Origin: Desulfosarcina sp. BuS5
GTDB lineage: Bacteria > Desulfobacterota > Desulfobacteria > Desulfobacterales > BuS5
Direction of reading: 5' to 3'
Length of the DNA: 64,000 nucleotides
NCBI RefSeq assembly: GCF_028752835.1
Contig: NZ_CP087952.1
Span: 1,779,041-1,843,040, forward strand
Under the pieces are notes generated by a model, which did not search any database, was not told the origin of the DNA, and was given only the letters and a program-made list of their open reading frames with translations. Of this stretch, positions 1 through 64,000 are shown one piece after another (position 1 is the first letter of the stretch; each line of letters begins with the position of its first letter). The translations under genes and the position numbers were made by a program.

Positions 1-972
1 GAACTGAACCAGACCATTTTCACCAGGCCCAAGTTGTTCTTTTTCCATTATAACCACCAGAGCGTTTACGATCGACGTTCCTATATAAAGCTTCACCCTC
101 TGACGGTTTTTGATCGGTTTGTATGCGCTTTTGAGCAAATGCAGCTCTACATTGAGAAGCTTGGTGGGTCTGACCGATTCCGGCTTTGCCAGGGCCATTC
201 CCCTTTGCACTTCATTCAGAGTGACCTTGTGGAGATTAATTCCGACCCTCTGACCTGCAACGGCCTGGGATACCTTTTGGTGGTGAACCTCTATAAATCG
301 TGCCCTTGTCTCTTTTCCGGATGGCAGGAGATGAATAAGATCATTCTGCCTGATGATTCCCGAAAGAACTGTTCCGTTGACAACTGTTCCAAAACCGGTA
401 ATACTCCTTACCTGATCAATCCATAACCGGAAAGAAGACTGAATCGCCTTGCCGGCAATTTTTTTCTCCTCCTCCTCCATGGTCAGACGGATTTCATTCA
501 GGCCTCTCAGATCAATCGCTGAAAATGGAATAATCGGTTTGCCTTCGAAAAAGGTGCCGCTTATCATATCCTCAATTTCCAGTTCAGCCAGTTCCAGTGT
601 TTCATCATCCACCAGGTCAGCCTTGCTCAACACAACAAATCCGTTTTTGACCTTATAAAAATTAAGTATTTCCAGATGTTCCAGGGTCTGTGGCATGATA
701 CCGTCATCTGCCGCGACCACCAGGACAGCCATATCTATACTGCTTAAACCACGTATGGTGTTTTTGAAAAAATCAATATGACCCGGCACATCCACCAGGG
801 CAATTTGTTTGCCGGAAGAGAGTTCCAGCGGCGCAATGCCCGGGACAATCGACAGGCCGCGGCGCTTTTCTTCCTGAAGCCGATCCGTATCAATACCTGT
901 CAGAGAGAGCGACAGAGAGGTCTTCCCATGATCCACATGTCCGGCTATTCCGATAGTAATAAATTTTTTCAT
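1..972 (-). CDS. selB: Selenocysteine-specific elongation factor SelB (C-terminal part outside window)
   Basis: SelB is the EF-Tu-like GTPase that delivers Sec-tRNA to UGA codons followed by a SECIS hairpin. The 324 visible residues start at an ATG at 972 and stay open to the window edge. The GTPase motifs are clear: G1 GHVDHGKT at residues 11-18, G3 DVPGH near 60 and G4 SKAD near 118. A translation-factor beta-barrel follows (GFGTVVNGTVLSG). The C-terminal winged-helix domains that bind SECIS would lie left of base 1. The tRNA-Sec gene lies about 90 bp upstream on the same strand, which supports SelB over EF-Tu or IF2. Confidence is high; only the C-terminus is unseen. Confidence 0.93.
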   Translation of the reverse strand, partial: MKKFITIGIAGHVDHGKTSLSLSLTGIDTDRLQEEKRRGLSIVPGIAPLELSSGKQIALVDVPGHIDFFKNTIRGLSSIDMAVLVVAADDGIMPQTLEHLEILNFYKVKNGFVVLSKADLVDDETLELAELEIEDMISGTFFEGKPIIPFSAIDLRGLNEIRLTMEEEEKKIAGKAIQSSFRLWIDQVRSITGFGTVVNGTVLSGIIRQNDLIHLLPSGKETRARFIEVHHQKVSQAVAGQRVGINLHKVTLNEVQRGMALAKPESVRPTKLLNVELHLLKSAYKPIKNRQRVKLYIGTSIVNALVVIMEKEQLGPGENGLVQF

Positions 973-1059
973 TACTTCATTGCCGGGTTAAGCTTTAAAG
1001 AAGCATTTTTAGTGTAAATCAAGGCCATTGGCTCCGATTGATCATTTTTTATTATAATT

Positions 1060-1151
1060 TGGAGGGGGCAAGGGGAATCGAACCTCCTCCCGGTTTTGCA
1101 GACCGGGCCAGTGGTTTTGAAGACCATGGGGCGCCCAGCGCCATTGCCCCC
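1060..1151 (-). tRNA. selC: tRNA-Sec (anticodon TCA)
   Basis: Read on the minus strand, this folds as a selenocysteine tRNA. The acceptor is GGGGGCAA/TTGCCCCC, with CCA encoded at 1062-1060. The D stem is long (GGCGC/GCGCC), the anticodon loop is CTTCAAA with anticodon TCA, and the variable arm is long (CCCGGT/ACCGGG). The T loop is TTCGATT. Odd points are an A-C mismatch inside the T stem and U rather than the usual G at the discriminator position. It sits just upstream of selB, the expected selC-selB arrangement. Confidence 0.93.
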
Positions 1152-1603
1152 AATAAAAATAATTATGTACTGGAAAAATACGGGGAGGACTAAAAAAGAT
1201 ATAAAAACAAGGGAATGGAAACTATGAAGTATTTCAATTTCCAGGCCAAACCCCGTGCCTGCCAAATCCTGGCAGAACGTAGTAACTTTACTCATGTAAA
1301 GCCGAAAAATTGAAACATATTGTGAACCTTTAGATAGAATTTATTAAAAAATTATAAACTGACTTAATGATAAAAAATATTATTAACAAGGTATTTCCGA
1401 TTTGTCAATTAAAATTTTCCTATAGGAAGGAACAGGTCACTGTGAAAATGATAAAATTCGACATACCTTTTGATTTATCCGGGTCAGGCTATATATTTTT
1501 TATGTAAGATTTCCTTGTTTTGTTATCGTAATTTCCTGTTTGACATTAAAAAATATCCTATATAAAAATAAAATTTATAAGTTCATAATATAAAATCATT
1601 TGT
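1152..1603. other. Intergenic, no gene recognised
   Basis: This AT-rich stretch lies upstream of selC. A short hairpin CTGCCA/TGGCAG sits around 1258-1274. No convincing open frame or promoter was seen; an open frame across 972-1295 is an artefact that overlaps the tRNA. Confidence 0.4.
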
Positions 1604-1733
1604 AAAGGGTGTTGCAAAGTAAAAAAACTTTGATAATAAAATCAATTGGTTAACCCAGAAAAACCCCATTTTTCCATTATGGCGTAACTATTTGTTTTAA
1701 CTACCGATAATAGCAATCTTTGCAACACCCTTT
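1604..1733. repeat. MITE-like element with 16-bp terminal inverted repeats
   Basis: AAAGGGTGTTGCAAAG at 1604-1619 is matched perfectly in inverted orientation at 1718-1733. The 130-bp unit has no coding capacity. It looks like a miniature inverted-repeat element or the collapsed ends of an IS. No target duplication was identified. Confidence 0.6.
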
Positions 1734-1766
1734 TGTAATAGGGTTATTGTTTTATGGTCACAATGT

Positions 1767-1819
1767 AGTGGCGATCCTTGTGATCGCCCTGATTAGGGCA
1801 ATTACAAGATTCGCCCCTA
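1767..1819. repeat. Imperfect palindrome of GGCGATC...GATCGCC type
   Basis: Two 24-nt arms (beginning AGTGGCGATCC and ending GATTCGCCCCT) surround the 4-nt centre GATT. The left arm itself contains the hairpin GGCGATC/GATCGCC. It resembles short palindromic repeats scattered through many bacterial genomes; no second copy was found here. Confidence 0.5.
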
Positions 1820-1960
1820 TGGAAAATAATATAATTACAGCCTGAAATTTAAAATATTTGTAACCGTTCACGGGCAATAATCGTTTTGAGTTTAAAATTT
1901 AATATCTAACCGCAAATTTTTTTAAGAAAAATTTTGCGTTCCAGTGCCTGATGGTTTATA

Positions 1961-2848
1961 GTGTCAGGAATGGAATCAGTCATAACATATCGGAGGCGAT
2001 CAGTCACCAGGCAAAATATAGCGACCGTCAGGCGGATTATTGAATCACATCCTGACAAAAGCAGACGCTTCATTTCTCAAGAAGTCTGCAGGGAATGGAA
2101 CTGGAGACAGTCTAATGGTGTTCTTAAAGATATGATCTGCCGAAGCCTGCTGCTTCTTTTGGAATCAAAGGGTTTTATTAAACTGCCTGCCCGAAAATGT
2201 ACCCCTCCCAACCCTCTTGCAAAGCGAAAAAAAACATCCTGGGTAATAGTCGATAAAACTCCTGTTCATTGTTCTGTCGAAGACCTGTTTCCTATAAAAC
2301 TTGACCAGGTTCGCAGAACTTCTTTTGAGAAGATATTCAATGGTCTTGTAAGTGAGTACCATTATCTTGGTTATACTCAACCAGTTGGGGAGCATCTCAA
2401 ATATATTGCATTTTCTCATAATCGCCCTATTGCGTGTTTGGCATGGGGGTCAGCGCCATGGTATATTGGAGCACGAGATCGTTTCATTGGCTGGAGCAAA
2501 AAGATTAGAGAGAACAATCTTCATCTAATCGCCAACAATCTCCGTTTTTTGATCCTGCCATGGGTTCAAGTCCCTTGTTTGGCATCATATTTATTGGCAT
2601 TGAACCGTCATCGCTTGTTACAAGATTGGAAAACTTTATATCATCATCCGGTTTATCTGCTTGAAACCTTTGTTGACACAGAGCGCTACCGCGGTACCTG
2701 TTATAAAGCGGATAATTGGATCTGTGTGGGGCAGACAACCGGTCAGGGCAAGCTCAGCAAATCAAAGCAACCACTACTTTCCAAAAAGGCTGTTTATGTT
2801 TATCCCTTGACTAAAAACTTTCGCAGGGAGTTATGTCATGACGCATGA
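1961..2848 (+). CDS. DUF4338 / DruA-like protein carried by the IS
   Basis: This 295-residue protein resembles the DUF4338 family, named DruA in Druantia defence systems, whose biochemical role is not established. The conserved core is visible: YHYLGYTQPVGEHLKYIAF, then ACLAWGSAPW, RDRFIGW, and a C-terminal RYRGTCYKADNWICVGQTTG. The start is either GTG 1961 or ATG 1970; neither has a strong ribosome site. Its stop overlaps the transposase ATG by 11 nt (2838-2848), so the two genes are coupled. No other Druantia gene is nearby, so I infer a role in the element's life cycle rather than phage defence. Identification is from remembered family motifs. Confidence 0.7.
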   Translation: MSGMESVITYRRRSVTRQNIATVRRIIESHPDKSRRFISQEVCREWNWRQSNGVLKDMICRSLLLLLESKGFIKLPARKCTPPNPLAKRKKTSWVIVDKTPVHCSVEDLFPIKLDQVRRTSFEKIFNGLVSEYHYLGYTQPVGEHLKYIAFSHNRPIACLAWGSAPWYIGARDRFIGWSKKIRENNLHLIANNLRFLILPWVQVPCLASYLLALNRHRLLQDWKTLYHHPVYLLETFVDTERYRGTCYKADNWICVGQTTGQGKLSKSKQPLLSKKAVYVYPLTKNFRRELCHDA

Positions 2849-4146
2849 TGAAGCATTGGCTTTGTATAATGCCGGGCTGAAAGTTACGGTCAAAATCCTG
2901 TGTGATTTAAGCAATACTATTGAATTTCAGGAAGAACAGATAAAGGCTTTGGAGGTCAAGGTTGCCAAGCTTTCAAAAAACTCATCCATACATACTAACT
3001 GTTTGCCCTGTATGCGATGGGGAAGTTCATATAATTGATGCGCCTCCTCGTATTATCCAACAAATGGAACTGCCGGAGCTGCCGATAATCAAAGAAGAAC
3101 ATCGTTCGTATCCGGTATGGTGCGAGAAATGTCAGCAAATTCATTACATGCCTTTTCCTGCTAATATAGTCAAGGAAGGGCTCTTCAAAGAGCGCTTGAC
3201 AGCCTTGGTTGCCTATATGAAAAATGTCTGTCATGCATCGTTTTCCACAATCAGAAAATTTATCCGAGACGTCCTTGGAGAAAATGTTTCCCGTGGATAT
3301 CTGCGAAAAGTAATTGAAAAAGTAAGTCAGTCCCTGGAAGCGCCATACAGTGAATTGCTCAATCGTTTACCTTTCGAGGAAGCAGTAAATGTCGATGAAA
3401 CCGGCCATAAGGAAAACAAAGACAAGTTTTGGACATGGGTTTTCAAGGCTGAAATGTATGTGCTGTTCAAAATCGACAAGTCCCGTGGATCAAAAATTTT
3501 AATTGATGTTTTGGGTAAAGAGTTCAACGGAGTACTGGGTTGTGATTATTTTTCGGCGTATCGCAAGTATATGAAGGATTTTAACGTTACTATACAGTTT
3601 TGTATCGCCCACTTGATTCGGGACATCCGGTTTTTAACAACTTTGCCAGATAAAGAAACAAAAGCATATGGCGAAAAACTTCTGGATGAAGTCCGAAATA
3701 TGTTCAAGGTTATTCATGATCGTGACAATATAATCCCGGAAGACTTCACCAATGCTCTTGAAAAGGCTAAGGCAAGAATTATTACAGCAGCCTTGGAGGA
3801 TGTTCCGAGTCGACTGAATAAAGACGGTAAAGAAGAAAAACGGGAAGCCAAAAATATGGCCAACCGATTCCGCAAGCATGGTAAAGAATATTTTGAATTT
3901 ATCACAACTCCCGAAATAGGCCCTACCAACAATGTGGCAGAACAGGCAATCCGATTTATCGTAATAGATCGTTACGTAACTCACGGTACACGCAGTATCA
4001 AAGGACGAAAAAGTTGCGAACGGTTATGGACTGTAATTGCAACATGCGCATTACAAGGCCGATCAGCATTCAATTTTATATTGGAAGCAGTTAAGGCGTA
4101 CTTCAAGAATGATCCCGCCCCATCCCTTATACCTGATACCTCATAG
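2838..4146 (+). pseudogene. IS66-family transposase, internal deletion and frameshift
   Basis: The first frame (from ATG 2838) gives the usual N-terminal coiled coil ending KVAKLSKNSS. The rest is in another frame, from TVCPVCDGE onward. In intact relatives a lysine/proline-rich linker of roughly 40 residues lies between these; here it is missing and the frame changes near 2985-2995. The catalytic half is intact: zinc-type CPVCD and CEKCQ pairs, first D in VDETGHKENK, second D in LGCDYFSAYRK, and E in NNVAEQAIR followed by GRKSCERLW. The stop at 4144-4146 is natural. The coding break makes normal transposase unlikely. Confidence 0.8.
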
Positions 4147-4855
4147 TGAATTTACGATAGGAATCCCTCGGAATCAGTCTATTAAAAAACCTGGAGTTGA
4201 TTTGACATTCCGCCACTGCGTGATCGACTGGCCACTGATTTCGAATATTCCGTGTATATTTCGCAGAGGACAATCATAGGTGATGCGCTTATTCTTACAC
4301 TGATCATGAAATGAGAACGAGATTTCCTAAGTAGTGATCAAATGCAAGAATTTCTTTTTTTGTCTCTTTATAATCCAACATCCTCATCAAAGATGAATCG
4401 GTAGGCGTAGTAGTATATCCCTAAGATTTTTTCATCCTTGAAGACAGCGATACTATATACCGTTTATTCATAGGCCCAACCATTTCCTGCCATTCCAATA
4501 TTTGAAGGGGGCATTTATACCCGTGAACGGTTACTAAACTTTTTTATACAAAGTAAATATAAATTGAAAAATCAAGATTTAGCAAAATTAATAAACTCGT
4601 AAAAAGTAAAACCGAAATATTATTTGAAGACCCCGGCAAAATGACTGAAGCTGGAAAGGGGAAAATGTTGACGTGGCAACATTTTATGTGTACATTAATA
4701 ATATAGGCAGCCTTCATTTGTCAGTTTACACTTTTGGAACAACAACGGGACACTGATGGACATAAATAAATTTATTTTTAAAAAATAATGTAAAGTACTT
4801 TTAAAACGATATAAAGGATGTCGTAATATATAATATTTTTCACAGGTGAAAAACA
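4147..4855. other. IS 3-prime tail and promoter region of the toxin-antitoxin pair
   Basis: Bases 4147-4534 are the non-coding right part of the IS66-like element. Bases 4535-4855 are AT-rich and probably hold the promoter of the Phd/PIN operon; a TATAAT lies near 4830, but no well-spaced -35 was found. Confidence 0.4.
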
Positions 4856-5098
4856 ATGCAAAGAGTAAATGTACGTGAAGCAAGACAACAGATCAGCCGT
4901 CTGCTGGATGCGGTGGCGGCTGGAGAAGAAATTGTTATCATGCGCCGCGGTAAACCGGCAGCTCGCTTACTCCCGGCGTCAAAGATTGAAACAGGAAAGA
5001 TGCGTTTCCCTGACCGCAGCAGTTTGAGGGCAATGCTTCCTCCGGCAAAATTGCCGGCAGAAGAATTAATACGGGAGATGCGTGATGAACGAGGATAG
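4856..5098 (+). CDS. Phd/YefM-family antitoxin
   Basis: An 80-residue antitoxin of the prevent-host-death family. The N-terminal DNA-binding fold is recognisable (VNVREARQQISRLLDAVAAG, then EIVIMRRGKPAARLLP). The last about 35 residues would wrap the toxin. ATG 4856 follows CAGGTGAAAAACA, a weak ribosome site. It overlaps the PIN-domain toxin by 17 nt, the normal antitoxin-first order, and such operons are usually autorepressed. Confidence 0.88.
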   Translation: MQRVNVREARQQISRLLDAVAAGEEIVIMRRGKPAARLLPASKIETGKMRFPDRSSLRAMLPPAKLPAEELIREMRDERG

Positions 5099-5540
5099 TG
5101 GCGGCTACTATCTGGATACCAGCGCACTGCTCCCTTATTATAGAGAGGAGAAAACAAGCCTGGCAATACAGAATTTTTTGTCGTCTCTCAGGGTTCCTGT
5201 CGGCATCAGCGATCTTACCGGATTGGAGTTTGCTTCCGCTCTTTCCCGTTGGATTCGCATGAAGGAAATCACTGAGGCGCAGGCCGGTCTTGTGGAAAAC
5301 GCCTTTGCAGAGGATATCCGTTCAGGTTTATTCAGGCGGCTTTCCATCACTACGAAACACTATCGACAGGCGCAAAAATGGATTTCTTCCAGAAAAACAG
5401 CTTTTCGCACCCTCGATGCCCTGCACCTGGCATGCTGTTTCGGAGCCGGGATAAACATGGTGACTTGTGATGAAGTGCTGGCAAATTTGGCGGATGTTCT
5501 GGGTATGCCCTGCCGATTTGTCGCTGACGGCAAAATATAA
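5082..5540 (+). CDS. PIN-domain ribonuclease toxin (VapC-like)
   Basis: A PIN-domain endoribonuclease of about 150 residues, the toxin partner of the upstream Phd-like protein. The four acidic residues are present: D in YLDTSALL (residue 12), E in TGLEFASAL (49), D in FRTLDALHLA (about 113) and D in VTCDEVLA (about 131). Start is GTG 5082 or ATG 5085, both inside the antitoxin gene, so translation is coupled. VapC-type toxins usually cut tRNA or rRNA; the target here is unknown. The catalytic set is complete, so the toxin looks functional. Confidence 0.88.
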   Translation: MMNEDSGGYYLDTSALLPYYREEKTSLAIQNFLSSLRVPVGISDLTGLEFASALSRWIRMKEITEAQAGLVENAFAEDIRSGLFRRLSITTKHYRQAQKWISSRKTAFRTLDALHLACCFGAGINMVTCDEVLANLADVLGMPCRFVADGKI

Positions 5541-5567
5541 TGGGCCAAAGATGACATGTAAAGTCAA

Positions 5568-5706
5568 CAGGCTGTTACAAAACGCTAATTTATCCAATTT
5601 CTGCGTTGAAAAATAAATTTAATCCTCGGAATACAATGGGTATGCCTGCGGTTAAATTAATTTTTCGCCTTGAACTTAGAATAAATTTTCATTCCGTAAC
5701 AACCTG
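5568..5706. repeat. Large imperfect palindrome (139 bp)
   Basis: The outer arms CAGGCTGTTAC (5568-5578) and GTAACAACCTG (5696-5706) are inverted. Pairing continues inward through CGTTGAAAAATAAATTTAA and TTAAATTAATTTTTCGCC. It lies between the convergent toxin and Crp genes and may be a MITE or a two-way terminator. Confidence 0.55.
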
Positions 5707-5736
5707 TCGGACAGGCTAAATGTAAAAAAGGAAAAA

Positions 5737-6390
5737 TTAAGACAAAGAATCATGCAGTTTAATGTTTTTTTCGCACATTTCGATAACCCCTTCCCCTGCA
5801 AGCATGTGCAGGAGCCGTTAAAGTGTTTCAGGTGTTATTCCTAACAGCAGGGCTATATGTTTCTTGGGAACAGGCAGTAAAAAATTTCTGGACCCGCTGG
5901 TTTCGGCAAGATAATCAAGATAGTTTAACAGACGTATGCGGGGGGTGGAAATCGCCAGGTCTTTAATGCTGTTGATATAAAATTTGTGCCGGGAGGCGAG
6001 GTATTTAAACATTCGTAGTGCAAATCCGGGGTATTTTTGTAGCATTTCATCAAATTCACGGGTGGTAAATGATAAAATTTCTATCTTCTCTAAAGCCACG
6101 GCGCTGACTGAATAACGGCCTTCGAACAATAAAACAAGCGCCCCGAATATTTGTCCGGGCCTTATAAAATTGATAGCCACTTCCCTGCCTTCAACATCGG
6201 TTTTAAAAAGTTTGACCATGCCGGAAGCAAGAAAATAAGCTGTATTACCCGTCTGTCCTTCATTGAATATAATTCCTTTTTTTTTGATTATTTTAAATCT
6301 GCAAACTTTTTCAAGATGACAGAGCGCTATTTTATCAACACTGCCAAAATAAGAACGTACAAACAACAATATTGATTCCTTCTTACCCAT
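5737..6390 (-). pseudogene. Crp/Fnr-family regulator with premature TAA in the HTH
   Basis: The frame starts at ATG 6390, overlapping the upstream stop by 8 nt. A cyclic-nucleotide-binding-like beta roll is clear (GIIFNEGQTGNTAYFLASG, GREVAINFIRPGQIFG), followed by the dimerisation helix and a C-terminal helix-turn-helix (KKHIALLLGITPETL). There an in-frame TAA at 5818-5820 interrupts it. Reading through gives a normal ending (RLLHMLAGEGVIEMCEKN) to a second stop at 5737. A serine codon TCA changed to TAA would explain it. The recognition helix is split, so the product probably cannot bind DNA normally. The neighbouring haem-copper-like protein hints at oxygen or NO sensing, but that is inference. 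Confidence 0.8.
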
Positions 6391-6925
6391 TGTGATCTTT
6401 TGATGTCTCTGTCGCAAAAAGGGTTTTTTCAATATTTAAAGAAAAAAGAAGAGACGACAGGCAGATAAAAGAACCGCCTGTTAACACAAATAATTTAAAA
6501 GGGGTCTCCAGTTCTCTGAATTCGGGGCTTCCGGGCGCATAACCTGATTTGAGTCCGGTCATTCCAATTAGATGAAACCCGACGCAAAACAGCAATATTC
6601 CAAAAACATGAAGCCAAAAATTAGCATAACACGCCCATTTGCTATACCTTTCCCGGCCTTTTGCCTGATCTTTTATTTGGGGAACTATAAAATATAATAT
6701 GCCCATGAGCGCTGAGGTTACCCAGCCGACGAGGCTGATATGCGTATGAATTTTAACAACAAAATGAGAAAAAAAACTTTTCAGATGTTCAGGAGGAATA
6801 TGCATAAAGGCTGCATAGAAAAATTGGAATCTGAATTTTGTCGGAAACATGATCCCTTCAAAGCATCCTGCTATAAAAAACAGGATCGCAACTGTAATAA
6901 AGTATTTTGCCATTTTTCTTGCCAT
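6383..6925 (-). CDS. Small haem-copper-oxidase subunit I-like membrane protein
   Basis: About 180 residues with roughly five membrane segments. Starting at ATG 6925 gives a good ribosome site (AAAAGGAGAGCCGGC); the frame extends further upstream without support. Histidines cluster in FMHIPPEHLK, HFVVKIHTHISLVGW and FWLHVFGILLFCVGFHLIG, reminiscent of haem-binding helices of the cbb3/NOR family. At a third of the normal subunit I length it cannot be a complete oxidase. It lies between the TonB receptor and the Crp/Fnr gene on the same strand. I infer a haem or nitric-oxide related role with low certainty. Confidence 0.55.
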   Translation of the reverse strand: MARKMAKYFITVAILFFIAGCFEGIMFPTKFRFQFFYAAFMHIPPEHLKSFFSHFVVKIHTHISLVGWVTSALMGILYFIVPQIKDQAKGRERYSKWACYANFWLHVFGILLFCVGFHLIGMTGLKSGYAPGSPEFRELETPFKLFVLTGGSFICLSSLLFSLNIEKTLFATETSKDHNG

Positions 6926-6956
6926 GCCGGCTCTCCTTTTTGTAACGTCTTTAAGC

Positions 6957-8917
6957 TTAGAAACCGGCTGAAAGCCCGCAATAGAAAAATGCGCCTCTGA
7001 AGGCGCTGTAGGGCATTTCCCTGTTAAACATATTGTCAATTCCGGCAAACAGACTTAAATTTTGACCTATATTTTTTTCAACATAAATATTCCACACTGT
7101 ATAGCCCCCTGTTTCATCCTTATTTCCATCTTCAAATTTCGGAGCTATCAATTGCTTGCCGGTATAGTTGGCACGTATATTAGTCCTAAAACCCAAATCA
7201 GGATTATCATAACAAAGCCGGATATTAAGCTTTACTTCGGGAACCTCTAAAAGGTCTTCATCCGTATCGTCATTTTTGGAATCGATAAAAGTGGAATTGG
7301 CGAAAACACTAAAATAACATGGAAGCGCCAGGCCGGCTTCAATCTCTATACCTTGCGTGTAAGCTTCATCAAGATTGATTTTTTGATATTCCAGCACCCT
7401 CTTTTTTCCCTGCATCCGGAAATTTCCTGTCGGCTTTTTATAAATCATATCGTCGATATCGTTTCTAAAAGCCATGATTTTACCATTTAACTTTTTGTAT
7501 TCTCCCTCAAAACCTATTTCGTAGCTTTTTGATGTTTCGGAATCGAGATCAGGATTCGGGATAACATCTCCTTTTGAATTTTCAGTGTATACATAGAGTT
7601 CATATACGGACGGCGCGCGAAAACCCTCTCCGTAAGAAGTTTTGAAACGAAAATTATCCAAAATATTGTAGATAAGGCTGACCCTGGGATTAACCTCGGA
7701 GCCGAAATCCGAATGATCATCCAGCCTGACTCCTGCGGTAATCATCAGACAGTCAAAAAGGGGAAAATCATCCTGCAAAAAAAGCGCCCTGTTATGAATA
7801 GTTTTGTCGATATCGGTTTCGCCGCGGTTTTCTATGCCTGATCTTTTTTCTTCTCTATATTCCATCCCTAATGTAAGCAGGTGGCTGTCGGCAAACATGC
7901 GGCTGGCCCTGGTTTCTATCTGGTAAAGTTTGTTTTCAATATCAAAGTCTTCCCTGTCCTCCATAGTGTTGGCTTTTTGTTGCAAAGCAGGATTACTGTA
8001 AGGATCTCCAATATCAATATAGGAACGGTCGAACTCAAAATCAGAATAATAACCGCGTGTCATAATCCTGGCCCCGGCGATTGTTCCGTCATACTGCAAA
8101 AATGCGCTGGTGCGGTCTGAATCAGCGTCCCTGTCCCAGTTAAGGCCGTATTTATTGCGTAACCCCTCGCGGGAGGCATCGCTGTGAAAAACTCCGGCCC
8201 CAAGGGTATGCATATCCAGGAAATCATAACTGAGTTTCAGCATTCCCGAATATTTTTTCACATCATCTATATCCGTATAAAAATCATCCTTGTGCGGTCG
8301 TATTCATCCGTAATATTTGCATGGCCGGATGCAATAATGCCGAAATTGTTCAGCGTATTCCCAAGGGAAGCTTTGATGATATGATTTTCCGCATCTCCAT
8401 AGGTATTCATGCCGTAACGCGTAGTGCAGTTTCCCGAAAGTTGTTCGGGCGCTTTTTTTGTTATGATATTAATTACTCCTCCGATTGCCTCACTGCCATA
8501 AAGCGCAGAGGTCGGGCCCCGCACAATTTCTATCCGTTTAATTATCTCGACTGGAAACTCGGTTAAATCCACGCTTGTATCCCTAAAACCGGTGGAAAAC
8601 CTCATGCCGTCTATAAGAATTAGAGTGCGTTTATTGGTAAGTCCTCTTATTTGCGGAATTAACCCTCTTCCCGCCACATGATCCAAATCAATACTAACCG
8701 CGTCCTTAAGAGCCTCAGCCGCAGTTTCAGCGCCCATAACCCTGATCTGATTTTCAGTTATCACTTCAAAAGCGCCTAGGACTTCTTTAAGCTCTTTTGA
8801 AGTTAAGGTAGCGGTAACAACCGTTTTTTCAATTTTTACTTCTTCTTGTGCTTCTGCTGTATAAACAAAAAAAATCAAAAGGGCCAATAAACAGAATACC
8901 ATTTTAAAACACTTCAT
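6957..8917 (-). pseudogene. TonB-dependent outer-membrane receptor, frameshifted
   Basis: Together the two frames encode a complete receptor of about 650 residues. There is a signal peptide (MKCFKMVFCLLALLIFFVYT), a TonB box region (EKTVVTATLT), a plug domain (IRGLTNKRTLILIDGMRF, IVRGPTSALYGSEAIGGVI) and a 22-strand-type barrel ending in aromatic GLSAGF. Near 8290 the frame moves by one base: the first frame ends shortly after DEYDRTR, and the other carries KDDFYTDIDD into the barrel. Loss of one A in an ACAAAGG-like context would explain it. ATG 8917 follows AAGGAAAAAGTAAG. Substrate is unknown (iron chelate, haem or cobalamin possible). Confidence 0.85.
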
Positions 8918-8994
8918 CTTACTTTTTCCTTTTCACCAAAAAATGACAATGACGTGTAGCGAAACTCCTTCAGGATTCGTATTCACAAAATAAT

Positions 8995-9030
8995 TTAGGG
9001 AAACCTAATAAAAATAGAATACACTGTCAA
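8995..9030 (-). promoter_or_regulatory. Promoter and metal-repressor-like palindrome upstream of the TonB receptor
   Basis: On the minus strand TTGACA (9030-9025) is followed about 17 nt later by TAGGTT as a candidate -10. Overlapping the -10 is the palindrome TTAGG-N4-CCTAA (8995-9008). Half-sites of this kind resemble DtxR/IdeR/MntR boxes, so iron or manganese repression of the receptor is plausible. The site is about 80 nt upstream of the start codon. Confidence 0.5.
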
Positions 9031-9373
9031 GATTTTTATTTCAAACTTTGTTTGAAATTGGAGCGAATAGAAGGGCCATTTAGTGCCTGAAACCTCGTTC
9101 AGGCATGGTCTTGAGTTAAAAAAAGAAAACCACTATAGTGTTCACCTAAACTGATATACTTGTACCCAGATAAATTGATACATCCAACATTTTTTCCGCA
9201 TTATTTTTTCAAATTTCATTTTTCATAAATACCATCCATTTGGGCATCCAACTGGATAGAGCTGGGAGAGACTACCGGTCGTGGGCGAATGGACAGAGCC
9301 AACAAACCTAACCTAAATCTGTGCGCCTACTTGTGGAAGTTATTTCGCCCACGTTCCTTAGGCAGGGCAATAA
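9031..9373. other. Non-coding stretch with two hairpins
   Basis: A perfect stem TGCCTGAA/TTCAGGCA lies at about 9083-9104. CGTGGGCGAA (9280-9289) pairs with TTCGCCCACG (9344-9353) across a 54-nt loop. No gene was recognised; the second structure could be the edge of an unidentified mobile element. Confidence 0.35.
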
Positions 9374-9721
9374 ATGAGCATGAATGCAGCCCTGACCCTA
9401 TCTTTTGTGGAGCATTTCTATGATCAGGGGCAGGAATACTATGATGGTATCAAAATTCAAGCAGACCATATCGGATGGAATGAGGCGCTGACGGAAAAAT
9501 CTCTTTCCTTGCAGGAGATAGATCTCCTTCCATATCGAGAAGCAAAGGTTAAAATTATGGAGCAGTTTAATACAGCTTATATTGCCAAACTGCTAAGCAA
9601 AACAGGCGGCAATGTAACCCGGGCAGCCCGTTTGTGCGGCATGGAAAGGCAGTTATTACAATAGGTTATGAAAAAATATGGCGTACGTTCAGATGAGTTC
9701 AGGGAAAGTGCAAAAAAATGA
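9374..9721 (+). pseudogene. Fragment of a sigma-54 activator (Fis-type HTH), in-frame TAG
   Basis: Residues from LPYREAKVKIMEQFNTAYIA through GGNVTRAARLCGMERQ are the linker and Fis-like HTH found at the end of NtrC-type response regulators. The AAA+ domain is missing and the first about 45 residues are not recognisable. An in-frame TAG at 9662-9664 follows MERQLLQ, after which the family's natural ending continues (VMKKYGVRSDEFRES) to TGA 9721. CAG to TAG would explain the stop. Both the lost domain and the nonsense codon indicate a relic. Confidence 0.75.
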
Positions 9722-10385
9722 TTGCACCGCAATAAAAACCAGCGGCAACACTAATCCTGTTGAAATCACAGGCAATCTATTCTCCCCGTCCTTCCCTTAC
9801 ATCTGCCGGCCGCGATTTTTTTTCCTTAATCAATTTTAAGTTTCACACTGGTTTGTAAAAAAAATTAGGCAATAAAGCATCTCCCTCTCTTTTCTCAAGA
9901 TAACCATTTAAAATTTAAATATATTTTTACAGCATAGCCCCATCTCTGCGCTGTGCGGGCAGCGATAGTGAATTTTTACAGTGAGCGAACCAACAACCAA
10001 TGGCATGTTTTTTGAGTGGTATTGAAGAAACCCAAAAATTAAGTGAGGAAACCAGGTGGCAGCAATAATACTAATATCATTTATGGGTAGTATTGGTTAA
10101 TATAAAAATATAATATAATCCCATAAAAAATTATTGACTTATAATTACAGAAATACTTATAAAATTCCTGAAATCCGCTTCAGTCACGTCATTATATCCC
10201 CGTTTTGTGATAACTTTCCACAAAAATGGGCTAACACAATTTTAACATTATATTAATATAATGCTAGCAATATCATTATACTTAAATAAAAAACAGGCAA
10301 TTAAAAGAGTATCCATCCATTAATATGCAGCTTCTGGATGGCTAAAAAATGTAATTTTATACTTTAATTTTATCAAGGAGGTTGT
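9722..10385. other. Long porin upstream region
   Basis: No gene was recognised. A sigma-70-like pair TTGACT-N17-TTATAA lies at about 10134-10162. A strong TATAAT followed by GCTAGC lies near 10256, but with no good -35. The weakly sigma-54-like TGGCAT-N5-TTGAG near 9999 lacks the -12 GC. AAGGAGGTTGT (10375-10385) is the ribosome site for the porin. Confidence 0.4.
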
Positions 10386-11816
10386 ATGAGAAACAAAATT
10401 TTAATTTCGATTTTAATATTTTTTATTTTAATTTCTTTTGCAGGAACAGCAGCAGCAATAGATGTAAAATTCCATGGCAACATGTGGCAAACCATCGGAA
10501 CCACCGATTACGCTTCCACGCTGCAGGGTGGGCATAAGAGTGGTAAAACAGATTTTTTCAGTTATAATAATATGTTAAATATTGAGGGGGATAAAGGAGG
10601 ATATAATTTTCTTGACTCCAAAAAAAATGTCTCTACATTTTTCGGCCTGACCAAAGCCAGGCTCCGCTGTGAAGCCACGACTGATGACGGACTGGCCAAA
10701 TTTGTTTATGGCCTGGAAGTTGGAACTATGAACTGGGGTGATAAAAAGGAGAATAAAGGATTCGGTCTTTCAGGTGATGGGGTTAACCAGGAGACACGGT
10801 TTGCATATCTACAACTGGCTATTCCAGGATTAGGGGATAATCAGTTGGTAAGAGCAGGTTTGCAGCCGACAAAAATAAATCAGTGGGTCTGGTCCGAAAC
10901 AGCGGCCGGATTGACATATCACGGCAAGCATGAAGAAGCCAGGTGGATGCTGGGATGGTACCGGGGTGACGAAGATCGTGCCGGTAACAGCAAGGACGAT
11001 GATTATTATGTGGCCAAAATAGAGGGCAAAGTGCTGCCTGATTTAACCCTGGGGCTGTTTGCTATTTGGGCTGAGCTGGGAGATAACAATATAGCAGGCA
11101 ACAATATAGCAAGCGCTGATTGGACCGATACCGATGTTATCGAGGATACTAGAGAATATGATGCCCAATACTACTATATAGGAACTACCAGTAACTTTGA
11201 CAATGGTATGCTTTTTGGAAATTATGACTTTATTTACCAGGGCGGCGACATAGAGTTTATACACGACGCCGGTTTAGCCGAGGCTCACGATCTTGACCGT
11301 AAGGCCTGGCTGGGGAATTTAACACTCGGATATAAGTTTAATAATAAATTTAAACTTTACGGTAATGTACTTTATGTGAGCGGTGACGATGACCCGAACG
11401 ATAATGACGCGGAAAATTTTGATTCCATCGATGTTGATGTAAAAGTCGGGATTATATTCTTCAAGGACAGTCTCCTGGCAGATTGTGACCGGTACGTCTC
11501 GGATGCGCCCTACCTCCAGGACAAAGGTCTGATCAACTACGCCCTCACAGGCGAGTATAAAATAGATAAAAATCACCATCTCAGGGGAGCTGCACGGTAT
11601 CTGCAAACAGCGGAAGACATGAAAAGATTTGACAAAAAAGAGAAGGACCTCGGAACAGAATTTGACATATGGTACACATATAAATATAATAAATATGTTA
11701 AGATTAAAGTGGAAGGTGCTTATCTTGCAGCCGGAAAAGGAGCCGACCTTCTTGCCGCCAGCAGCGATGGGGGCAATGTGTTCAAACTAGCCGCAGGCGT
11801 TCAATTTAAATTCTAA
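10386..11816 (+). CDS. Outer-membrane porin-like beta-barrel protein
   Basis: 476 residues with a signal peptide (hydrophobic ISILIFFILISFAGTAAA, cleaved near AAA-ID) and then alternating amphipathic strands. It ends in VFKLAAGVQFKF; a terminal phenylalanine is the outer-membrane assembly signal. The strand FHGNMWQTIG after the leader and RFAYLQLAIPG are typical of the large porins of Desulfobacterota. The start follows AAGGAGG and is certain. A strong hairpin lies 14 nt after the stop, so it is probably a single-gene transcript. Substrate cannot be inferred. Confidence 0.8.
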   Translation: MRNKILISILIFFILISFAGTAAAIDVKFHGNMWQTIGTTDYASTLQGGHKSGKTDFFSYNNMLNIEGDKGGYNFLDSKKNVSTFFGLTKARLRCEATTDDGLAKFVYGLEVGTMNWGDKKENKGFGLSGDGVNQETRFAYLQLAIPGLGDNQLVRAGLQPTKINQWVWSETAAGLTYHGKHEEARWMLGWYRGDEDRAGNSKDDDYYVAKIEGKVLPDLTLGLFAIWAELGDNNIAGNNIASADWTDTDVIEDTREYDAQYYYIGTTSNFDNGMLFGNYDFIYQGGDIEFIHDAGLAEAHDLDRKAWLGNLTLGYKFNNKFKLYGNVLYVSGDDDPNDNDAENFDSIDVDVKVGIIFFKDSLLADCDRYVSDAPYLQDKGLINYALTGEYKIDKNHHLRGAARYLQTAEDMKRFDKKEKDLGTEFDIWYTYKYNKYVKIKVEGAYLAAGKGADLLAASSDGGNVFKLAAGVQFKF

Positions 11817-11829
11817 CACATACAGGAAT

Positions 11830-11866
11830 ATTATGGTCTTGTAACTCCTTTTTACAAGACCATAAT
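11830..11866 (+). terminator. Hairpin after the porin gene
   Basis: A perfect 15-bp stem, ATTATGGTCTTGTAA (11830-11844) with TTACAAGACCATAAT (11852-11866), around a 7-nt loop. No long T-run follows, so it may act as an mRNA stabiliser as much as a terminator. Confidence 0.65.
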
Positions 11867-11877
11867 GATTTAACTTT

Positions 11878-13614
11878 ATGGATAAATATTTGACGATTCT
11901 ATTGACTATTCTAAAAACAAAACGATTACGCGTAATATCTTTAATGATATTTTTAAGCGCTCTTTTTATTTTCCCGGCTTATGCCGGCACAATTCCGGTT
12001 GACAAGCTTGTTGAGAATCTCAAGGTGGTGGATGCCGCTTTGATCAGCTTTCCCAATGGCCTTTTTATGATTAATAAAGGCTCATCAGCCGGGGTTCGCA
12101 AGGGAGAATTCTGGACTGTATTCAGCGCAGGGGAGGCTGTTAAAGATCCTGCCACCGGTAAAAAGCTGGGGTTCCTGCAAGTTCCGGTTGCAGAAGCAAA
12201 AGTGACCAGTGTTGCTGAAAATTTTTCTCAAATATCGATTAAACTGCAAGACAAATCAAAAAAGCTAAAATCCGGGATGGCTGTAAAGCGTTTTGACAAG
12301 GTCGATACCATATTTCAGGATTCAAACGGATCAAATTTTGCAGACTATGAAATTCTCAGAACAAAATTGCCCCATTTGAACTGGAAAGCTTACCTGGAAG
12401 ATAAAAATGAATTTAAAGACGCCGGCACATACAACGGTATCCTGATTACCGTGCTGAAAGAGAGGTTAACCGTCTGGTGCGGCGGTGAAGTGCTTGGCAT
12501 CTATAAACTTGAAACAGACACCTTAGCCGGCCCGGCCCGGGATTCGGGAGCTGCTCAAAGAGCCACGGCGCATATGAGACCGGAGCGGCTTTTGCTGCCC
12601 GGAATCAGGACTCCGAGTTTAAACAGGGAGGTAGCGCTGCAATCCTACACTTTTGTTAAAACATTTGATAACTTAATCTATAATATCAAAATATGCAAGA
12701 TCGACGGCAAACCTTATTATATTTATTTAACCGAGCAAGGCCTTTACGCCCAGGCAACAGATGCCTCAGAGCGGTTTCAATATGATTATGAAGGATTCGG
12801 CGATGTGGTGGGCGCTTATATAAGGCAGGATGGATTAATCGCTCTTAACATTATGGTGCAATATAAGGGGATGGAATCTCAAGTTCTTAGATTCAAGGAT
12901 AATAAATTTAATCTTGTCGCCGATAACATCCATTATATCCTTGGCTTTTTTGACCTGAACGGCAATGGAGACCCCGAATCCCTGATAGGTCAGGAATATA
13001 ACCAGGAAAATTTTTATGGTATTAATACCTATCTTCTTGAAGTAAAAAAAAATAGCATAAAAAAAAGAAAAAAGCTCTCATTGCCTTCAGGCTTTGAACT
13101 CTTCGGCTCTTTCCGGGCTGACCTGGACGGCAACGGCAAGGATGAAACCGGATTTTACAACCTGGGCCGTAAACTTAATATTTATGAAAAAGAAAAAAAG
13201 AAATGGAGCTTTTTATCACCCATGGGAGGCTCCCTGCAATCCTTCTATATAAGCCTTTCAGACAATGAGGCTATTTTAAGGAATATTGTTGTATGGAGCG
13301 AACCTGCTGTAATTAACCTGGGCAATCAAAAAGGAGTTGCGCTGGCAACCAACAAATCCAACATCATAAGCAGGGTGGTGGATATCAATCCTAATGATGG
13401 AGGGGTCGCTATTCTGCTGGCAGACAAGGCCGGAAGATTTTTTTTAAGTTCCATCGATGTTGATTTCCAGGGCCCGGTTCAGTCTGTTTTTCTATATAAT
13501 GATATGCTTTACTGCCTTGTCATAGAAGGTAATTATTTTACCAGGATGGCAAAAAGCCACCTGATTAAATTTTCATTGGATGAATTTATATCGGCCTTAA
13601 ATCAGAAACCTTGA
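11878..13614 (+). CDS. Exported protein with FG-GAP/VCBS-like segments, function unknown
   Basis: 578 residues. After a basic N-terminus there is a hydrophobic leader (VISLMIFLSALFIFPAYA) and cleavage near YAG. The N-terminal part (LISFPNGLFMINKGSSAGVR, then KGEFWTVFSAGE) resembles a small beta domain seen in FlgT-like and exported proteins. The C-terminal half has repeated aspartate-rich loops typical of FG-GAP/VCBS propellers: GFFDLNGNGDPESLIG and RADLDGNGKDETGFY. It follows the porin by 62 bp, with the hairpin between. No enzyme motif was seen; a cell-envelope role is inferred. Confidence 0.6.
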   Translation: MDKYLTILLTILKTKRLRVISLMIFLSALFIFPAYAGTIPVDKLVENLKVVDAALISFPNGLFMINKGSSAGVRKGEFWTVFSAGEAVKDPATGKKLGFLQVPVAEAKVTSVAENFSQISIKLQDKSKKLKSGMAVKRFDKVDTIFQDSNGSNFADYEILRTKLPHLNWKAYLEDKNEFKDAGTYNGILITVLKERLTVWCGGEVLGIYKLETDTLAGPARDSGAAQRATAHMRPERLLLPGIRTPSLNREVALQSYTFVKTFDNLIYNIKICKIDGKPYYIYLTEQGLYAQATDASERFQYDYEGFGDVVGAYIRQDGLIALNIMVQYKGMESQVLRFKDNKFNLVADNIHYILGFFDLNGNGDPESLIGQEYNQENFYGINTYLLEVKKNSIKKRKKLSLPSGFELFGSFRADLDGNGKDETGFYNLGRKLNIYEKEKKKWSFLSPMGGSLQSFYISLSDNEAILRNIVVWSEPAVINLGNQKGVALATNKSNIISRVVDINPNDGGVAILLADKAGRFFLSSIDVDFQGPVQSVFLYNDMLYCLVIEGNYFTRMAKSHLIKFSLDEFISALNQKP

Positions 13615-13679
13615 TTGCGTTGATAAAAGATCATGTTTAATTTTTGATATATCGTCCTTTTTTCTTAACAGGGATAAAA

Positions 13680-13834
13680 AAAATGGGGTCAAGTCTACGT
13701 TTGACCCATGAGCTATCTATTTTCTCTTCTTTCAATATTTTTTCTGATTTTTTATCTTTATCCCTAAACTTCTATGCCCCCTTGAATCTTGCATAATCAA
13801 CAACATGGGTCAATAGTAGACTTGACCCCATTTT
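13680..13834. repeat. MITE with GGGGTCAAGTCTAC ends
   Basis: The 31-nt ends (13680-13710 and 13804-13834) are inverted with 29 matches; both begin AAAATGGGGTCAAGTCTAC and end TTGACCCATG. GGGGTCAAGTCT-type ends are often seen around REP-associated tyrosine transposases, so this may be a non-autonomous relative. The 155-bp unit has no gene. Confidence 0.65.
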
Positions 13835-13880
13835 CTTGACCCCTTCATTTTCTTTCACTTATGCCGAAGTCAGCACCGCG

Positions 13881-13905
13881 ATTCTCGGCGGCGCAGCCGC
13901 CGAGA
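13881..13905. terminator. GC-rich perfect hairpin downstream of hicB
   Basis: TTCTCGGCGGC and GCCGCCGAGAA form a perfect 11-bp stem around GCA. It lies 6 nt past the hicB stop and is much more GC-rich than its surroundings, so it is a plausible terminator for hicAB. Confidence 0.5.
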
Positions 13906-13911
13906 ACGTTG

Positions 13912-14310
13912 CTAATCAGCCGCGCGGCTTTTTGCGTCGGCTGAATTAGCTTTGTTAGCCCGTGTTACATCAGCTTGTAGAATGGTTTTTTTCAATATCT
14001 TCCCACAAAAATTGTTTAAACTTTGATCGGCCTGCATTGCTTTAATAGCAAGGGCTTTATGCAAATCACTGTCAATTCTTAGCTGAAACTTACCGGAATA
14101 TTTTTTTGCCACAATACTTGGTGGTAAAGGAATTCTATCTTCTTCATAAATTTCGATCCATTCTTCGAGTATCTGACCCAGTTGATGATAAACTTCTACC
14201 TCATTATCGCCATGGCAACATTTTCCAATCCAACCAGGAATAGAACCGACATAACATTGATCTTCATCTGACCATTCAACAATTTTTAAATAACGATCTT
14301 TCTTTCTCAT
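13912..14310 (-). CDS. hicB: HicB-family antitoxin
   Basis: 132 residues. The N-terminal degraded RNase-H-like HicB fold is visible (RYLKIVEWSDEDQCYVGSIP, then EEWIEIYEEDRIPLPPS). A ribbon-helix-helix DNA-binding tail follows (SGKFQLRIDSDLHKALAIKA), used for autorepression in this family. The last about 25 residues are low-complexity and may be extended by neighbouring repeat DNA. It overlaps hicA by 4 nt (ATGA) and is translated after it, the usual toxin-first order of hicAB. Confidence 0.87.
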   Translation of the reverse strand: MRKKDRYLKIVEWSDEDQCYVGSIPGWIGKCCHGDNEVEVYHQLGQILEEWIEIYEEDRIPLPPSIVAKKYSGKFQLRIDSDLHKALAIKAMQADQSLNNFCGKILKKTILQADVTRANKANSADAKSRAAD

Positions 14311-14501
14311 TTTTTAGACCTCTTAATTTTGATCTCAACTTCTTTTTTTTGATAATGCTTTGCGTCATCCCCAAGTTTACCTGAAACTGTAATAGCAGTT
14401 CCTTTGGGATGGATAAAATTCCGATGGCTCCCCTTGCCACCTCGATTAATAAATCCTGCTTTTTCAAGCTCTTTTATAAGTTGTCTAATCTTTCGTGGCA
14501 T
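14307..14501 (-). CDS. hicA: HicA-family mRNA interferase toxin
   Basis: A 64-residue double-stranded-RNA-binding-like toxin that cleaves mRNA when free of HicB. It shows the family pattern KELEKAGFINRGGKGSHRNF, with the catalytic histidine in GSH, followed by HPKGTAITVSGK. ATG 14501 has no Shine-Dalgarno sequence, and the predicted transcription start is within a base or two of it (see promoter). Length and motifs are normal, so the toxin appears intact. Confidence 0.88.
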   Translation of the reverse strand: MPRKIRQLIKELEKAGFINRGGKGSHRNFIHPKGTAITVSGKLGDDAKHYQKKEVEIKIKRSKK

Positions 14502-14508
14502 AACTAGT

Positions 14509-14537
14509 ATAGTACCATTGTGATATCAAAGTGTCAA
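14509..14537 (-). promoter_or_regulatory. Sigma-70 promoter of hicAB
   Basis: On the minus strand TTGACA (14537-14532), a 17-nt spacer and TACTAT (14514-14509) make a near-consensus promoter. The expected start point is about 14502, immediately before the hicA ATG, which suggests a leaderless toxin mRNA. Confidence 0.7.
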
Positions 14538-14565
14538 TATATTTTTTTAATCCATTGATATAAAA

Positions 14566-15339
14566 ATGGCATGGAGTAATACTCGGCGGTCGATTTTAAC
14601 CATGGCCGCCATTGCTTTTGCCTGTTTGCTCCTTGTTTTCATGCTGTCATGGCAGTTCGGCTCCTATGACACTATGATTAATTCCGCAGTGAAGATTCAC
14701 ACAGGCCATTTGCAAATACAGGCAAAAGGATATCAGGACAGAAGGAGTATCCGCCTGGTTGTCCCTGACCCGGCGCGGGTAGGTGAGGTTCAGGAGGGAA
14801 TTCCCGGGGTGGATGAATATACTTTTCGTGCAAATGCCTTTTCTCTGGTTTCATCCAGGGATCGAACCTATGGGATTATGGTGACCGGTATCGACCCAGG
14901 CAGGGAGGCAAAGGTGTCGACGATTAAATATTTGATTCGAAAGGGGAAATATCTTTCGGACAGTGATATCAACAAGGCTTTGATCGGAGAGCTCCTTGCA
15001 AAAATTCTGAAGGTAACCCTGGGTGATGAATTGGTTGTACTGGGCCAGGGGCGGGATGGTTCTGTTGCAGCAACGGTCATGACGGTTGAGGGAATTTTCA
15101 GTTCCGGGCAGGACGCTTTCGATCGTTCATCAATCCAGATTAACATAGCTGATGAACCGACTGCCAATCTGGATTCGAAGACCGGAAATGGTCTTCTGGA
15201 AATGATGAGTAAAATGAATGAGGAGAAAAAAGTTACCCTCATCTTTTCGACTCATGATCGTATGATAATGGATTATGCCCGTCGTCTGATCCTCATCAGG
15301 GACGGCCTGGTTGCCGATGATGACATCAGGAAAGCATAA
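14566..15339 (+). pseudogene. In-frame deletion fusion of an ABC permease to the end of its ATPase
   Basis: Residues 1 to about 195 are the start of a MacB/FtsX-type permease: a first membrane helix, then the periplasmic domain (KIHTGHLQIQAKGYQDRRS to GQDAFDRSSIQIN). The frame then continues without a stop into the end of a LolD-like ATPase: Walker B ADEPTANLD, the D-loop region, the switch histidine in FSTHD and a normal C-terminus. The ATPase Walker A and signature motif, and three permease helices, are gone. In intact operons the permease gene precedes the ATPase gene, so one deletion explains it. The product cannot be an ABC transporter. Confidence 0.85.
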
Positions 15340-15418
15340 ATCAGAAACAGCAATAAACAGTCAGTGAAAAAAAAATAGAAGTCAGGCTCCTGACTTCACC
15401 GTTATGATACGAGACTTT

Positions 15419-15662
15419 CTATAGATTTTCAGATAATTAGGGAACTGGAAGGAAATAATCTACGCATATCGTGCAGAATTTTTGTTCGTCTTCAAGGCGT
15501 GGTAACAGTTGCATAGTGAACTATACAACTGTTACCGCAACGTAGAAGACGGACAAAAGGGCAAGCAGGATGCGTAGATTATTTTCTGTAAGTTCCCTTA
15601 CCTGATTTTAAAATTTGGCACAAGGTCAGAGGTGGTAGAGACGCAAAATTTTGCGTCTCTAC
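15419..15662 (+). repeat. Dispersed repeat copy 1, split by a MITE and truncated on the right
   Basis: The left part CTATAGATTTTCAGATAATTA (15419-15439) and right part CCTGATTTTAAAATTTGGCA onward (15601) are contiguous in copy 2 (19344-19472) and copy 3 (28694-28822, inverted). The GTAGAGACGC hairpin (15635-15662) is present, but the remaining about 50 bp found in the other copies is missing. Confidence 0.8.
15440..15597. mobile_element. 158-bp palindromic MITE with TTA target duplication
   Basis: The ends are GGGAACT...AGTTCCC, with inner match AAATAATCTACGCAT on both sides. The centre GGTAACAGTTG/CAACTGTTACC is also palindromic, so the whole unit folds into one hairpin. It is flanked by TTA at 15437-15439 and 15598-15600, and removing it restores the sequence seen in the other repeat copies. 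That comparison proves insertion. Confidence 0.85.
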
Positions 15663-15664
15663 TA

Positions 15665-16040
15665 TTTTTAGGTTCATGGGGCGATTTCGTGACACATTAT
15701 GAAGCGGTTTTTGCCGGCGGAGATACACGACGCAGGACAAAATTCCTTGAGCAGTCATATCCGGGTCTTTTCAGCGGTGTTTTAAAAAGCGGCGTCTCGC
15801 CTGATGACAGCCGCCGCGTTCAATCTGTATCTCACTGTAATCAATAATGTAGAAGACCCTTCAGGAGTATTTCAACCCCGGGCTGCATGGGATATCACCC
15901 AGAATGTACAAAATACGGCGAGAGGCAACATTTATTATGGCGGAAGGAATACGGAATACGGTGGATACAAAATAGAGGGCACCGATTTTCTTAATCTACC
16001 CTTTGATAGCGCTTTTCCCTGGCTCTCTTATTATTATTAG
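15665..16040 (+). pseudogene. C-terminal fragment of an outer-membrane beta-barrel protein, frameshifted
   Basis: One frame reads SWGDFVTHYEAVFAGGDTRR through SGVSPDDSRR. Near 15805-15845 it must switch to a second frame (NLYLTVINNVEDPSGVFQPR to PFDSAFPWLSYYY) to continue a barrel-like sequence. Alternating aromatic strands and the aromatic C-terminus suggest an outer-membrane protein. It lies just after the fused transporter remnant and may be the third gene of that lost operon. It has no start codon. Confidence 0.5.
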
Positions 16041-16104
16041 TCAATTTTTATTGGATCATAGCGAATTATTGTGAAGATTCTATTTATTGAGCGTATACTA
16101 ATTA

Positions 16105-17749
16105 GTATCCGCTGAATTTCGATAATAACATAGTATATCAGCATTGTTCATATATTAATCATAGAGAATTTTAATCTAAAATTTTAAGCTCATTTGTGGT
16201 ATTTTAATTGAATTTTGGTAAAAAACGGCAAATTGTTAACACCTATAGACGCACCTCTCCTATCCGCATATTTTTTAAAATCAACTATTTTTGATAAAAT
16301 CCTTGTTCGGCTTATGCCAGCCCGAGTTTCATCAGTTTTTTTTCTTCAATCTTTTCTCCCATTAGAAGCTGAATAAACTTTTTAAGATTATAAGCGGTTT
16401 GACAAAGCAATGACCATATACGGTCTCCTTCAAATCCTCTATAAAGACTGCATCCAAAACCTCTAATATTTTTTGCAATAGCTATGAAACCTTCTGTTGC
16501 TGAACGGGCTTTACAGCAAAAACTCTGTTTTTCTTCGGATACATCTTTTTTACGCCCCAAAAAAACGTTACTGATATTGTCTGCAATTTTAAAATTACCA
16601 TTGCTTCTGTAACCAAGGTCGGTAATAATATTTTCCGGTTCGCCTTTCATCCGTTTTTTGAACTGTTCGAGTGTTCCAGCAAAAAGCGTTTTATCATTTG
16701 GATTACCGATAAAATTTTCAATGGTAATCATGAATCCTTCCCTATTGAAAGTCATTTCCATTGTTGTGCCGAATTCACACTTCGGATGCTCTTTTCCTTT
16801 TACAATCGGGCGGGCATCCGGTTCATCAATGGATACAATCCGGTTTTTTATCTGTTTTTTACCTTCGAGTTTTTCTAAGGTTTGTGCTTCAAGAATAGTA
16901 AGAATAGCAAACATATTGTCAGCTTTTATTTGTTTTTTCTTTGTGGTCTTTAATGATTCAACTTTTTTATCAAATATTTTTAGAGCAGGAATAAATAATA
17001 TATTAAATTTGAGTAACCATTCCAAACGGTTTTGTTTTTTGTTCAAAAAAAATTCTCGCCATAATTTTTTTACTTCATTATTGTCCCACCACAAGGAGAT
17101 TTGATGCAAAACGGCAAATTGTTTCATTTTGTCAAAAGCTTTAAAAATTAAATGTACATCATTTGGATAGATAACGTTATTTTTCAATACGCTTGAATCT
17201 ATCATAGCATTATCACCCTGTATTATCCCAGCTTTGCGTAGAACCTCAAAAACTTCTTTTTCTATAATTTCAACACCTTCTTCACCTATACGTTTTCGAA
17301 ATACACATATAGAACTCGGATCCAGGCATGTTTGCAATTCCTCATTTGTGATGTTACAAAAATATTGAATATAGTGGTTTTCTTTTATATGCTTAACCAT
17401 TTGCCTATCACTTAATTGATAGTATTTTATACAAATCAAAATCGCTGTCATCATCCTGAGAGATTTTCCAAAAGCACCCTGACTGGTGTTATAAAATTTA
17501 CACAACTTTGTAATCATTTTTTGCCATGGAATTATCCCACGGATAATAACCAATTCCTGAACTGGATTGGTTATATTTGCTTTCACCCATTCATCAGAAA
17601 GAACTTCTTCAAAAGTATTTTTTATCATCAGAATACCTCCTATCCTTTTTAGAGTGCTTAAAATACCATTTAGCTGCAATTTAAAAAATGGCATATACTG
17701 CTATGGATAGCAAAGCATTTCTTTCATAAAAAAGAAATTCAGCAGATAC
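16105..17749 (-). mobile_element. IS5/IS1182-like insertion sequence (1645 bp) with TAATTA duplication
   Basis: Terminal inverted repeats are GTATCCGCTGAATTTC (16105-16120) and GAAATTCAGCAGATAC (17734-17749), 15 of 16 matching. TAATTA flanks both ends (16099-16104 and 17750-17755), and the empty site near 54600 has TAATTA once. One intact transposase gene fills the element, so it may be active or recently active. Confidence 0.85.
16312..17628 (-). CDS. DDE transposase (IS5/IS1182-like)
   Basis: About 438 residues from ATG 17628, which has a strong ribosome site (AGGAGGTATTCTG); upstream in-frame codons are not supported. Catalytic residues fit a DDE fold: D in AMIDSSVLKNN, D in IITDLGYRSNG and E in KARSATEGFIAIAKN. 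The N-terminal DUF772-like region (QGAFGKSLRMMTAILI, YQLSDRQMVKHIKENHYIQY) is typical of IS5/IS1182 relatives. The frame is intact. Placement in the exact IS family needs a database comparison. Confidence 0.85.
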   Translation of the reverse strand: MIKNTFEEVLSDEWVKANITNPVQELVIIRGIIPWQKMITKLCKFYNTSQGAFGKSLRMMTAILICIKYYQLSDRQMVKHIKENHYIQYFCNITNEELQTCLDPSSICVFRKRIGEEGVEIIEKEVFEVLRKAGIIQGDNAMIDSSVLKNNVIYPNDVHLIFKAFDKMKQFAVLHQISLWWDNNEVKKLWREFFLNKKQNRLEWLLKFNILFIPALKIFDKKVESLKTTKKKQIKADNMFAILTILEAQTLEKLEGKKQIKNRIVSIDEPDARPIVKGKEHPKCEFGTTMEMTFNREGFMITIENFIGNPNDKTLFAGTLEQFKKRMKGEPENIITDLGYRSNGNFKIADNISNVFLGRKKDVSEEKQSFCCKARSATEGFIAIAKNIRGFGCSLYRGFEGDRIWSLLCQTAYNLKKFIQLLMGEKIEEKKLMKLGLA

Positions 17750-17846
17750 TAATTAAACTTATGCCATCAGGTATTAGCTTTTAGCTGTCAGCAGTTAAGA
17801 CCTAATAGCTGTTCATCATGGATTACCACGCTAATCCGTGATGAAC

Positions 17847-18120
17847 CTTTTTATTTTTACGACTTTAATGAACCAAAATTGATCTGGTTTGTCATAAAAG
17901 TTGACCCTGGATTTTGTACTGTTCTACAATTTTTCTGAATTATTATTCAATTTTACTTGACACCTTACTTTGTTTGTATTAACAAACAATAAAAGTTTTA
18001 CCAAATAAGTAGGCAAGCCTAATAAATATGTTACTATAAAAAAATGTCTGTGCTGAACGCAGCCGTGGTTTGCGAGAACCCTTAAAGCCCATAAAACTCA
18101 TTTTTTCGGAGGTATTTGTT
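17847..18120 (+). promoter_or_regulatory. Leader and operators of the DUF2325 gene
   Basis: Two palindromes lie upstream of 18121: TTGTTTG-N6-CAAACAA at 17970-17989 and TAGGC-AA-GCCTA at 18010-18021. A TTGACA at 17957-17962 precedes the first. The second is close in style to the TTAGG/CCTAA site before the TonB receptor and may bind a metal-dependent repressor. TCGGAGG (about 18107-18113) is the ribosome site. Confidence 0.4.
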
Positions 18121-19332
18121 ATGTCGGGGAGAATTCCAAAAAAAAGTTTTGAAAATTTGTTAACCTGTGAAACTGAGCAGTTAAAGAGAATCTGGGAAAT
18201 ACAGAATAACTTTAAATGCCCTGTCATAGGCTCGTGCCTGAAAATCGAAGAACAGGGAAGAATACTTAAAAAAAACGGCTACAAGATAAAAAGAATGAAG
18301 TCCCATGAAATTCACAGGGCGGTTATGGGATATATAAATGATGAGAACCCGGTTTCAATGAAGATTGAACGGTATCTTAATCACAAGTATTGTAAAGTTA
18401 TATCTGCATTCAGCCATATGGAGCAGGAATCCTTTTTTGCGGAATGGAAAAAAGGATTCCGCAATGGAGAAATGGACGGTCTTTTCTATGTGGCTGCCAT
18501 CCGGAAGGATCTTTCAGAAAAATTTATTGAAGAAATTTTCGGCGATACACATATGCTCTGCCATGCAAATCTGGAAAAGGTAATGAAGTCCCGGCGAGCT
18601 TTGTCGATGCAGGAAAATGCAGCGCGAAAATTGGCCAGGATGCTGCAGCAGGAGAGGGGACGCGCAGGAGGGCTTAAACAAAAGTGTGCCATTACGGTAC
18701 AAGAATTAAAAAATGCGGAGAACAGCCTGCAAAAAATTAAAAAATCCCAGGCAGTTGATGCAACATGTGATGAAGTTTTGAAACTGAAAACGGAAATTTT
18801 TCAATTAAAAGATGAAAACACAAGTCATAAAGAGAGAGATTCGAAGCAGGTTGCGGCGATGCGGATGATGCAAAGCGAAAAGAGTTATCTCCAGACGGAA
18901 CTGTTCAATTTGCAGTCAGCAAATCAGCAGCTTGCTGAAGAAGTAAGCGGTCTTATTTCAAAACTGACTTCTTTTGTCGAAAAAGAGGATCAATGCAGGG
19001 ATAAATGCGCAAGGTATCAGCTTTGCTCAAAAAGGATTCTGATTGTAGGCGGAATAACCAAAATCAAACATCTGTACAAACAGCTTGTTGAATCCAGCGG
19101 AGGCGAGTTTGACTATCATGATGGATATATGAACAACGGAAAGATAAATATTGAAGCACGTGTAATGAGAGCTGATCTTGTGATTTGCCCTGTAAACTGT
19201 AACAGTCACACTGCCTGCGAGAGGGTAAAAAATTTGTGTCGCAAGTTTGACAGACCTGTAAAGATGCTTGCTAATTCAAGCCTGAGCAGTATTTCCGATG
19301 CTCTTTTAAAGGAAAACGCTTTGCTGAACTGA
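18121..19332 (+). CDS. DUF2325 domain protein
   Basis: About 403 residues from ATG 18121. The C-terminal DUF2325 domain is clear: RILIVGGITKIKHLYKQLVE, a YHDGYM segment, then ADLVICPVNCNSHTACERVK. A long charged middle region (about residues 170-300) with heptad character is probably coiled coil. Cysteines lie in the N-terminal part (CETEQ, CPVIGSC) and in CRDKCARYQLC. DUF2325 proteins have no settled function and in Desulfobacterota often sit near metal transport genes; here wtpABC converges on it. Link to metal homeostasis is inference. Confidence 0.8.
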   Translation: MSGRIPKKSFENLLTCETEQLKRIWEIQNNFKCPVIGSCLKIEEQGRILKKNGYKIKRMKSHEIHRAVMGYINDENPVSMKIERYLNHKYCKVISAFSHMEQESFFAEWKKGFRNGEMDGLFYVAAIRKDLSEKFIEEIFGDTHMLCHANLEKVMKSRRALSMQENAARKLARMLQQERGRAGGLKQKCAITVQELKNAENSLQKIKKSQAVDATCDEVLKLKTEIFQLKDENTSHKERDSKQVAAMRMMQSEKSYLQTELFNLQSANQQLAEEVSGLISKLTSFVEKEDQCRDKCARYQLCSKRILIVGGITKIKHLYKQLVESSGGEFDYHDGYMNNGKINIEARVMRADLVICPVNCNSHTACERVKNLCRKFDRPVKMLANSSLSSISDALLKENALLN

Positions 19333-19343
19333 TTACGCGTACT

Positions 19344-19472
19344 TATAGATTGTCAGATAATTACCTGATTTTAAAATTTGGCACAAGGCCAGAGGTGGTA
19401 GAGACGCAAAATTTTGCATCTCTACTCCGACGACCGATAACGCAGTGAAATTATTTATGTGGAAATCTATAG
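19344..19472 (+). repeat. Dispersed repeat copy 2 (complete)
   Basis: Runs from TATAGATTGTCAGATAATTA to AATCTATAG, so the ends are inverted. The middle holds the hairpin GTAGAGACGCAAAATTTTGC to TCTCTAC (19398-19425). It lies between the convergent DUF2325 and wtpC genes and could act as a two-way terminator. Confidence 0.8.
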
Positions 19473-19499
19473 GTGAAGTGATTTTGTCCTCCTTCCTTA

Positions 19500-20537
19500 T
19501 TAAAAGGTGTGGATGGATGACGGCCGGATGGCGATATATACATCTTTTTTTTCGGCAAGATCCATTGCAATCAGGTCACCTTTGCTTAAAAATGCGCTTA
19601 AAGCCGTGTTTCCAATCATAGCTGAGACTTCACAGTATGGCCCATGATCCGCAAAGCTTGAGATCCTGCCCTGGAAAATATTCATTCCGTTTCCGGAAAA
19701 ATTTTTATTTCTGATCATTATATCTTCAGGCCGGATCGCGATATACTGCTTTTCTGCTCCGGGAGCTGATTCCAGATTTATTTCTATTTGATTCACTGTA
19801 GCCGTGGTCTTTTTGAAGGCTGCCGGGAATATATTCTTCATTCCCACAAATTCAGCCACAAAAGGTGTAGCCGGTCTTCTGAAAACTTCAGAGACTGTGC
19901 CAATCTGTTCAGTTACGCCATTATTGAGGATGGCAGTCCTGGTGCCAAGGGATAAAGCTTCCGTAAAATTGTGGGTCACCATCAGGAAGGTTATGCCCGA
20001 TTCCCCGTGGAGTCTTTTCAGGATATTCCTGATCCCTTCCCGAAAACAGGGATCAAGTGCAGATAGAGGTTCATCCAGCAGCAGCAGGTCCGGCCTCACG
20101 GCAAGAGCGCGGGCAAGAGCTGTTCTCTGTTTTTCTCCGCCGCTTAAATTATTAATGTATCGTTGCGCAATGTGGCTGATGCCAAGTTGTTCCATGAGCC
20201 TTTCAATCCATTGGACGGATTTTTTATTTTTGGATTTTTGATAGCGTAATCCGAATCTGATATTTTCAAGGACAGTCAGATGAGGGAAAAGTGCGTAATC
20301 CTGGTACATTATGCCGATGCCTCTCCGTCCCGGCGGCAGCCTGGTAATATCTTTTTCATTGACCTTTATGCAGCCGCTGCTAATGGGCAGCATGCCTGCG
20401 ATGGCCTCCAGCAATAGGGTCTTCCCTGCGCCGGTGGGTCCCAGGAAGATAAAGAATTCGCCCTTTTGAACATAAAGGGAAATATCCTGTAATCTGAAAT
20501 TCGGCAACTCTATGCACAGCTTCTCAATTTTGATCAT
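19500..20537 (-). CDS. wtpC: Tungstate/molybdate ABC transporter ATPase
   Basis: 345 residues. Walker A GPTGAGKTLLLEAIAGM, Q-loop YQDYALFPHLTV, signature NLSGGEKQRTALARALA, Walker B LLLLDEPLSALD and switch MVTHNF are all present. A C-terminal beta domain follows, with IAIRPEDIMIRN and IAIRPSSIH, the TOBE-like oxyanion-regulation region of ModC/WtpC proteins. It overlaps wtpB by 4 nt. Together with WtpA and WtpB it imports tungstate and/or molybdate, needed for formate dehydrogenase and tungsten enzymes of anaerobes. Confidence 0.85.
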   Translation of the reverse strand: MIKIEKLCIELPNFRLQDISLYVQKGEFFIFLGPTGAGKTLLLEAIAGMLPISSGCIKVNEKDITRLPPGRRGIGIMYQDYALFPHLTVLENIRFGLRYQKSKNKKSVQWIERLMEQLGISHIAQRYINNLSGGEKQRTALARALAVRPDLLLLDEPLSALDPCFREGIRNILKRLHGESGITFLMVTHNFTEALSLGTRTAILNNGVTEQIGTVSEVFRRPATPFVAEFVGMKNIFPAAFKKTTATVNQIEINLESAPGAEKQYIAIRPEDIMIRNKNFSGNGMNIFQGRISSFADHGPYCEVSAMIGNTALSAFLSKGDLIAMDLAEKKDVYIAIRPSSIHTF

Positions 20538-21331
20538 ATCTGCTTCCTTCTCGGCAATGAGACTATTCGGAGTAGAACAAAGAGCAGCAAAGATATTAAT
20601 ATGAGCCAGACCGCCACAGGCTGTGAATATTTCAGACCGTAGGCTGTGAAACGTTCATAAATCATAACAGGGGCCAGCATGGGGTGATAGGCCACAATCA
20701 CGATAGCTCCGAATTCACTGATGGCCCTGGCGCAGCACATTATGATTCCGGCAAGCATGGAGCGCCAGGCCAGGGGAAATGTTACCCGCAGGAATGTTGC
20801 CCAGCCGGAGGCACCGAGACTTCTGGACACATTTTCCAGGCGCACAGGAATGGCCTCAAAGCCGGTTTTGACAGTATTGACATAAAAAGGAAGGCCGACA
20901 AAGGTCAGCACGGTGACAATGCCGGTAACCGTTCCCATGATCTGGATTCCAAGGTTCTGTATAATTTGTCCAAACCAATGGTTTCGGCCGGCCAACCCAA
21001 GAATTGCAATGCCGACCACAGGATGGGGAATCATTATGGGAAGATCGATTATGCTTTCAACAAAATTTTTCCCCCAAAAGGTTTTTCTGGCAAGCAGCCA
21101 GGCAAAAGGAGTGCCTATTATAAAGGATATTAAGGCAGCCAGACCGGCTGTGTAGATACTCAGCCGGATTGAAGCAAAAACATCAGTGTCCTGGATGGTC
21201 TCTTTCATGTCCTGCAGGGATGGCTGTACAACCATCTCGATCAATGGCAGGAGTATAAATAGAAGTACTGTAAGGGTTGATAAAACAGCCAGGCAAAAAA
21301 ACGGATCTATCTGCACTCTGGTTTTCATCAA
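20534..21331 (-). CDS. wtpB: Tungstate/molybdate ABC transporter permease
   Basis: 265 residues, about six membrane helices, of the ModB/WtpB type. The coupling EAA-like loop that contacts the ATPase is visible as [20 protein letters not shown] followed by PLAWRS. The upstream signature [17 protein letters not shown] is typical of the oxyanion permeases. It overlaps wtpA by 4 nt and wtpC by 4 nt, so the three are one operon. Confidence 0.87.
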
Positions 21332-22314
21332 TTTTTGATTTCAACAAGCTTTTTTAATGCTCCAGGCAGTTTTGACTCCATAGCCTCTGAAGCAACCCGG
21401 CATGGAATAAAAGGGGGCTGTCCCATCTCCTTTAAGACTTTCAGTCCGCCTTTGGGATCCATCAGGTATTCCATGAAAGCCCCGGCTGCTTCCGGATTCG
21501 GGCATCCCTTGAGAATGGTGATTCCGTAAGTACATGATTTGCCTGTTCTGGTAATCGATTGCCCCGGTTTTTTGCCTGTTACCTTAACTTTGGCCTGTTT
21601 GTAAAAAACATCATTTTTATAATCTCCCAGATTGATTTCAGCCGGAAGTTTTATATATTTCAAGCCGTGCTGAACCGCAACGGATAGATATTCCCAGGCA
21701 TAATCCATGTTTCCGGTTTTAAGGAGTGAAACCAGCTCCACCGATTTGGGGCGGATATTTTTTTTGGGCCGGTTTGCAATTAAGCGGTCATACAGGCCGT
21801 CTATTTTATAATAGCTTTCAGCCAGTTGTATCACCATCAGACTTCGGTAGCCGCAAGGATCCAGATTAGGGTCGGAATGCCCCCAGATTACCCCTTGCCG
21901 TTCCAGGATTTTATACCAGTTTTCAGCGTTAATCTTTTTTGCAAAACGGCTTTGGTCTGTATAACATAGAACCAACTGGTTGGATGCAAAGCGTATATTC
22001 CAATCAGCATATTGTGGAATCAGGGTTTTGTCTATGATTTTGAAATCGGCCGAAGCCATGATATCCGCCGGTTTATGCAATTCTGAAATCGTGCGCGCCA
22101 TCTTGGTGCTGCCTCCTCCTTCACGGAGAAGATCGACCTTGGGATATTTTGCCTCAAAAATTTTTTCCATTTTTGCAAAGGGAACCGTAAGGCTGCCGGC
22201 ATGGAAAATGATCAGCTTGCCTTTCGGTTCCGCCATTGCATGTATAGGCATTGATATGAAAATAGTTAGTAAAACGGCAGATAGAAATTTTAGTGGGTTT
22301 TCATAGGTTTTCAT
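21328..22314 (-). CDS. wtpA: Tungstate/molybdate-binding periplasmic protein
   Basis: 328 residues with a signal peptide ([21 protein letters not shown]). The WtpA pattern is clear: [47 protein letters not shown] and [16 protein letters not shown]. WtpA proteins bind tungstate very tightly and molybdate too, so the metal cannot be decided from sequence. On the minus strand upstream, TTGACT and TGATAT (about 22456-22428) form a possible promoter. Part of the upstream region is now mobile-element debris (22352 on). Confidence 0.87.
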
Positions 22315-22475
22315 TTTTATTTTCCCTTTTTTTATTTTTATGACCGTCTACGAATTCGGGGGACACCATACCTGTTTATTGTTGACTATAAATTGCAATT
22401 ATCCTCTGCAAAGTAAAAATATAATATCACAAGAGGTTATAATTACAAGTCAATACTAAAAATCAGGAAAAAGAT

Positions 22476-22651
22476 TGACACCTCCTTATCCATAGTAAAA
22501 CTATGGAAGCAGAATATTAATTCAAATAGGATTGCGGAGGTGTCAGATGAAAACATACGCTGGAATAGATTTACATTCAAGTAATAATTATATTGTTGTT
22601 ATCAATGAGAATGATAAACGGCTCTTTGAAAAACGATTACCAAACACTCTA
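22476..22651 (+). mobile_element. IS110-family left-end fragment
   Basis: A sub-terminal inverted pair TGACACCTCC (22476-22485) and GGAGGTGTCA (22536-22545) is followed by ATG 22547, encoding about 35 residues of a DEDD recombinase start: MKTYAGIDLHSSNNYIVVIN, then ENDKRLFEKRLPN. The rest is gone; coding passes into RAYT sequence at about 22650. In IS110 elements the non-coding left end encodes the bridge RNA, so part of one could remain here. Confidence 0.7.
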
Positions 22652-23271
22652 TATCACTCAAAGAGGGAACAGACGGTTACAAACCTTTTTTTCTGATACG
22701 GACTATATTGCCTATATCGATTTGATGAAGGAATGGTGCGATGCACGTGGAGTAGAAATATGGTCATACTGCCTGATGCCTAATCAAATTGCTGTCCCTG
22801 AAACTAAAGAATCGTTAATGCTTGCAATTGGAGAGGCTCATAGGCGGTATTCGCGAATGATCAATTTTCGTGGAGGCTGGAGGGACATTTGTGGCAATGC
22901 AGGTTTGCTTCTTATGTTTTGGATGAAATTTATTGGTTGGCATGTGCCCGTTATACCCTATATTGAAATGAATCCAGCCAGGGCAAAGCTTGTAAAAGAT
23001 CCAACGCATTGGACTGGACATGGAGCAGTGCTTTCGCTCATACTAATGGTGGCGAAGATAAGCTTACGAAAACACAATCTTTAATTCAATTGGTAAATAA
23101 GGATTGGGCTCAATTTTTGTCGGAAAATATTACAGCAAAAATGTGGAGTCGATTGCAAAAACATGAGAGAACCGGTCGGCCAGCCGGGGATATCCAATTT
23201 ATTGAAAAATTGGAAAAATCGTTGGGTGTGACGCTAAAACTTAAAAAACCGGGGCGAAAACCGAAGAAATA
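22652..23271 (+). pseudogene. REP-associated (Y1) transposase, frameshifted and lacking its start
   Basis: The matching segments are ITQRGNRRLQTFFSDTDYIA, then WSYCLMPNQIAVPE, GEAHRRYSRMINFRGGW, YIEMNPARAKLVKDPTHWT and WTWSSAFAHTNG. The usual HxH metal motif after LMPN has been lost (NQIAVPE where NHIHLI is expected), the middle is scrambled and the last 87 residues are in another frame from about 23009. RAYT proteins mobilise REP palindromes; this copy cannot. Confidence 0.75.
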
Positions 23272-23302
23272 GGTATGGTGTCCCCTGAATTCCATATAAA
23301 GG

Positions 23303-23932
23303 CTATATGTTTTGTTTTATCGCTACCAATATATAAAGATCCTCCTGATCAATATATTTATTTACGTTTAACCCATGAGGAGCAAGCATAATTTTTGCTT
23401 CGGGCTCATGGGGAAAATCATCAAGTGGAAACGGAGATTTTTCTCTTAAAAGATCTATAAATCCCCTTCCCATGGGATGGCTTATAACCATCCGTCCCCC
23501 GGCTTTCATCATCCTGCTGATATTGATAAGGAAACCTTTCTTATCCACGAGATTCGAGTAACATGCATTTACAAAGACCAGATCGATACTGCCGTCCGGA
23601 AGGGTTAAATCACGCGCGTCCGATCTGATTGTAATCGCATAAGGGTGCTGTTTTTTCAAGCTCTCCAGCATTTCTTTAGAGAGATCGCATGCAAAAATTT
23701 TTTCCGGTTTATATTTATGGATCAAAGGCAGCAGTATGCCGGTACCTGAGCCGACATCCAGGATGCAATCCCCTTTTTTGATTTCGGCGCAGGCAACAAT
23801 CTGATCAAGACGTCCAGGAACTCCTTCAGGCAGAGGAGGATCAAAAACATGGGTGATTTTGCCAAAAAATTTCCGCTGAATTTTATTAATTCTTTGTATT
23901 TTTTTTTCATCCGGGCTTTTTTTGTTTCTCAT
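23303..23932 (-). CDS. Class I SAM-dependent methyltransferase
   Basis: 209 residues. The SAM-binding motif I is CILDVGSGTGILLPLI, with an acidic motif II (IFACDLSKEMLESL), motif III around IRSDARDLTLPDGSIDLVFV and motif IV/V region MMKAGGRMVISHPMGRG. It belongs to the Methyltransf_11/UbiE-like group; the substrate is unknown. It is 37 bp downstream of the TIGR00300 gene on the same strand, and its stop lies only 10 bp from the right end of the mobile remnant. Confidence 0.8.
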   Translation of the reverse strand: MRNKKSPDEKKIQRINKIQRKFFGKITHVFDPPLPEGVPGRLDQIVACAEIKKGDCILDVGSGTGILLPLIHKYKPEKIFACDLSKEMLESLKKQHPYAITIRSDARDLTLPDGSIDLVFVNACYSNLVDKKGFLINISRMMKAGGRMVISHPMGRGFIDLLREKSPFPLDDFPHEPEAKIMLAPHGLNVNKYIDQEDLYILVAIKQNI

Positions 23933-23969
23933 AAGTTTTCTGTTTTCCGTATTATTCTAAGGTATAAAA

Positions 23970-25067
23970 TTATTCTTTCAATAGACCACGTTCCACAGTT
24001 ACTACAAAGTCCTGAACATTTGTAAGAATTGATCGCGCCGTAAGGGAACCCCTGTCTGCCAACTTGCTTGCAGCAAATTCAGACATATCCACCGTATAAA
24101 AAAAGACCGGCCTAACTATATTTTTTCCTTCCACCTTATAAGAAGGCGTCATGTTACCGGTGGCGATTGCGTGAAGCTGGGTTGATAGCGCTATTACAGT
24201 TGTTGCGCGGCGGGTCAACCTGCGCATATTGTCCTGCGCGCGATAGGCATCCCCTATAACTTCCGGCATGGGACCGTCATCCCGAATCGAGCCTGCCAGC
24301 ACATATGGGATTCGATTCTCTATTAAAGCACGCATTACACCATCTTTAATCAGACCTTCTTGGATTGAAGCTTTAATTGAACCTGTTTTGCGTATTATGT
24401 TCAGGGCGTCCAGGTGATTGTAGTGTCCGAGTTCAGCGCTTCGCTTGGAATAAAGTTTCTGCCCCAGGGCGGTTCCGAATAGAGCGCCCTCCAAATCATG
24501 TGTTGCAAGAGCGTTTCCCGCCAGCAGCCCATGGACAAATCCTTTTTTGATTAAACTTGTAAAGGCTTTTCTTGAATCATGATCAAAAACAACCGCAGGG
24601 CCCAGCACCCACAAGATAAAACCATTAACCCGATCATATTTCAGCAGATCATATAACTCGTCATAGTCTATTGAGAATGATGTCTCACGGGTAAGGTGAG
24701 ACCTGAAGGCAAATTTTTCCGCCTCATAATCTGCAAAATCGAAAGCATGAGAATGAACAAAGATTCCGTCTTTGCCGTTTTCCTCACGTCCACATGCAAC
24801 AAGATCACCTGTTTTTAAATTTCTACACTCTATTACAGAAAGCTTGCCGGCGGGAGTTTTTACTACTACGCAATCCATCCGTGATTCTTCGATGAGACAC
24901 CATACATCTTTGCTGATCTTAAAGTATTCCGGGTAGATTGAGGTTGCGTGATAATTGTCGGGAGCGATACCTGACTGCTTAACAGGTTTGCAAACCACTA
25001 CGGGTGCATCTTTGAAAATTTGTTGATTAAAATCAGGGGGATTGTAATCAGGAAGAATAAAGGTCAT
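23970..25067 (-). CDS. TIGR00300 / LOR-SDH domain protein (ornithine cyclodeaminase-like)
   Basis: About 365 residues from ATG 25067 (preceded by GAGGTGTTAAA). It resembles the TIGR00300 family, the domain also found in cyanobacterial ArgZ/AgrE and in archaeal ornithine cyclodeaminase. Visible features are VVVKTPAGKLSVIECRNLKT in the N-terminal part and a nucleotide-binding-type C-terminal half with LLAGNALATHDLEGALFGT and VLAGSIRDDGPMPEVIGDAY. The reaction is inferred from remote relatives and could be arginine or ornithine metabolism. A MITE separates it from rlmB. Confidence 0.7.
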   Translation of the reverse strand: MTFILPDYNPPDFNQQIFKDAPVVVCKPVKQSGIAPDNYHATSIYPEYFKISKDVWCLIEESRMDCVVVKTPAGKLSVIECRNLKTGDLVACGREENGKDGIFVHSHAFDFADYEAEKFAFRSHLTRETSFSIDYDELYDLLKYDRVNGFILWVLGPAVVFDHDSRKAFTSLIKKGFVHGLLAGNALATHDLEGALFGTALGQKLYSKRSAELGHYNHLDALNIIRKTGSIKASIQEGLIKDGVMRALIENRIPYVLAGSIRDDGPMPEVIGDAYRAQDNMRRLTRRATTVIALSTQLHAIATGNMTPSYKVEGKNIVRPVFFYTVDMSEFAASKLADRGSLTARSILTNVQDFVVTVERGLLKE

Positions 25068-25096
25068 TTTAACACCTCGGTTTTTTAGCGCAAGCC

Positions 25097-25260
25097 CTAA
25101 GGGCTCGCGCAAAAATAACTTTACATTTTAAGCGTCGATGCATCCTGTCTGGCTGCGTTACGAACGCGTAGAAATATCTTGATATTCCTACGCGTTCGCG
25201 CCTTGCCAGCCAAGCGCCTCAACACTTAAAATTGCTAACTTATTTTTGTGCGAACCCTAA
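25097..25260. repeat. 164-bp palindromic MITE between rlmB and the TIGR00300 gene
   Basis: The ends CTAAGGGCTCGCGCAAAAAT (25097-25116) and, inverted, TTAGGGTTCGCACAAAAATA (25260-25241) match well. Arms continue through TTTTAAG and GCGTTCG to a centre near GAACGCGTAG/CTACGCGTTC. The stop codon of rlmB (25257-25259) is inside its right end. Confidence 0.75.
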
Positions 25261-25994
25261 GAATATCTTCGCTGCCTGAGCGCTTCATACATTACAACCG
25301 CGCCTGCTGCAGACGCGTTTAAGGAATCTATCTGCCCTAAGTTAGGTATGGAAACCAAATGGTCACACTCTTTTTTAACAAGGGGGCGGATCCCTTTCTC
25401 TTCACCACCAATAATAATTGCAATATTACAGGATAGATCGATAGAAAAAACGGATTTACCGGCTTCCCCTTCCATCCCGATAATCCAGAATTCTTTTTTT
25501 TTAAGTTCCTTTACAAATTTCACCATATTCGTCACACGGACAAGGGGTAAATGTTCAAGTGCTCCGGCTGATGCTTTACAGGCGGCAGGAGTTGGACCGG
25601 CGGATCTGTCCTTTGTGATGATAATGCCTTCCACGCCGGCGCAAAGGGCTGTTCTGGCAAGAGCTCCAAGATTATGCGGATCCTGGATATTATCAAGCAA
25701 TAGTAAAAAATTATTATATCCGGATTTTTTTGGGTTGTCTATAATTTCAGAAATATCAGAAAACGGATATAGACTCACTCTGGCCGCAACACCTTGGTGA
25801 CGGGAGGTTTTTGCTAAAGATTTAAGAAAAGAGGCTTTGACTTTTGTTACTGGTATTTTTAAAGATATGGCGAGAAATTCTATTGTTTTAAGGGGGGGTG
25901 ACAACTTCTCTTTTACAAAATATATCTCAAAAAAAACTCTTTGCCGGGCATTAAGGGCTTCCTTCACAGAATGAATACCATAAAGTATTTCCAT
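25257..25994 (-). CDS. rlmB: 23S rRNA (guanosine-2-prime-O)-methyltransferase RlmB-like
   Basis: 245 residues, SPOUT/TrmH family. The substrate-binding N-terminal domain (YGIHSVKEALNARQRVFFEI) is followed by LLLDNIQDPHNLGALARTAL, then KASAGALEHLPLVRV and the knot motifs IIIGGEEKGIRP and IPNLGQIDSLNASAAGAVVM. It methylates G2251 of 23S rRNA in E. coli. Its stop codon is supplied by the adjoining MITE. Family is certain; target nucleotide is inferred. Confidence 0.9.
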   Translation of the reverse strand: MEILYGIHSVKEALNARQRVFFEIYFVKEKLSPPLKTIEFLAISLKIPVTKVKASFLKSLAKTSRHQGVAARVSLYPFSDISEIIDNPKKSGYNNFLLLLDNIQDPHNLGALARTALCAGVEGIIITKDRSAGPTPAACKASAGALEHLPLVRVTNMVKFVKELKKKEFWIIGMEGEAGKSVFSIDLSCNIAIIIGGEEKGIRPLVKKECDHLVSIPNLGQIDSLNASAAGAVVMYEALRQRRYS

Positions 25995-26069
25995 TTTGTC
26001 GTTTTTATTATAAATAAATTTGTCCTTTCATTTTGCCAGCCTCCCTCATCCCTTTGAGAGGGCTATACT

Positions 26070-26699
26070 TTAAGATATATATAGACTAATAATCGAGATC
26101 AATTCTTCCACAGCTTTTGAAAGATCGTCATTCATTACAGTATGATGATATAGATGTTTTTTTTCCATCTCTTTTTCGGCTGCAGCCATGCGGTTATTTA
26201 TTGTCTCCTCTGAATCAGTGCCTCTTTTTTTTAGCCTGGATCGTAAAGCATCTATTGATGGAGGTTGAATAAAAATAGTTACTGAATCAGGATATGATCG
26301 GAGCATAATTGCGGCCCCTTGTACATCAATATCTATCAGAAGATTTTTACCTTCCGAAATTGTGTTTTTTAAAAAAAATGCGGAAGTGCCGTAGTAATTG
26401 CCGTGAACCTCGGCCCATTCAGCCCACATTCCTTTTTTGATGCCGCTGCAAAAATCTTCTTTTGTAATGAAATTATAATCCTTCCCATTCGTTTCTCCCT
26501 GCCGCGGCTGCCTGGTTGTAAATGATACGGAGTAGAGCAGGTCGGGAAACCTGTCCAGTACGATTTTGCAAAGAGTGGTTTTGCCGGCGCCTGAGGGAGC
26601 GGAAATAATGAACAGATGTCCTGGAGTTATAATTTTTTTTTTTGTATTTTCAAAAATTTTTACTGGTTTGGAGATATTCATTGTTAAAGGCTTTGTCAC
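26070..26699 (-). CDS. gmk: Guanylate kinase
   Basis: Phosphorylates GMP to GDP. The P-loop ISAPSGAGKTTL, GMP-binding SFTTRQPRQGETNGKDYNFI and the lid RLKKRGTDSEETINNRM are normal. The N-terminus is about 25 residues longer than usual; GTG 26699 overlaps the remA-like stop by one base, and ATG 26681 is an alternative. yicC-remA-gmk is a common bacterial gene order. Confidence 0.94.
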   Translation of the reverse strand: MTKPLTMNISKPVKIFENTKKKIITPGHLFIISAPSGAGKTTLCKIVLDRFPDLLYSVSFTTRQPRQGETNGKDYNFITKEDFCSGIKKGMWAEWAEVHGNYYGTSAFFLKNTISEGKNLLIDIDVQGAAIMLRSYPDSVTIFIQPPSIDALRSRLKKRGTDSEETINNRMAAAEKEMEKKHLYHHTVMNDDLSKAVEELISIISLYIS

Positions 26700-26944
26700 T
26701 ACTGAATAGCTTCATAACGCTGGGATATTGTTTCCGGCTGTACAGCGGAAAGTATTACATGATTGCTGTCTGTTATTATGATTGAGCGTGTTTTACGCCC
26801 GTGCGTGGCGTCTACAAGATATCGGTTATCCCTTGCTTCATCTTTCAAACGCTTAATCGGCGCAGAATTGGGAGAAATAATCGTGACTATCCTTTCAGCA
26901 ACAACTGTATTCCCAAAACCGATATTCAATAGATTTTTTTCCAT
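26699..26944 (-). CDS. DUF370 / RemA-like regulatory protein
   Basis: 81 residues. The family pattern is complete: [34 protein letters not shown] and [20 protein letters not shown]. In Bacillus RemA is a DNA-binding activator of matrix genes; in Gram-negative anaerobes the role is not known. It is 19 bp after yicC and overlaps gmk by one base. Confidence 0.88.
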
Positions 26945-26963
26945 GTAATAAGCTCCTGATTTT

Positions 26964-27845
26964 TTATTCTACATTCTGGACTTGTTCTCTTAATTTTTCA
27001 AGCTCTGATTTTACTTCAACAATAATATGTGATATTTTTGAATTATATGCCTTTGACCCCATTGTATTAAATTCCCTGTTAAGCTCCTGTAAGAGGAAAT
27101 TAAGCTTTCTACCTGCCGGGTCATCAGAATCCATAATTGTAATGAACTGTTCGATATGGCTTTTTGCCCTGACAATCTCTTCGGAAATATCACTTTTATC
27201 AGCAAGGAAGGAAGCTTCCTGGGCTATACGGCCAGGATCGATTTCAACCACTCCTTTTGTTAAAATAGCTATTCGTTCTTTAAGACGTTCCTGGTAAAAG
27301 GGGATTAAATCGACGGATTCATTCTCTATTTTATCTATAAAGTCGCTTAAATATTGGAGCCGCTTTTTAAAATCATCGGCAATAAAATCTCCTTCTCTTT
27401 GCCGCATTATATCAATATCCAAAAGCGCCCCATTGACAGCTTTGTCTATAATTATCCCTTCTTCCGCCAGATCTGTTTCTACCTCGGAGGGCTTTATCAT
27501 CTCACCGGTACCGAGCAGAATTTCCAGTGATATTTCGCCTGGAAGGTCAAGAAGGTTTTTTAATTTAACAAGCGCTGCATGATATGACTTTGCCTTACCG
27601 GTATTAACATCAAAATCATAAATGTTCTCCGACGTGTTGATAACCCGTAAATTGATTTCTATACGTCCCCTTGATATCTTTTTTGAAATAAGGTCTTTAA
27701 TTTTGCTTTCAAAACGTCTGTGTAAATATGAGGTTCTCAGAGCCATATCGAGGTGCTTGCTGTTGTAGGACCGTATCTCCACGAAGACGGATATATCCTT
27801 AGCATCAATCTTGTAATCGGCAAAGCCTGTCATGCTTTTAATCAT
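26964..27845 (-). CDS. yicC: YicC/YloC-family endoribonuclease
   Basis: 293 residues. The conserved start [12 protein letters not shown], then [15 protein letters not shown], and the end [19 protein letters not shown] and [18 protein letters not shown] mark the YicC family, known as an endoribonuclease that promotes small-RNA turnover in E. coli. It overlaps DUF4416 by 4 nt. Confidence 0.92.
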
Positions 27846-28387
27846 TCAATTTTTCCTGAAAATTTATTTTTGTAATCAGATATATATTTTTTGCGTACCA
27901 TTAAAAGATAGGCGAGCATATGTTTAGCGGCATAATCCGGGTATGTCCAGGGTAATGTTGTGAACCCGCCTTTTGTATAGATTAGCGTCAGATCTGCATA
28001 GATTCCCTTTCCAATATAGATTCTATGAGAATAATTTTTTCCCGTTGCCAGAACAAAACGTGAAGGTAGCATATAGCCTGGATCAATATTTACAAGGCGT
28101 TTATTGTTGGCGTAGTATTTCTCTTCGATTGAATTTGTGACTGTTTTTATATCTGCAAGAGCGCCCTGATCAATCAGCTCCTTGAAGGAAAACATTCTTC
28201 TGAAAAGGGGCGCGCCCATTTCAGATTGGTAGTAGTCTGTGTAATCGAATGGAAGCCACGAACTTATAACATCAATGGCACCGAATTGTTGTATAAGCCC
28301 CTCTGCGACTTGTTCATCAAGTTCTTTATCCTTCATGAAGAGTCCGATTATCAGTTTTGCGGGCTGAGGAGGGCTTGGAATGCTCAT
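27842..28387 (-). CDS. DUF4416 family protein
   Basis: 181 residues of unknown function. It begins PAKLIIGLFMKDKELDEQVA and shows FDYTDYYQSEMGAPLFRRMF and RFVLATGKNYSHRIYI, matching the DUF4416 proteins of Desulfobacterota and related anaerobes. It sits between the Trm112 gene (10 bp) and yicC (4-nt overlap), so it is co-transcribed with RNA and nucleotide housekeeping genes. Confidence 0.8.
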   Translation of the reverse strand: MSIPSPPQPAKLIIGLFMKDKELDEQVAEGLIQQFGAIDVISSWLPFDYTDYYQSEMGAPLFRRMFSFKELIDQGALADIKTVTNSIEEKYYANNKRLVNIDPGYMLPSRFVLATGKNYSHRIYIGKGIYADLTLIYTKGGFTTLPWTYPDYAAKHMLAYLLMVRKKYISDYKNKFSGKIE

Positions 28388-28397
28388 TTTTTTATAA

Positions 28398-28571
28398 TCA
28401 AGGGGTTACAGGCCTGGCCTTTTCAATCAGCATGATCGGAATGTCATCTTTGATTTCATAGATCAGTTTGCATTTGTCACATATAAGACCGTTGCCTGCG
28501 TCATCAAGATATATATCGCCCTTGCACTTGGGGCAGGCCAGGATATCAAGGAGTTCCTTGTTGATTGACAT
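28398..28571 (-). CDS. Trm112/YcaR-family small zinc-ribbon protein
   Basis: 57 residues. It starts MSINKELLDILACPKCKGDI and ends CDKCKLIYEIKDDIPIMLIE, the Trm112 pattern with CPxC and CxxC zinc ligands. Such proteins activate methyltransferases or assist other enzymes. A short gene immediately before DUF4416; RBS AAGGATCAAATC is weak. Confidence 0.85.
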   Translation of the reverse strand: MSINKELLDILACPKCKGDIYLDDAGNGLICDKCKLIYEIKDDIPIMLIEKARPVTP

Positions 28572-28609
28572 GATTTGATCCTTATTTTAAACGCATAATT
28601 GTTATATAA

Positions 28610-28656
28610 GGATCGGAGATTAAATAATATTGTTCAAGTTATTTAATTTGCGATCC
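28610..28656 (-). terminator. Hairpin downstream of the CBS-ACT gene
   Basis: GGATCGGAGATTAAATAA (28610-28627) pairs with TTATTTAATTTGCGATCC (28639-28656) with two mismatches. It separates the CBS-ACT transcript from the Trm112 operon. There is no classical T-tail. Confidence 0.5.
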
Positions 28657-28693
28657 TAAGCATATAAAATTCCACAGTAGGTGCGCGATGCAT

Positions 28694-28822
28694 CTATAGA
28701 TTGCCACATCAATAATTTCACTGCGTTACCGGTCGTCGAAGTAGGGGTTCAAGATTTTGAACCCCTACCCCCTCCGGCCTTGTGCTAAATTTTAAAATCG
28801 GGTAATTATCTGAAAATTTATA
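28694..28822 (-). repeat. Dispersed repeat copy 3 (complete, inverted)
   Basis: Same ends and flanks as copy 2, in reverse. Its central hairpin is different in sequence (GTAGGGGTTC with GAACCCCTAC, 28741-28768), but pairing is preserved. Confidence 0.8.
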
Positions 28823-28830
28823 TATGGATT

Positions 28831-29514
28831 TTATTCTATTATTATTCTTCTCTCTTCACTTATGGTATCTACCACATAATGAACTGTTGCTATTTCGTTT
28901 AATTTATGAATGAGCTTGGTAGCAACATCATCCTTTATATCATATACGCGTATATAAACATCCCTTGAACCTGCCGGCACCCCATGGTAACTAATTAAAA
29001 GACTTGCAAAACGGCACCCATGATCACGCATTACATGAACTATTTGAGAAATAGATTCTGGTTGATCCTTAACTCTCAAGGCATACTGAAAACTTTTTTT
29101 ATTAATTCCCGTAAGTAATATCATAACCCTCAAGACATCACTCCGGGTCAGAACGCCTATTACATGGCCGTCCGTGTCCAGCACAGGGGCTCCGGCTATC
29201 TTGTTGCGCAATAAAATTTTCGCGGCCTCTCCCACAGTATAATCTTGTGGTATGGTAATAGGGTTTGGTGTCATAACCTCTCTTACCGGTACCTTTGAAA
29301 CAATATCTATTGCTTCATGAGTATCAAGTGGTATTTTGTCTGAAATCGAAGCTCTTTGAATATCATGATCAGTTAGAACTCCCACAAGTTTACCTTTATC
29401 AAGAACCGGAAACATGTTTACCTGACACTTTTGTTGAAGCGTGATCGCTTTTGATAGAGAAGACTTAGCACTAATGGAAAATACCATTTTACTCATAGAT
29501 TTAGAAACTAACAT
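28831..29514 (-). CDS. CBS-domain pair plus ACT domain protein
   Basis: 227 residues. Two CBS domains (FPVLDKGKLVGVLTDHDIQR and VREVMTPNPITIPQDYTVGE to VIGVLTRSDVLRVM) are followed by an ACT-like C-terminal half. This architecture resembles AcuB-type sensors of adenine nucleotides. It is 90 bp downstream of the DUF6178 gene on the same strand. Its regulatory target is unknown. Confidence 0.8.
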   Translation of the reverse strand: MLVSKSMSKMVFSISAKSSLSKAITLQQKCQVNMFPVLDKGKLVGVLTDHDIQRASISDKIPLDTHEAIDIVSKVPVREVMTPNPITIPQDYTVGEAAKILLRNKIAGAPVLDTDGHVIGVLTRSDVLRVMILLTGINKKSFQYALRVKDQPESISQIVHVMRDHGCRFASLLISYHGVPAGSRDVYIRVYDIKDDVATKLIHKLNEIATVHYVVDTISEERRIIIE

Positions 29515-29604
29515 ATATAAACCTCCTTATCCTAATGATTTAATATTTCATAAAGGGCTTAATCCTTTTTTTTTAAATTATGTCATGAAATATTTTTCGT
29601 CCCC

Positions 29605-31392
29605 TTATTCAAAAAGGAACATCCGCACATACTTGGGATCAAGATCTTTTGTTGCTATCCTGCCGTATTCGGCTTCTATTTCAGAGAAGAGTTTCTCCAG
29701 GATCAGGCCGAATCCGGTATAAAGATCGTATTTTTCCATTCCTGTTCTTCCTGAGAGCCAGTTCAGGAATGATTCTTTTGCTTTGAGTTTTATTTGTTTC
29801 TGTTTATTATTAGTTTCTTGCGTATCTTCCCACAAATCATCAAAAAAGGGTTTGAATTTATCGAAATCGACAGGCAAAAATTTTCCCTGCGTATTTATTG
29901 AATCAATTTGATCATTGCACCATAGGGTTAGAATTAAATTTTTATAGTCAAGCTGTTCGTAAGCTTCAGCCGATTTTATTATAACATCCATTTTTGAAAA
30001 AATATCATCAAAGTTTGTGATCATGCTTAATATTTCAGCGGTTGCCGCGATTTCTTCGGTTGAGAAAAATTCCCTGTAAAGCACGCCGGATTTATAATTA
30101 TCATAAAAAAGTGGTTTTTTTATCAGTAGTCCACCCAGCAGACCTGTCCATTCTTCTCCCCAGAATGGGAGTGGTAAATTTTGACCGGCAAACCAGCTTT
30201 TTTCCAACCATCTATCCACCCGCCATTTTAATTCCAAGGCTGAACTGTACCCGATTCTGAAGATAAGCGCCAGGGGATATTTTTTTATATATGCGGCAAT
30301 ATTTTTTTTGCCGGTTACGGAAAACTCCCTGGATAAACTTTCCAGGCCAATATTTATATAACCGCATGCTTTCTCTACGACCTTACGCAGATCAGCCCTG
30401 CTTTTAACCGGTTTTTGGTCTGCGGAGATTATTTGATTAGCAAGTCCCGCAAATTCCTGCTGAATGTGCTCTATAATTTCATCAATCTCGATGGTTTGAA
30501 GAGCCTGGGTAAATATATTTTTAATTTTCAGATTTGGCAAGGGATATTGCGGGGCTGAACGGAATGGGTTCTTGTCAGAAGCAGCCGCAAAAATTTTTTG
30601 GCCGAGTTTTTCAATGTTTTTTGGTTTTAATGGGATATATATACCTATGGCATCTTCAAAAGGAAGAAAACCTTTTTCAGCAAGTCTTACGTTCCGTAAC
30701 CTGTATTGCTCTTCTTCGACCTCTGCCGGCAGGATAGCGGCAGATTCCAGAAGGATCTGCTGATACAGGATATGATCATAGGCTGAAAGGTGTTTAATTA
30801 ATTCCAGGAGAGTTTGTGACCGTTCCATCTCCTCATGTTCCGAAGGTATCGATTCGGAATCATATCCCCGGGCATACATTGCAGAGGCAGAGATCTCTCC
30901 GTAAGGATTAAAGCGCGGCTTAACATAAAAGGTGTCATCATCAGTGAAAAAACCATCCCCCAGTTCGGACGGCTCCTGATCATGCTCCCTTATCTTTAGC
31001 TCGAGATTTTTAAAAAGATAGAATTCAATCAATTCCTTCTTTTTATCCCTTAACCACTGGATTAAACGTTTTGGCGCGGCTGTAAGGAGAACGTGGATCC
31101 ATTGCGTGACGGATTTGAGGTCAATCCTGTCCCTGTCCCATGTCTCTATATCCAGAATATATTCCCACTGTCGTGTGGATGCCAGGGAGAGAAGTTCTAC
31201 GGCATCGTTCAATCCGATGTCATTAATTAAAAAATAAAAGTCATCTTCCTGGAATGATTGGACAACAGCAGAAGGCTGCTCCGACTCCAGGATGGCATCA
31301 AGGGCTTTTTCAGGGGGTAGGGCAAGAATTTTTTCCCTGATCTTATGTAGGTCTTTACCTTTTTGTAAGAGTATTCCGTTTTCCTGATCCAT
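29605..31392 (-). CDS. DUF6178-family protein
   Basis: 595 residues, mostly helical, no signal peptide or membrane helix seen. The best match from memory is the DUF6178 family of Desulfobacterota. The N-terminal region has ILALPPEKALDAILESEQPS, and the C-terminal region LILTLWCNDQIDSINTQGKF. It overlaps ampG by 38 nt, so the two are co-translated, but no functional link is known. I do not recognise an enzyme motif. Confidence 0.6.
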   Translation of the reverse strand: MDQENGILLQKGKDLHKIREKILALPPEKALDAILESEQPSAVVQSFQEDDFYFLINDIGLNDAVELLSLASTRQWEYILDIETWDRDRIDLKSVTQWIHVLLTAAPKRLIQWLRDKKKELIEFYLFKNLELKIREHDQEPSELGDGFFTDDDTFYVKPRFNPYGEISASAMYARGYDSESIPSEHEEMERSQTLLELIKHLSAYDHILYQQILLESAAILPAEVEEEQYRLRNVRLAEKGFLPFEDAIGIYIPLKPKNIEKLGQKIFAAASDKNPFRSAPQYPLPNLKIKNIFTQALQTIEIDEIIEHIQQEFAGLANQIISADQKPVKSRADLRKVVEKACGYINIGLESLSREFSVTGKKNIAAYIKKYPLALIFRIGYSSALELKWRVDRWLEKSWFAGQNLPLPFWGEEWTGLLGGLLIKKPLFYDNYKSGVLYREFFSTEEIAATAEILSMITNFDDIFSKMDVIIKSAEAYEQLDYKNLILTLWCNDQIDSINTQGKFLPVDFDKFKPFFDDLWEDTQETNNKQKQIKLKAKESFLNWLSGRTGMEKYDLYTGFGLILEKLFSEIEAEYGRIATKDLDPKYVRMFLFE

Positions 31393-32641
31393 TTGCTAAA
31401 TTCCAGGGGGCAATTTTTGGTAAAAGCAGCATTCCCGGCGCTGCCACCAGCATACATATTATAAAAAAAAATTCCCAGCCCGCACTTTGGGCCATAAATC
31501 CGGTTGGAGCCGAGGCCAGAACCCTGGGAAAGGCCATAAGGCTGCTCAAAAGGGCATATTGTGTGGCTGTAAATCTTTTATCCGTAATACTTGCCATAAA
31601 AGCCACAAAGGCGGCGGTTCCCATGCCGCTGCTCAGATTTTCAAAGGATATGACAAAGGATAAAGCTATTATGCTGGGACCTGTTTTAACCAGAAGGGCA
31701 AAGCATCCGGTGGAGATCGCCTGTAAAAAACCGAAAATCCATAAACTTCGTCTTATTCCAAGGCGGAGCATAAGAAAGCCTCCTGTAATCGCGCCGACAA
31801 TAACAGCCCATGTTCCGAATAATTTGACGACCGTGCCGATTTCGGTTTTCGAAAATCCCACATCAAGATAAAAGGGTATGGTCATGGCGCCGGCCATGGT
31901 ATCGCCTATTTTATAGAGCAGTATAAAGGCCAGCATCAGCAAAGCGCTCCGTCTGCTGAAGTATTCCATTAGAGGGGCAATTACCGCCTCTCTTAATGTT
32001 TTCGGCGTATTTCCCGGCACAACCGGTTCCGGTGCAAATAGCGTGGTAAATATACATGGGAGCATGCAGGCCGCCATGATAAGATAAACATAAGCAAAAG
32101 GGATATGATCCGCCAGGATAAGACCGCCTCCTGAAGCGAGCAGGGTACCCATTCTGTACCCGTATATATATAAAGAGGAGCCGAGTCCCAGTTCCTTGTC
32201 GGGAAGGTCTTCACGACGGTAGGCATCAATTACAATATCCTGGGAAGCGCTCAAAAAGGATATAAGCAGAGCAGTAAATATCATCATTCGGAAATGATGC
32301 ACAGGATCGGTAAACCCTAAACCTGCTATGGCACATACCAGGGCAATCTGTATTAAAAAGAGCCATCCTCTTCTGCGGCCGAGAAAAGGCGGAATAAAAC
32401 GGTCCAGCAGAGGCGCCCACAGGAATTTCCAGGTATATGGAATCTGTACCAGGGTGATGAGTCCGATAAGAGACAGATCAATATTTTCTTCCTTCATCCA
32501 TGCCTGCAGAACAGACAGGGTCAACAGGAGCGGCAGACCGGACGCAAAACCCATTATAAGGGTTACAAGCATCCGGCCGCTGCAGATTACCCTGAAGCTA
32601 TCTTTTAGCTGGATGCAGCGCCTGTGCGATTCATCACTCAC
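31355..32641 (-). CDS. AmpG-like MFS transporter
   Basis: 428 residues with about 12 membrane helices. It resembles AmpG muropeptide permeases: MGFASGLPLLLTLSVLQAWM, then IGLITLVQIPYTWKFLWAPL, DRFIPPFLGRRRGW and SASQDIVIDAYRRE. In enterobacteria AmpG imports anhydromuropeptides for recycling. It starts 6 bp after pckG and overlaps DUF6178. Substrate is inferred. Confidence 0.82.
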   Translation of the reverse strand: MSDESHRRCIQLKDSFRVICSGRMLVTLIMGFASGLPLLLTLSVLQAWMKEENIDLSLIGLITLVQIPYTWKFLWAPLLDRFIPPFLGRRRGWLFLIQIALVCAIAGLGFTDPVHHFRMMIFTALLISFLSASQDIVIDAYRREDLPDKELGLGSSLYIYGYRMGTLLASGGGLILADHIPFAYVYLIMAACMLPCIFTTLFAPEPVVPGNTPKTLREAVIAPLMEYFSRRSALLMLAFILLYKIGDTMAGAMTIPFYLDVGFSKTEIGTVVKLFGTWAVIVGAITGGFLMLRLGIRRSLWIFGFLQAISTGCFALLVKTGPSIIALSFVISFENLSSGMGTAAFVAFMASITDKRFTATQYALLSSLMAFPRVLASAPTGFMAQSAGWEFFFIICMLVAAPGMLLLPKIAPWNLANGSGKRNTLTKR

Positions 32642-32647
32642 AACTCA

Positions 32648-34615
32648 TCACTTATCGTTTTCCTCAAGCTGATACGGTGTTACAACTGCTCCGTATTTAT
32701 CTTTAAGTTTAAAAAGTTCTTCTTTTTGTTCATCCATAATTTCAAAAATCCTTTCAGGAATGTGTGTTCCTTTTCTGTAGGCATCAACCTGTAAATCTAT
32801 TCTTTTCAATATGTTATCAAGATACAGGGAAAATTGCTTATTATAGAGATCAATTGTATATTCCTTATTAATTTTCGTTTCAAAGATCTTTTGCAGATCT
32901 TTGAACTTTGGAATGTTGCCTATGGGAGTTTTGATAACATCAATATCCCTATGAACTAGTTTTGCAAGCCAGTTCAGCCAGACTTTGACATCTCTTTTTT
33001 CGCCGAGCAGTTTCTTTGAAGAGCCGCCTCTTGCTTCTTCCGTAAGAAAATAGTTCAGGCCTGCCATTACAGGCTGTTTATTGGCAGCAATCAGTTTGTT
33101 GCCGTAAAATTTGAATTGTGAATCCATATAATCGCCCAAAACACCTGGTATAAAAGGAGCATTGGCCCATGGAGCCCGCTTGACTCCGGTTGCTCCGATT
33201 TCGGCTGTGGTTGCTTCCGATACCAAGCAGGCACCGATTACCACACCGTGATCAGAATCTTTTGCAACCCGGATAGGCGGCATGGTATCACTGTCCCGAC
33301 CGCTGTATGTTATAACCCCGATTACAACACCATCAGGATCTTCAATCCTTTCAGAACAGTTTGAAAGAGCGCTTGCATTTAAAGTGCAGCGTGCATTCGG
33401 GTGAGATATGGGAAGCTCATTACCATTTTTGTCCAGCATCCCTTTTTCCCAGGGACCGTAAAATGTAAAACCTTTATCCGGTATATCTTCTCCGCAGCCG
33501 GTCCAGTAGGGCACGCCGTTATCATCTATCAGTACATTAGACCAGATTACTTCAGTGCCGGGTTTTCGTAGGCAGTCCATCAAAACAGGATCGCCTTCCC
33601 TGTTGACATCCTCAAGAATACCGAAAATACCCTTTTCAGGGTTAATCGATCTGATTGAACCATCTTCGGCTATCCGCATTTGAGCAAGATCGTCACCTAT
33701 AAAATGGTCGCCGGCCATGGCCGTGGTCGTTTTCCCGCACCCACTCGGTGCAGCTCCGGTAAACCATGTTATTCGGCCTTCCGGTTCTTCAATTCCGGTA
33801 ATAAACATGTGCTCGGCAAGCTGGGTTCCCCTGTACTCATATACCGACCTGTCAACGACAAACCTGTGATTCCCTTTTTTCAGCAAAAGCGTGTTACCAG
33901 CATAAGTGCAAAGGAAACTGTATGTTGTCTGCTTTTTTCGATCCATAAAGACTCTTGCGTGGGGCAGGTCTTCAGGCCGGTTCAACCCCTCACTATGTAT
34001 ATTTGTAAAAAAATGACCTGACCGTTCAATCTCTTTGTCAAAAACCGAAAATGCGTTTCTATAAAGGATTTCAGCGCTGTGACCGACATAAGCCGAGCTG
34101 GTGATTTCCAGGGCAGGATTTGCAACCGGTGAACCAACAGGCCCGCGCATATAAAATCCTATGAACATCTTATGCCCGCGCATAAGACCTTTCATATTGT
34201 TTTGAATATATTCAAGGGCATCCGGTCGGTCTATCCTGTTTGCAAGAGAGCTGATAAACTCTTCAGGGTCGGTAATATAATATGTTTTATCTATAATTCT
34301 GCCCTGTTCCTCCCTAAGATCATAATGGATGGTATGATCCTCCATCGTCAGTTTTTTCTCTTCCCCTTTTTTTAAACTGAATTCCCTGACAAAACGATTA
34401 TCCTCTTCGGTATCGGTTACTATAAAAATTGTATCAGGATCACACATTGCTATGGCGTTTGCTATCTTGATCAAAACTTCGGTGGTTTCGATTTTTTCGA
34501 TTTTTGAAAGATTCTCCTTATCCATTTTTTCTTTAAAAACTTGCCTTGCCGCTTCTATTGTTCTGAACCCACCTATTTCCTGTACGATATCTATAGGTTT
34601 TTTTATATCAGTCAT
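32648..34615 (-). CDS. pckG: Phosphoenolpyruvate carboxykinase (GTP)
   Basis: About 655 residues from ATG 34615, which has AAAGGAG seven bases upstream; an earlier in-frame ATG at 34654 is less likely. The kinase P-loop FTGAAPSGCGKTTTAMAG with the reactive cysteine, the metal-binding FIGDDLAQMR and the GTP-type RNWFRK-equivalent region mark the GTP-dependent enzyme. It interconverts oxaloacetate and PEP, used in gluconeogenesis from acetate or in assimilation. A relatively divergent form. Its upstream region (34616-34816) has no clear promoter. Confidence 0.85.
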   Translation of the reverse strand: MTDIKKPIDIVQEIGGFRTIEAARQVFKEKMDKENLSKIEKIETTEVLIKIANAIAMCDPDTIFIVTDTEEDNRFVREFSLKKGEEKKLTMEDHTIHYDLREEQGRIIDKTYYITDPEEFISSLANRIDRPDALEYIQNNMKGLMRGHKMFIGFYMRGPVGSPVANPALEITSSAYVGHSAEILYRNAFSVFDKEIERSGHFFTNIHSEGLNRPEDLPHARVFMDRKKQTTYSFLCTYAGNTLLLKKGNHRFVVDRSVYEYRGTQLAEHMFITGIEEPEGRITWFTGAAPSGCGKTTTAMAGDHFIGDDLAQMRIAEDGSIRSINPEKGIFGILEDVNREGDPVLMDCLRKPGTEVIWSNVLIDDNGVPYWTGCGEDIPDKGFTFYGPWEKGMLDKNGNELPISHPNARCTLNASALSNCSERIEDPDGVVIGVITYSGRDSDTMPPIRVAKDSDHGVVIGACLVSEATTAEIGATGVKRAPWANAPFIPGVLGDYMDSQFKFYGNKLIAANKQPVMAGLNYFLTEEARGGSSKKLLGEKRDVKVWLNWLAKLVHRDIDVIKTPIGNIPKFKDLQKIFETKINKEYTIDLYNKQFSLYLDNILKRIDLQVDAYRKGTHIPERIFEIMDEQKEELFKLKDKYGAVVTPYQLEENDK

Positions 34616-34816
34616 AGGAATTTCTCCTTTAGAACAGCAACTGTTTTTATACAATATAAACAGTCCAAAGGCGGGTTAAACACCCACAATTCAACTCATT
34701 GTATTTACCAAATATCAAGTTAACCACCTACAAAATTTGTAGCTAATTTTTTTATTATAATATTTTTGTTTTTTATAAGGGTTTTAGGAGTAAGGTACTA
34801 AAAAGATCAACTATAA

Positions 34817-36368
34817 CTCGATGTTCAAGTTTTTGATGATGAACTTGCCAAAAGCACTTAGCAAGGACAATATTTACGTGATAGAGAAGGTGTTGGCCCC
34901 AATCTACCTATAGTTCTTCCGCTCATATGTTTTCCCGATGGCATAAGTCGGAAAACTTTTTTGATAACTTGGCCCATTTCTTTAAGTTTTTCACCGGGAT
35001 CTTGTTGTTGCAGCAAAGATTTGACACATTCCATCAAAACATCCATTTGAGTTTTTCTTTGCAGACTTCCCACGGTAAACACGGGAGTTTTGTTCTCTAT
35101 GCAGGCCTCCTGCTCAGGGTGAAGGAGGAGGCAATGGTCTAGCAACAGACTCAAGATCAGGCCTCGGCTTGATCCTTCTTCGTCATATTGTTTGGCCTCT
35201 TGTCCCCATCCTTCATAAAGCTTCCAGTCTTCAAAAAAAACCTCTACAAGCCATCTCAAAGAATATGCTTGAATAATGTCAACTGTGCGCCAACTCACAT
35301 CAGTGGCAGCTAAGTAACGGTATTCATCTTCCCCTTCATATTTAAGAGCTATCACAAAAAGCACATTGCCATCGTGTGCATCAACCTTAAGGCGGGCACT
35401 GCTCACTGTTGCATTGACTTTTTCACCGCCTCGCACACGAATGGTGCAATTTACACCTTTGTTAATCATGTTGAAATAATCCGTAATTGTCTTTTTTTTA
35501 CCTTTGTATCGTATATTTTGATTTGACTTTAATTGGCTGATAATTTGCACTCCTCCCAAAATATTAGAGGCTCCATTCATAAATTCTTTTGAACCGTATA
35601 AAGCGTCAGCCAATACACATTTAACAGTAATTTTAGGATAATATTTTTTAAAATTCTCAAGTAAGAGCAGGGCTAATTGAATTTTTTTCGGATACTCAGG
35701 GTTAAATGCTGGTTTGACAGGACGCTTACTCTTCGGGAGTCCCTTTTTTTTCAATCTCTCTTCTTCTTTTTTCCAGGCACTAACAACTGGATCAGGCATG
35801 TAAAACTTAAAACCAATAGGTACGGTTATAGAGTCTGTGACCAAAAGAAGCAAAACAACTGTTTGCCCATTAACATAACCTCCGCTTGCTTTGTGTTTTT
35901 GCTTATGAGCCTTGTATATTCGCTTTGTATTCTTAGAACGGGCACGATCAGACTCATCAAAAACAATTACACCATTTGTGATACCATATTTTTTCAAAAT
36001 ACGCCTGACGCTTCCAACAAGTAAATTGTCCCATGAAATCTTACCCTTACGAAACATCCAAGATAGAGCTGCTAATTTATAATTGCCCAGACTCGCCCGT
36101 TCAAATTTTGCCCAACATACAGCATTTACCATTAATATACCGGTAAGACAAAAGCTTAGCCATGCTTTCTGGGTAAATGTTAATCCCGCACCAGGTTTGT
36201 ATTGCTCCAGGCTATTGTTGAGATCTTCAATGTACTGTTTGATAAATGGTGCAGATTCAGTTAATAGCATTATGAATGGACTCTTTCAAAATTATTAATA
36301 TTTTTCAATGGCCGTGATTATACTCTCAAGCTTAAAATTTAGCTAATCATAAAAACTTGATCATCGAG
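34817..36368 (-). mobile_element. IS4-family insertion sequence (1552 bp), TATAA duplication
   Basis: The ends CTCGATGTTCAAGTTTTT (34817 on) and, inverted, CTCGATGATCAAGTTTTT (36368 backwards) differ at one base. TATAA flanks both sides (34812-34816 and 36369-36373). It carries one intact transposase. The right end enters the last codons of the nitroreductase gene. Confidence 0.85.
34858..36270 (-). CDS. IS4-family transposase
   Basis: 470 residues. DDE residues are D in GVIVFDESDRARS, D in KCVLADALYGSKEF and E in the IS4 signature Y-2-R-3-E-6-K, seen exactly as YSLRWLVEVFFEDWK. The frame is complete from ATG 36270, so the element may be functional. The final residues are coded near the IS end. 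Confidence 0.9.
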   Translation of the reverse strand: MLLTESAPFIKQYIEDLNNSLEQYKPGAGLTFTQKAWLSFCLTGILMVNAVCWAKFERASLGNYKLAALSWMFRKGKISWDNLLVGSVRRILKKYGITNGVIVFDESDRARSKNTKRIYKAHKQKHKASGGYVNGQTVVLLLLVTDSITVPIGFKFYMPDPVVSAWKKEEERLKKKGLPKSKRPVKPAFNPEYPKKIQLALLLLENFKKYYPKITVKCVLADALYGSKEFMNGASNILGGVQIISQLKSNQNIRYKGKKKTITDYFNMINKGVNCTIRVRGGEKVNATVSSARLKVDAHDGNVLFVIALKYEGEDEYRYLAATDVSWRTVDIIQAYSLRWLVEVFFEDWKLYEGWGQEAKQYDEEGSSRGLILSLLLDHCLLLHPEQEACIENKTPVFTVGSLQRKTQMDVLMECVKSLLQQQDPGEKLKEMGQVIKKVFRLMPSGKHMSGRTIGRLGPTPSLSRKYCPC

Positions 36369-36957
36369 TATAACTTTTAATAATTATATCTTGTAATCCT
36401 CTTTTTGGGATATGGTGAATTTGATTTTCATCGCGCCAGTATTTTATATCACCATCAGCTCCGAGCTTTTCTATTGCGGCTTCTTCTTTCGGTTTCCCGA
36501 TTGCCAGAACCAGCATGATTCTATATTTTGATTCTATAGAGAGTATTTTTCTTAATTTTTCCTTGTTAATCAGACCGATCATGCAGCCTGCGAGCCCTTT
36601 TTCCCTGGCCCCCAAAAGAATACTCTGAGCGGCGATACCGTGATCGCACCAAAAATCTTTGGTCAGCTCAGTATCACCCAGTATTATAATATAAGCCGAG
36701 GGACGTTCTCCTTCCACTGGACCGGCCCAGTCTTTTAGATAAGCCGCCCAGGTCAGGCATGAGAATATTTCAGAATTAGTTGATGCATCGCAGGAGAGTA
36801 TGTATCTCAAAGGTTGCAGATTGGCTGCTGAAGCCGATAACCTCGCCAGGTTCACCAATTGATTTAACATCTCTATATTTATGGAATGGTTTTGATAGAA
36901 CCTTCTGCAACTTCTGTTTTTTTTTATAAGATCTTCTATCATATTACTACAATCCAT
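36361..36957 (-). CDS. Nitroreductase-family flavoprotein
   Basis: About 198 residues. The FMN-binding start IKKNRSCRRFYQNHSI, the ARLSASAANLQPLRYIL motif and GIAAQSILLGAREKGLAGCM are typical of small nitroreductases with an unknown substrate. The start is ATG 36957 (overlapping rdgB by 11 nt) or ATG 36942; neither has a good ribosome site. The stop TGA at 36361 comes from the IS4 end; without the IS the gene would have ended one residue different (KSYS instead of KSYTR), so insertion was nearly neutral. Confidence 0.8.
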   Translation of the reverse strand: MDCSNMIEDLIKKNRSCRRFYQNHSINIEMLNQLVNLARLSASAANLQPLRYILSCDASTNSEIFSCLTWAAYLKDWAGPVEGERPSAYIIILGDTELTKDFWCDHGIAAQSILLGAREKGLAGCMIGLINKEKLRKILSIESKYRIMLVLAIGKPKEEAAIEKLGADGDIKYWRDENQIHHIPKRGLQDIIIKSYTR

Positions 36958-37597
36958 TACACTGAAATTTTTCAAAAATCGGCATATTCTGTTCTATCCA
37001 TATTAGAACCTTGTCGAATTCATCCCTGACTTCACGCATAGCCTTGCCCCTGTGACTGACGTAACTTTTTTCTGCCCTGGTTATTTCAGCAAAAGTTTTG
37101 TCAAACGAAGGATAGTAAAATATCGGGTCATATCCGAAGCCGTTTATTCCCGATGGATGCTCTGCTATCAGGCCTTCGCAGCGTGCTTCATAAGTAAGAG
37201 CGGCGCCCGTAGGTACAGCTATGGAGATAACACATTCAAAAGCGGCTTTTCGATTCTCTTTACCTTCAAGTTCTTTCAGCATCCTGGTGCACCTCTCTTC
37301 ATCTGTTGCATCTGTGCCGCCATAACGTGCCGAATATATACCCGGCGCTCCTCCAAGGGCTTCGACAACAATCCCGGAATCATCAGCAATCGTAGGCAGA
37401 CCGAGAATTTTTGCCGTAAAACTCGCTTTTTTATAAGCATTTTCTTCAAAAGTATTTCCATCCTCTTCTACTTCAGGTATCGGCCCAAAATCATCAAGGT
37501 TTTTGATTATAACAGGAAATTTTTTTAATAAATCTGATATTTCAAGTATTTTTCCATTGTTCCTGGTTGCAAGAACAATGGTAGGTAAATTTTTCAT
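36947..37597 (-). CDS. rdgB: Non-canonical purine NTP pyrophosphatase (RdgB/HAM1)
   Basis: 216 residues; hydrolyses dITP, ITP and XTP to keep them out of DNA. The start TIVLATRNNGKILEISDLL, the catalytic ADDSGIVVEALGGAPGIYSA, RYGG, and the end GFGYDPIFYYPSFDKTFAEI with SHRGKA are all as in the family. About 15 C-terminal residues (PIFEKFQCNGL) exceed the usual end. Overlaps the nitroreductase gene. Confidence 0.93.
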   Translation of the reverse strand: MKNLPTIVLATRNNGKILEISDLLKKFPVIIKNLDDFGPIPEVEEDGNTFEENAYKKASFTAKILGLPTIADDSGIVVEALGGAPGIYSARYGGTDATDEERCTRMLKELEGKENRKAAFECVISIAVPTGAALTYEARCEGLIAEHPSGINGFGYDPIFYYPSFDKTFAEITRAEKSYVSHRGKAMREVRDEFDKVLIWIEQNMPIFEKFQCNGL

Positions 37598-37776
37598 AAT
37601 AATTTTATCTCTGATATAATGGTATGTGTTGTTGCGTATAAATTTTTTGATTATAATTCATTTGTTGTAATTGTAAAGTTTTTTAAGAGGTTTCAAGTCT
37701 GCTGTTGAATTGCAGAATTATATGGCGCACCGGGTTTCTATATTTGTATAATTTGTAAACAATATGCCCTGTTTTT

Positions 37777-39735
37777 TTAAAATTCTTTTTTAAGAATATC
37801 GTCGGGTATTATCTCGAGAAAGCGGCTCGGGTTGCATAAAAAGCTGTTTGAGCTTTTGTCGTAGACATTTTGCGGGTAAATAAAAAAGAGATTTTCCTTT
37901 GCGCGTGTTGCGGCAACATACATTAGCCTCAGTTCTTCTTCAAGGTCTTTGTCATTATTTAAAGCATAGGCCGACGGAAAACGTCCGTCAAGGGTCCAGA
38001 TAACAAATACAGTATTCCACTCTAACCCTTTGGCTGAGTGCACTGTGGAAAGAACCAGCCTGCCTTTATCTGAAGGATTTGTCGTAAAGGAGTCATCTTT
38101 CACTGTATTTGGAGGCTCCAGGGCCATATCTGTTAAAAATTCTCCCATATTCCTGTATCGTTCCATAATCCCAACAAGATGCTCAAGGTGTTTTCTGCGT
38201 TTGTGATGATCATCATACATTGTTTCCAAGAGCGGTGTATAATATTCTATTACAGCTTCTCCCATGTCGGCGACAGTTACTGATTGTGAATCCATTTTAG
38301 CGAAAAGCCCCTTAAGCTTCATAATGCCCTCGGCTGCCTTTCCCTTAAGTTTTATGCCCGACAGGCCGGCATCGATTCCTTTTTCTGAAACAGATTTGAA
38401 AATTTTTCGTGCCGCGGCGGGACCGATTTTATTAAGAAGCATAAGAATTCTATACCAGCTTATTCTGTCAACCCGACTGGAGAAAGCCCTTAAATGAGCT
38501 ATTACATCCTTTATATGAGCGGAATCCATGAATTTGAAACCACCCATTTTTATAAAAGAAATGTTATTTCTGGTCAGTTCTATCTCAAGTCCGAATGAAT
38601 GAAAGCCGGACCTGAAAAGTACTGCTATCTCATTTACGGGTATACCTTTTTCAGCAAGGTTTTTTATTTTTTTTACTACAATTTCTGATTGAGCATATTC
38701 ATCCTCAGCGTTTATGATAATGGGCATGGTTTCGCCGTGTAAATTTGTAAATAGTTTTTTTGAATATTTTGTTGCTGCATTTTCAATCATCTTGTTTGTA
38801 AGGTCAAGAATGGGTTGAGCACTGCGATAGTTCTCTTCCAGCTTGATTATCCTTGTGGAAGGAAAAACATCGGGAAATCTCATTATATTCATGAAGTCTG
38901 CTCCCCTGAAAGAATATATGCTCTGGGAATCATCGCCTACAACCATAATATTCTTTTCATCGCCGGCAAGGAAGTATACTATTTCTGCCTGTACAGGGTT
39001 TGTGTCCTGATATTCGTCTACCATGATGTAACGATACAGCGACGTAAGCTTGTTGCGAATTTCCGGGTGTTTTTTTAAAAGCAGATGTAAAAATATCAGA
39101 AGATCGTCATAGTCAAGGGCATTATTTATTCTTTTTTGATTTGCGTATTCTTTATTCAGCTCAATAATTGCTTCCAGGTCATTGAAGAAATGCGGGTAAT
39201 CACGGGAAACTACATCTTCCAGGGATAGAACCTTATTGACAGCCCTGCTGAAAATATTGGCAAGAGTCTGTTTCCTTGGGAATGAGCGGTTTTTTGAGCC
39301 GTAGCCGGACTCTTTTCTTATAATATTTATTAAACTTTCGGTGTCTGACCGGTCCATAATATAGAAGTCATGCCCAAACCCGATTTTTTTTGCGTAGGTT
39401 CGCAGCACACTGTTTGCAAAAGAATGAAAAGTTCCTCCTGAAACCATGGCGCATCTTGCACCTACCAGCTGTGAGGCACGATGCAGCATTTCCTGGGATG
39501 CTTTTCTTGTAAATGTGAGAAGTAGAATAGATTGAGGAGGGATGCCTTTTTCCACAAGGTAGGCAACCCTGTAAGTAAGAGTCCTGGTCTTTCCACTTCC
39601 AGCACCCGCAATAATCAGGAGCGGTCCTTCAGCACTTGTTACAGCATCAAGTTGAGAGGGATTAAGTTCCTTCTCATAATTAATATTAAATTGCCCGGAA
39701 TTGTCCGCTGGTTTTATTTGTTCTTTTATTTTCAT
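37777..39735 (-). CDS. UvrD/Rep/PcrA-type DNA helicase
   Basis: 652 residues, superfamily 1A. The motifs in order are Q-motif LNPSQLDAV, Walker A IAGAGSGKTRTLTYRV, motif Ia LLLTFTRKASQEML, Walker B MVDEYQDTNPVQ, motif III VVGDDSQSIYSFRGA, motif IV LEENYRS, motif V VLSTVHSAKGLEW and motif VI LRLMYVAATRAKENLFF. It is slightly shorter than UvrD, so the exact paralogue (UvrD, Rep or PcrA) is not fixed. Role: 3-prime to 5-prime unwinding in repair or replication restart. Confidence 0.9.
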   Translation of the reverse strand: MKIKEQIKPADNSGQFNINYEKELNPSQLDAVTSAEGPLLIIAGAGSGKTRTLTYRVAYLVEKGIPPQSILLLTFTRKASQEMLHRASQLVGARCAMVSGGTFHSFANSVLRTYAKKIGFGHDFYIMDRSDTESLINIIRKESGYGSKNRSFPRKQTLANIFSRAVNKVLSLEDVVSRDYPHFFNDLEAIIELNKEYANQKRINNALDYDDLLIFLHLLLKKHPEIRNKLTSLYRYIMVDEYQDTNPVQAEIVYFLAGDEKNIMVVGDDSQSIYSFRGADFMNIMRFPDVFPSTRIIKLEENYRSAQPILDLTNKMIENAATKYSKKLFTNLHGETMPIIINAEDEYAQSEIVVKKIKNLAEKGIPVNEIAVLFRSGFHSFGLEIELTRNNISFIKMGGFKFMDSAHIKDVIAHLRAFSSRVDRISWYRILMLLNKIGPAAARKIFKSVSEKGIDAGLSGIKLKGKAAEGIMKLKGLFAKMDSQSVTVADMGEAVIEYYTPLLETMYDDHHKRRKHLEHLVGIMERYRNMGEFLTDMALEPPNTVKDDSFTTNPSDKGRLVLSTVHSAKGLEWNTVFVIWTLDGRFPSAYALNNDKDLEEELRLMYVAATRAKENLFFIYPQNVYDKSSNSFLCNPSRFLEIIPDDILKKEF

Positions 39736-40207
39736 AGCAGTGGCTTAACGAAAACAGCTCATAATTAGCAGTGCCTGAACGAAAACTATCTATCATGTTG
39801 ATAAAATAAGGTTAGCCGACACCTCCAACGTATTTAGTTATCAAGCATTGTAAACATTATTTAGAGAGGATGCAATTATTTTTTTGAAGCAATAAAAACA
39901 TAACAACCTTTTAAACTAATTGCCAAATAATAGAGTTATCCATAATTTTTTATCTGTAATTTTCAACAAGCTTGTTGATCATGGCCTTGATTATTTTATG
40001 GTCAGGACTGACAATTTCTTCACAGAGCAACGGTTGCATGCTGAGTAGGATAGTTTTGTACCAGCCTGTTTTTAACATTTTTAGGTGGTAAAATCTACTC
40101 TTGATCCCCCTGGATTAAAAGCGATATAATTTCTTTTGAAGAATGTCGGGATATTTTTTTGTTATGAAAGATATGTTGCGGCACAGCAAAAGCGAAGGAA
40201 TCTGTGG
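39736..40207. other. Intergenic with two direct REP-like copies
   Basis: This lies upstream of the helicase gene. Copies of a REP-like sequence, TTAACGAAAACAGCT (about 39744) and GTGCCTGAACGAAAACTATC (39771-39790), are in tandem. The same motif occurs in inverted pairs at 44.2-44.4 kb and 57.0 kb. A possible 42-residue gene is listed separately. Confidence 0.45.
39950..40078 (-). CDS. Possible 42-residue small protein
   Basis: ATG 40078 opens a frame beginning MLKTGWYKTILLSMQPLLCE and ending with a positively charged helix. Codon use looks normal, but there is no ribosome site. It could be a small protein, a leftover C-terminal fragment, or chance. It lies upstream of the helicase on the same strand. 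Confidence 0.25.
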   Translation of the reverse strand: MLKTGWYKTILLSMQPLLCEEIVSPDHKIIKAMINKLVENYR

Positions 40208-40984
40208 ATGATTAATCAAAAACAAATAGCTCTAAATAAATTGAATGACCGTATAAGGAGTTGTATTAACTGCCGGTTATCCTTAACAAAGCAGAATATA
40301 ATTTGTGGCGAAGGAACTTTAAATGCCCGTTTGATGCTCATAGCCCTATCTCCTGGAGAGAATGAGGATAGAGAGTGCAAAATGTTTATTGGACCATCAG
40401 GTAAAATATTAGATAAGCTTTTACATATCGCTGTCATTAGCAGGGATTCAATCTATATGACAAATTTGATTAAGTGTAAGCTGCCCAAAAACAGGAGGCC
40501 CAAACAGGATGAGATAGAGGCTTGCAGCCATTTTTTAGATGAGGAGATAGCTATATTGTCGGCTAAAATAATTGTTCCGTTAGGTTATTACGCGGCAAGA
40601 TATATTTTTAAAAAGTATGCTTCGGATCCTCCCCCGGCGCGTGCAGATTACCGTGCGCTTTACGGTAGACTAATTCTTTTAAATGAAAAAAAAGTATTTC
40701 CATTACCACATCCGGCTTCTTTACTTTACAATCCATCTTATAAGGCGGAGACTGCTATAAAATATCATAAATTGCAAATTCTTTCCCATAATTGTAAATG
40801 GTATTCTATGTGCCCGATGAAATGTTATTTTGAACATGGACGTTTGGAAAAAAAATGGATAGAATTATATTGTAAAGGTGATTGGGAAGATTGTGTCCGT
40901 TATCAGAAAGAAGAAAAGGGAGCTTATCATCCGGATTGGATGCTGCCGGACGGAAGCATCGATGAGAGTTTGCGGTATAGATGA
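40208..40984 (+). CDS. Uracil-DNA glycosylase family 4/5-like protein with a cysteine-rich tail
   Basis: About 258 residues from ATG 40208; an upstream TTG start is possible. The core resembles Fe-S uracil-DNA glycosylases: CINCRLSLTKQNIICGEGTL, LMLIALSPGENEDRECKMFI, GPSGKILDKLL and MTNLIKCKLPKNRRPKQDEI, with late PLPHPASLLYNP. It removes uracil from DNA in relatives; here the motif 1 residues differ slightly (ALSPGENED). The last about 70 residues add CKWYSMCPMKCYFEHG and an acidic region not usual in the family. First gene of a group with larB. Confidence 0.75.
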   Translation: MINQKQIALNKLNDRIRSCINCRLSLTKQNIICGEGTLNARLMLIALSPGENEDRECKMFIGPSGKILDKLLHIAVISRDSIYMTNLIKCKLPKNRRPKQDEIEACSHFLDEEIAILSAKIIVPLGYYAARYIFKKYASDPPPARADYRALYGRLILLNEKKVFPLPHPASLLYNPSYKAETAIKYHKLQILSHNCKWYSMCPMKCYFEHGRLEKKWIELYCKGDWEDCVRYQKEEKGAYHPDWMLPDGSIDESLRYR

Positions 40985-41024
40985 AGCAAAATATTTTTTT
41001 TATGGACCTGACAAGGAATTTTAA

Positions 41025-41774
41025 ATGGATATGAAATCTTTGAATGCGCTCCTCAGGGCGGTTTCAAGCGGCAAAACAAGTGTTGAAAATGCGGCGGAAA
41101 AACTGAAAAATTTATCTATGGAAGATATTGAATATGCCCACATCGACCATAATCGTTCCCTGCGGAAGGGGTTTCCCGAAGTTATCTTCGGTGAGGGGAA
41201 AACAGCAGATCAGATAATAGGCATAATGGAGAAAATACTTGTGCAGGAGCATGTTTTACTTGTGACTCGTGTCAGCCCGAATAAAGCCGACAAGATTCTT
41301 GCACACTTCCCGGAAGCTAAATTTTATAATGATGCCGGAATGATAATCTGGAAAAAGGATACAATTTCTATACTGGGAAAAGGTGAAATACTTGTTATTT
41401 CAGCCGGTACTTCGGATATCCCGGTGGCCAGGGAAGCCTATCTTACTGCCAAAGCCATGGGCAATGAAGCCGGCTATCTGTACGATGTGGGAGTAGCCGG
41501 GATTCACAGGTTGTTTAAGCATAAAGAATTAATCAGCAATGCCGCAGTGCTTGTCGTGGCTGCCGGAATGGAGGGCGCCTTGCCCAGCGTTGTGGCCGGG
41601 ATGGTGGACAAGCCTGTCATAGCAGTGCCGACCAGTATAGGTTATGGAGCAAGCCTGGGTGGTTTGACGGCTCTTTTTGCAATGCTGAACAGTTGCAGTT
41701 CCAATGTGGCTGTTGTAAATATTGATAATGGTTTCGGAGCCGGGTATATGGCATCTATGATTAACAGGGTTTAA
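41025..41774 (+). CDS. larB: Nickel-pincer cofactor carboxylase LarB
   Basis: 249 residues. LarB carboxylates and hydrolyses NaAD to start the Ni-pincer nucleotide cofactor used by lactate racemase and related enzymes. The PurE-like core is clear: ILVISAGTSDIPVAREAYLT, VGVAGIHRLFKHKEL, LVVAAGMEGALPSVVAGMVD and VIAVPTSIGYGASLGG. LarC, LarE and a LarA-type enzyme are not in the window. Start ATG 41025 follows AAGGAATTTTAA. It is 9 bp before the amidohydrolase gene. Confidence 0.92.
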   Translation: MDMKSLNALLRAVSSGKTSVENAAEKLKNLSMEDIEYAHIDHNRSLRKGFPEVIFGEGKTADQIIGIMEKILVQEHVLLVTRVSPNKADKILAHFPEAKFYNDAGMIIWKKDTISILGKGEILVISAGTSDIPVAREAYLTAKAMGNEAGYLYDVGVAGIHRLFKHKELISNAAVLVVAAGMEGALPSVVAGMVDKPVIAVPTSIGYGASLGGLTALFAMLNSCSSNVAVVNIDNGFGAGYMASMINRV

Positions 41775-41782
41775 GATTACCA

Positions 41783-42967
41783 ATGAAGACCAAAAAAATA
41801 AAAATTAGCGCTGGATGGTTGATTGACGGGACTGGCGCACCGGCGCGCAGGAATGTAATTCTCGAAATTGAAAACGGCATAATCCAAAGCCTGTCTGATT
41901 CACAATTTTATAATGTTGATCAGGACGACATTGCGGATTTTTCAGCTTCCACTATTATTCCCGGTTTGATAGACAGCCATCTTCATCTATGTATGTCCGG
42001 CACAGATGATCAAAAAATAAGGCAAAAGCAGCTCAAGTCGACATTTGCCGATGCAGAGCATGTAATTTCAGCGCATCTGCGCCAGTTGCTTTTATCCGGC
42101 GTGATTGCCGTGAGGGACGGAGGTGATTACGGGGCCTATGCTTTACGCTATAAAAAAAAACGATATGATAAAAAAAAGGGCATTGTTGATATAAAAACAG
42201 CGGGGCGGGCATGGCGTAATCATGGAAGATATGGAAAGCTTATCGGGAGACCGCTATCCCGGGATAAAACTCTTGCGGAGGAAATACTTTATAATGATGA
42301 AAGCATAGATCATGTAAAAATTGTTAACTCCGGCCTTAATAGTCTAAAAAAATTCGGCAAGGAGACTCCGCCACAGTTTAATTTGAATGATTTAAAAGAT
42401 GCTGTAAATGCTGCATCATCATTAGGACTTAAAGTTATGGTGCATGCTAACGGCCGGCTTCCGGTAGAAAATGCGATTGAGGCGGGCTGCGCCTCGATTG
42501 AGCACGGTTTTTTTATGGGGAAAAAAAATCTTGGCCGAATGGCTGAAAAAAAGATTACCTGGGTTCCCACAGCCTGCACAATGAAAGCCTATGCAGAGTA
42601 TCTATCCCAGGATAGCATTGAAGCCAAAATCTCAAGAAAAACCCTGGAAGATCAGCTCGGGCAGCTTGTCAGGGCAAGAGCACTTGGTGTTACTGTTGCG
42701 GTTGGTACGGATTCAGGCAGCTTGGGCGTGCACCACGGCAGTTCCATTATTGAAGAATTAAAATTATTTATGCAGGCAGGTTTCTCTTTGGAAGAGACTC
42801 TCAAGGCATCGGTTCTGAATGGTTCCGCACTTATCGGACTAAATAAAACAGGACCGATTATCAAGGGAAACAAGGCATCTTTTATAGTTGTGGACGGGCC
42901 TCCCGCAGGTTTACCGGGAAGCCTGAAAAATATTAAAGCCGTTTATAAGGAGGAAGCATGGCATTAG
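41783..42967 (+). CDS. Amidohydrolase-family protein
   Basis: 394 residues. The metal ligands fit the amidohydrolase superfamily: PGLIDSHLHLCMSGTDDQ (HxH), the histidine in LKVMVHANGR, the next in SIEHGFFM and the aspartate in VAVGTDSGSLGVHHGS. The lysine position has VKIVNSG. It resembles imidazolonepropionase/prolidase-like members; the substrate is unknown. Its last 10 bases overlap rtcB, so coupling is likely. Confidence 0.8.
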   Translation: MKTKKIKISAGWLIDGTGAPARRNVILEIENGIIQSLSDSQFYNVDQDDIADFSASTIIPGLIDSHLHLCMSGTDDQKIRQKQLKSTFADAEHVISAHLRQLLLSGVIAVRDGGDYGAYALRYKKKRYDKKKGIVDIKTAGRAWRNHGRYGKLIGRPLSRDKTLAEEILYNDESIDHVKIVNSGLNSLKKFGKETPPQFNLNDLKDAVNAASSLGLKVMVHANGRLPVENAIEAGCASIEHGFFMGKKNLGRMAEKKITWVPTACTMKAYAEYLSQDSIEAKISRKTLEDQLGQLVRARALGVTVAVGTDSGSLGVHHGSSIIEELKLFMQAGFSLEETLKASVLNGSALIGLNKTGPIIKGNKASFIVVDGPPAGLPGSLKNIKAVYKEEAWH

Positions 42968-44165
42968 AAATATTTGATGATCCTTCCAGCATGAAGGTTC
43001 CCATTAAATCATGGTGTGCAAATATTGAGGCCGGAGCCAGGGCACAGGCCCTCAATGTCGCTAATCATCCTGCTGTTTTTCACCATTTTGCCTTAATGCC
43101 GGACTGCCACCAGGGGTATGGAATGCCCATCGGCGGTGTTGCGGCTTTAATGGATGCTATCAGTCCCAATATGGTTGGTGTTGATATAGGCTGCGGCATG
43201 ATTGCGGTTCAAACCGATATACCGGTAAAATATCTTCTAAAACAACAGATCAGAGAGATCCTTGAGCAGATTAAACGGACGGTGCCGGTAGGTTTTAACA
43301 GGCATAAAAAATGCAGACCTGGGATGGTTTTAAAGCAGGGCCGCCCAAATGGATGGATACAAAAAAATGGGATACTGCGAAAAAGAGTCTCGGCACACTG
43401 GGCGGCGGGAATCATTTTATAGAAATTCAGGTAGATGAGAGCGACTGCGTCTGGCTTATGCTTCATTCCGGTTCCAGGAATCCGGGCAAGACAATAGCCG
43501 ATTTTCATAACCGGATCGCCATAAAATTAAATAAAAAAATGAATATCAGTGCTGCAAACAAAGATCTTGCTTTTCTTCATTCCGATTCAAACGAAGGAAA
43601 AGCTTACCAAAAAGATATGAATTTCGCCCTTGCGTATGCCCTTGAAAATCGTAAACGGATGATGATCCGGTTTAAACAAATTTTTGCCGAAACTTTAAAA
43701 AAATTTCATCAAACAGAAGTTAACTTTATGCAGGAAATCAATATTCATCATAATTTTGCAGCTCTGGAAAAACACTTCGGCAGACAGGTCTGGGTCCATC
43801 GCAAGGGCGCTACATCCGCCTTAAAAAACGAAATGGGCATCATTCCAGGCTCAATGGGCACTCCTTCTTATATTGTCAAGGGGCTCGGTAATCCGGAATC
43901 TTTCATGTCATGTTCACATGGCGCCGGTCGTATTATGGGAAGGGGGCAGGCCTCTAAAACGCTTTCAAAGGAAAAATGCGATAAAGCTATGGAAGGTATT
44001 CTGTTCGACAGGTGGAACAAAATTTCACGGGGCAAAAAAAAGGGACTTTTTGATTTGGGAGAAGCCCCGGGCGCATACAAGAATATAGACTCGGTTATCG
44101 AAGCGCAACTTGATCTTGTAAAGCCTGTGGTAAAGCTTAAACCATTAGGTGTTGTTAAAGGTTAA
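42958..44165 (+). pseudogene. rtcB: RtcB-family RNA ligase, frameshift in an A-run
   Basis: ATG 42958 follows AAGGAGGAAGC. The first about 118 residues (MPDCHQGYGMPIGGV, GVDIGCGMIAVQTDI) read normally to FNRHKK, where six A's (43306-43311) are followed by the wrong frame. The rest is one frame back: TWDGFKAGPPKWMDTKKW, GTLGGGNHFIEIQVDESD, MLHSGSRNPGKTIADFH, VHRKGATSALKNEMG and SCSHGAGRIMGRG. Together about 402 residues carry the Cys and His metal ligands and the guanylylated histidine. RtcB joins RNA 3-prime phosphate to 5-prime OH ends. A missing A or an assembly error would equally explain the shift. Confidence 0.85.
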
Positions 44166-44404
44166 TTAGTGCCTGACGAAAAAGCTAAAATTGTCATATT
44201 TCCGGTAGATTAAGGATGCTTTTCAACTCGAAGTTTTTTAGCCATTAGCATTTAGCGATTAGCTTTTATCTTTTCAAATCAAACAGATAGTTCCTTGAGC
44301 CAATAGCTAAATGCTAGCAGCTTTTCGAAAATCTTCGTTTCTTGAATAATGTTTAACTATCCGAAATAGTACCTGTTTTAGTTTTCGTTCAAGTACTAAT
44401 TAAG
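44162..44404. repeat. REP-like pair bounding about 240 bp
   Basis: TTAATTAGTGCCTGACGAAA (44162-44181) and, inverted, TTAATTAGTACTTGAACGAA (44404-44385) form the ends. Between them are AT-rich sequence and the short motif TTAGCATTTAGCGATTAGC. No gene is present. It fills the space between the convergent rtcB and 1009-residue genes. Confidence 0.55.
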
Positions 44405-44429
44405 TCCCATTCCGATCAAAAATTTTTCA

Positions 44430-47400
44430 TTAAATGATCTGTAAATTTATTTTGGATTGAGCTATTTTTTTAATCGCCTTCAGATATTCTTTTGAATAAT
44501 CAAGGTAGAAAGATAGAGGCTTGGAAAAATTGTTGCCGATGAGTCCATCAACGAACAAAAGACTAATTTCCCTTTGCTGATTCAGGATAAATTGAGATTT
44601 CATCAGGATTTGGCGCTCTTCGTTAGAAAGGGTTCGCAGGATTCTGTGCAGGGCAATCCTGGCACGAGGCTGATACATCCAGAAATAAAGCAGATCAAGA
44701 GCATTAATGATCATGATCTTTTCAAGATCGAGCACTTCAGCGTTTCTATTTTGCCGGAGCAATTCCGGAGATTCAAGTAGCTGCAAAACCTTGACTTCAG
44801 GAAAAAGGAGTTCCAGTTGGGCATAGATATCGAATAATTGTTTTATCTTGGTATCATATTCCCGCAAGCGTTCGCAGATGTTATGGTAACGATCTGCTGA
44901 TCCCTCAATGATGCCTGCAATAAAATCCGAGGCGGCTTTGGAGATTATAGCTGCCCACTTCTGAAGAATATCGTCAATTCCTGCAAAGCCGATATAGGCC
45001 AGAATCCCTCCTGTTGCAGCGTTTAATCCTATGGCAATCGGTATAGACAAGATACTGCGAAAAAAATTTCCCAAAACAGCGCCTCTTGGCAGACCACGAA
45101 AAGCATTATGTGTGGAGATATATATTCCATTTGCGAGAGCCATAAATCCATAGAGCGCTGCAGGATTAGTGGCAGTGGTAATTCCCAGAAATCTATCCAG
45201 GACAACGGTTTTGACAACATAATCGAGTAAAGGGACGGAAAACCCTGTAAAAAAAAGTGAATCAGTAATCCGTGTCCAGCTTACATAATCATTCCATCTC
45301 AATAAAGGAGAACGCCGGATACCTCCGCCGCCTAGAACGGATTGCAGGACATTACGTAATCCGGTAATGCCGAACCATATAAAAGCCCCAAAATAGGCCA
45401 ACAGCCACCAGTCTTTGGTCAGGGCAAAAGTTGCAAAGGCAGGAATAAAGCCGATAAGCACTTTTAATCCGTTTTTTAGGCCGCTGTTGAGATATTTCAA
45501 AGAAATTTTTTTGGCATTCTCTTTTGTTTCCGGACTATCAAGGGATAATCCGTTGTCGCTCTCTGTTTGAATACCTCCCAGGGTTACGATGTTGCCCGGG
45601 CTTTCCATGTGAATGGAAGACTCCTGAATGACCCAATCCTCATGGCGCTCTTCTCCCATCATTTTCAATATGGGAACACGACGAATCAAGTTATAAAATG
45701 CGTTTCCAGAGGCATTTGGACTTATTCGGGGAATACAGGTTGTTCGCCGAAAAGCCTTGATCCTTATCGGAACGATTTTCCGAACGGGAGCAACGGAGCT
45801 TTTAATTTTTTTTTGCGCCCTTTGCGGAAGGGTCTCTTTGATTGCCAGCCCCATTCCGTGTACACGCGCTGAACGGCCGGTTGAATCGCTTCCGATGCGG
45901 GCTTTCAGGATAGTCCCTTTGTACAGATCTTTTAATGTGGTAATATCATGCAGGATATTTAAAAGCTTTCCAATCCTGTTATTTTTTTGAGCATCATCCG
46001 ATGCCTCCAGCCGGGCAATAATTTTACGGATGAGCTGTTTCAGACTAATGACATTGCCATCATTGATGGCTTGTTGCAGTCGATTTATTTCTGCAACGTG
46101 GGTGGTCTTTCCGGCGGCATAGTCTTTAAGATTAAAAATTTCAAGCCGGGTTATCATGCCATTGCAATCATAGAGGATCTCAAGTACATCATCGACCTTT
46201 AGATTACTCAGGTTAAGCGTGATGTGGAAGGCGGAATGAAGCCGGGTTAATTTTTCGATCAGCTCACATGGTGACAGTTTAAGCATATCCGGTACACCAG
46301 GGAGGTCGCAAGGAATATTTGGGTCATCTATTTCCGGATTTTCGGCTGGCTGAAGGTAACGCTCCAGGATAGCATCCGAGTCCAGCTTGTTCATATTTTT
46401 TACTGTATTTTCAATCTGTCGGCGTTCTTCAGGATTAGCCTGGGCATAACGATCTCGAAGCACTGTAACACGGGCATCCATGGCGGGCAGTATCTCTGCA
46501 TGGATAAATTTCGCAAGGTGAAGGAGCGAGGCCTGACCAGTACCCACAAAGGACAAGAATGCAGATTTATCGAGCGGGCACAGATTAATCCCATAAGTCT
46601 CATTAATATCATGACAATGTTTTTCATTGAATTCCTGAAACATTGCCATGACAAAACGCTGCTGATATTCAGAAACTTTCCGGCCATCTGCCATAAATGC
46701 GGCGACAGATTTTTCCGCCAAAAAAGATAAAAAAGCCTTAGAGTCCGGAAAGCCTCTTGGTACCCAGATCAGTTGGGCATACTTCATATAAAATGTTGCG
46801 GGAAACTCTACCCCGATTCGTATAGTAATCCCTATAATTTCTCCAGCTTCCAGGAGTTCAACAACAAATCTGGGTTCAAGGTAGTTGTAGTAGACCACCC
46901 GCAGACGTTTAATCCCCTTAATCCAGGCGTCCATTATTAAATGGCTGGAAGACTTTCGCCCTTTTGTATTTGCATCATGAACATGGTCGTCGAAAGTTAT
47001 TTGATTCCATTCTTCAGGCATTTCCAGAAGATGGTAACGGCGCAGCTGTGCCCGAATAATCCGTGGATTACCGGTTGCGGTTGTCCTGAAATCATGTGCG
47101 AGTTCAAGTTGACGCCGGTAGTTGCCGTGGGCCCGGACCAATTCTTTCATAATCTGCAAGAGAACCCGGGCAGTATTTTTTGGTAAAGTACCACCTGTGG
47201 CATTCAAAATTTCATCTCTCAAGGATCGCAATGCGCTTAAGCGGTCATTAATCCCGCCCACATCCAGAAATTCCAGTAAATGGATTATGGCATGTGCAAT
47301 ACGCAACCCTCTTGATTCTGCCATCTCTTTGATTCCGTGCGGATGAAGATAAGGGTAGACTATTTTTTTTGTATATTTACGGGCACTGTTCCTGGTGAGT

Positions 47401-47459
47401 ACATCATTGACAATATTCAACAATTGATGATCTCGTTTATCAAAAAAAATCTTGCGCAT
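44430..47459 (-). CDS. Large membrane protein with PHP-like N-terminal region, unknown function
   Basis: 1009 residues. Around residues 175-240, ITFDDHVHDANTKGRKSSSH, then YYNYLEPRFVVELLEAG and IRIGVEFPATF, are reminiscent of a PHP phosphoesterase metal site (HxH and a GxE strand). After a basic middle region, roughly residues 690-870 hold several hydrophobic segments (VLIGFIPAFATFALT, LLAYFGAFIWFGITG, GAVLGNFFRSILSIPIAIGL, GGILAYIGFAG). The C-terminal about 150 residues are helical. No known full-length family is recognised. Confidence 0.6.
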   Translation of the reverse strand: MRKIFFDKRDHQLLNIVNDVLTRNSARKYTKKIVYPYLHPHGIKEMAESRGLRIAHAIIHLLEFLDVGGINDRLSALRSLRDEILNATGGTLPKNTARVLLQIMKELVRAHGNYRRQLELAHDFRTTATGNPRIIRAQLRRYHLLEMPEEWNQITFDDHVHDANTKGRKSSSHLIMDAWIKGIKRLRVVYYNYLEPRFVVELLEAGEIIGITIRIGVEFPATFYMKYAQLIWVPRGFPDSKAFLSFLAEKSVAAFMADGRKVSEYQQRFVMAMFQEFNEKHCHDINETYGINLCPLDKSAFLSFVGTGQASLLHLAKFIHAEILPAMDARVTVLRDRYAQANPEERRQIENTVKNMNKLDSDAILERYLQPAENPEIDDPNIPCDLPGVPDMLKLSPCELIEKLTRLHSAFHITLNLSNLKVDDVLEILYDCNGMITRLEIFNLKDYAAGKTTHVAEINRLQQAINDGNVISLKQLIRKIIARLEASDDAQKNNRIGKLLNILHDITTLKDLYKGTILKARIGSDSTGRSARVHGMGLAIKETLPQRAQKKIKSSVAPVRKIVPIRIKAFRRTTCIPRISPNASGNAFYNLIRRVPILKMMGEERHEDWVIQESSIHMESPGNIVTLGGIQTESDNGLSLDSPETKENAKKISLKYLNSGLKNGLKVLIGFIPAFATFALTKDWWLLAYFGAFIWFGITGLRNVLQSVLGGGGIRRSPLLRWNDYVSWTRITDSLFFTGFSVPLLDYVVKTVVLDRFLGITTATNPAALYGFMALANGIYISTHNAFRGLPRGAVLGNFFRSILSIPIAIGLNAATGGILAYIGFAGIDDILQKWAAIISKAASDFIAGIIEGSADRYHNICERLREYDTKIKQLFDIYAQLELLFPEVKVLQLLESPELLRQNRNAEVLDLEKIMIINALDLLYFWMYQPRARIALHRILRTLSNEERQILMKSQFILNQQREISLLFVDGLIGNNFSKPLSFYLDYSKEYLKAIKKIAQSKINLQII

Positions 47460-47639
47460 GAGTTACTCTTGGAAAGTTTTGGTATTTCCTTTTGTATACT
47501 TTTAAATGTTTTTTTCAGCCAATGCTGTCATTTCTGTTATTCTTTTTTAGTTTGATACTTGAAAGGAAGTATGTCTTATAAATATAATCTCAACTTTCGG
47601 AGTAGTGAATTCATCTCTATTTCCCCTCCAATTGAGGCG

Positions 47640-47780
47640 TTCAATAAGTAGCAAGGCAGCAAAGGCAATAAGTCAGACAGTACGCAGTTGGAACTGGCAG
47701 TTACGGCCAGGTGACATGATTGAGGTTTACGTCCGGTTCTGATAGAGCCTGAAGGGGAAGTTCCTTTGGGCTACTTACCC
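47640..47780 (+). other. Probable 3-prime end of a group II intron (remnant)
   Basis: TTTACGTCCGGTTCTGATAG (about 47728) matches the end of domain V in bacterial group II introns, followed by a domain VI-like GAGCC...GGGCTACTTACCC. The upstream intron and reverse transcriptase are absent. The rest of 47460-47815 shows nothing else recognisable. Confidence 0.45.
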
Positions 47781-47815
47781 GGGGGCTGGGGGAGAGGCTA
47801 CCCGATTGGGCTATT

Positions 47816-48988
47816 TTATTTTGTTGATATAAATTCATTCAGGTCTGAATTCAGTATGTTTTTAAGTTCAATAAAATTGTCTTCCCTGGTTTCCGTGAAC
47901 AGGAAACCAAAGACGGGATATTTTTGAAAATCAATTTTTCTAAGCTCTATTGGCTTTTCAAATTTTGAAAGTAATTTTTCATAATTAAAGGATGTAATCT
48001 CATCTGCATCTACGCCAGTCGAGTTGTTCAACACGATAACACAAAAGAGTTTTCCTTCTTTGCCTTTGAGAACCTCAGACCAATTTGGTTTTTTTTGTGA
48101 GTAATAATATAAGTAAGGGTTAAATCCATAGGCAAGGAAGGCTATATCCGGGGTAGTACACCAACCACCAAAGCGCATCGGATTAACCTCGATAGGTAAT
48201 AAAGTACCATCATTATCTCTTCTAAGCTCAATATGTACAGGAAAGTTTTTTACTCTAGCTAAATTCCCAATTTTTTCTGCAAACCCTGTAAATTCTTCAA
48301 GATTACTTTCGATAATTTTTTTGGATGAAATGTAAACTCTGTCACTAACATCGGTATCTGAAGAAAAAGTATGGTTCAGTATGTTTAGAATAACCGGTTC
48401 ACCAATCGAATTATAGTATACATCAACAGCAAATTCATCTCCATTAATACATTGTTCAATAATAAATAAACTGGTGTCTAACACCTCAGCGGGGTATAAA
48501 TCCTTAATTTGATCTATTTCTGCAATTATTGAATCAATTGTATTAGTCCACTCCTCAAAATTGGAAACCTTATAAACCCCCATGCTCATAAAACCAACAG
48601 CCGGTTTGATGATAAATGGGACAGGCAATTCGCTAAATTGAATCTGTTTTAAGTCTTCGACACCAACACTTTTGAAATAGAAGTTAGGAAAAATTGATTT
48701 TGTCAGCTCACGAAATTTCAATTTGTTTTTAAATAACTCTATTTTTCCAGGAAGATTACTGAAAGCTAAATTCTTCGATATCCAACCTATTGAATTTTCA
48801 GATGTAGTATAGATGGCAGGATTATCTGACTCGCGAGTCATTTTAATAGCTTTATCTTCACTAACTATTTTCGTCCCACTGTAAAGGTCCAACTCTTTAG
48901 TTATATCTGTATCGACTACAGGTATGGCATTGTCTCTGACAGTCATTTTGAAAAAATCCGAGACGTATGGCTTATCTACAAAAAACAT
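47816..48988 (-). CDS. ATP-grasp domain protein
   Basis: 390 residues. ATP-grasp features are IIKPAVGFMSMGVYKVSN, IEQCINGDEFAVDVYYNS and PVHIELRRDNDGTLLPIEVN followed by PMRFGG, which bind ATP and magnesium. Such enzymes join a carboxylate to an amine or thiol; the substrate is unknown. The start ATG 48988 has a weak ribosome site. It stands alone, facing away from the reductase-like cluster, with no sign of an operon. Confidence 0.75.
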   Translation of the reverse strand: MFFVDKPYVSDFFKMTVRDNAIPVVDTDITKELDLYSGTKIVSEDKAIKMTRESDNPAIYTTSENSIGWISKNLAFSNLPGKIELFKNKLKFRELTKSIFPNFYFKSVGVEDLKQIQFSELPVPFIIKPAVGFMSMGVYKVSNFEEWTNTIDSIIAEIDQIKDLYPAEVLDTSLFIIEQCINGDEFAVDVYYNSIGEPVILNILNHTFSSDTDVSDRVYISSKKIIESNLEEFTGFAEKIGNLARVKNFPVHIELRRDNDGTLLPIEVNPMRFGGWCTTPDIAFLAYGFNPYLYYYSQKKPNWSEVLKGKEGKLFCVIVLNNSTGVDADEITSFNYEKLLSKFEKPIELRKIDFQKYPVFGFLFTETREDNFIELKNILNSDLNEFISTK

Positions 48989-49440
48989 TATTACCTATCC
49001 CTGATTGTGTGCCGGGCACGGCACATATTTTAAACATATCATGTAGTAAATCGTTTGACAAGTCTTAGACCCTGCCGGCCGGATGGAGGCGAAGGGTATA
49101 GCGATATTACAGTACTTTCTTGTCAGCGGTAACTTGAAAATGCCGGAAATACAGGAAAAATCGATAGAATTTTTTAATATTTGACATTATAATATACTAT
49201 ACTATACTATATTATAACATAATAAAAAGTGCCTTATTCGCAATACTTACGGCTATTCACGCTGATGTAGTGGATATTGCCACTTTGCAAAGAGTCCATT
49301 TATGGTGCGAATATTCAAATAGTTTAGAAGAAACAAGATCAAAGTGAATCGCCGCGGAGGTGAGGAGTGAAAGCTGCTTGCCTGCGGCTTTTTTCTGTTT
49401 GCGCGTGTGCCTGGCGTATACCAAAAAAGGAGACAGGATC
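48989..49440. other. Upstream region of the reductase-like cluster
   Basis: No gene is supported. A promoter with pentamer repeats (49181-49230) is listed separately. The leader from about 49215 to 49440 is about 225 nt and contains a short GC-rich part (CGCCGCGGAGGTGAGG, about 49351) but no riboswitch I recognise. AAAAAGGAGACAGGATC precedes the ATG at 49441. Confidence 0.4.
49181..49208 (+). promoter_or_regulatory. Promoter with ATACT pentamer repeats in its spacer
   Basis: TTGACA (49181-49186), a 16-nt spacer and TATACT (49203-49208). Three perfect ATACT units followed by degenerate ones (ATATT, ATAAC, ATAAT) run through the spacer and past the -10. Gain or loss of a unit would change spacing by 5 bp. 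Confidence 0.55.
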
Positions 49441-50562
49441 ATGGCAGTCGAAGAATTAATCCGAACTGGAGGAACGTTATATAATCGTTATATTGATGAC
49501 TGGAAAAAAGACGGGGGAAAAGTCATAGGTTACACTTGCAGTTATGCGCCTGAAGAGATTTTGATAGCTGCGGGCTTTTTGCCCGTCAGGCTTAATGCAA
49601 CAGGTTCCACTGAAACCAATAAGGCAGATGTTTATATGCCGAAATTTCACTGCTTGTTTTCGAAGCATCTCCTGGATCAAGGTCTGTCTAAAGCATTTGA
49701 TTTTATGGATGGGGTTGTTTTCGTAAATACCTGCGATCAATTGAGACGCATGTATGATGTCTGGATCAAGCTCATAAAATTTCCCTATCAAACCATTATG
49801 GTGGTGCCCTATTCTTACGACAAAGAAGATTTTGAATGGTATCTGGAGAATGAGGTAAAAAAACTCAGGGACGATCTGGAAAAAGCCTATGACGTAAAAA
49901 TTACGGACAAAGCCCTGGCTGATGCAATAAATGTCTGCAATGAAACCAGGGACCTTCAAGCCAAATTATATGACTTCAGAGGAGGTGCGGAGCCTATGAT
50001 TAATGGGGCTGATACCCACAAGATCATCCTTGCCGGAACCTCCATGCCCAAGAAAAAGTATAACGAATTGCTCAAGGAGTCCCTGGACGAACTGGAGAAG
50101 AGAGATCCTATTACAGATTACAGGGCCCGAATTCTCATTGGAGGAAGCGTCATAGATCAGCCCGAAGTGATACGTGTTATCGAAGATGCCGGAGGTCTTG
50201 TGGTTACAGATGTTCTTTGTACCGGCACACGATGGATCATGGACAAGGTGGAAGTGAATGAGGATCCCCTTTACGCCATTGCCAAGCGATATTACGATCA
50301 CCAGCCCTGTCCAAGGATGACCTTTGTTTATGAGCGAAAACGTGATTTTGTGTTAGATATGGCCAAAAAATATGATGTGGACGGGGCCATTTTTTTCAAA
50401 ATAGCCTTTTGCGACCATCATTCGGGAGACAACCCCTTGTACAAGGAAGATCTGGAAGATATTGGCGTGCCGGCTCTGCTTCTGGACAGGGATTACAGGA
50501 TAACGGATATAGGCAGATTCACGACGAGGATCGAGGCTTTTTTTGAAAAACTCGGGAAATAA
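49441..50562 (+). CDS. 2-hydroxyacyl-CoA dehydratase/benzoyl-CoA reductase family, BcrC/BzdN-like subunit
   Basis: 373 residues from ATG 49441 (AAAAAGGAGACAGGATC before it). Cysteines at 71 (KFHCLFSKHLLD), 98 (NTCDQLRRMYD) and 324 (FKIAFCDHHSGD) are at positions that bind the catalytic Fe-S cluster in this family. GTSMPKKKYNELLKES and LIGGSVIDQPEVIRVIEDAG are family motifs. It is the first gene of a five-gene operon; the order and sizes (373, 469, 266, 265 residues) match bzdNOPQ of class I benzoyl-CoA reductases. The enzyme probably removes water from, or reduces, an acyl- or aryl-CoA; the substrate is not known. Confidence 0.85.
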   Translation: MAVEELIRTGGTLYNRYIDDWKKDGGKVIGYTCSYAPEEILIAAGFLPVRLNATGSTETNKADVYMPKFHCLFSKHLLDQGLSKAFDFMDGVVFVNTCDQLRRMYDVWIKLIKFPYQTIMVVPYSYDKEDFEWYLENEVKKLRDDLEKAYDVKITDKALADAINVCNETRDLQAKLYDFRGGAEPMINGADTHKIILAGTSMPKKKYNELLKESLDELEKRDPITDYRARILIGGSVIDQPEVIRVIEDAGGLVVTDVLCTGTRWIMDKVEVNEDPLYAIAKRYYDHQPCPRMTFVYERKRDFVLDMAKKYDVDGAIFFKIAFCDHHSGDNPLYKEDLEDIGVPALLLDRDYRITDIGRFTTRIEAFFEKLGK

Positions 50563-50575
50563 TGGAGGATAAACT

Positions 50576-51985
50576 ATGGAAACGGTTCCTAAAGAGTTAG
50601 AAGGAATAGAGTTGTTTCAAAGATATTTGACTACTTTTGAGCTGGTTAAAACAGCATTAACCAGTTTTGAAACCGTAGAAGATCTTATGGCCGCAGCGCC
50701 GGAAATATTAAAGACCTTGCCGGAGTATGCGGTTAAAGTGTTTCAGTCATTAAGACCGGATCTTGTTGTTGCGGCCTTTCATCCAAAAAACAGGGGCGCT
50801 ATACTGAAATGTGCGGAAGCTCAGATTCCGTTTTGGCAGGGTATCATTGATGACATCAAGGCGGATAAGCCACAGCTGGATTTCTGGTTTGCGCAGGGGC
50901 CGGAATTATTTCGTGCCCTGGGGTTTTCTCCGCTCTGCAGCGAGGCCACCATGGTTGCCTCTGCCATGTATAAAGAAGGATGTGAAGATGCCATTGATAA
51001 ATTCAGGATGAGAGGATTTGCCGATCATCTTTGCACGGCCAATGTGGCTTACCCCGGTTATGTGATGAATGGGAACTGGAAGCCTCCCCACGTCATGGTA
51101 AAACCGGGGACACCTTGCCCTTCGAGTAACCTGGCATACCAGGCCATTAAGAAATGGTATGGCAATGAATATGTTATGTATGATTCAACCTACTACTTAG
51201 ACAAAGATGGCCTGATGCATCAGAGCGATGCCATTAAAAGGGCCATACCAAAACTTGAGAAGATATCGGGACAAAAACTTGATGAAGATCTATTCAGACA
51301 GCAGATGGAGGAAAGTAACAAGACCTATGCCCTTTGCGGTGAACTGCTTGAACTTAGAAAGAATAAGCCCAATCCCGATCCGGGTATGCATCGTCTCCTG
51401 GATCTGCTTATGATGGTCACCCTCCTCGGGAAGCCGTCATGTACCGAGTATTTTCAATTTATCGTAGATGAGGCTAAAGAGAGGTTATCCAATAAGGGTA
51501 CCCCCGTAATTCCGGAAGGGAAAAAAGAGATCAGGGCACTCCACACCTGGGCTATGAACGCATATACTCCCGAGCTGTATCACTGGCTTGAAGAGACCTA
51601 TGGGATGACCTACATTACTTGTGGGCTCTCTTATTTCATTGATCATCAGGTGGACACTTCATCGGTAGATTCAATGATCGAGGGATGGGCACAGAGAATC
51701 ATGAATTTTGCCATGGAAAGACAGAGCATGAGCTTCGGTGATGTGTGGCTTGATGACATGATCTATCTGGCAAAAGACTGGGATGCTGATTGCGGCATAT
51801 TTGGGGGAAACTTGTCATGCAAACAGGGTTGGGCCATCAGCAAACTTCTGGCGGATAGACTGGAAGATGAGTTGAATATCCCTTCAACACGATTTGAAAT
51901 CGAATTGTGTGATAAACGGACATGTCCCCCGGATGAGTTCAAACACCGCATTGGAAGTTTTGTAGAAACCGTTTTGGCAGACTAA
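50576..51985 (+). CDS. 2-hydroxyacyl-CoA dehydratase/benzoyl-CoA reductase family, BcrB/BzdO-like subunit
   Basis: 469 residues, 14 bp after the BzdN-like gene with GGAGGATAAACT as ribosome site. Candidate cluster cysteines are in FSPLCSEATMVASAM, PGTPCPSSNLAYQAI and DWDADCGIFGGNLSCKQGW. The family helix EIELCDKRTC lies near the C-terminus. It should pair with the preceding subunit to form the catalytic heterodimer that receives low-potential electrons from the ASKHA proteins. The length matches BzdO/BcrB better than HgdA-type dehydratase subunits, but the assignment remains tentative. Confidence 0.83.
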   Translation: METVPKELEGIELFQRYLTTFELVKTALTSFETVEDLMAAAPEILKTLPEYAVKVFQSLRPDLVVAAFHPKNRGAILKCAEAQIPFWQGIIDDIKADKPQLDFWFAQGPELFRALGFSPLCSEATMVASAMYKEGCEDAIDKFRMRGFADHLCTANVAYPGYVMNGNWKPPHVMVKPGTPCPSSNLAYQAIKKWYGNEYVMYDSTYYLDKDGLMHQSDAIKRAIPKLEKISGQKLDEDLFRQQMEESNKTYALCGELLELRKNKPNPDPGMHRLLDLLMMVTLLGKPSCTEYFQFIVDEAKERLSNKGTPVIPEGKKEIRALHTWAMNAYTPELYHWLEETYGMTYITCGLSYFIDHQVDTSSVDSMIEGWAQRIMNFAMERQSMSFGDVWLDDMIYLAKDWDADCGIFGGNLSCKQGWAISKLLADRLEDELNIPSTRFEIELCDKRTCPPDEFKHRIGSFVETVLAD

Positions 51986-52036
51986 TTGATAGACCAATTT
52001 AGTCTCCGTTCCGCTTACAATAAAGCGAGGTCAGCA

Positions 52037-52837
52037 ATGATAGTTGCAGGAGTAGATGTTGGATCCCTTTCCGCTGAAGCAGTAATTATGAAAGATGGTG
52101 AGATTGTTGCGTTTGAGATTATAACCGTCAGGCCCATGCCAATACAATCATCAACAGAGGCCATGGAAAAGGCCCTTGCAAAGGCCGGGCTTAAAATGGA
52201 AGATATAGATTATTGTGTTAGCACAGGTTATGGGCGTGATGAAATACCCTTTTCTAAAAAAACCATCTCTGAAATCTCCTGTCATGGAAGAGGCGCTCAC
52301 TGGTGTCAACCCTCTGTAAGGGGAATTATTGACATCGGCGGGCAAGATTGTAAGGCCATTATTGTGAATAAAGATGGCGGGTTGGTCGATTTTGTCATGA
52401 ATGACAAATGCGCAGCGGGAACAGGAAGGTTTCTGGAAATTATGTCAAAGGTCCTGGACGTTGATGTCTCCGATTTGGGGCAGATGACCTTCCAATCGGA
52501 TAATCCAATAAAAATTTCAAGCAGATGCAGCGTTTTTGCAGAATATGAGGCCATGTTTTTACTCGCCGAGGATAAAAATGCCATTGATATAGGCGCGGGA
52601 GTCAATAAGGCTATGGCTGAAAGGGCATTTTCTTTGGCAGGCAGAATCAAGTTGAATGGTAAAATTGATGGGGATGTGACTGTCACGGGCGGTGTTGCAA
52701 AGAATGTGGGGGTCATCAAAAATTTGGGAAATCTTTTTGGGCGTGAAATTACCGGGTTATCTCTGGACCCCCAGATCATGGGAGCCTTGGGGGCGGCGTT
52801 GTTTGCTCAAATGCATTATGATAAGGAGAAAGAATAG
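52037..52837 (+). CDS. ASKHA-type activating ATPase subunit (BcrD/BzdQ/HgdC-like)
   Basis: About 266 residues from ATG 52037 (GCGAGGTCAGCA before it). The ATPase phosphate-1 loop is VAGVDVGSLSAEAVIMKDG; the phosphate-2 loop is GIIDIGGQDCKAIIV. The [4Fe-4S] helix-cluster-helix cysteines are in NDKCAAGTGRFLEIM and SSRCSVFAEYEAMFLL. The end VTVTGGVAKNVGVI and DPQIMGALGAALFAQ is typical. It would hydrolyse ATP to push electrons to the catalytic subunits. It is immediately followed by a second, non-identical copy. Confidence 0.88.
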   Translation: MIVAGVDVGSLSAEAVIMKDGEIVAFEIITVRPMPIQSSTEAMEKALAKAGLKMEDIDYCVSTGYGRDEIPFSKKTISEISCHGRGAHWCQPSVRGIIDIGGQDCKAIIVNKDGGLVDFVMNDKCAAGTGRFLEIMSKVLDVDVSDLGQMTFQSDNPIKISSRCSVFAEYEAMFLLAEDKNAIDIGAGVNKAMAERAFSLAGRIKLNGKIDGDVTVTGGVAKNVGVIKNLGNLFGREITGLSLDPQIMGALGAALFAQMHYDKEKE

Positions 52838-53635
52838 ATGCCATTTGTAATAGGGATGGATGTGGGGCTGGTTGCCATAAAAGGGGTAATTTTAGAAAAT
52901 GATAATATTATTGCGCAGGTTATAAAAGATACAGGCGTAAAGCCTGCTTTGGCAGCAAAGGCCTGTTATGATGAATTACTCGCAAAGGCCAACCTGGGTC
53001 ATGGCGAGATTAAAGGTTTTGGGGTAACGGGATGGGGCGCAAAAAGGGTATCGCTCGGTCCGGAACTGAACGGTCCGGATCTGAAAATTAAATCTGAGGT
53101 TGTTTGCCTTGCTAAAGGAGCAAGGTGGGTTTTGCCTACTTCAAGAACGGTGGTGGATATCGGGGCCCAAATTGTAAAGGTGGCCCGTTTTTCTGAGAAT
53201 GCAAAGGTAAAGAGATTCGACCAGAGTGACAAATGCGCTGCAGGGGCGGGACGATTCCTGGATATAATGTCAGCGGCCCTGGAATTGGATGTAGCGCGTC
53301 TGGGAAAGATAGGTGCCTCTGCATCCAAAATGGTTGAAATTTCGTCCCAGTGCAGTGTTTTTGGCGAGAGTGAAATTGTAAGCTATTTGAATACAGGAGA
53401 AAAGATAGAGGATATTGCAAATGGCATTAACTACTCCATCGCGAAAAGGGTTTCAACAATCGTTATGAGACTCGGTTTAGAGGAGGATATCATTGTAACA
53501 GGCGGGGTTGCGCAAAATCCCGAGGTCATCAGATATTTAGAGGATATGCTCGGGACTGAATTTAAAAGATATAGTGCAAACCCCCAGGTGATCGGCGCCA
53601 TAGGTGCGGCCTTATTTGCCCAGGAAATATTATAG
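52838..53635 (+). CDS. Second ASKHA-type subunit (BcrA/BzdP-like)
   Basis: 265 residues; ATG directly follows the previous stop. Phosphate-1 loop VIGMDVGLVAIKGVILEND, cluster cysteines in SDKCAAGAGRFLDIM and SSQCSVFGESEIVSYL, and an end IIVTGGVAQNPEVIR are kept. The phosphate-2 loop reads VVDIGAQIVKVARFS where its partner has IGGQDCK, so GQD is changed to AQI. Benzoyl-CoA reductases of class I use such unequal pairs, whereas hydroxyacyl-CoA dehydratases use a homodimer. The pairing is the main reason to favour a reductase-like enzyme. Confidence 0.83.
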   Translation: MPFVIGMDVGLVAIKGVILENDNIIAQVIKDTGVKPALAAKACYDELLAKANLGHGEIKGFGVTGWGAKRVSLGPELNGPDLKIKSEVVCLAKGARWVLPTSRTVVDIGAQIVKVARFSENAKVKRFDQSDKCAAGAGRFLDIMSAALELDVARLGKIGASASKMVEISSQCSVFGESEIVSYLNTGEKIEDIANGINYSIAKRVSTIVMRLGLEEDIIVTGGVAQNPEVIRYLEDMLGTEFKRYSANPQVIGAIGAALFAQEIL

Positions 53636-53647
53636 AAAGGATAGTTA

Positions 53648-54412
53648 GTGAAAAAAATAATAGCCGTCAGTGGTAAAGGTGGTATCGGAAAATCAACTCT
53701 GGCAGCATTGATTACCAGGGTTCTTTCTGATAGAGCAGATCACAAAATTCTTCTCGTGGATGCTGATCCGTCAATTAACCTGACTCTCATGCTCGGGCTG
53801 GATGCAAGCAAGACCCTGAACAACCTGAGGGAACGCTTTGTCAAAAGCGCCGAGGCTGCCCAGGAAGCCATGTTCGGTGATAAACATATACGGGATACAA
53901 TTTTCGAGGAATGTTTGCAGGATGCGGGAACATTCAAGCTCCTTACAATGGGAAGGCCGGAAGGGCCGGGATGTTTTTGCTCAGTCAATGTATTGTTGAG
54001 ATACGGTATTGAAAGTATTTCAAAGGAGTTTGACGTAACCATTATCGACTGTGAGGCTGGTCCTGAACAGATCAACCGAAGAGTTACAAAAGATATAGAT
54101 GATCTGATACTTGTCATCGAACCGACCCTAAGGAGTGTCCAAACAGCATTATATATTAAAGACGTTGCAGAAAGTTATGGTGTACAAAAATCATTTGGTT
54201 GCAACATTATTTTGAATAAGGCAGATAAAAAGGACAGAATAGAAAAAATAAGATCGGTTTTAAAAAAAGAAGGCACAGAAATTTCCGGAATCGTACCCAT
54301 GGACGAAAATATTGCTAAATACGACGTTATTGGAAAATCCATATTTGATCTGCCTGGGGAATCGCCGAGTGTAAAAGCTGTTAAGAAAATTATGAAAACA
54401 CTATATACATAG
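53648..54412 (+). CDS. CooC-like (MinD/SIMIBI) ATPase
   Basis: 254 residues, start GTG 53648 after AAAGGATAGTTA. The deviant Walker A is GKGGIGKSTLAALI, the next motif VDADPSINLTLMLGL, and a CooC/AcsF-like cysteine pair sits in GPGCFCSVN, with TIIDCEAGPEQINRRVTKDI. CooC and AcsF insert nickel into CO dehydrogenase and acetyl-CoA synthase. Neither enzyme is encoded nearby, so this one may assemble the reductase's metal clusters. It is last in the operon; a hairpin follows about 120 bp later. Confidence 0.82.
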   Translation: MKKIIAVSGKGGIGKSTLAALITRVLSDRADHKILLVDADPSINLTLMLGLDASKTLNNLRERFVKSAEAAQEAMFGDKHIRDTIFEECLQDAGTFKLLTMGRPEGPGCFCSVNVLLRYGIESISKEFDVTIIDCEAGPEQINRRVTKDIDDLILVIEPTLRSVQTALYIKDVAESYGVQKSFGCNIILNKADKKDRIEKIRSVLKKEGTEISGIVPMDENIAKYDVIGKSIFDLPGESPSVKAVKKIMKTLYT

Positions 54413-54533
54413 AACGGACATTCCGCATCCCTTGACAACAATTTTCCTGATTTCAGGACTCCCCTTACCTCTGGATACCCGATCGTCTCATTTCCCAGTG
54501 AAAATGTCATAAAATCTCTATTTTAAAAATGTG

Positions 54534-54654
54534 GTTCATCACGGATTAGTGTGGTAATCCATGATGAACAGCTAAAAGCTAATACCTGATGGCATAAGTT
54601 TAATTAGTATATGCTCAAGAAATAGAATCTCCACAATAATCCGCTATGATCCAA
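54534..54654 (+). repeat. Uninterrupted copy of the repeat that hosts the IS at 16.1-17.7 kb; hairpin terminator
   Basis: Begins with a perfect or near-perfect hairpin GTTCATCACGGATTA (54534-54548) / TAATCCATGATGAAC (54555-54569), followed by AGCTAATACCTGATGGCATA and TTTAATTAGTATATGCTC. It ends near GCTATGATCCAA. TAATTA occurs once at the site where the other copy has the IS. It probably terminates the reductase-like operon. Confidence 0.75.
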
Positions 54655-54786
54655 AAATGTATAATAAAAAAAGTCAGCCGGTCATGATTTTTGTGCCGAC
54701 TTATTTTTTTGTTGTTTTTTAGACATCCACCATATAACTTCAAAAGTACTTTACACTTTTTTGACAAATAAATCTATCTGTGTTTA

Positions 54787-54795
54787 TGCTATAAT
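54787..54795 (+). promoter_or_regulatory. Extended -10 element before the OsmC gene
   Basis: TG-C-TATAAT (54787-54795) is an extended -10. A TTGACA lies at 54761-54766, but 23 nt away, too far for a normal -35. The intergenic 54655-54963 also contains a spare AAAAGGAGGTGTATT at about 54859 with no frame behind it. Confidence 0.4.
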
Positions 54796-54963
54796 TGAAC
54801 AATTTTCTGAATTAGTTCCTGCTGAAAGGAGTGGTAATTCAGAGCAATAAAATACTCTTCGAAAAGGAGGTGTATTAAGATTATTTTGTAAACCGTCAAT
54901 TTTTGTCTCATTTTGGGAATATGATGCAATTGTTTTTTGGAACAAGAAAAGGAGAAGAATAAA

Positions 54964-55524
54964 ATGAACGAAGTGGCTAATGTAAAAAATGGTGTTAATG
55001 TTGATCAGTTAGTCGGCACAATTAACGCTATCAAGAGCGATCCGGATATCGCCAGGTTTCAATTCAGGGCGGAAACCAAGTGGGTGAATGGTGGGCATTG
55101 CCGGACTGAGTTCAAAAATTTTTACGGGGCCAAGGCGGAAGATACCTCCCGGACAAAATCACTTGTGATAGAAGGAGATGAGCCTTCCGTTTTGTTGGGA
55201 GAAGACCATGGAGCAAATGCAGTCGAAGCGGTGTTGCATGCAATGGGGTCTTGCTTATGTGTAGGATTTATTTACAACGCCTCAGCTCAAGGCATTTCCA
55301 TTGAATCGTTGGATTTTAGTTTGGAAGGTAACATTGATCTACATGCTTTCCTTGGCCTGTCCGAGACGATACGACCTGGATATGAGAATATAAAAGTGAA
55401 GTTCAGAGTCAAGGCTGATGCATCCAAAGAAAAATTATTAGAACTATGCGCCTATGTTCAGAAAACCTCGCCGCTTTTAGATATCATCCGCAACCCGGTG
55501 CCGGTCACGATAGAAATGGAATAG
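54964..55524 (+). CDS. OsmC-family protein
   Basis: About 186 residues from ATG 54964 (AAGGAGAAGAATAAA before it). The OsmC/YhfA fold signature is visible: ANAVEAVLHAMGSCLCVGFI with a conserved cysteine and, late, CAYVQKTSPLLDIIRNPVPV. Glu/Arg residues of the family are partly visible in RFRAETKW-like FRAETKWVNG. OsmC proteins reduce organic hydroperoxides with paired cysteines; here two cysteines are adjacent (SCLC), so the role may differ. First gene of the second transcription unit. Confidence 0.82.
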   Translation: MNEVANVKNGVNVDQLVGTINAIKSDPDIARFQFRAETKWVNGGHCRTEFKNFYGAKAEDTSRTKSLVIEGDEPSVLLGEDHGANAVEAVLHAMGSCLCVGFIYNASAQGISIESLDFSLEGNIDLHAFLGLSETIRPGYENIKVKFRVKADASKEKLLELCAYVQKTSPLLDIIRNPVPVTIEME

Positions 55525-55613
55525 TTTGCAAAAAATACGGCTACCACTTAGGAACTGTCCAGAATTAAGTTGAACATTAACGAACATTTTTCCGAATTTT
55601 GGAGGTATTTACA

Positions 55614-56969
55614 ATGGTTTCTCAAGAACTTGCGAAGTTTGTTTTGAAGACCGACTATCAAAATATTCCAAATGCTGCTTTACAAAAAGCAAAGGCCAGT
55701 CTGATTGACTCTGTTGGTACAATGCTGGCAGGTGCGAAGGAAGATGCAGGTAGCATAATAGTAAGATATGTTGAAAAAACAGGAGGAGCGCCGGCAGCAA
55801 GTCTTGTCGGGCATAAAATTAAAAGTTCGGTTTATAATGCTGCAATGGCTAACGGCACCATGGGACATGTTCAGGATTATGACGATATGAGTCCTACCTT
55901 GATTGGCCATCCCAGCATATCTGTATTACCGGCGGTTTTGGCTTTGGGAGAAGAACAAAAAATCAGCGGAGAAGAAATGCTTTCGGCTTTTACCATCGGG
56001 ATTGAAGTAGAATGCAAAATTGGCCGGGGTACGATTCCTCAACATTATGAAAATGGCTGGCACCCTACTGCTACTATTGGTATATTTGGCGCTGCTGCTG
56101 CATCTGCCAAAATTTTGGGATTAAGTGAACAGGAAATTATTTATGCCCTGGGTATCGCGGGGAGTGAGTCTTCCGGTTTAAGGGAAAATTTCGGTACAAT
56201 GACAAAACCTTTTCATGCCGGGCGGGCTGCCGCCAAGGGAACAATGTCTGCTATGCTGGCAAAGGAGGGCTTTACCAGTACCCCCAAAATATTTGAGGGC
56301 AAAGCCGGTTTCTGTAAGGTAATGGCAGTTGAATATGATGAAAATAAAATCATCGACCGGTTAGGCAATCCCTTTGATGTTGAAGATCCCGGCTTTACAA
56401 TTAAGCCCTATCCTACATGCGGGGCTGCTCATCCGGCTATTGATGCCGTTATTTCTCTAAGCAGGGAACATGATTTAAAAGCAGATGAAATTAAACAGAT
56501 TAAATGCGGGACGGTTCCGATTGGCAGGGATGTTCTTGTATATCCAAAACCTGCAACACCCCTTGAAGCGAAATTCAGCATGGAATATTGTTTGGCTGTC
56601 GCTTTGATTGAAAAAAAGGTCGGCTTCTCTCAATTTTCCGATAAAAAGATTAATGCTCCTGAAATCAAACAGCTTCTTGAAAAAGTGGATATGTATCTTT
56701 CTCCGGAAATGTCGGATTTGGGTTACCGTGGTACCTTTAACGCTGATATTAAAATAGTTTTAAAAGACGGAAAAGAATATAGCAAAAGGGTTGATCATGG
56801 CCGGGGAGATCCTGCAAATCCCTTGACTGAAGAGGAGCTTTTGGAAAAATATTCTGATTGTGCAGCCTTGGCACTCGATTCTGAAAAAATCAAAAGATCA
56901 AAGGAGATGCTCTCCGGTCTTGAACAATTATCAGATATCAGCCTTTTGATGGATATATTGAGAGGCTAA
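55614..56969 (+). CDS. MmgE/PrpD-family protein (first copy)
   Basis: About 451 residues from ATG 55614 (TGGAGGTATTTACA before it). The all-helical lyase domain shows HVQDYDDMSPTLIGHPSISV, then NGWHPTATIGIFGAAAASAK, and the lid domain begins around IKPYPTCGAAHPAIDAVI. The family contains 2-methylcitrate dehydratase, cis-aconitate decarboxylase and iminodisuccinate epimerase, so activity cannot be set from family alone. Its neighbours are OsmC and the OYE-type enzyme. It is related to, but clearly different from, the copy at 59114. Confidence 0.85.
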   Translation: MVSQELAKFVLKTDYQNIPNAALQKAKASLIDSVGTMLAGAKEDAGSIIVRYVEKTGGAPAASLVGHKIKSSVYNAAMANGTMGHVQDYDDMSPTLIGHPSISVLPAVLALGEEQKISGEEMLSAFTIGIEVECKIGRGTIPQHYENGWHPTATIGIFGAAAASAKILGLSEQEIIYALGIAGSESSGLRENFGTMTKPFHAGRAAAKGTMSAMLAKEGFTSTPKIFEGKAGFCKVMAVEYDENKIIDRLGNPFDVEDPGFTIKPYPTCGAAHPAIDAVISLSREHDLKADEIKQIKCGTVPIGRDVLVYPKPATPLEAKFSMEYCLAVALIEKKVGFSQFSDKKINAPEIKQLLEKVDMYLSPEMSDLGYRGTFNADIKIVLKDGKEYSKRVDHGRGDPANPLTEEELLEKYSDCAALALDSEKIKRSKEMLSGLEQLSDISLLMDILRG

Positions 56970-56970
56970 C

Positions 56971-57011
56971 TAGTACCTGAACGAAAACAGCTATTTTTCG
57001 TTCGGGCACTA
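56971..57011 (+). repeat. REP-like hairpin between MmgE/PrpD and OYE genes
   Basis: TAGTACCTGAACGAAAA (56971-56987) pairs with TTTTTCGTTCGGGCACTA (56994-57011). Same motif as the elements at 39.8 kb and 44.2-44.4 kb. Inside a 63-bp gap, it may set the relative stability of the two mRNA parts. Confidence 0.6.
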
Positions 57012-57032
57012 CACACAAAAAGGAGAAAAGTT

Positions 57033-58991
57033 ATGAAATTGCTTGAACCTTGTAAAATAGGAAACATGGAATTGAAAAACAGGGTAGTTCTTGCGCCGAT
57101 GTCAAACAATTTAATGAAGGACGGATTTATTACGGAAAGAGCAATTAGATTTTATGAAAACATTGCAAAAGGCGGTGTAGGCTTAATAACCTGTGAAGAC
57201 GGAATCGTTGATTTTCCATTAGGAAATAATGTCAAGTTTCCTGCTGCGATTGATGATGACAAGTATATTCCCATGTTAAAAAAATTCAATGACACGATTC
57301 ATCTCCATGGCGTAAAAACAATTATGCAGTTGGCTCATGGCGGCCGGCGAGCTGGTCGGGTGGCAAAAAAATCGGGTTGTCTCGATGTAACCAGGGGGCT
57401 TATTCCTGTGGGTCCATCAGAGGTCGCCCACCCGGCACCCGGCTATGTTGTTCCCCAAGAGTTGAGTGTTGATCAGATCAAACATGTGGTGGAACAATTT
57501 GGCCAGGGAGCCGGAAGGGCTATGGAAGCAGGCTTTGACGCTATAGGACTTCACTGTGCCCATATGTATTTATGCGGCGAGTTTTTATCACCCTGGGCAA
57601 ACAAAAGAACAGACGCCTACGGCGGAACTTTTGAAAAACGATTAACATTTGTATTGGAAGTTATTGAACGGATCAGAAAAGAAGCCGGCAACGACCATCC
57701 AATTATTGTAAGAATGAACGGCATGGAACCTGGGGGAGGTAATTCCCTTGCAGACATTCGTAAAATAGGGCAGGCTTTTGAAAAAGCAGGAATAGATGCT
57801 ATTCATGTTTCGGTCGGTTTTGCTGCCACGATCAAGGATCCGGCATTTATTCCTTCCATTCCTTCAATGCGTCTTGATGACGGCCCCATTGTTCATCTGG
57901 CGGAAAATATTAAAAAGGGTGTTCAAATACCGGTTATCGCAGTTAACAAGATCAGAACCCCGCAATTTGCCGAAAAGATTCTGCAGGAAGGAAAAGCCGA
58001 CCTGATCGCTTTGGGCCGGACGCTTGTAGCTGACCCGAATTTTGTCAATAAAACCATTGAAGAAAAATATGATGATATTCGTCCTTGTATTTCCTGCTGC
58101 CAGGGATGTATTCAAAATGTTGTGGAAAAAGATCTGCCCATGACATGCACGGTAAATCCCATGGCTGGAAGAGAAGGAGAATTCAAACTTGAAAAGGCTG
58201 ACAAGCAGAAAAAGGTTTTGATTGCAGGGGGCGGCCCGGGAGGATTGGAAACGGCAATTGTTGCTGCTAAAAGAGGACATGCTGTAACGATCTATGAAAA
58301 ACGTAACAAGCTAGGGGGGCTGTTGATAGAGGCGGCTATCCCTCCCCACAAAACCGATATTAACCGGTTGACTGATTATTTTACCAAACAGGTTGATAAA
58401 TTGGGTATCAAGGTAGTTTTAAATACCGAGATTACCCCGGCCATTGTTAATGATGAAAAGCCGGAGGCATTAATTATTGCTGTGGGAGGCGATAATCTAA
58501 TACCTCCAATTCCTGGAGTAGAAAATGAAATTGTAGTTTCGGCTTTGGATGTTCTTAACCAAAAGGTTACGCTGGGTAAAAATATTGTTATTATCGGCGG
58601 CGGTCAAACTGGACTGGAACTGGCTGAATTTTTGGGAGAAAATGGCAAAAAACCAATAGTTATTGAAATGCAGGACAATGTCGGCGCCGGCATGCCTTCC
58701 CAGGTAAAAACACCGCTTATGTTCAGCCTTGAAGATTTTGGCGTAAATATTATAACAATGGCAGAAGCAAAAGAGATTACAAAAGATGGCGTTATGATTA
58801 CTCAAGGGGGGCAGGAAAGACTTATTGAAGCAGATACCGTTATCCTGGCAAGCGGGTTTAAGGGAAAGCCTGAATTCAATGAAAGTTTCAAAGATGCGGC
58901 TCCTGAAGTTTTTTCCATCGGCAATTGTGTTAAACAGGGAAATATCCTGGATGCAATTCAAAAAGGTTTTTTAACGGCAATTAAACTTTAA
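57033..58991 (+). CDS. Old Yellow Enzyme-type Fe-S/FAD oxidoreductase (2-enoate/dienoyl-CoA reductase-like)
   Basis: 652 residues after AAGGAGAAAAGTT. The FMN barrel (residues 1-340) has NRVVLAPMSNNLMKDGFITE and HCAHMYLCGEFLSPWANKRT with DAYGG. Then [4Fe-4S] cysteines lie in CISCCQGCIQ (352-361) and MTCTVNPMAG. FAD binding is at VLIAGGGPGGLETAIVAAKR (about 397) and NAD(P) binding at IVIIGGGQTGLELAEFLGEN (about 518). Relatives reduce 2-enoates, dienoyl-CoAs, bile-acid intermediates or naphthoyl-CoA. Position between two MmgE/PrpD genes suggests it acts on the product or substrate of those enzymes. No CoA ligase is near. Confidence 0.88.
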   Translation: MKLLEPCKIGNMELKNRVVLAPMSNNLMKDGFITERAIRFYENIAKGGVGLITCEDGIVDFPLGNNVKFPAAIDDDKYIPMLKKFNDTIHLHGVKTIMQLAHGGRRAGRVAKKSGCLDVTRGLIPVGPSEVAHPAPGYVVPQELSVDQIKHVVEQFGQGAGRAMEAGFDAIGLHCAHMYLCGEFLSPWANKRTDAYGGTFEKRLTFVLEVIERIRKEAGNDHPIIVRMNGMEPGGGNSLADIRKIGQAFEKAGIDAIHVSVGFAATIKDPAFIPSIPSMRLDDGPIVHLAENIKKGVQIPVIAVNKIRTPQFAEKILQEGKADLIALGRTLVADPNFVNKTIEEKYDDIRPCISCCQGCIQNVVEKDLPMTCTVNPMAGREGEFKLEKADKQKKVLIAGGGPGGLETAIVAAKRGHAVTIYEKRNKLGGLLIEAAIPPHKTDINRLTDYFTKQVDKLGIKVVLNTEITPAIVNDEKPEALIIAVGGDNLIPPIPGVENEIVVSALDVLNQKVTLGKNIVIIGGGQTGLELAEFLGENGKKPIVIEMQDNVGAGMPSQVKTPLMFSLEDFGVNIITMAEAKEITKDGVMITQGGQERLIEADTVILASGFKGKPEFNESFKDAAPEVFSIGNCVKQGNILDAIQKGFLTAIKL

Positions 58992-59113
58992 AACATCGGT
59001 CAGAGGTATACCTCGGAAGGTTATCTATTGTGAGCCTAATCTTGTGATCTGTTCATGGCCATTGGAAAAATGCAATTTATGGCCTTTCGAGGTATATATA
59101 AGGAGGATATACA

Positions 59114-60475
59114 ATGGCTCCAACTAAAGAATTGGCAATCTTTCTCGCAGAAAAAGAATTTGGCGATATTCCTGAAGAGGTGATTGAACAGTCTAAACTG
59201 CTGATTATTGATGCCATAGGGTGTGGATTAGGCGGATTTACCGAGGCTTCAGAAGAGGCGGACTGGATTGTAGAGCTTGTTAAAGAACAGGGCGGAAATG
59301 ACGAGGCTACTGTTTTTTGCGACGGTTTTAAAACATCTGCTGCAAATGCAGCCCTTGCAAATGCTACAATTGCCCATACCATTGATTTTGATGATACTCA
59401 TATGGGATCTTTGACTCATTTAGGAGCTTCGCTGATTCCAACTATTTTTGCTATGGGCGAACGTGCCCATGCCGGCGGTTCCGATATAATAACAGCATTT
59501 GTTTTAGGATTTGAAGCAGCAGCCCGAATCGGACGTTCAGTAATGCCCACCCATTACAAATACTGGCATCCGACAGGAACATCAGGTATATTTGGATCAG
59601 CAGTTGCGGCCGGAAAAATCCTGAATTTTAATGCCCAACAGATGGAGATGGTCATAGGACACGCCGCAGATCAAACCGGAGGACTTCGATATGGTGTGGA
59701 CAAGGGGGATTTTTCAAAAAGTCTTCACCCGGGGTTTGCGGCAATGAAAGGAGTCCTTCTTTCTCTTTTGGTCGCAAAAGGGGCCACCGGACCTAAAGGT
59801 ATCCTGGAATACCCTACCGGTTTTTGCCGGGCATATTGCCCGGATGAGCCTGATCTTGAATCCATTGGAGCAAACCTTGGGTCAGATTATCTGGTTATGG
59901 AAGATGGTATAAAGGCTTATCCGACTATCTTGTGCAGCCATTCTCCTATCCAGGCCACATTGGAAATAATCAGTAAGAAAAATATAGATCCGGCTGATAT
60001 CAAAGAAATTCACATCCGGCAAAACGATCTTGCAAAAGGACAGGGGTGTAATTATGCTCCGGATACAGTACTGGCCGCCCGGCTCTCCATACCTTATTGT
60101 GTTGCAATGGCAGCATCTCAAGGTAATGTTTCATTATCCCAGTTTACAAATGAAAAACTAAATGATAATAAAATCAAAGAGATAATGAGTAAGATTAAAA
60201 TACAGGGAGATCCTGAATTAAATAAAAAATACCCGGATACAATTGCTGCCTTTGTTGACCTTAAAACCCAGGATGGTACCCTCTTTGAACAATCAGTTAT
60301 CTATCCAAAGGGAAATCCCAAAAATAAAATGAGCAAAAATGAAGTTCAGGCGAAATTCCGGGATCTTGCCCTGTTGAGCCTGGATAAATCAAAAGTCGGC
60401 AACCTTTTCAAGAAACTTATGGAGCTGGAAAAAATAAATGATATAATAGAAGTCATTCCTTTACTGATAAAGTAA
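59114..60475 (+). CDS. MmgE/PrpD-family protein (second copy)
   Basis: 453 residues from ATG 59114 (AAGGAGGATATACA). Family hallmarks are TIAHTIDFDDTHMGSLTHLG, YKYWHPTGTSGIFGSAVAAG and a lid starting at IKAYPTILCSHSPIQATLEI, where the other copy has YPTCGAAHP. HTIDFDDTH here versus HVQDYDDMS there shows different active-site surroundings. The two copies may act on successive intermediates or as partners. It is 122 bp after the OYE gene and last in the unit before mfd. Confidence 0.85.
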   Translation: MAPTKELAIFLAEKEFGDIPEEVIEQSKLLIIDAIGCGLGGFTEASEEADWIVELVKEQGGNDEATVFCDGFKTSAANAALANATIAHTIDFDDTHMGSLTHLGASLIPTIFAMGERAHAGGSDIITAFVLGFEAAARIGRSVMPTHYKYWHPTGTSGIFGSAVAAGKILNFNAQQMEMVIGHAADQTGGLRYGVDKGDFSKSLHPGFAAMKGVLLSLLVAKGATGPKGILEYPTGFCRAYCPDEPDLESIGANLGSDYLVMEDGIKAYPTILCSHSPIQATLEIISKKNIDPADIKEIHIRQNDLAKGQGCNYAPDTVLAARLSIPYCVAMAASQGNVSLSQFTNEKLNDNKIKEIMSKIKIQGDPELNKKYPDTIAAFVDLKTQDGTLFEQSVIYPKGNPKNKMSKNEVQAKFRDLALLSLDKSKVGNLFKKLMELEKINDIIEVIPLLIK

Positions 60476-60532
60476 AGCATACTGATCTAAAGGACTCGAA
60501 CAAAAGTTGAAAAGGCAAGGAACAATGTTTGA

Positions 60533-63500
60533 ATGATTCAAAACAAAAATAATATATCTATTAAATCCTTGATCGACAAGATCCCCGGGCGGGACACAGG
60601 CATTGACTGCGCCGGCTTGTCCGGGTCGGAAAAAGGTTATCTTGTTTCCAGATTGTACGACAAGCTCAAATCGCCGATTGTCGTAGTTGTTGCTTCTCAA
60701 AAGGAAGCCGGGAAGTTTGTTGAGGACCTTGATTTTTTTTTTAGTGACATCAAACCCCCGGTTATCCTTTTTCCGTCGTACAATATTCTTCCTTTTAAAG
60801 ATATCGCCTACCATAATCAGACCGCTGCATTGCGTATCAGCACTCTTTACCGGTTGATCCATTATGATATTCCGCCGATCGTAGTTACAACCCCTGACGC
60901 TTTACTTCAGAAAATTATTCCGAAAAAGGAGCTTGGCGATTTTGTCGAGCTTGTTATGGCTGGAGAAGAATGTGATCGGGATCTTCTTATGGAAAACCTG
61001 ATTGCGGGAGGATATACACGTTCCGTTATTGTGGAGGAGCCCGGGGATTTTTGTGTAAGAGGCGGGATATTGGATCTCTTTTCGCCAGGTTATGATGACC
61101 CGGTAAGAATAGAATGGTTCGGAGATACAGTCGATTCTCTTAGATTCTTTTCAGCAGCAAGTCAGAGAAAGCTTAAGGAAATACCGGAAGCTGTGATACT
61201 GCCTGCCAGAGAAGTGATACTTAAAAAAGTATCACTAAAAAGTCTGTTCAGAAGGATAAGGGAGCAGGCTGCTTCTCTTAATATCCCGGCAACTGTAGCT
61301 AAGGATATTATAGATAAAATCAGCAGCGAGGGCTTGTTCCAGGGTATTGAGAGTCTGGCTTCGATAATTTATACGGAACTCGGCACTTTTTTTGATTATG
61401 TCCCTGAAAAAGCTCTTTTTATTTTGTCTGATCCGGGAGAACTGGAAAAGAGCGCTGAAGAGTTCCGGGAACTTGTATCGAAAAATTATCTTGAAGCATC
61501 CGGTGAACAAAAATTTTGTGTGGCGCCGGAAAAAATTTACCTGGAATGGGTAGAGGCCAGGGATTTCCTTCTGAATAATAATCCCGTTAATTTATCGATG
61601 CTTCCTGTTTCGGATTTTGAGCTGGATCAGGGTGAAGAGAAACGCCCTGTTGTTATAAAATTGGAAAGATGGGATTTTGAAATAAAAAATAACACCTACA
61701 TGAGGTCTGAATTGAAAGATTGTCAGGAAAAAGATAATCTTCTCTTACCTCTTGCAGACTGGATCAAAGATAATCAGTCTGAAGGCAATGCCGTATTCAT
61801 AGTCTGCAGCACAAAATCACAGTCCGACAGGCTCACGGCTCTTATCAGTCCATACGGGCTTCAGCCGGCCATAATCGATAAACTGCCTGGGATAAAAAAC
61901 TCGCGCGGCTCTTTTTATATCTGTATCGGCAGCCTTTCCTCAGGCTTTACATGGTCTTTTGAGTCTCTTGCAATAATTACGGAAGATGAAATTTTCGGCC
62001 CCAAGCGGCATAAACGCAAAAAGGTTAAACCTTCGGTTAAAACAAAGCTCCTTGAATTTGCCGATTTAAAAACAGATGACCTTGTGGTTCATATTGAACA
62101 CGGCATCGGCAGATATAAGGGCCTGGTCAAGTTGAAGATGCCGGGAACAACCAGTGACTTCCTGTTATTAGAATATAAAGATGACGACAAGCTTTATCTT
62201 CCCGTAGATAGAATGGGTATGGTAGATAAATACATGGGAGTGGAGGGTATTAATCCGCTTCTTGACAAGATGGGTGGAAAATCCTGGAATCGTGTCAAAA
62301 AAAAGGTTAAAAAGTCGGTTGAAAAAATAGCGGGAGAACTGCTTAAGATCTATTCTGAGCGCAAGATAAAGAAGGGTTATGCTTTCTCGGGTGCAGACAG
62401 TCATTTCAGGGAATTTGAGGCCGGTTTTGCTTTTGAAGAGACGGACGATCAATCGCAGGCAATTGAAGATGTTTTAAATGACATGGAACAGCCGTTACCT
62501 ATGGACCGGCTGGTATGCGGCGATGTGGGGTACGGAAAAACGGAGGTGGCCCTGCGCGCATCTTTTAAGGCTGTGTGTGACGGCAAGCAGGCGGCTATCC
62601 TGGTTCCCACAACGGTTCTTGCGGAGCAGCATTTTAATACATTTTCAGATCGTTTTAAAGATTATCCAGTCAGGATCGAATGTCTGAACCGGTTCCGTTC
62701 CCAAAAAAAACAGCATGAAATTGTTGAGGGTCTTAAATCCGGAAAAGTGGATATTGTTATCGGCACTCATCGGCTTGTCCAAAAGGATGTCAGTTTTAAA
62801 GACCTTGGGCTCTTTGTGCTTGATGAAGAGCAGCGTTTTGGAGTAAAACATAAAGAGAGGCTTAAAAAATTACGTAAAACAGTTGATGTTTTAGCCTTGA
62901 CCGCAACCCCAATACCAAGAACCTTGCACATGTCGCTCATGGGGGTGCGTGACATAAGTATTATTTCGACTCCACCGGAGGAAAGACGCGGCATTATCAC
63001 ATATATCTGTAAATTCGATTTCAGGGTAATCGCAGATGCAATCCGTAAGGAATTGAAAAGAGGCGGTCAGATTTTCTTTGTCCATAATAATATTCATAGT
63101 ATATGGGCAATCTCGAAAAAAATAAAGGAGGCTGTTCCGGAAGTAAGGCTTGATGTTGCTCATGGCCGTCTTCCCAAAAATGATCTGGAAAAAGTAATGC
63201 TCCGTTTTATGAAAAAGGAGATTGATCTGCTGGTCTGCACAACTATTGTTGAATCCGGTCTCGATATACCTTCGGCTAATACAATACTTGTAAGCCGGGC
63301 AGACAAATTTGGACTGGCCCAGATGTATCAGCTCAGGGGACGGGTTGGTCGTTCTGATGAACAGGCCTATGCGTATCTCTTTATACCTGATGAGAGCGTT
63401 CTTCCCGTAAACGCCCAGAAACGACTCAAGATCTTGATGGAGCACAGCGATCTTGGTTCGGGTTTTCAGATTGCCATGAATGATCTTAAACTTCGCGGCG

Positions 63501-64000
63501 GCGGGACGATTCTAGGAGCTTCCCAGTCGGGCCATATCGCAGCGGTCGGTTATGATATGTTTCTTCAGCTCATGGAAAAGTCGATGTCGGAGTTGAAGGG
63601 AGAAACCTTTGTTGAAAATCTTGATCCCGAGATTAATGTCAACATATCCTGTTATATCCCTGAGTCGTATATACAGGATATTGATTTGAGGCTGTCAATA
63701 TATCGCCGACTGGCCAGGATGGATGATATCGGGGAGATTCCCGAGTTCCGGAATGACATGAAAGACAGATTCGGCAAACTGCCGAATGAAGTGAATAATC
63801 TTCTAGTAAAGATCATCATTAAGATTATGTCTGTTCAGGCTGGTGTCAGGCGTCTCGATTTGGCTGGTGAGAATCTCGTCCTCAATTTTTCTGAAGTTCA
63901 TCAGGCCAATCCCCTAGGTATTATCGGTATGATCGACTCCGGGGACAACAGATACAGGTTTACCCCTGATCATGCTTTTCATGCCAGGCTGTTAAAGGGG
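60533..64000 (+). CDS. mfd: Transcription-repair coupling factor Mfd (end outside window)
   Basis: 1156 residues are visible from ATG 60533 to the window edge, near the normal family length, so only the extreme C-terminus is missing. It removes stalled RNA polymerase and recruits UvrA. The UvrB-like N-terminal part has ILFPSYNILPF and IVEEPGDFCVRGGILDLF. The RNA-polymerase-interacting domain has DLVVHIEHGIGRYKGLVKL (about 517). The translocase has Walker A CGDVGYGKTEVALRA (about 661), DEEQRFGVKHKER (about 764), ALTATPIPRTLHMSLMGVRD and QMYQLRGRVGRSDEQAYAYL. The D7 region follows. Confidence 0.95.
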   Translation, partial: MIQNKNNISIKSLIDKIPGRDTGIDCAGLSGSEKGYLVSRLYDKLKSPIVVVVASQKEAGKFVEDLDFFFSDIKPPVILFPSYNILPFKDIAYHNQTAALRISTLYRLIHYDIPPIVVTTPDALLQKIIPKKELGDFVELVMAGEECDRDLLMENLIAGGYTRSVIVEEPGDFCVRGGILDLFSPGYDDPVRIEWFGDTVDSLRFFSAASQRKLKEIPEAVILPAREVILKKVSLKSLFRRIREQAASLNIPATVAKDIIDKISSEGLFQGIESLASIIYTELGTFFDYVPEKALFILSDPGELEKSAEEFRELVSKNYLEASGEQKFCVAPEKIYLEWVEARDFLLNNNPVNLSMLPVSDFELDQGEEKRPVVIKLERWDFEIKNNTYMRSELKDCQEKDNLLLPLADWIKDNQSEGNAVFIVCSTKSQSDRLTALISPYGLQPAIIDKLPGIKNSRGSFYICIGSLSSGFTWSFESLAIITEDEIFGPKRHKRKKVKPSVKTKLLEFADLKTDDLVVHIEHGIGRYKGLVKLKMPGTTSDFLLLEYKDDDKLYLPVDRMGMVDKYMGVEGINPLLDKMGGKSWNRVKKKVKKSVEKIAGELLKIYSERKIKKGYAFSGADSHFREFEAGFAFEETDDQSQAIEDVLNDMEQPLPMDRLVCGDVGYGKTEVALRASFKAVCDGKQAAILVPTTVLAEQHFNTFSDRFKDYPVRIECLNRFRSQKKQHEIVEGLKSGKVDIVIGTHRLVQKDVSFKDLGLFVLDEEQRFGVKHKERLKKLRKTVDVLALTATPIPRTLHMSLMGVRDISIISTPPEERRGIITYICKFDFRVIADAIRKELKRGGQIFFVHNNIHSIWAISKKIKEAVPEVRLDVAHGRLPKNDLEKVMLRFMKKEIDLLVCTTIVESGLDIPSANTILVSRADKFGLAQMYQLRGRVGRSDEQAYAYLFIPDESVLPVNAQKRLKILMEHSDLGSGFQIAMNDLKLRGGGTILGASQSGHIAAVGYDMFLQLMEKSMSELKGETFVENLDPEINVNISCYIPESYIQDIDLRLSIYRRLARMDDIGEIPEFRNDMKDRFGKLPNEVNNLLVKIIIKIMSVQAGVRRLDLAGENLVLNFSEVHQANPLGIIGMIDSGDNRYRFTPDHAFHARLLKG

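Follow-up and report, generated by a model that had tools for sequence, protein, structure and literature searches.

Five closely packed genes on the plus strand (49441-54412) of a 64,000-nucleotide window from Desulfosarcina sp. BuS5 probably encode one machine, namely an ATP-dependent acyl/aryl-CoA-type reductase with its own dedicated CooC metallochaperone. Judged by sequence, the cassette represents a new clade and an uncharacterised relative of the ATP-powered, oxygen-independent aromatic-ring reductases. Family membership, metal-ligand residues, the five-gene unit, the CxC motif of the chaperone and the separate clade are all features read at this level.

Gene layout and the neighbouring module

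The first gene, N (49441-50562), codes for a BzdN-like electron-transfer subunit with a predicted [8Fe-9S] double cubane and is followed by O (50576-51985), coding for a divergent catalytic subunit with a predicted [4Fe-4S] cluster and an N-terminal helical extension. Two BcrA/D-type ATPases, activase 1 (51986-52837, with an in-frame ATG at 52037 as likely alternative start) and activase 2 (52838-53635), both score above the TIGR00241 cut-off, activase 1 being strongly conserved and activase 2 less so. The set is completed by a CooC-type P-loop metallochaperone (53648-54412) harboring the motif GKGGIGKS and a CxC site (C109-F-C111). With the HGD-D domain (PF06050) in both catalytic subunits (304 bits in N, 145 bits in O) and PF01869 in the BcrA/D-type ATPases (205 and 148 bits), the N-O-ATPase-ATPase set belongs, by its domains, to the BCR/HAD/DCCP superfamily. 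In their order, catalytic-catalytic-ATPase-ATPase, the first four genes match bzdNOPQ, as the sequence-only reading of this DNA had remarked. A putative promoter-like site on the plus strand (TTGACA-16-TATACT, 11/12 in a consensus scan) lies upstream of N at 49181..49208.

Four further genes follow on the same strand: an OsmC-family protein (54937-55524, in-frame ATG at 54964; Pfam OsmC, 56 bits) whose link to the reductase is unproven, MmgE/PrpD-1 (55599-56969), with iminodisuccinate epimerase and cis-aconitate decarboxylase as nearest solved relatives, an OYE/FadH-type flavin Fe-S reductase (57033-58991), and MmgE/PrpD-2 (59114-60475), for which one further family of the phylum has homologues at 47-55%. 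The whole block lies between an ATP-grasp gene that points leftward (47816-48988) and a rightward gene named mfd-like from its translation. The closest solved relative of the OYE is 2-naphthoyl-CoA reductase (6qkg; E 9.5e-104), with 2,4-dienoyl-CoA reductase ranking behind it, in agreement with the naphthoyl-CoA link drawn earlier. The enzyme shares with this class III aryl-CoA reductase and with FadH (1ps9) whole-length homology and the Fe-S motif, whereas the position of FadH His252 is occupied by Ala. Many unassigned OYEs of the phylum also show 38-49% identity to it.

All nine genes are present at the positions from which the sequence-only reading had assembled a single pathway. In a catabolic pathway of this kind N-O-P-Q would reduce a ring or enoyl thioester, the OYE another double bond, and the MmgE/PrpD proteins would hydrate, epimerise or decarboxylate the product. 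The common strand and the relationship of the OYE to 2-naphthoyl-CoA reductase speak for such a pathway, as do the OYE genes found near class I-type reductase genes in naphthalene degraders (PMC12016498) and a sister MAG that keeps PrpD-1, OYE and cassette at 94-97% identity. We nevertheless consider it unlikely. The two gene sets are separated by a gap of 524 bp, which contains a terminator-like hairpin followed by a T run (54673..54713, plus strand, read in the sequence; RNA fold of 54660-54740, z -2.0) and a putative promoter-like site upstream of OsmC (54761..54790, plus strand; TTGACA-18-TATGCT, 10/12 in the consensus scan). Furthermore, OsmC and PrpD-1 are separated in the sister MAG by what appears to be a restriction-modification insertion, other loci carry PrpD-OYE pairs but no reductase cassette, and OsmC, MmgE/PrpD and the window-type OYE are absent from all fetched cassette loci except that near-identical MAG, i.e. 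from every one outside the genus. OsmC-PrpD-OYE-PrpD probably forms a separate neighbouring module that is transcribed on its own and may or may not feed the pathway of the reductase. Of the earlier interpretation, the BCR/2-hydroxyacyl-CoA dehydratase-type two-component system with its CooC-like partner is retained, whereas the nine-gene pathway is not supported.

The cassette clade and its CooC partner

The tree of the catalytic subunits and the search for a conserved neighbourhood, both proposed in the sequence-only reading, were carried out. The unit N-O-ATPase-ATPase-CooC is found at ten cassette-clade loci in Desulfobacterota, Myxococcota-labelled MAGs and Jordarchaeia, and the trees of N and of O agree in one cassette clade (13-15 rows, SH-aLRT 94-98). 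In both trees it stands apart from BzdNO, HadBC, MbdNO and DCCP, so that N and O form well-supported clades of their own and fall within none of the characterised clades sampled. The branch leading to the window pair is long (0.73 in the N tree, 1.1 in the O tree), and the order of its two ATPase genes is the reverse of that in the other cassettes; its substrate may therefore differ from that of its relatives. A plasmid search for N returned distant relatives only.

In five lineages an acyl-CoA ligase adjoins N together with an aldehyde:ferredoxin oxidoreductase (AFOR), which makes acyl-CoA chemistry likely. Most of these lineages also carry an acyl-CoA dehydrogenase; the curated model closest to it, matched below cut-off, is cyclohexane-1-carbonyl-CoA dehydrogenase. 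A glycyl-radical enzyme near two cassettes was considered as an X-succinate synthase and rejected, being of the PFL2-3 type, and the ORM2a 'Magic' benzene cluster was dismissed as it consists of different proteins.

The window itself contains no AFOR, no relative of the AMP-forming ligase of the other cassettes and no BamA-type ring-cleavage hydrolase, and the 97% complete genome has no BamA-type hydrolase over cut-off. The earlier statements that CoA ligase and ring-cleavage hydrolase are missing from the window and that the genes do not make up a standard benzoate operon hold accordingly. A split pathway with ligase and AFOR encoded elsewhere in the genome was not found either, the best matches (31% to the clade's ligase, 30% to its AFOR) being no close homologues. 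The window's own genome thus provides no substrate evidence, which counts against the reductase reading.

CooC is the nickel-delivery ATPase of CO dehydrogenase. The product of 53648-54412 is, by its P-loop, its CxC site and its nearest solved relative, a true CooC-family homologue, so the label given to it earlier proved apt. The best match, CooC1 (3kje, E 6e-17), resembles it in P-loop, metal site and overall sequence; the CxC aligns with Cys112/Cys114 of CooC1 and is invariant across all CooC homologues aligned. Contrary to CooC1, the window gene sits with a BCR-like reductase instead of CODH. Three other CooC-type paralogues with CxC are encoded in the genome, one of them beside a CODH-sized gene; the cassette CooC is therefore an extra, cassette-borne copy.

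The CooC partnership distinguishes the cassette from the loci examined for benzoyl-CoA reductases and hydroxyacyl-CoA dehydratases. CooC is found at ten cassette-clade and seven wider-clade loci versus none of twelve Bzd/Had-type loci, being absent from 11/11 Bzd-type loci and from the one dehydratase-type locus (Fisher p ~2e-5 on 16/20 vs 0/12, with loci that are not independent). Judged at the level of titles and abstracts, none of the four papers in which both terms match is known to report a pairing of BCR with CooC. In the isoprene reductase operon nickel chaperones lie beside a flavin oxidoreductase, a parallel case in which the proteins are unrelated (PMC10134865).

The cargo of this chaperone bears on two further readings. 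The reductase could be a nickel or other heterometal member of the BCR/HAD group acting on a novel substrate class, into whose catalytic or double-cubane site CooC inserts a non-iron metal; this we regard as rather unlikely. Alternatively, N-O-P-Q could be no catabolic reductase at all but a complex that reductively activates or matures some other enzyme, possibly one containing nickel. Such a role would accord with nickel delivery by CooC, whose CxC site the cassette companion retains, with an ACS/CdhC-like protein of 240-280 aa encoded at or near CooC in five loci (wider clade, Jordarchaeia), and with the place of a BcrA/D-type family among the methanogenesis markers (TIGR03286 match). However, in the subclade of the window it is genes for acyl-CoA ligase, acyl-CoA dehydrogenase and AFOR that recur next to the cassette, and O retains the catalytic set of Glu65 and three Cys, which renders an activator quite improbable. 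The MCR activation complex was rejected as a relative, its paper making no mention of BCR/HAD homology.

Cluster ligands and active site of N and O

The AlphaFold model of O (pLDDT 90.4) finds HadB, MbdO and BzdO as best Foldseek matches, with HadB on top. When compared with the active-site set of BzdO (Cys95/128/380, Glu65, His131), O keeps the three [4Fe-4S] cysteines (C153, C181, C415) and the Glu65 equivalent (E123), while His131 is replaced by S184. An equivalent of His131 is also missing from HadB and from MbdO. MbdO is a subunit of a known aryl-CoA reductase. The missing histidine counts against the reductase reading, though MbdO lacks it too.

In N (model pLDDT 91.7; top Foldseek match BzdN, TM 0.93), alignment to BzdN recovers all six [8Fe-9S] ligands, C33, C71, C98, C260, C290 and C324, as defined in PMC11971306, and all six are kept in 13/13 cassette-clade N proteins. 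Double cubanes have been reported only for BzdN and DCCP, both of them reductases (PMC11971306). MbdN lacks three of the six cysteines, so a double cubane is not obligatory for ring reduction.

BzdNOPQ of Azoarcus/Aromatoleum (8s02, PMC11971306) thus resembles the window proteins in gene order, fold and six cysteines of N, three cysteines and Glu65 equivalent of O, and the presence of two BcrA/D-type ATPases. The window proteins differ by the Ser in place of His131, the N-terminal extension of O, the CooC partner, the separate clade in both trees and a genome in which no benzoyl-CoA ring hydrolase passes the cut-off. They also fail all curated Bzd models (subunit models TIGR03190, 03191 and 03192): N scores 222 bits against a cut-off of 453.8 for BzdN, O reaches 34 against 448.6 for BzdO, and the best activase 218 against 380.2 for BzdQ. 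The 3-methylbenzoyl-CoA reductase MbdONPQ (9g87/9gai) has the same fold, four-subunit make-up and lack of His131, yet its sequence is distant and its MbdN lacks the ligands mentioned above.

That N-O-P-Q dehydrates the 2-hydroxyacyl-CoA of some unusual hydroxy acid is very unlikely. The (R)-2-hydroxyisocaproyl-CoA dehydratase HadBC (3o3m) belongs to the same family and shares the fold and the three cysteines of the catalytic [4Fe-4S] cluster, HadB is also the best NCBIfam match of O (65.6 bits), and both lack His131. However, HadC has lost two of the six double-cubane cysteines (BzdN positions 36 and 263), all of which are present in N, the window has two different ATPase genes instead of one, and N and O do not group with HadBC in the trees. 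A DCCP-like double-cubane reductase of small molecules that needs no CoA substrate would match the six ligands and the BcrA/D-type ATPase partner of DCCP with its reductase (6eno/7yyl), but is highly improbable, as a DCCP is a homodimer whose chains each hold a double cubane, whereas O has three ligands only and the window pair would be a heterodimer with one predicted double cubane, and as another gene of the genome already encodes a DCCP, 51% identical to the solved protein.

Proposed mechanism and implications

BcrA/D-type-ATPase-driven reductases supply electrons at a potential low enough for Birch-type chemistry. For the window cassette we infer reduction rather than dehydration, of a CoA-thioester substrate. 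The two BcrA/D-type ATPases would pair as a heterodimer and be charged by ferredoxin or another low-potential electron donor; ATP hydrolysis would drive the electrons into N, onto its [8Fe-9S] double cubane, and they would then pass to the [4Fe-4S] cluster of O. The acceptor there would be an acyl- or aryl-CoA that is hard to reduce, whether aromatic, alicyclic or conjugated. The CooC-type ATPase would be the dedicated maturation factor, which delivers metal or helps to assemble a cluster of the reductase.

In a limited search, no description of the assembly route of double-cubane clusters was found in the literature. The separate clade with a CooC of its own would mean either a new metal centre or an unseen double-cubane assembly factor. 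If the heterometal reading were true, this would be a class of reductases present in bacteria as well as Asgard archaea, with substrates that no known aryl-CoA reductase handles. The gene set, with its ligase and AFOR neighbours in relatives, would offer a handle on an unrecognised step of anaerobic carbon degradation.

Arrangement and conservation of the cassette

Gene and profile checks of the window confirm the positions and family assignments that the sequence-only reading gave for nine genes. The first five code for a BzdN-like electron-transfer subunit (N, 49441-50562), a divergent catalytic subunit (O, 50576-51985), two BcrA/D-type activases and a CooC-type P-loop metallochaperone (53648-54412). 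Their intergenic spacing is 0–13 bp, and the strongest promoter-like site of the region (11/12) lies upstream of N. The conserved neighbourhood elsewhere, named by that reading as a check, is indeed found, as the same or a near-identical arrangement N-O-ATPase-ATPase-CooC occurs at ten cassette-clade loci, among them those of the window and of a sister MAG. The ATPase order in the window is swapped with respect to most relatives, the conserved ATPase coming first. The Jordarchaeia locus has a doubled O, and its CooC precedes N; another two cassette-clade loci run into the contig edge and one (L040) harbors a different ORF there.

CooC is also present at seven wider-clade loci, is not found at wider-clade loci L044, L047 and L052, and occurs at 0/11 Bzd-type loci and 0/1 Had-type locus compared. 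All CooC proteins aligned keep a CxC motif, which aligns with Cys112/Cys114 of CooC1, the metal-binding residues of that protein.

Elsewhere in the genome, a CooC-like P-loop protein with CxC (in the region L199 6919-14365, G000:C1:2181918-2189364) is flanked by an AMP-ligase on one side and an apparent biotin-synthesis gene run (a radical SAM/BATS gene and others) on the other. Beside or near CooC, the related cassettes L046, L056, L068, L070 and L072 code for an ACS/CdhC middle-domain-like protein of 240–280 residues that ends in a region with a CxxCx5C motif. The rtcB-like gene of the window (42958-44165, RtcB family by eye) is probably frameshifted or split, since it comprises two overlapping frames (42958-43422 and 43311-44165).

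Cluster ligands, fold and phylogeny of N and O

N (373 residues) aligns end-to-end with BzdN, whose [8Fe-9S] cluster is held by six cysteines at positions 36, 73, 100, 263, 293 and 327 (PMC11971306). All six are kept in the window N and in every aligned cassette-clade N, whereas HadC of 2-hydroxyacyl-CoA dehydratase lacks two and MbdN of 3-methylbenzoyl-CoA reductase three. In O (469 residues) the three catalytic [4Fe-4S] cysteines and the Glu65 equivalent are kept, as in all cassette-clade members with the region covered. His131, constant among BzdO proteins that pass the curated cut-off, is replaced by serine in O; as MbdO and HadB likewise lack it, its loss alone cannot separate reductase from dehydratase. 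The AlphaFold models are confident (pLDDT 91.7 for N, 90.4 for O); the nearest structure to N is BzdN (TM 0.93), and those nearest to O are HadB, MbdO and BzdO.

The reference BzdO set comprised proteins over the curated cut-off in 7 of 395 genomes, all of the window's phylum, together with their partner subunits. In the tree comparison proposed earlier (49 rows for N, 50 for O; quick trees with SH-aLRT support only and some long branches), both subunits agree in placing the window in a clade with loci of several Desulfobacterota families, of Myxococcota-labelled MAGs and of two archaea, a member of Jordarchaeia (L056) and H03B2 (L060); this clade is clearly removed from BzdN/BzdO and from HadBC with MbdNO. 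The cassette is a real, conserved, uncharacterised BCR/HAD-family variant with a dedicated CooC.

A true double-cubane protein, 51% to the solved one and with its own BcrA/D-type ATPase, is encoded elsewhere in the window's genome (G000:C1:2701999-2703042; L035 7055-9322).

Probable separation of the second half

The sequence-only reading joined the cassette with OsmC (54937-55524), PrpD-1 (55599-56969), OYE (57033-58991) and PrpD-2 (59114-60475) into a single pathway. The shared orientation of all nine genes and an OYE of naphthoyl-CoA reductase/FadH type speak for a link, but the unit is not supported. CooC and OsmC are separated by 524 bp in which a hairpin followed by a T run and a promoter-like site (10/12) lie, while the subsequent gaps are 74, 63 and 122 bp. 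The sister MAG G395 (Desulfobacterales isolate G11, also L055) matches the window at 95–97% identity from the cassette through OsmC; there a restriction-type gene follows OsmC, and PrpD-1 and OYE are found on a different contig, preceded by a DUF1016 gene. Only a truncated CooC and the OsmC start, at a contig end, are seen in another congener, G396 (83% complete), with N and O not seen, which looks like cassette loss but may be an assembly effect. Furthermore, PrpD-OYE pairs occur without the cassette in other families. These layouts and the gap features speak for a second half separate from the cassette.

An inverted repeat, GTTCATCAYGGATTA...TAATCCRTGATGAAC, is located at 54534-54569 and 17811-17846 (four matches, none expected by chance); it is a dispersed hairpin element, and its flanks too recur elsewhere in the genome. 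Part of the OYE-PrpD-2 intergenic region (59043-59103) has several short sister-genome matches (45–60 bp, 80–91%), suggesting a dispersed short repeat.

Neighbours of the cassette in relatives

At L037, L041, L042, L043 and L058, N is preceded by an aldehyde:ferredoxin oxidoreductase and an AMP-forming acyl-CoA ligase, in most cases with an acyl-CoA dehydrogenase farther upstream. The ligases have FadD-like scores below every curated cut-off and do not score as benzoate-CoA ligases. The best model for the dehydrogenase is cyclohexane-1-carbonyl-CoA dehydrogenase, with a score far below cut-off. L039 and L040 carry instead an SDR and a pair of FAD oxidoreductases resembling CrtI/CrtO, and L038 (5511-8492) and L063 (9140-12118) harbor near the cassette a glycyl-radical enzyme of PFL2-3 type (992–993 residues), which possesses an additional N-terminal part of about 200 residues. 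Without thereby naming the window's own substrate, these varied neighbours suggest that a single reductase type serves several pathways whose substrates are acyl-CoA or cyclic compounds.
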